A stretch of 23,230 bases of DNA from Pigoraptor vietnamica (lineage: Eukaryota; Opisthokonta; Filasterea), in the NCBI GenBank assembly GCA_943704525.1, contig CALSCQ010002849.1:1-23230 (forward strand), written 5' to 3'. This document shows positions 1 to 23,230 of the stretch, piece by piece (within the stretch, counting starts at the first letter, position 1; the number at the start of each line of letters is the position of its first letter). Both the position numbers and the translations under genes were made by a program. The notes beneath the pieces are model-generated. The model saw only the letters and a list, made by a program, of their open reading frames with translations, was not told the origin of the DNA and did no database searches.

Positions 1-12
1 AAAAGACCCCCC

Positions 13-43
<31 letters not shown>

Positions 44-135
44 AAAACACACACACACGCACTATGCGCACACATGTGCATGCACTCTACTAACACTAAA
101 TGTCGCCAGGACGTCGGCACTCCCCCTTCCCACAG
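1..135. repeat. Homopolymer C, homopolymer A and CA tract, probably intronic
   Basis: The window opens with a 27-base C run (7-33), a 14-base A run (34-47) and a short CA tract (48-58). These lie upstream of the CACAG acceptor at 131-135, so they most likely sit in an intron of the dynein light intermediate chain gene. Runs like these are prone to assembly error. Confidence 0.6.
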
Positions 136-535
136 GGCAAGACCAGTCGCGCTGGTAAGTCCCTCTGTGCGTGCACGCTTCGTGTGTCCGACATGCACCA
201 TCTCATTCACCGCCCACACATTGCGATCTCTTCGACCTGCGTGCGCTTGCTCACACGCGAAGCTCTGCGCACAGGACGAAGGCGAGGGCTCTGGCACCGC
301 AAGCCCCATTTCCGCGCCGACGGGCGCCGGTGCACCGCCACCAGGCGCACAGCAGGAAGTCCTCGCAAACTTCTTCAACAGCCTGCTGCGGAAGCCGGCG
401 TCGTCGGCCAAGCTAGTGCCGGGGCCGGGTGCGACGGGCGCCGGCGAGTCCACGGCGCTGCGGAAGGACGCCGCGGCCGAGCTTGAGCGCATCAAGGCGG
501 CTGCGGCCAAGCGGGCAGGGCAGGGGCCGAAGTAA
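136..535 (+). CDS. DYNC1LI: Cytoplasmic dynein light intermediate chain, C-terminal end (partial)
   Basis: This is the 3' end of a gene that begins left of the window. The last exon is 275-535 (stop TAA 533-535, 86 codons). A 19-base exon at 136-154, joined in phase across a GTAAGT...ACAG intron (155-274), is plausible but tentative. The terminal exon encodes a Gly/Ala/Pro-rich linker, then VLANFFNSLLRK, then about 30 residues later AAAELERIKAAAAKR. Human DYNC1LI1 has VLANFFNSLLSKK and HAELDRI in the same order near its C-terminus. In that family these are helix 1, the docking site for activating adaptors of the Hook, BICD and Spindly type, and helix 2. The GTPase-like domain that binds the dynein heavy chain is outside the window. 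The protein would act in the cytoplasmic dynein-1 or dynein-2 motor; the helix 1 motif favours dynein-1. Confidence 0.88.
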
Positions 536-829
536 AGACGTGTGGTTCATGTTGTGTGTCGTGAGCAGCGAAGAGGGCTGGAGTTGACGAGTAGAGGGAG
601 CAGGAGTAGTCGCCTGAGGGCAAACGGTATGGATGACGGGACATGCAGGACGTGAACCATGGCGCAACAGCGGACAAATGTCATTCGCACGCACACCCCA
701 TCACCACTCTCAGTGACACGAGTGACAGCGAACACGGTGGACGTGCGAGAAGGAACGCGGGCAATTGAAATTGGCACATTTCTCAGTCTCATTTCTCTCG
801 TTTTTTTTTTTTTTCACATTCGCCGAATG
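536..829. other. Convergent intergenic region
   Basis: These 294 bases separate the stop codons of the dynein light intermediate chain gene (+) and PET117 (-). They should hold both 3' untranslated regions. A 14-base T run lies at 801-814, close behind the PET117 stop, where it reads as A on the PET117 sense strand. I see no coding signal or classical AATAAA signal on either strand. Confidence 0.6.
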
Positions 830-1145
830 CTATCGCACGGCCGCACCCGAGCGCCGCGCAGCCTCCTCCTCCTCAGCCAGTAGCCGCCTTCGCAGCTCCA
901 TTTGTTCGCGGAGTTCGGCGATGTTCTGTTGCTTGCGCTGCTGGCGCTCGAGGTCGCGCTCGACGCCGGCGTACATGACCTACATTTTAGCCCGAAGTTA
1001 TGAAGAGCGGAAACAATATTAACCGTTCAAAGTTCACGTCCGCACACACCTCTCTGTCCCGTTTTTGAAGGTAGTGGACGTAAGTGACGACGGTCACGCA
1101 CGCGATGCAGGACGCGGCCAGCGTGAGCTTGGCGTTTGTTGACAT
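830..1145 (-). CDS. PET117: PET117-like cytochrome c oxidase assembly factor
   Basis: This small gene has two exons: 1145-1050 (32 codons) and 979-830 (49 codons plus TAG). They join in phase 0 across a 70-base GTGTGT...GTAG intron. The 81-residue product starts MSTNAKLTLAASCIACVTVV, a single hydrophobic N-terminal helix. It continues as a charged helix containing ERDLERQQRKQQNIAELREQ. Human PET117 is also 81 residues, with the same layout and a matching core (IRDIERQIRKKENIRLLGEQ). PET117 is a mitochondrial inner-membrane protein that works with the heme A synthase COX15 during complex IV assembly. The N-terminal helix would be the membrane anchor. The gene lies behind TRM6 on the same strand, with 376 bases between them that carry a CRE-like palindrome and a tandem repeat. 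Each exon is too short to stand out as an open frame, so the gene is easily missed. Confidence 0.9.
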
Positions 1146-1169
1146 GGGGCCGTCGCCACAGACAGGGTG

Positions 1170-1366
1170 GCAATACGCAAAAAGGGGTTCGAGATGCGCG
1201 GGAATGCTGTCGTAGAATTCTCTCTAAACGCCAGACAGCCGCGCAGGCCTTGCGACGAGAAAATAGGGGCAATACCAAACAGAAGGAGGGTTGAGATGCA
1301 CGGGATTGCTGTCGTAGAACTCCCTCCACACACGGGGCAGACAGCCGCGCAGGCTTTGCGAAGAGA
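1170..1366. repeat. Imperfect tandem repeat, two copies of about 100 bases
   Basis: Copy 1 starts at 1170 and copy 2 at 1270. Both begin GCAATAC. Both contain GCTGTCGTAGAA and ACAGCCGCGCAGG at near-equal offsets, with scattered substitutions and small indels between them. The array starts 25 bases upstream of the PET117 start codon, so it lies in that gene's 5' untranslated region or promoter. Confidence 0.85.
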
Positions 1367-1454
1367 GAAGAAGGCCCCGTGGCTTCAAGAGTGTGCGACT
1401 GTTGCCACGAACGCTGTGACTGTGCGAGACACGTGCAGAGTGCCATTATTATGA

Positions 1455-1462
1455 TGACGTCA
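1455..1462. promoter_or_regulatory. CRE-like palindrome TGACGTCA
   Basis: A perfect eight-base TGACGTCA palindrome lies between the TRM6 stop and the PET117 start, about 310 bases upstream of PET117. This is the consensus of CREB/ATF bZIP factors. A single eight-base match can occur by chance, so function is unproven. Confidence 0.35.
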
Positions 1463-1521
1463 CGGTAACAGACGACTGTGATGTTTTGGTTTAAGCGCGC
1501 ATTTCCACCACAGACGATTGT

Positions 1522-4378
1522 TTACTCTGCGCCTTCCGTTGCGACCTTTTGCCGCTTGGCAGAGGCGCCGCCCTCCGCCTCCTCTTCCGCCGGCCGCTTC
1601 TCCGATGCACCTGCACAATCATAATCGTCAAAGTAAGAGAGACTGTACAAAAGTCACATAGGATGCCGTCGCGCCACACCCACCGGCCGAAGCGCTGTCG
1701 CCCGCCGTCCTGTTGCGCCGCGCGTCCGGGGCTACGGTCGTGCCGTATAGCACATAGCCGCCGTGCGGCATTCCGTTCATGGTCGGGTGTGTGCGTGCGG
1801 GAAGGACCTGCGTAACAGCGCGCGACAGAGATATACACAGCGCACGCCGTTGTAAGTACGCTATACGCGTTGAGATTTTTCCATGTGCAACAAAGGACTA
1901 TTCGAACACAGCCGCCGCACCTGGTACTCTCGGAACCAATTCTCGGCAATCTCGACAAGCACTGCGGCTCCCTCTGCGCGCAAGTGCGTGGCGCACTCGA
2001 CGAGAGGCTGCCAAGAACACGAGCAGCACGGTGTGAGGAGCAGTTGCGACTGTAAATGTGTGCACGAGAAGCACCTGCAACGCACCTCGATAAACGGCGA
2101 GTACACCGAGAACGGCCGCGAGGGCGCGACAAACGGCAGAAGAGTGTCCAATACTTCCTTCGGGTGATAGCGGGAAGCGACGAGCAGCCTGTTCATGTGT
2201 GTTTTGTGCGAATTGCATGTGAGCGTTGTGTTGCAAGACGAGAGTGATCCGCGCTGGTGACAACATAAATGCGAATATTGCGGCGCAGCGGACCACCCAC
2301 GTGTCAAACCGTCCCGCGCTCAGCAACTGCCGCGTTACGTCGTGCCTCTCGCGCAGCGCAGCGCGGCGTTCCTCACCCGCCACGCGCTGCCTCTCCATTT
2401 CCTCGGCCGTGAGCTCCACCTTCTGCTTCCTCCGCCCACGCCCCTTCTGTGGCTCGTTCTTCTTCACACTTCCCGCGCCATTCGCGTTCGCCGCCGCTCC
2501 CGCAGCACCCTCTTCCCCAGCCACATCGACCTCCATGGCCTCTGCGCCGTCTGTTTCACGCGGCTCCGCGCCCGCACCCTCCGCATCGACAGAGACTGCC
2601 TCGGGGGCGTCCGGCCGCGACGACGGAGGCGGTTGTCCCGAATGCACCGATGCGAGCCATTCGAAGCGATATGAGCGCAGATTGCCGAGAATGGGGGGAG
2701 GAAAGTTCATCGCACGCACGATCTGGTCCGAGGGGGTGCTGCTGGCGTGCAGCTGGACGACCGTGCCCGTCTCTGCACGCGCACACGCGGGCATCATCAG
2801 CGGCACGCTCAGACACATACAGCAGCAAGGGGCCGCACATTCTTGCCGCGCACGCAACCCACCGCCCACGCGGTCCAATACCGAGGCCGAGAGAAGACCA
2901 CCAACGCCATCGACGACGAGGCACTTGAGCCCCGAGTGCACGTTCGCCGTCGTCAGCATGAGTGCGAGCGAATCTGGTCGCATGTCGCTGCAGGGCGTAC
3001 AATTATGCGCACAACGTAAGAAAAGGTGAAGGGCGCAGTGGCGTTTGGAGACGGAAGAGGCGACTGTTCGTTGGATGCGAATGGCGCCATTGAGCGAGAA
3101 GAGAGCGCGGCGTTGGAGTTACGGCGAGAGGCTCGTGCAAACGCACCAGATTTTCTCGGGATCGTTCGTAAAGTAGAGCTCACAGAGTGTGCGGGGTGTC
3201 GGCCTCACGGTAGTAATGCGGGGCATGTACCTGTGTGCCATGCATGTGAGAGAGAGAGAGAGAGAGAGAGCGTGTGCACTGGATGGCGAGTTTAAGCGCC
3301 GCGAACTAAATGCGCCCCAAACGTCTCCCTACGCAACGACAGCCGCACAATCGCTGAAGTGGCGGCCAACCACGAGACATGACAGGAGAGGACATAATCG
3401 CCGGCAGAACACGCGCACTTTTTCTCCTTCTTGCGGAGGTATTTCGCCTGCGAAAACTCCGTCTTTGTCTTGAACGTGGCGCTTCCCTCGACGAGCTTGG
3501 CGATCAATTCCTGCGATCACAGCACACAGCACATTAACACACACGCACACACGCGCACTTACGCACGCACACACACACACACACACACACACTCTCTCTC
3601 TCTCTCTCTCACGCACACTCACACACACACACTCACACACTCACACACACACACACATGACGCACGCATGAGAACGGTTATGCACTACAGACGCAACGCG
3701 CCTTTCCAGACACGCCCTGCTGCTTCATCTCGGCGATTTCTTCGGCCGTGAGCGTCTGACTCCGGTTGTCATCAACAATGCTGCGGTTGTCCGACGACGG
3801 CTCGCCGTCCTTAAGGCCCTCCACCGCTGAACGGGCGCACGCACATCAGCCTCGGCACAGGAACACACAGACATCGCCCACCACACACAACCACACCTTC
3901 CACGCACACGGCCGCGCCTTTCACGCACTTACGCGCACCACACACGACACATGCACATAAACGCCAGACCCCTTAACGCAAGCAAAGGCGAGAAAAAATA
4001 ACCGCAGTCGTCGTCGCATGCTCTTCGAATAACCCACCCGCCACCATCACGTCGCGCGGGCGTTCGATGCGCACGAGCTTTTGGCCCACGAGGTCGTAGT
4101 AGCCCCCAAACGGCTGGCCGATCAGCGCATCGGCCGAAATCCACAGCTTACCCAACCGCACATTCCTGTGTGTGCGCGCCCGTGCGTTGCGTGAGTGCGT
4201 GCATGCGCGTGTCGTGCGACGAATGCGCGCGTGCATGTGCAAACGGCGCAACACGCACTGCAGACGTTCGCACGCACCCCTTGGTGCGCACTTCGGCCAG
4301 TCGCGACTCCTCGTTGTCCCTCTGGAGAATGACAAAGTTTCCCTCACAAATCACCGCATCGCCCGCCCTCTCCTCCAT
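1522..4378 (-). CDS. TRM6: tRNA (adenine(58)-N1)-methyltransferase non-catalytic subunit TRM6
   Basis: Eleven exons on the minus strand: 4378-4278, 4165-4038, 3826-3714, 3510-3419, 3230-3147, 2987-2863, 2772-2301, 2188-2086, 2007-1921, 1807-1684, 1610-1522 (stop TAA). Phases match at every junction. The product is about 505 residues; human TRMT6 is 497. Family blocks appear in order: DNRSIVDDNRSQTLT, LVEGSATFKTKTEFSQ, KYMPRITTVRPTPRTL, NDPEKICDMRPDSL, the NVHSG...VVDG Rossmann-like block, LLPFVAPSRPFSVY, ENWFREYQV and PARTHPTMNG. TRM6 pairs with the catalytic TRM61 to make m1A58 in the tRNA T-loop; it binds tRNA and lacks a working AdoMet site. A charged, Lys-rich linker (GRGRRKQK) in exon 7 and a KR-rich C-terminus could serve tRNA binding or nuclear import. 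The least certain border is the exon 7/8 junction, where I chose donor GTGGGT at 2300. Confidence 0.95.
3231..3418 (-). repeat. TRM6 intron 4 with a (GA)n tract
   Basis: This intron lies between TRM6 exons 4 and 5 (donor GTGCGC, acceptor CACAG). It holds an uninterrupted GA run of about 23 bases at 3248-3270, close to the acceptor. On the sense strand this is a CT run, so it can also serve as the polypyrimidine tract. Confidence 0.8.
3536..3657. repeat. CA/CT microsatellite inside TRM6 intron 3
   Basis: About 120 bases of (CA)n, then (CT)n, then interrupted (CA)n lie inside the 203-base TRM6 intron 3511-3713. On the TRM6 sense strand they read as GT and GA tracts. The coding exons on both sides keep their frame. 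Confidence 0.9.
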
Positions 4379-4705
4379 TCTCTCTCCCGTCTCGCGATCG
4401 CAAGAGCGACCGCCGGCCAGCGAGAAGAGCAGACGGATTTGCGTGAAATGGTATTGTCAGTCGCCTGTTGTGGTGATGCAGCCACCCCGTATGCGTGTTA
4501 CCCACACGTGCAGGCTCCTACCACCGGCCCTCACAGAACTTGCTCAAGTGCTCTCACGCGTGCCTGCCTGTTCGCTGCCACGGCGCTGTGTGTGCGCGCG
4601 CGTCTCTCTCTATCTCTCTCTCTCTCTCTCTCTCTTGCGCCGCAGCGGTGTCGACGGACAGCCGTCTGTGAATTTGGGCTGATCCGACAGTTTCTTTGCT
4701 CTCCC
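4379..4705. promoter_or_regulatory. Shared divergent promoter of TRM6 and the pseudouridine synthase gene
   Basis: These 327 bases separate the start codons of two tRNA-modification genes transcribed in opposite directions. A 34-base CT tract with one interruption (4602-4635) lies near the + strand gene. I see no TATA box. The head-to-head arrangement is direct observation; a shared control region is inference. Confidence 0.65.
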
Positions 4706-7121
4706 ATGCGACTTGCGCGGCTGAAGGCCATGGCACAACCAGTGGCGGCGCAGACGGCGAAGCGGCCTCGCGCATCCGCGGCATCTGTCGCCGCGACACC
4801 CGAGACAAGGCGTAAGGTGCTCTTGGGTGGCGATCGCGGACGGCAACTGAATTGCTGATGTTTTTTGTGTACTCAGACGTCACTCTGACTCTGTATTGTG
4901 TGTGTGCAGGCCAAACGACCACGCCATGACGTGGGCGCAGACGAGGAGGAAGAGCCGGGAGAATACGTCGAGTTTAACGGTACGTTATGGGCGGCGCACG
5001 CTGCAATCGGTCAGTCCCCACGTTACAGGACGGCTGCTGTCGTCGAACTTTTCCAATGTGCGTTTGCTTTGCACCGCAGGGTTCCGCTTCGTGCGCCCGT
5101 ATTACTTTTCGTTCAAGACGCACACCAAGGGGCGCTGGCTGAAGCGGGAGCTGTTCGAGGTCTTCGCTCGCGAGTTTCGCTCCGATACACCGGAGTACTA
5201 CGTGGGTAATGCACTCGCGTGTATGCAAGCTCCCGTGCGCACACGCACTCGCGCATTTTGCGTCACCTGCCGTTCCCCTCACACACCGCCCACTCGAGTA
5301 ACAGGCCGCTGCGATTGACAACGGCAAGATCACCGTGGACGGCCAAACTGTGCCACGCACCTATGTGCTCAAGGACAACCAGCTAATACGCCACCGCGTG
5401 CACCGCCACGAGCCGCCCGTGCGCGCGGGCGACATTCCCGTGGTCAGCACTGCGGACGACGTCATTGTCGTCGACAAACCAGGGTCCATACCGGTGAGCT
5501 GGATGGGAGGAGCGATTGGGTTTGCCTTGAATCGTGGAGAAGGTGTGCGTGCGTGTCGTGACCCGATTTCGAGCCCAATTGATCCGCGCCCTTTCGCTCT
5601 TTCACAGGTGCACCCCTGCGGCCGCTACAGGCACAACACGGTCATCAACATACTCAAGCGACAGCTGCAATTGGACGCCATCAACAGTGAGTGGCGCGCT
5701 TGCGGAGAACGGTTCCGTTCGCTATAATACCAACACGCCTCTCTTCTGCGTCTGTGCTTCCTGCGTCTGTGTTGTCGCCCTGCGCAGCCATCCATCGCCT
5801 CGACCGCCTCACCAGCGGCCTGTTGCTGCTGTCGCCGAAGCTCTCCGTCGCGCAGCGAATGTCCAAGGCGATCCGTGAGCGCGATGTGGTGAAGGAGTAC
5901 GTGTGCCGCGTCAGCGGAGAGTTTCCAGAGTGAGTCGCTGCCCATAGTTCCCAGTGTGCGTCGCCCTCTCTAGTGCGTGTACGCACGTTAAGGTGCTGGT
6001 TCCCGCTTACTTACTTTCTGGAATGCATGTTCGCGTGTACGTTGCCTCGCAGGGGCACCGTTCAGTGCGACGAGCCGATCGAGGTCGTGTCGCACAAGCT
6101 GGGGCTGTGTCACGTGAGCCCGACGGGAAAGCCGTGCAGCACGTCGTTCAAGCGCCTCAGTTACAACGGCAGGACGAGCGTCGTGCAGTGTGCGTGACGC
6201 GTGCGATCACTCCGTCGTCTCCCTCTGCATTCATCTCCGCCAATAGCCCCCACACAATCCCTGTTGCTGCATGTGAACTCGCGCGCTCACACTCCATGCC
6301 CTGCTCACCACAGGCTTCCCGCACACCGGTCGCATGCACCAGCTGAGGGTGCACTTGCAATTTCTTGGTGGGTCTGAGCTCGTGTGCAACTCACCGTCTG
6401 CATCGTTACAAAAACGATGCGTTCGCACCAGTCGTACACATATCGACAATCCCAATGCATTTCTCCATTCCCCAAACTCACCGCTGCTGCGCACGCACCC
6501 CACTCAGGTCATCCGATCGCCAACGACCCCCTCTACTACCGCGTCTCGTGGGGGCCCTCGCTCGGCAAGGGCGGCGCACCACGGGACGTCGTCACGCGTG
6601 TCATGGACGATCTCTTCAAGAGCGGCATTGAGTTTGAAACGGACGGCGACGGCGACGGCCCAGACGCCGATTTGGAGAGGGACCCTCCCACCGGTGCTCC
6701 TCCCGCTGCATCTGCGCCCGGCGATTCTGCTACACCCGTACAAACCGCAGCGCCCGAATGCGACGTTGCGCCCTCCGTTACGAACACATGCCCTACCGAG
6801 CCCGCGCGTAAAGCCGACGCGCCTGTGACTTGTGCACCGCCGCCTGTGAGCGCTGCTGAAAATGGCGAAGGCGCGTCGTGTGAAGCGGCGGAAGCGGCGG
6901 CGGCGCCGTCCGATCGTCCGGAATTTGTGAGGGACCCGACGTGCGCCGAGTGTGCGGTGGTGCGTCGCCTCCCTCGCGAGGACGAGATGTGCATATGGCT
7001 ACACGCGCTGCGGTACTCCGGGCCTGGCTTTGATTATTCGACGCCAATGCCACTGTGGGCGCGCGAGGACTTTGACGGCGACAAACACATTGCGCCCCGC
7101 GCGCCGGCGGACGTGAAGTGA
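4706..7121 (+). CDS. RPUSD2: RluA-family RNA pseudouridine synthase, RPUSD2/Rib2/Pus9 type
   Basis: Nine exons: 4706-4816, 4910-4979, 5080-5201, 5305-5493, 5608-5686, 5788-5929, 6053-6189, 6314-6367, 6508-7121 (stop TGA). Phases match throughout, giving about 505 residues (human RPUSD2 is 545). The S4-like N-terminal part holds RFVRPYYFSFKTHTKGRW and LKDNQLIRHRVHRHEPPV. The catalytic domain holds VVDKPGSIPVHPCGRYRH, then HRLDRLTSG with the nucleophile Asp of this fold, then KEYVCRVSGEF, HTGRMHQLRVHLQFLG and HPIANDP. The C-terminus keeps the family block CAECAVVRR...HALRYSGPGFDY after an acidic, Ala/Pro-rich linker. Yeast homologues make psi32 in cytosolic (Rib2) and mitochondrial (Pus9) tRNA. 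Two in-frame ATGs (4706, 4730) are possible starts. The exon 1 donor (GTGCTC at 4817) is the weakest border. Confidence 0.95.
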
Positions 7122-7402
7122 GAGTGGGCCCACGACGTGTGTGCGAGGACGGGTGCTCCTATAACTACCTTTCGCTTGCGTGTATACTTCGAAAAAGTAG
7201 GTTTATGCGACTCGGATGCCGCTATGGAGAGCGGCGGATAGATATGACTGTGCGCCGGGCACTGGGGAAGTGGAGCGCGCGCAACGCGGACCGGCCGCGT
7301 GCGAGGAGAAAGGAGTGCTGTGAAGCGCGCGTGTGGGTTTGTGCTGTCGGTTCGAGAAATCGGTTGGACGAATCGCTGTCGGATGTGCTTGACCCGCTGC
7401 AA
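7122..7402. other. Convergent 3' region between the pseudouridine synthase and fibro-slime genes
   Basis: These 281 bases hold the 3' untranslated regions of two convergent genes. A small perfect hairpin (GCCGCT, six-base loop, AGCGGC) lies at 7218-7235. I find no coding signal. Confidence 0.6.
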
Positions 7403-9837
7403 TTACGCGCCCGTTCGCATGATCGGGCTGGTGAAGGGGTCGGCCGTGGCGACGCCGCGCACGCGCCCGTTGACGAGTTCGCTCTCATCGACGTCGACGT
7501 TGACGATGTCGACTGTGGGTGGGTCGGGGCCGATCGCGCCCTTGTGGTAGATGGGGTTGCAGAATTCGACCGTCTGTGGCACATACAGAGGGTTGATGTT
7601 GGATTGCGCGTTGAGAAACTCCCGTTCCCACTGTAGCGATAGAAGGAGAGGAGGCGTTAGTTAGTTTGCGAGAGCCGCACGTGTGTTCTGTCTCGCAAGT
7701 GTGCGCGTGCATTTCCACGTGCGCGTGCATGTGTGCGCGAGTGACACCCACCTCGGCATCGTACTTGGCGAATCCGTAGCGGCGGTAGGCGAGCAGCGCA
7801 AGTGGCACTGCCAGTACGCACCCGCCCAGCGTCGAACCAAGGATGATCGCGAGCATGTTGCCGCTCGAGTGCCCGCCACCCCCGTTGACGATCCACGGCG
7901 TCGTAACGTTCGTGGGGTTGTTGGGATTGCCGCCGTTAACCGGCGCTGGCCCAACCCACACGGTGACGTTGACCGGCGCAGAGTACTCGGTGCCGTCGTA
8001 TGCGATGAACGTGAGAACGTCCGTGCCCGCAAGCACGGCGGTGTAGACGAACGTCGTGTTGTTGTTGCCAGAAGCGCTTGTTGTGCTGTTCGTTTGCGAC
8101 GTGTTGTTCCCCGTGGAGGCATTGGCGGCGCGCGGCAGTGTGACGGTGCCGAGACGCCCCGCGACGACGAGTACGAGCTGGATGGCATCGCCGTCCGGGT
8201 CGGTTGCGTTGAGGGCGACCGCAATGGACTGTCCCTCGGTCACGTTCACGGCGCGAGGGAACGCGACGGGAGCGTCTGCGCGTGACGTGGAGGGTAAGCG
8301 TTTGTAAGTGTGTGCAGATATGGAGAGATGACGTCCGTTTTCTTTCGTGCACAAGCTTATCAAGGCCTGTCGCATGAAAGACACTCACGGTTCACGTGGC
8401 GCACCACGAAGTCCACGTACGCCACCGTCGAATTGAGCCTGCCGTCACTCGCGACATACGCGATGCGGTCTGTCCCGTGCCATATCCGGGTGGGCGTGTA
8501 CGCGAGCGAGCCGGTGCTGGACGCAAGCCCACTCACGCTGCCGTGCGACGGCGGCGACACGACGTAGAATGAAACGGCGTCGCGGTTCGCGTCGGTGGCG
8601 AGCAATTGGAATGCGACGTTCGAAGCGTCCTCGGACAGTTCCACGGTGAGGTTCTTCGCGACCGGCGCGACGTTCTGCGGCACGAGCGTGGTTGTGATCT
8701 TGTAGTTGGACGCTGTCGTGTGCCGTTCGGCGTCTGCGGCGATGTGGCTTGCAGGGTCAGACACCAGTGCTCCCTCTCGCGGGTGTGCATACATACATGC
8801 TGGAATACGACGCGCACGTGCACGCACACATGCACGCAACGCGTTTCACACTCGATGCGCACTTGGATGGGCACAGCGGGATACTTACGGAACACATTCA
8901 TGACGTACGAGCCGTTGACGCGGAGTCCGAGCGTGTCGAGGGACACGGAGCACGTGCGGCGCGGGTGAATGGATCCGAGGTCGCACGTGGTGAGGTTGCC
9001 GTCGATAAACACCCACAGGTCGTCGTCTCCGGAGAAGGAGAACACCTCACCGCCTGCGGCAAGGACGACTCTCAGTTTCACGCGCAACACAAGAGAGCTA
9101 GCATCAAGCGATAAGTAACACAATTTCTGTTCCGACGTGCTCACGGTGCGCTGCGACGAACAGGGCCGTGCGCGTCGACGCGTGACGCGACTCTCACCCT
9201 TGTAATAGAAAGGGACGACGAACTCTGTCGTGAACCAGAAGTTGTTGCCGTTCGACGGCTCCCACACGCCGTATCCCATGTTGTTAATCGGGAAGAATTG
9301 GCCGCCGGGAAGGTTCGTCGAGTCAAAGACGAACTGGCCGGGCGTCGCCGCGTCCTCGGTCAGCGTGATCTCGACGTCGTAGCGGAGGTTGGTGCCTGGC
9401 ACATCCTTGTACCTGTGCCGGCGATTCCGTTTGTCGAGAGTGAGTTATTCGCTCATGATGCCGACGAGCGAGCTGCAATGCGGAAGGCATTTTCATTCCA
9501 TGTGCTTTGGAGACATGGCTCACCGCACCCACCACTCTTCGAAGAGATGGATGCCGTAGTTGGACCGCGCAATGTTGGTCGTGGTCGTGTCGGGCCATCG
9601 CAGTGAGGTGCTCGTCCTCTTTGCCGCCTCAACAAAGACCGGCGCCACGTCACTACCGAGTTGCCGCCGCACAAGCCCTAGCTGCTCAGTGCTTCCCGAC
9701 GTGGGCGCCTCGAAGTCTGAATGAAGGCCGCTGAAGTCGCGCACAACGCCGCGCAGCTTGAACGTCTGTTGTGCCCCATGCGCGCACGCAAGAAGCGAGG
9801 CAGCAACCACAAGCACGAGACCAGCTCCGTGCGCCAT
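7403..9837 (-). CDS. Type I membrane protein: fibro-slime/PA14 domain, two cadherin-like repeats, integrin-beta-like tail
   Basis: Six exons: 9837-9533, 9412-9198, 9053-8889, 8733-8389, 8275-7752, 7630-7403 (stop TAA); phases match, giving 593 residues. Residues 1-21 are a signal peptide (LVLVVAASLLACAHG). About 25-245 form a fibro-slime/PA14 domain: VVRDFSGLHSDFE, EEWYKDVPGTN, GQFFPINNMGYG, GGEVFSFSGDDDLWVFIDG and FHAERHTTASNYKI all match family signatures. Two cadherin/Ig-like repeats follow (about 247-343, APVAKNLTVELSED; about 344-455, ALNATDPDGDAIQL), the second with a dense N-glycosylation insert. The membrane helix is 484-506 with a GxxxG (GSTLG). The 87-residue tail has GFAKY, WEREFLNAQ, NPLY (531-534) and NPIY (543-546). 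NPxY pairs in integrin-beta tails recruit talin and other PTB-domain proteins. I infer a surface adhesin coupled to the cytoskeleton. No VWA, PSI or EGF domain is visible, so it is not a canonical integrin beta. Confidence 0.9.
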
Positions 9838-10455
9838 GTTCGCCAGCGCTGCTATTCCGCGAAAATCAATATGTGTGGGTCTTCGTTCTCAACGAGGAGT
9901 AATTGGGTACTTCAAATTAAAGGAAAACTCCACAGCAGTTCGGGGCAACGTGATGCGGACTCGACGGGAAATAGCGGCAAGTGCTCGGAAAGGAAAATGC
10001 CAGCAATGGAGAGGCGCAAAGGGGCGCTTGCGGTTTCCTGCGGGGAATATTGCAACAGCTGTTCCTTTGGCTATGACAGGCCGTGTGCGTGCGTGCGTGT
10101 GTGCACGCAAGTGTGTCGTTTACGGGTAACATCGAAGGCGTTACCAGCTGCGTTGCCTTTTAAGGCAAATTCAAGTGGAGCGGACAACCAATCGAAGCGC
10201 AGCAAATGGCGCGGTTTCCGTTTGTGGAACGCACGTCAGACTGCCGACGCACACGGACAACACAACACGCGCGCGCATACCACGAACACACACGCACACA
10301 CGCAACCATGCACTTCCGTGTCGCAATAATCCCGCACGCACACTCGAGCTCTTGTCCCAGTTGAATAGTTTTAAACGCATCAAAGTGCACGAAGTTATGT
10401 GAGACTCCGTCCGTCCAATTCAGGCGTCACGAGTGGGGTCTGAAACAAGGCGCAA
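9838..10455. promoter_or_regulatory. Divergent promoter between the two adhesin-like genes
   Basis: These 618 bases separate the start codons of the fibro-slime protein (-) and the seven-FG protein (+). An AT-rich block lies about 80 bases upstream of each start: TTTAAT-like near 9916-9922 on the minus strand and TTTTAAAC near 10369 on the plus strand. They could be core promoter elements, but this is weak. TG-rich (about 10083-10112) and CA-rich (about 10250-10315) stretches lie between. I see no other gene here. Confidence 0.5.
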
Positions 10456-12168
10456 ATGGCTCGGGCCGTGACTCACCCGTCAGCAGTCCTCGTACTGTGC
10501 ATGTGTGCCGCGATGATTGCCACAAGTGAGTGGAGCACCAGCGGTTGCCTGGGATTTTCCGTCCCTACATCCCATCTCACACTGTACTGGCCTTGCAGCG
10601 TCAGCGGGCACCACCGTGAATGCCGCGACACAACCCATCTGCGTGAACAGCGGCAGCGACAACATGTCACAATTCGGGTTCAGTGTCTCTCTAAGTCAGA
10701 CGATGCCGCCAACAATGGTATGCGTGCCTCGGCTCGTTATCGCGCATCGCCAATCGAACCGGAGAGTAATCGTTCCTTTTGCGCCCGCACAGGTTGTGGG
10801 AAGTCCCTGGTCGTCGACGGTGCGCATCTACACCCTGAACACGACAACATCGGCCAACAGCACAAACTCGACCGCCTCGTGGACGCTCGTGCAGACGGTG
10901 ACGCGCACGCAGTCCGGCACGCCGTTCTCTCGCGCGCTGTTGCCGCTGTTCGGCCACTCGGTCGCCATCACACCGGACGCGCGCTTCATCGCCGTCGGTG
11001 CGCCAGGTGGGTCTTTGTTGGCACGCGAAGCAATAGCTGTGCGATTGCTCTCAGTAGTCGCTGTCATTGTAGCAAGGGCCCAATTGACTTGCTGGGCTTT
11101 CTGTCTGATCACATGCCACGACAGGTTATGGCTCTGGCGGGTCGATGGAGACGTGGACGTACTCGGGTGCTTTCATGCTGCTCACGCGCCTCCCCAACGG
11201 AACATACTCGGTGCCGTCGAGCTTCACGCAGCTTGCATCCCCGCAGGTGAATGGCCGGCTGCCTCGCTGCACGCAGTATCCCCAAGCCCATGCATGACAT
11301 ATCGCCTGCTCGTCCGCTCATCGGCGCTGCATGTGTCTCAAATAGTGCATCTCCCCTCCGCCCTGCAGTTCTGGGATCGCTTCGGTTCCCGCGTCTCCTT
11401 TTCGCCCAATGGCACATGGCTCTTCGTCACGGCAAACGGCGGATGGCGCGGCGCCTCCCTCTCGACCTCTGCGGCCACCTCCTCGATGGGCAACACCGGC
11501 GTGCACGCTTACCGCCGCAACGACACCACGGGCGCCTACACGTACACGCAGTCGATTCCCTCCTTCTCACTCGAGCCGTTCGGTCTAATCGGCATACACG
11601 TCGCCAGTGGCATGTCCGGGAACACGACGTTCCTGGCCGTGCGGGACTACGTGGACGACGCGTCGCTTCCCCTCACGCTCGCGCAGCAGCAGCAGAACAA
11701 GTCGAGCGAGGCGCCCGTGCAAACGGCGGCTGTCGTTGTGTACTCCTTTAACGGCACGCGGTGGGTGCGCGAGCAGACGATCGCCAGCGCAGACCCGCGC
11801 GGCCCGGAAGACTGGTTCGGGGCGGGTCTCGCGACGCATCCTTCGCAGCCGTACGTCGTCGTAGGAGCGCCCAAGTCCGGTCGCGCGGTCCACTTTTTCG
11901 CGCGCAATGGCGCGAATGCGGGCGTCAACGCGACGTTCTGGGGCTCGGTGCACTCGGCCGACAATCCCGGCGTGGGGGGAAGGTCCTCGTTCTTCGGTGG
12001 GGCGATGGCATTTGCGCGGGAAGGGCGCGTGCTCCTTGTCGCGGACGCAACGGCGGGGGGACAGCCGCGCGGGACGGTAAGCGTATTTCGCGCGTTCAAC
12101 ACTTCGGAAAAGATGGCGGGAATCGACGAGCTGCGCCGGCAGGTATGCAATAGACGCACGCACACACG

Positions 12169-12204
<36 letters not shown>

Positions 12205-13110
12205 GAGGCTATGCTCGTTCGAACGCATATGTGTGTACGCCTTCCCTCGCAGCTGTTCCTCTTACACTCACACGCAATGCAGGCTCCGCCGGGCGACCAG
12301 TTGTTCCGATACGATCTCGCGGCCACCCTCGACAACTCGTTCAATGCCACTCTTGGCGGGAGCGCGCCCGTGAACGACCAGTTCGGTGCGGCACTCGCGA
12401 CATCTGGAGACTACGCCGTAGTGGGCGCACCCGCCATCGGCTGCGTGTACACCTTCGCACTTCCGACCATCGGTGAGTGTGCGTGACAGAGTGTGAATTC
12501 AAAACGCCCCATAAGAACAACGTTACACGTCCTTCGCGACAACCAAAGCCCAAGTGCAGCCGTCGTTTACTGACGCACCGCGTGTTCGCACCCTTCGCAG
12601 TTTACGTCCCTCCAAGCGACACAATCGATGGCGCCTCCAATCCGAACATCACGCACCCCACCGCCACGGCAGCGCCGACGCCTGCCGCACCGACGGACGT
12701 CAGCGCGCCGCCCGTTTTCGCCGCCCGCAGCTCTTCGAATGACATGCTCGCACTCATCCTCGGTGTCGTGTGCGGCGGTGTCGGCTTGATATGCGTCGGT
12801 GAGTACCGCAGGAGCGAAGTGAAGTGTGTAGCATGCACGGAGTTGGAAAACACATTCATTGTGCAGAGGGACACCCACGTTTGCACACGCTATGTCTCCG
12901 AGCCCGCGCATGAGCTCGCGCATCGAGACAACCGCGCTCACTCTCAGTCCCTTGCGTGTCAACGTCGCAGGCGCCGGGAGCTGGCGATATGCCATGATGC
13001 GCCACAAGCGACAGAAGATGGAGCTGCTGAAGCAGCGCAACGACCTCGTTGCCTCGCGCGCGATTGTTGCGAGCGACGGCACCGGCCGCTTGTCGGGGGG
13101 ACCGCTGTAA
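10456..13110 (+). CDS. Type I membrane protein with seven FG repeats (FG-GAP beta-propeller, integrin-alpha-like)
   Basis: Eight exons: 10456-10525, 10599-10717, 10793-11006, 11125-11246, 11369-12142, 12283-12472, 12601-12798, 12971-13110 (stop TAA); phases match, giving 608 residues. The N-terminus (SAVLVLCMCAAMIAT) is a signal peptide. Seven FG motifs sit at about residues 49, 116, 180, 246, 325, 384 and 467 (FGFSV, FGHSV, FGSRV, FGLIG, FGAGL, FGGAM, FGAAL), 59-83 residues apart. Several are followed by GAP or GSP blocks (VVGSP, AVGAPG, VVVGAPK, VVGAPA). Seven such repeats make the closed beta-propeller head of integrin alpha chains. A Pro/Thr-rich stalk leads to a membrane helix (about 545-566, MLALILGVVCGGVGLICV) and a basic 42-residue tail starting WRYAMMRHKRQK. 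I see no DxDxDG calcium loops and no canonical GFFKR. It is divergent with the fibro-slime gene, whose membrane helix is strikingly similar. Confidence 0.88.
12143..12282 (+). repeat. Intron 5 of the seven-FG gene with a (CA)n tract
   Basis: This 140-base intron (GTATGC...TGCAG) carries an uninterrupted CA run of about 28 bases (roughly 12174-12201), preceded by ACGCACGC-type repeats. Confidence 0.85.
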
Positions 13111-13549
13111 GAAGCAGAACACCGTCAGTCCCCTCTTCATTGGGGCGACACACATACTCACGAAGATGCACACGCGCGTACGCACAGGTGCTGCTGGACA
13201 GCCTGCTTCAATTACAAAACGAGCCACGCACACGCTTGCCGACAACTAAAATCGAAATTTCAAAGAGAACATACTCTGCGTCTTCCATGTTGAGGTCTGC
13301 ATTCGAGGGGAAGGACGGGGCAACGTGAGACACGCACTGCACACCGCAACAGTCCGCCCCAAGCACAGACAAAGCGGTCAGTCGTTTGGACGAGTGTGTT
13401 GTCGTGAATTTTAAACACGCCGGCGCCCACGAACAGCGCACGCACACAGCGGCAACAGTTCCGCGGCGACGATAGTTAGCCGAGAGACAATCATCACACC
13501 GCATGCACAGAGAGACACGAGACGCTTGCGAAACCACAACTCTTACCCC
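13111..13549. other. Region without an assigned gene
   Basis: About 440 bases follow the stop of the seven-FG gene. Short open frames exist on the minus strand (for example one spanning 13208-13537), but I found no family match, no phase-consistent exon chain and no codon bias like that of the neighbours. An AT-rich TTTTAAAC block lies near 13412. The region may hold the 3' untranslated region of the upstream gene and an unrecognised short gene. Confidence 0.4.
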
Positions 13550-15850
13550 TATGCGTCTCGTTCGCCTTGGCGATTCACGGAGCGTTCAAGTGCCCGTCTC
13601 GACGTCGCCGATTGCACTGGTGAGCCTGAGACGTCTTGCGGCCTGTCGTGAATTCAGTGTCTGTAGCCATTCCCCCATTCGGCCCAAACACAGCGTACTC
13701 TGTTTTTATCGCCACTGTCAAATGAGGCGGTCGTCGTCCTCCGACACATAATCGCACGCTGTGCGAAGTATGATGTTGCTCGTTACTATTGACGGCAATC
13801 AACAGAACAACCACGACATTAACATCGCCCGATGAAATGGACGCACGACTTCCTTCACTGCTTCGCACGCGGGCTCAGTAACCATGCCCGTCTCTAATAG
13901 GCCACTTCGCATTGAATCGGAGGTGGGGCCGAATCATTCAGTGAAGTTTTTGAATGCGCAGCACTTGCTAAAGTGTCTGCTCGACGTCCGTTTGCACTTA
14001 TCCCCCGGATGCAGATTGTGGCGGTAGAATTTTCAAATTTGCCGGGACCGGCCACTCTTTTATGTTACAGACCGGCTGCTGCCGCCAATGTCTCCGTCAT
14101 ACTCGCTTGTGCATGGAATGGCGGGCCAAGTGCCTCTCCCTCCCGTGGTTCCAGCGCCAGCAAGAGTCGACGATCTCACGCGGGGCGTGAGCAAGCTCAG
14201 CTTGAATGTTGGTCAGAAGGCGCGGCTGAAGGCGTAGCTCCGCAAAGCAAAACAGTCGACAGAAGCGAATAGCGCCGAAGGCGTGCGAAAGGGCCTGGCC
14301 AAGGGGCTCCCGCCTGTCATGGTGGCTCATGGTGGCTCAGCGGTGAGGGCGCTCACGCGGAAGTTTAAAGAGGGGATTGACGTCAAAATCCCCGTGACGC
14401 TCCGGACGCTGCCCGTCGGACCTTTCGAAGTGCGAGGGATTCGACGAGGACACGGAGGAGGCCATAGTAGAGTGGTTTGTGGACGAAACCCTTCACGGAG
14501 AGCTCCTTGACTCTGTCCGGTCGGTTTCCAATTCATTCCTTTCGAGGTGACGCAGCAGGCGGACGGCGAGACGAACGCGACGACCGGCGAGGCTCTGGTG
14601 CAAACCCCCCTCGATACCCTTGTGTTCCGCTTGTTCGAGCAGCTCAACGACCGACGCGCCCTTCAGGTTCGTCGTTCACCGCTACGTGACGATGGGCACG
14701 GCATCGAAGAGTATCAAGGGAACTTCGGGGTCGTCGGGCTCCGCAAAGCCCCCCGCCGAATCGACGCATCCGGCCAACTCGCAAGTCGTGGCACGGTGGC
14801 TCGACCCCGCCGTCGACGTTTTGTGCCTCGTGGACGAGGACAAGGCCGCTAAGCACCCAGTCGAGAAAGCCCGCGACCAGCTCGAGGAGACCGGCCGGTT
14901 CACGTTCCGCCGCTACCCACGGCACAATGGAGTCCCTTCTGGCCACCACGTGCACGGGCGCGCACGTGCGCTTTTATGAGCGCGTGCCAATGGCGGAGTC
15001 CGTCGAGGGGTCGATGAAGGCCCGCTCGCTGTGGGGCATTGGCAGCGATACGGATGGCCAGGACACGCCACTGGACGTTCGCCGCCCAGGTGTCGCGCTG
15101 CGTCTCTACCGGGTCCTCCGCCTCGTCGAGTACCACGCGCCGACGTCCCATTTCAACGCTTCACGCAACAAAAAGGGCTTCATCAATCAGGTGATATTTC
15201 GGACCACTCCGAAAGGGCTCAGCGTCGAGAAATCGGTCTTCCCTGATCGTGACGCTATAACGCGAGGGATGGGAGGCATCGAAGTGCTTAAATCGCTCTA
15301 CGGGGCCGTTTGTAGACCCTCGTCAGGCACGCGCTTCATCGTTCACGGCATACTGGACGTTGACGCCTACATTTACCGAACCCACGACATTGGCTTTCGG
15401 CGCATCCTGCGCATCGTCGCCGAGGCCCAACTGGCGCTGCGTTGCGTGCTCGAAGGGCTTAAGTGGCTGCACGCAAATCGCATGGTCCACCGTGATCTCC
15501 GCTGGCCCAACGTGTTCAAGGTTGCCGCCGACCGCTTCGTCATCATCGACTTGGAGCTTTGCGCGAAACTGGATGTTGCGAAGGGGATGACCGAAGGGCA
15601 TGCTTCGCAAAAAGTTCTGGCCGGAGCGCGCTGATGAGGAGGAGCGTTGGGCGCCGAGACACGACTTGCAGCAGATGGCGAAACTCATGCTGGCGGCCCC
15701 GAAAGCCGGCGAGGAAGTGGGCGTCTCGTCGGTCATTCTCAAGGACCCTAGGATTCTGGACGTGCTGTCGTCATGGCCGCGCTGCAGCTTCCCGATGCGA
15801 CGGCGGAACTGGGACTTAGCAAGCTTCCTGCGCGTCCGATTAATTTCTGA
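13550..15850 (+). pseudogene. Decayed kinase-like gene, possibly Crinkler/RHS-effector kinase related
   Basis: Coding signal runs along the plus strand but changes frame several times (about three to five breaks), so the gene looks broken. The clearest part, about 14930-15840, resembles an eccentric protein kinase: a catalytic-loop-like HRDLRWPNVFKV at 15488-15523 followed by FVIIDLELC. The HRD-x-RWPN pattern recalls the kinase modules at the C-termini of Crinkler-type and related secreted effector proteins of protists and chytrids; that link is inference from memory. Upstream segments (about 14080-14640) encode helical, charged sequence of unknown family. A possible short N-terminal piece begins near 13551. 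No introns are evident, unlike every intact gene in the window, which fits a recently acquired or multicopy family. An unusual but intact gene with undetected introns is a less likely alternative. Confidence 0.5.
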
Positions 15851-15993
15851 CGTATGCGTGCGCGTGTGTATGTGATCGCGTTTGCGCCGCGCAGTACTGC
15901 ACCCATGAAGCTGGTATTAATGAGCTCCAACAAGTCCCTTGATTCTTCTTCAGAGAGAGAGAGAGAAGGTGCGTGTGTGTGTGTGTGTGGTGC

Positions 15994-16034
<41 letters not shown>

Positions 16035-16232
16035 TGTGTGGTGCGAGTGCGTGTGCGTATGTGTGTGGTTCACTTGATTCACACGCTCGTCTGGCAAGCA
16101 GGCATGCGTTGCATGCACTGATGTGATGGACCTTCTGGTGCACAGCATCTAATGGCTAGGGACACAATAGCCGTGAGCAGACACTGCGGCACGGCAGTTG
16201 GCAATCTGCAGAGTAGTGTAGTCGGCCGCACC
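15851..16232. repeat. Convergent intergenic region with (GA)n and (GT)n tracts
   Basis: A GA run at about 15953-15966 is followed by interrupted GT tracts at about 15970-16070. These lie between the decayed kinase-like gene (+) and the PAF-acetylhydrolase-like gene (-). Nothing in the remaining sequence to 16232 looks coding. Confidence 0.75.
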
Positions 16233-19193
16233 CTAATTGCATTGTGTTAAGTCAACACAAAACGTCTCGGGGCAACCCCTTCCGACACAGCCTGGCAGGA
16301 GACGCAAATGAACAGTCATTACGCGCACAGGACCACGGGCCCTTGTTGCCGACAGTGGAGACTCGAGCTTCTGGGCGCAGCTCGAGCAGGTGTCCACGCG
16401 CTGCCGCGGCGCGCACTCCGCTCCGTGCACGCAAAAGCTCGCGACAGGACAGGCCAACTGCACGCCACGCATCGCCTGAGCATTTGGAGGCCCTTGCATT
16501 AACTCTTCGATGATCCGGTCCTTTTCGTCCACGGCGTCCAGCAGCCGCCCGAGTGTTTGTCTGTAACGCAGTCCACGCCCTGACTCGAGGGGTCGCGATG
16601 CATGCGTGGATTACAGACTGCCATCCACACAGCTCAACGACGCAGCCTGTTCAGCGCCACGTACGACGAATACCGCGCCTCGACGAGAGCGCCCACATCA
16701 ATCTGTCGCACGCGGCGCTTATCCGCAGCTGGAGGGGCCTGTCGCGGGGGCCGGTATCCCGCAGCGTCCCCAAGCGCGGACATGGCGTGCGAGATGCGAC
16801 GCTCGGCTTCGGCGTCGTGTTCTTCCTCCCTGTCCTCGCCAGCCGAGCCGCCCGATCCGCCAAAGTTAGCTTCCGTCCGCTCGTCGCGGAGGGCAGTCGA
16901 GAGGAAACGAAGCACCGCCGTGCGAAAGATCAACTCGGCCGTGCGTTGCGAGATGCCGTCGCCCGACAGACCAGACAGGCGGCAGGGGAGCGGCAGCAGC
17001 GCACACAGATCACCAAAGGAGTGGCTCGTTGCGCCCTTCACCGTGACCCACACGCGCTGGCCGTTCGAGGGGGATGCCGACGAGCCCGCGTCAGCCGATG
17101 GGTCTAGAGCGGCCGGGGGAAAGGCAATCTGCGACAGCGCGGAATAGCGCTGTGCGGGATCGGCGCCGTCGCCAGCAACATATGTCTCCGTGTTTGTGGC
17201 CGAGTGTTGGTGCCTGCGTGCCCCTCGTTCCGAGTCGATGAGGACGACATGGGCGCGGCAAGTGCGTGCGACGTCTTCCTGCGCGAGCGGCGACGACCCT
17301 GCGCAAAGGCATTGGATAGTGAGTTGCGCGTTCACTGATAAAGCAGCACATGACAAAGAAAATGTAGCGAACACGTACATGCATCCACGGCGACCGCGGC
17401 GGCGATGCGCTGGTCGTGGAACGCGGCACACAGCGCCGTGGAACCTCCGAGACCGATGCCGACGACGCCGACGCCGCATTCCAACGCAAGGCGGCCGCGA
17501 AACATGGGACTGAGCAGGGCGTGCGGGGAGTGGTGAGGGTCATCGCAATGTACAGTTGACGTGCGAGCTCATTGCGTCGATTACAGCGGTCAGTGGACAC
17601 GAGGTGTGCGGGGAGAGGTCATGGTCATCGCAATGTACAGTTACGTGCGACGAGCTCATTGCGGCAACTACAGCGGTCAGTGGACAGCGGTCCAAACCCC
17701 CGCGAGTGCGCGAATTAGAAGAAGTTCGGCCGAGACGACGACTTACACTTCACGCCCGGCGTTCAGGTCGAGCAGCTTGTCCAGCACAAATGACACCTCC
17801 GACACGCGCTGCTCCAGTTGTCGCCGGCGATAGGCCCGCACAACGCGCGACCCACTCGCCTCACTAGCCCCAGCCGCGCCAGCCTTCTCTTCTACGCCGT
17901 CGTCGTCTGCACGCGGAGGGTCGCAGTAGGGAATGGAGCTGCCGTCCGGGTACGGTGCCACGCACGCGCTCCCGTCGGCGTGGTTCACGCACGCGACAAG
18001 GAAGCCGTGGCTAGCAAGCTCACACGCCAGCCGCCCAGAGAACGAGTCGGACTGCCTGTCGTCGTGCGAAACCACCACGCACCGCAGATGTCGCTGCGCG
18101 GGCGGCGCCGTGTTGTTCGCGGAGGACAGCTGCTCAAAGGCGGAGACCGTCGCGCGCGCTATCGTCGCGCCCTCAAGCGCCCGCAACGACGCGTTCTCCA
18201 AGTGTCCCGTGACGAGAGAGACCCACCGCGGCAGCCCGGAGTGCGCAATCGTCGCATCAACAACAGTCCCTGCGGATACGCCGTCGCCTTCTGCGGAAGC
18301 GACTGCCGCAAAGTATCGCGCGGCGGGGCGTGCGTCGTACTCGTTCTCCATGGCGGGATAGAAGAGGCGCGCGACGACGTCGTGCTCTGACTCTGCGTGC
18401 ACTGGATCGCGGTCGTTGTCCGTGTTGTGAGGCGTGAGGGCGATGGGGGCGATCCCGGTACCCGTGAGACGCACTCGCAGCGTGCCGACGGTGTGCGGAC
18501 CAGTGGGTCTTGGAGGGACGACGACAGGGAACTGGGCGCAAGGCCATGAAATGTGAGTGCATGCGTGTTTTTGTTGCGTTCGGAGAAGGATGCGCAAGTT
18601 GTAATCGGCGAAGGAAGCAGGAGGATGAACGGGCAAAGATGCCGACAACACTCACCAGGAACGTCAACAAGCCCGAGACCGCGATTGCACTGCATCCGAG
18701 AGAGGGGAGCGAGCGTTGGCTCATGCACACTGTCGCACACACTCAACGCGTACATCACACTCTCCCCCCTAAGACATGCGCCTACACGTGACATTAGGAC
18801 GCACACACAATTACGAACGTGAGCGCTCGCAGGCACGCACCTCCACATCGACACGTCCAGCACAGGCCCCCCATACGACGCCGGCAGCATCACCCCCACC
18901 GCCACCGCATACAGAGGATAGAGCTGCCATCGCACGCCTTCGATAAGCGCCTGCAGGATGCAGAAGACGGCCGGTAGCGTGTGCACGTACACACGCGCAA
19001 CGTCCAAGAACGACAACGCGCCATCGCCACTCCCGAGTGAAGGATGCCGCGTGCCACTCAGCGCGGCGCCGGGTGAAATGGCGTCGCTGTGGCCCACTAC
19101 TTCTTCGTGTTCGCCAGCGGCCGGAAAGTGAAGATGGCGGAGGTGCGTGCACAGCGCGCACGCAAGCAGCGCAAGTGCCTCGTAGCGAAACAT
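16233..19193 (-). CDS. Membrane-anchored PAF-acetylhydrolase-like alpha/beta hydrolase, nucleophile Ser replaced
   Basis: Six exons: 19193-18841, 18689-18656, 18531-17747, 17509-17379, 17298-16665, 16560-16233 (stop TAG); phases match, about 754 residues. The N-terminus has about four hydrophobic segments (ALALLACALC, VHTLPAVFCILQALI, YAVAVGVML, AIAVSGLLTFL) and an EGVRWQLYPLY loop. The hydrolase part begins PPRPTGPHTVGT, as in PAF-acetylhydrolases, followed by VARLFYPA and ELASHGFLVACVNHADGSA. The nucleophile elbow reads GIGLGGSTAL where human PLA2G7 has GHSFGGATVI, so Gly410 replaces the catalytic Ser. Next come DQRIAAAVAVDAW (Asp433 kept; human ALDAW), VLIDSE and KGATSHSFGDL (His527 probably kept). 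Family members hydrolyse short-chain or oxidised phospholipids; this one may be inactive. The last exon is uncertain: without splicing at 16664, translation ends at a TGA at 16634. That exon adds a coiled segment (LLDAVDEKDRIIEELM) and a Cys-rich end. Confidence 0.8.
17521..17686. repeat. Tandem duplication of about 85 bases within an intron
   Basis: Copy 1 (17521-17599) and copy 2 (17606-17686) share GTGCGGGGAG, TCATCGCAATGTACAGTT, GAGCTCATTGCG and TACAGCGGTCAGTGGACA in order, with small indels. Both lie in the 237-base intron between exons 3 and 4 of the PAF-acetylhydrolase-like gene. Copy 1 abuts the exon 4 acceptor. Confidence 0.9.
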
Positions 19194-19697
19194 TCGCCGT
19201 GTGAGGCGAAGGAGGGCCGGTGCCGCGACGACTGCCAAGACAGGTCAGGCCGACATTTGCAAGGTACTGTCGCCGTGTGTGCGCACTGCGGCGTGCGTTC
19301 TCGTTCTGTGAAGGCACTGGCGTGTGTTTGACAGCTTTTGGCAAGTGGGCTTTTTGGCGCCCCAGCTGCCTCGTATTTTTTTTTTACGTCATCTCAAAAA
19401 CTTTGTTGACTCGTCACGCAAAAAAAACGCAGATAAAAGGGCGCAACCGCCCGTTGAGAACCACCAAGAGCACACACACACATACAACCACACAAGACAC
19501 CGAACGAACGCGCACGTACACAGAACAGCAACTGTATCGAAGCACGCCCACTACGCAAAACGCCGGTCCGCACGTGCGCCCTCAAAAGCGACACGCGCGA
19601 ACAGCGTCCTCGTCGCCCTCAGCACACACGCAGTCCCCTGGAGTCGGCCCACTCGAGCTCGCCGACCTTCTCGCCCTCAGCACACACGCAGCCCGCC
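19194..19697. other. Intergenic region between the myosin 3' end and the PAF-acetylhydrolase-like gene
   Basis: About 500 bases between two minus-strand genes should hold the myosin 3' untranslated region and the downstream gene's promoter. A T run (about 19377-19385) and an A run (about 19421-19427) occur in the middle. The part next to the myosin stop carries a duplicated copy of the gene's last codons. I see no further gene. Confidence 0.6.
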
Positions 19698-19723
19698 CTA
19701 CTCGAGTTCGCCGACCTTCTCGC
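19613..19723. repeat. Nested short direct repeats at the myosin 3' end
   Basis: The block ACTCGAG[CT]TCGCCGACC occurs at 19651 and again at 19700, where it encodes the last residues of the myosin (VGELE, stop). The block TCGCCCTCAGCACACACGCA occurs at 19613 and at 19671. Together they describe a partial tandem duplication of the end of the coding region into its 3' untranslated region. Confidence 0.85.
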
Positions 19724-22700
19724 GGATGGCCTTGAAATCAAAGTTGCGCGGCAGCGTGCCCGTCTCCATGAACTTGTGGAACTGCTGCTCGTTGAGCCCG
19801 CCCAGCAGCTCCGCGGGGATCGCCTCGCTCGGCATGCGCGTGCGAAGCTTGGCGGCCGCGGGCTGGTTCTTCTGTGCGTCGATGAGGCTGTTGGCGCTCT
19901 TCGGGCACGTGACGACGAGGCTCTTGTGGTCGCCCTTCTCGATCGCGAGCTCCTCGACGTCCTCCACCTTGAACTTGATCATCTGCTGCTTGTCCTTGAC
20001 GCTCACAGAGATCTGCTCGACAATGTTGACCTTGAACTGGAACTTGGTGTGCATCTCGTACTGCCGCGCGATCTTCGTCACGAGCTCGATGAGCGTCTCG
20101 GTCATAAAGATAAAGTCGCCCTTCTTCTTGTCCTTCGCCGGGAGCTCCTTGATGTCAATGTGCAGCACGAGGATAAAGTCGTTGAACGGGCTCACGGAGA
20201 GGCCGCTGAGGGCGTCAAAGGGGATGATCGACTTGACCTTGAACGAGATCTCGAGCACGTACACGTTCTTGTTCGTGACGACGAGGATACGCGGCTCGCG
20301 CTTGTAGTTCGCGCGGTCCATCTTCACGACGAGGCTGCCGTAGATGATGCGCTCGTCGGGGTTCGCAAACAGCGTCTGCCACCGCTTGCTGCGCGCGGGA
20401 GTGAGGTGGGAGGGTACAGAGTGAGCCTCTTGGTGCGACAATGAGCGTTGCACACACGCACACACACAATACTAACACGCAATGCGATCAAGCGTAGGCA
20501 CAACCCTACGCGCGCACACCCACATGTTCTTGTCCGTCTCGTACGCGACCATGTTCCCGCGGAACAGCTCCGCGACCGACGCCGGATACACCGACTTGCG
20601 GCCGCTGAAGAGATCCGACGCCGTCTCCTTCGCCATGAGCATCTCCTTCTGCTCGGGCGTTATCAGCGCGCGGTACTTGCCCGCCGCCCACCGCTTGAAG
20701 ATCAGCTGGAGGTTGAACACCGTCTCCTGCACCCAGCGAACCTTCGTCGTCGGCCACGACCCGACCGTGTACTTGTCGCCCTTCACGTAGCCCGTCCGCT
20801 TCGTCACCTTGAACGCCGCCGCGACGGCCTTGAGCGTCGCGCGCGCGAGGTGGCGCTTGAACACGCGGCGGATGCGCACGGCCGCCGCCGTCTCGTTCTT
20901 CTTGCGGTTGTAGGCGTCGACGCGCTTCTTCACCCACGCCTTCTCCGTCGGCGTCATCCAGTCGAGCGACTTTTGCGCGGCCTTCGTCTCGCAGTGTGTC
21001 CCGAGCCACGCAATGTACATCTTGCGCAACTTCTTCACGCGGTACCGACGCAGCGCGCGCCGAATGTTGCTCTGAATCTTGATCGTCGCCGCGCGCAGTT
21101 TCTTGTACGCCGTGCGCTTGACGTGCATCTTCCAGGTCGCCTGCATCTTGGCCACGAGAATTTGGATGCGCTTCTCGCGGAGGTCCTCGATCGTGAAGAT
21201 GGTCGTGGGCGACTTGATGAAGAGCTTCGTGTTGCCGTACAAAAAGGCGGTCGAGGGTATCTTGACATACTCGAGAATCTTCTTCACGCCCTCCTTCGCA
21301 AAGCCCTGTCGGCGGCGCGTGCGGTCGTCGTCAGCAAGAGAGAGGAAAACAAGCACACACACGCAGCACATTCGAGGCGGAGATATCACGGGGCACATCA
21401 TGTTGCGTATATCGGCCGCGACGCCCCAACACCAAAAACATCCTCGATTAAAAAGAGAAAAAGAAAGAAAGAAAAAGGAGAGAAAAGACACGACCTCGCA
21501 CGCGCTGTGCGAACCTGGTCAATGACGCGCGACGTGATGAACTTCTGGACGCCGGCCTCGGCCACGCTGAGGCGGCGACCGCTCCTCGACATGCGCCGCT
21601 GGGGTGCGCCGGGCTCCTCCCACTGCGAGGACACACAGCACGCGCGCGTCAACAACACAGCCACAGTAGGTCACAACGAACAAGCCAGTCTATTACTCAA
21701 GTCAAAATAGGTTGCCGCTGCACAATATCCTACAGACGACGCAGACATGCGATCTCGCTGCTTTTAACCCAAGCAAGAAGTCGCCTTCGCACCTTCGGCC
21801 ACGTCGCCGGGCAGAGCATCTTGTAGCGGTCCACGAATCGGCTGTACAGCTGCCGGAAGGCGTAACCGGCGCGCCGCACGCGCACGTTCTCGAGGAGACC
21901 AAGGTAGCGGATCTGTTTCGAGTTGAGAGGCGCACGGGTGTTAGGGGCGTCCGTTGTGCGAACAGGTGCGTCACGCGTGCGCGGCTCTTCTCGGTGGCAG
22001 CGCGCGTGCGCATGATACGCGTGGGACAGTGGCATAGAATGAGACAACGCGCAGCATGTGGCTGCAGGCACACCTGGTGGAGGCAGAGCTCGTCGTCGAA
22101 GAGGCCGCCCTTCTTCTTCTCGTTCGACTTGATGCAGCGCACATAGTGCGGCGACTTGATCAGCAGCGACGCAGCGAGCTCGTTCACCTGCGGCGGCACG
22201 GGAATTCCAGACGTCAAGACGCGATGAACAGCGCACACACGTGCCCAATAGACTGTCACCCACACTTCTACGACGGAACAAGACGCACGCAAGGACGCAC
22301 GCACGCGACACTGCGAGCGCATTGAAAGTTTGACACGCACCGACTTCTTGAACTGCGTGGCCGCGGTGACCGGGCGCTTCATGAGCTCCTGGTCCGAGAG
22401 GCCGCCCTCGGGGAAGATGCCCTTGAGGCGCTCGTTCTTCGACGAGAACATGGCGCGCGAGAGGTCCTTGAAGAGCGTGTCCTTGTTCTTGTCAAGGAAG
22501 CCGTTGCTGTCGTACGTCACGTCGCCGGCGTAATCTGCGCCCGTGGCGTGGGTTAGGCAGCCTGTCGATATAGTGTGCGTCTGTGTGTGTGTGTGTGCGT
22601 GCGTGTGTGTGTGTGTGTGTGTGTGTCCGTGCGTGTGTGTGTGTGTGCGCGCGCGCGTGCGTGCGTGTGTGTGCGTGTGTGTGCGTTTGTGCAAGAAACA

Positions 22701-23198
22701 AGGAACGCTGCAAGGAACACGTACGCTTCAGCGTGAATGTGCCGTCGTTGATCTGCTTGGTGGAAAAGTGCGCGTGGCCCTTGAACCGCTGCATCATCTT
22801 ATCGAGGAACTGCTTGTCGCTGTTGTTCTGCAGCAGACCCTGCTCGTCTGCGAGGGATGAGGAACAGCGTCAGCGATGCAGGACGCGGGACACTTACACG
22901 ATGCCCCCACAACACGTGCAACACCACAGCCTCCTCCTTCTTTCCCCTTCCCCCGTCCCCGCATCTCAACCGCCATCCAAAATCAAACACGACAAGTCAC
23001 AAACTGCATTCGGAACTGGAAGGAAAGTGAAAAAAGAAATAGAGGGAGGGGGGAAAAAAAGCATTCGGGAGTTGGGGTGTCGCACGCACCCATGACGGCG
23101 ATGAGGCCCGCAGGGGTCGCCTCGATGAGGTCGCAGATGATGGCATTGTTGAAGTAATCAATGTGCACCCAGTCAATGCCCTCGCGCTGGTACTCCTC
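19698..23198 (-). CDS. MYO1: Class I myosin heavy chain, C-terminal two thirds (partial at the right edge)
   Basis: Eight exons lie in the window: 23198-23090, 22847-22725, 22534-22341, 22187-22074, 21912-21793, 21622-21515, 21305-20518, 20388-19698 (stop TAG). Together they give 748 residues; the gene continues past 23230. Motor-domain blocks are [65 protein letters not shown] (relay and actin-binding region) and [19 protein letters not shown]. The converter follows, with an unusual Arg/Ser-rich insert, then [20 protein letters not shown] and two IQ-like motifs ([31 protein letters not shown]) for calmodulin-type light chains. The tail is a TH1 domain ([55 protein letters not shown]), a basic lipid-binding module. 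No SH3 or GPA-rich TH2 region follows, so this is a short-tailed myosin I. It would link membranes to actin in endocytosis, protrusion or cortical tension. Confidence 0.96.
22535..22724. repeat. Myosin intron with a (GT)n tract
   Basis: A GT-rich tract of about 110 bases (about 22573-22690) with GC interruptions fills most of a 190-base intron of the myosin gene. It reads as CA on the sense strand, close to the acceptor. Confidence 0.9.
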
Positions 23199-23230
23199 CT
23201 GCAAGCACGGGGGGGGGACAAGGGGTCAGA

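What the first reader, a model, noticed from the sequence alone, without database searches (positions are those of the whole stretch)
7403..7860. Integrin-beta-like cytoplasmic tail on a fibro-slime/PA14 adhesin
Seen: after the membrane helix the tail reads GFAKYDAEWEREFLNAQ, then NPLY, then NPIY. The two motifs are exactly 12 residues apart (N531 to N543). Human integrin beta-1 has NPIY and NPKY, and beta-2 NPLF and NPKF, both 12 apart, after FEKEK-type helices (FEKEKLKSQ against WEREFLNAQ here). Known: this double motif binds talin and kindlin FERM/PTB domains. The ectodomain (fibro-slime/PA14 plus cadherin-like repeats) is unlike any integrin beta, and also unlike the VWA-bearing Sib proteins of Dictyostelium. 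Inference: an independently assembled or domain-swapped adhesion receptor that uses the integrin tail code.
Basis: partly seen in the sequence, partly recalled or inferred. Interest (0 to 1): 0.92.

Follow-up and report, generated by a model that had tools for sequence, protein, structure and literature searches.

The report
Fibro-slime receptor with integrin-like tail
A single-celled relative of animals carries a surface adhesin whose inner tail looks like that of an integrin although its outer part does not, and the same protein occurs in an aphelid and in zoosporic fungi, so it is a good candidate for the unknown membrane anchor of the talin machinery in such fungi.

Summary
A six-exon gene (minus strand, 9837-7403) encodes a 596-residue membrane protein: fibro-slime domain, cadherin-like repeats, one membrane helix, and a tail with NPLY (534) and NPIY (546), 12 apart. 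Six of seven full-length relatives (aphelid, Blastocladiomycota, metagenome) keep both motifs and the spacing; the seventh model ends before the tail. A profile of these membrane-and-tail segments, without integrins, ranks integrin beta chains first to sixth among 177,635 PDB sequences (best E 1.2e-4). The same genome has integrin betas with similar tails, talin and vinculin-family genes. The organism is probably a filasterean near Pigoraptor. It is not an integrin: no beta-I domain, tail below the family cut-off, no tryptophan at -5. Most likely it is an adhesion receptor that binds talin through an integrin-type tail; binding was not tested. SibA and amoebal lectins are precedents for the principle; I found no description of this family or its reach into fungi in an open-licence library.

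The parts
7403..9837 (-). whole coding region of the receptor, six exons, 596 aa
   Evidence: relatives over most of the length
9772..9837 (-). signal-peptide-like N-terminus (residues 1-22)
   Evidence: by eye; hydrophobic stretch 1-19, (no signal-peptide program run)
8684..9246 (-). fibro-slime domain, residues 161-248 (exons 2-4, introns inside)
   Evidence: TIGR02148 88.8 bits
8136..8674 (-). cadherin-like/Big_9 repeats, residues 252-393 (intron inside)
   Evidence: PF17963 3.6e-18, PF17803 4e-15
7788..7856 (-). membrane helix, residues about 487-509
   Evidence: hydropathy maximum
7752..7787 (-). juxtamembrane segment YRRYGFAKYDAE (510-521), end of exon 5
7631..7751 (-). intron 5 (GT..AG, phase 0)
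   Evidence: junction borne out by relatives
7403..7630 (-). exon 6: cytoplasmic tail and a C-terminal extension not seen in the relatives
7583..7594 (-). first motif NPLY (534-537)
   Evidence: N, P, L invariant in all 7 rows of A1
7547..7558 (-). second motif NPIY (546-549)
   Evidence: N, P, Y invariant, and E543 three residues before

Best explanation
The gene encodes a single-pass adhesion receptor. Shown: fibro-slime/cadherin-like ectodomain, one membrane helix, and a conserved tail with paired NPL[YF]/NP[LI]Y motifs 12 apart. Inferred: the ectodomain, lectin-like by its fibro-slime/PA14 kinship, binds glycans on prey, host or surface; the tail is held by the F3 (PTB) domain of talin, which links it to actin through the talin rod and vinculin, so it works like an integrin beta tail without an integrin ectodomain. 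It was present in a common ancestor of this filasterean-like organism, aphelids and Blastocladiomycota (or spread between them) and here exists beside true integrins; fungi reported to lack integrins would have kept this receptor as a membrane anchor for talin.
For: Both motifs and their spacing kept in 6 of 7 relatives, the seventh being cut short. Tail 40% identical (pooled, window against six relatives) while stalk and membrane helix are 23% and the repeats 26-31%; only the fibro-slime core is higher, 52%. Membrane-and-tail profile against 177,635 PDB sequences: the top six of 21 rows at E up to 10 are integrin beta-1 (two), -7, -1D, -2, -3, E 1.2e-4 to 0.034; the full-length profile gives 4 hits at E up to 0.01, 3 of them integrin beta ends. 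Resemblance goes beyond the motifs: the integrin tails C661, C928, C373 (own), Capsaspora and P0214 score 27-32 bits on the model of the seven tails; shuffles that keep both whole motifs reach this in 28, 15, 14, 8 and 3 of 2000; permuted-column control 1 of 300. The same genome has three integrin beta tails with the pair, talin with FERM_M, IRS and Talin_middle whose F3 matches talin-2 at 6e-55, and vinculin-family genes at two loci. Tree of the fibro-slime core, tail excluded: the 8 family members form one clade, 100/99, window outside the aphelid/fungal rows, 95/91. [quoted passage not shown]
Against: No binding data and no complex or fold model (structure service busy). Single tails stay below the Integrin_b_cyt cut-off: window 15.9 against 23.4 bits, 4 of 7 tails match at all at E up to 10, best E 0.011; the lone window tail finds nothing in the PDB. 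The profile includes the membrane helix, which adds to its scores. The integrin tryptophan at -5 from the first N is absent in 7 of 7 tails, which have W at -12 and W or F at -8. In the reverse test, whole motifs kept, the window's own tail is only modestly special (67 of 2000), P0001 130 and P0006 222 of 2000. The window's tail runs on for 47 residues after NPIY, unlike the relatives. Talin was not searched in the relatives' species; it rests on the paper. In that paper the scaffold genes were not up-regulated on cellulose, and a figure legend gives higher values without it.
Confidence: 0.65

Rival explanations
1. The NPxY motifs are endocytic sorting signals (read by other PTB or FERM adaptors, as in the LDL receptor family) and the protein is a scavenger or uptake receptor, not a force-bearing adhesin.
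For: NPxY is a general PTB-domain motif (recalled). A second gene with an IRS-type domain is in the genome, by eye a MyTH4-FERM myosin. At C834 a frame about 0.75 kb behind a membrane-helix frame on the same strand ends with a lone ENPLF (same gene not verified), so NPxF tails may not be reserved for integrins there.
Against: Exact spacing of 12 and the glutamate at -3 of the second motif are shared with the integrin tails of this genome, Capsaspora and P0214; only integrins and this family have the 12-spaced pair among 236 proteins held.
Confidence: 0.2
2. A sub-question of the best explanation: same function, but the tail converged on the integrin design instead of being copied from an integrin gene.
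For: Membrane-proximal helix does not align with integrins in the profile comparison and lacks W at -5; introns sit at different places (12 residues before the first N here, 8 in C661 and C928); about 40 residues carry little phylogenetic signal.
Against: Linker between the motifs is shared beyond chance; C373 integrin NPLYVASTIEHVNPIY against NPLYVPQTVEFCNPIY here, 11 of 16 identical.
Confidence: 0.45
3. Artefact: wrong splice or a contaminating contig.
For: No RNA data; the assembly may come from a mixed culture, since Pigoraptor is grown with prey.
Against: Six relatives with the same architecture and tail; tree places the window outside the fungal rows; GC 0.55-0.64 in 1-kb steps along the contig; simple-repeat-rich non-coding stretches, by eye like those of the integrin contigs.
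Confidence: 0.03

Closest known systems
Integrin beta subunit (Integrin_b_cyt tail, PF08725)
   Same: Single-pass membrane protein; two NPx[YF] motifs 12 apart; in the integrins of this genome, Capsaspora and P0214 also NPL[YF] first and glutamate at -3 of the second motif
   Different: No beta-I domain, no EGF repeats; tail below family cut-off; no W at -5; different helix; 47 residues after the second motif
SibA and other Sib proteins of Dictyostelium
   Same: Non-integrin adhesion receptor with two NPXY motifs; SibA binds talin A through the proximal one (PMC9197732 passages; PMC12686525 passages and discussion)
   Different: SibA has a VWA domain; none here.
Entamoeba lectin and Acanthamoeba mannose-binding protein
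   Same: Lectin ectodomains with integrin-like tails, suggested talin ligands (PMC12686525 discussion)
   Different: Other ectodomains; not compared by sequence here
Bacterial and protist fibro-slime (TIGR02148) proteins
   Same: Fibro-slime domain
   Different: None of those held has the 12-spaced NPx[YF] pair; the tree separates 18 of them, picked by hand, from the tailed family, 100/99

Membership tests
Integrin beta | beta-I (VWA-like) domain PF00362 | tested here: not met
   full protein against Pfam at E up to 10: absent
Integrin beta | Integrin_b_cyt above curated cut-off | tested here: not met
   window tail 15.9 against 23.4 bits; 4 of 7 tails match, best E 0.011; the own integrins C661 and C928 reach 60.4 and 62.4 bits
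Integrin beta | two NPx[YF] motifs 12 residues apart after the membrane helix | tested here: met
Integrin beta | tryptophan at -5 of the first motif | tested here: not met
   0 of 7 tails; present in all 6 integrin tails of A3
Integrin beta | heterodimer with an alpha subunit | not testable with these tools
   -
Talin-binding (SibA-like) adhesion receptor | tail binds talin | not testable with these tools
   talin F3 is present in the genome and conserved; binding needs an experiment
Sib family | VWA domain in ectodomain | tested here: not met
Fibro-slime domain proteins (TIGR02148) | domain above curated cut-off | tested here: met
   88.8 against 45 bits
PA14 (PF07691) | domain above curated cut-off | tested here: not met
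   20.5 against 24 bits
Aphelid/Blastocladiomycota relatives (this family) | same architecture and paired motifs | tested here: met
   6 of 7 relatives; the seventh, P0004, has no tail in its model

The most novel reading that the evidence does not exclude
The opisthokont ancestor had a second talin-coupled receptor beside integrins: a fibro-slime lectin joined to an integrin-beta-derived tail. Zoosporic fungi and aphelids kept it after losing integrins, and in Blastocladiomycota and aphelids it is the missing membrane anchor of the talin/vinculin machinery. The divergent FG-GAP propeller membrane protein next door (10456-13110) could even be its alpha-like partner in this organism, for which there is only position and layout.
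Probability: 0.33. Interest if true: 0.92.

Novelty: new variant of a known kind. Interest (0 to 1): 0.8.

Why it matters
Basal fungi are reported to keep scaffolding proteins such as talin and vinculin without integrins, and it has been open what, if anything, anchors them to the membrane (PMC5042518). This family gives a named, conserved candidate that can be tested with a peptide pull-down. It also suggests that the integrin tail is a portable module, separable from the integrin ectodomain, and that talin coupling was never tied to a single receptor type.

Tried and rejected
Considered and rejected: a lone chance motif pair. Looked for without result: a kindlin N-domain (PF18124 none, but no control rang; the second IRS hit is by eye a MyTH4-FERM myosin); an integrin alpha Ig domain (PF08441 none, no control). 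FG-GAP: of the loci only C584 and C547 were read; C584 looks like a GPI-specific phospholipase D by eye; C1027, C1022, C819, C244 and C1014 were not examined, so an integrin alpha gene is not excluded. Fibro-slime paralogues C1253, C156 and C805 show no paired motif in single frames, which would miss pairs split by an intron; only C1253 shows its tail clearly, without NPxY. The membrane segments of receptor and neighbour do not find each other in the genome at E up to 10, which speaks against a shared module. The single tail finds nothing in the PDB at E up to 10. Literature, open-licence library only: searches returned no paper; 15 and 19 returned PMC5042518 and PMC10846614; 65 one paper, listing only; 38, 64 and 77 gave lists from which PMC12686525, PMC9197732 and PMC7147346 were opened. 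None of the parts that I read describes this protein; no supplement was read. Structure prediction never started (service busy, nine tries). A first tree script failed and was corrected.

Full report
What is there. Reading the minus strand gives six exons with GT..AG introns and an open frame of 596 codons. Domains: TIGR02148 fibro-slime at 161-248, 88.8 bits against a cut-off of 45; Big_9 and Cadherin_4 at 252-393; PA14 only below cut-off; membrane helix about 487-509. The tail reads YRRYGFAKYDAEWEREFLNAQSNINPLYVPQTVEFCNPIYHKG (510-552) and then 44 more residues. NPLY is at 534 and NPIY at 546.

Relatives. A search of about 5.8 billion proteins, 8000 candidates scored, found 261 at E up to 0.001, 120 listed; a second search with a profile of the window and six relatives found 518 at E up to 1e-10, again 8000 scored and 120 listed. 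The first seven rows share the layout of fibro-slime domain, repeats, membrane helix: Amoeboaphelidium, Blastocladiella, Sorochytrium, Paraphysoderma, Catenaria and two unnamed proteins (P0003, P0004). The same seven lead, six of them by construction. Other listed rows that name an organism are bacterial; P0041 is a EukProt transcript without a species name. Six of the seven relatives carry NPL[YF]-x8-NPLY soon after the membrane helix; P0004 ends in what looks like an unspliced intron and cannot be judged. Catenaria P0007 seems to have a wrong N-terminus and lacks part of the repeats, but its tail is intact. Residues invariant in all seven rows of the tail, window included: W522, E525, N534, P535, L536, E543, N546, P547, Y549. 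These relatives also bear out the exon 5/6 junction.

Is the tail integrin-like beyond two short motifs? Single tails reach E 0.011 at best on Integrin_b_cyt, below its cut-off. The profile of seven membrane-and-tail segments, searched against the PDB sequences, puts integrin beta chains in ranks 1-6 (E 1.2e-4, 1.2e-4, 1.4e-4, 0.0072, 0.0094, 0.034; the first two are both beta-1), ahead of everything else. With N, P and Y/F of both motifs held and the rest shuffled, 0 of 1000 shuffles reach the scores of the own integrins C661 and C928, and 10, 14, 22 and 21 of 1000 those of human b1, b1D, b7 and b3; in reverse, an integrin model against the family's tails, window 7, P0001 10, P0002 27, P0003 5, P0005 33, P0006 62, P0007 13 of 1000. 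Holding all four letters of each motif is harder: 28, 15, 14, 8 and 3 of 2000 for C661, C928, C373, Capsaspora and P0214; in reverse, window 67, P0001 130, P0002 45, P0003 4, P0005 18, P0006 222, P0007 18 of 2000. Profile-profile comparison: probability 95.4 and, with unicellular integrins only, 96.8, a score reached by 1 of 300 column permutations; it aligns the motif-to-motif stretch and little else. So the distal half is integrin-like beyond the motifs, moderately so, and the proximal helix is not: the integrins compared have W at -5, this family W at -12 and W or F at -8.

The genome. Searches of the window's own assembly (32.5 Mb, 1395 contigs) found beta-I domains at C661, C928 and C829, and one below cut-off at C373. 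Tails at C661 and C928 score 60.4 and 62.4 bits on Integrin_b_cyt, with KSEWKSDSNPLYQSSVRETENPLYVGRTGQT and RSEWKADQNPLYQSSVRETENPLYVGKS; a third, at C373 some 3.8 kb behind that weak hit on the same strand, reads DKKEWERFEAEKAKSAWKADQNPLYVASTIEHVNPIYDQ. Talin lies at C232 (FERM_M, IRS, Talin_middle); its F3 matches 24 PDB sequences at E up to 1e-10, the best being talin-2 of entry 3g9w, an entry that also holds integrin beta-1D. The vinculin family, PF01044, is at C606 and C1369. Not found: kindlin N-domain and integrin alpha Ig domain, both without a ringing control.

The organism. The best match of the C661 integrin is a EukProt protein named Opistho-2@93183, 55% identical over 745 residues; clone Opistho-2 is Pigoraptor chileana (PMC7147346 passages). 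Next come Capsaspora, named by the source, and P0214 with the label Clim_evm (recalled: Corallochytrium). So the window is probably from a filasterean near Pigoraptor, not shown to be that species. [quoted passage not shown] Of the 25 rows, 11 name an organism, none a fungus; 14 name none or only a clone or gene label, so this is weak support for the absence of integrins in fungi, for which I rely on PMC5042518.

History. A tree of 26 fibro-slime cores without the tail joins window and seven relatives as one clade (100/99) with the window outside the aphelid and fungal rows (95/91), as descent from an opisthokont ancestor would give; transfer between lineages is not excluded. The 18 other rows were picked by hand from the listed hits; root at the midpoint.

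Mechanism. Shown: the parts. Inferred: outside, the fibro-slime domain, related to PA14 lectins, binds sugars; inside, talin F3 reads NPLY and ties the receptor to actin. The second motif may bind another PTB or FERM protein. In amoebae SibA does this job with two NPXY motifs and talin A bears force (PMC12686525: abstract, passages, discussion), with the proximal motif essential for binding (PMC9197732 passages). PMC5042518 (abstract, introduction and passages) says basal fungi, Allomyces among those surveyed, lack integrin but encode scaffolding proteins, and leaves open a yet-unidentified functional homologue. This family fits that description in Blastocladiomycota. No listed row names a chytrid or a neocallimastigomycete, so it may not explain talin there. 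[quoted passage not shown]

Verdict. Observation real and conserved; reading partly supported; a new variant of the known kind 'non-integrin receptor with integrin-like tail', with unusual reach and a direct test.

Noticed in passing
window 10456-13110 (+): Head-to-head neighbour, start codons about 620 bases apart: 608-aa FG-GAP_2 beta-propeller membrane protein with short tail without NPxY, integrin-alpha-like in layout. Its membrane segment starts SSSNDMLALILG, by eye like SSGNMLAIILG in the receptor, but genome searches with the two segments did not find each other.
   Followed up: partly
L035 (G000:C834), near 7481-7597: A membrane-helix frame, weakly like the neighbour's (E 0.023), and about 0.75 kb on, same strand, a frame ending with a lone ENPLF.
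   Followed up: no
L037 (G000:C158), near 30358-30474: Single-pass protein with several tyrosines in motif-like settings in a long tail.
   Followed up: no
L019 (G000:C1253) and L020 (G000:C156): Two similar giant proteins, fibro-slime domain followed by long arrays of repeats (by eye HYR-like); C1253 has a membrane helix and an NPxY-free tail.
   Followed up: partly
L021 (G000:C805): Fibro-slime-like exons followed by many EGF-like repeats (by eye).
   Followed up: no
L031 (G000:C584): Looks by eye like a GPI-specific phospholipase D with three FG-GAP matches.
   Followed up: no
window 19698-20471 (-): Myosin TH1 tail exon of a class I myosin gene that seems to run on to about 23 kb.
   Followed up: no
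window 1898-3118, 14690-15634, 17743-18651: Gcd10p family (-), protein-kinase-like below cut-off (+), PAF acetylhydrolase-like (-).
   Followed up: no
G000:C661, C928, C373 integrin tails: Integrin beta tails of this organism, Capsaspora and P0214 share a glutamate three before the second motif, absent from the human tails compared; the same glutamate is invariant in the fibro-slime family.
   Followed up: partly
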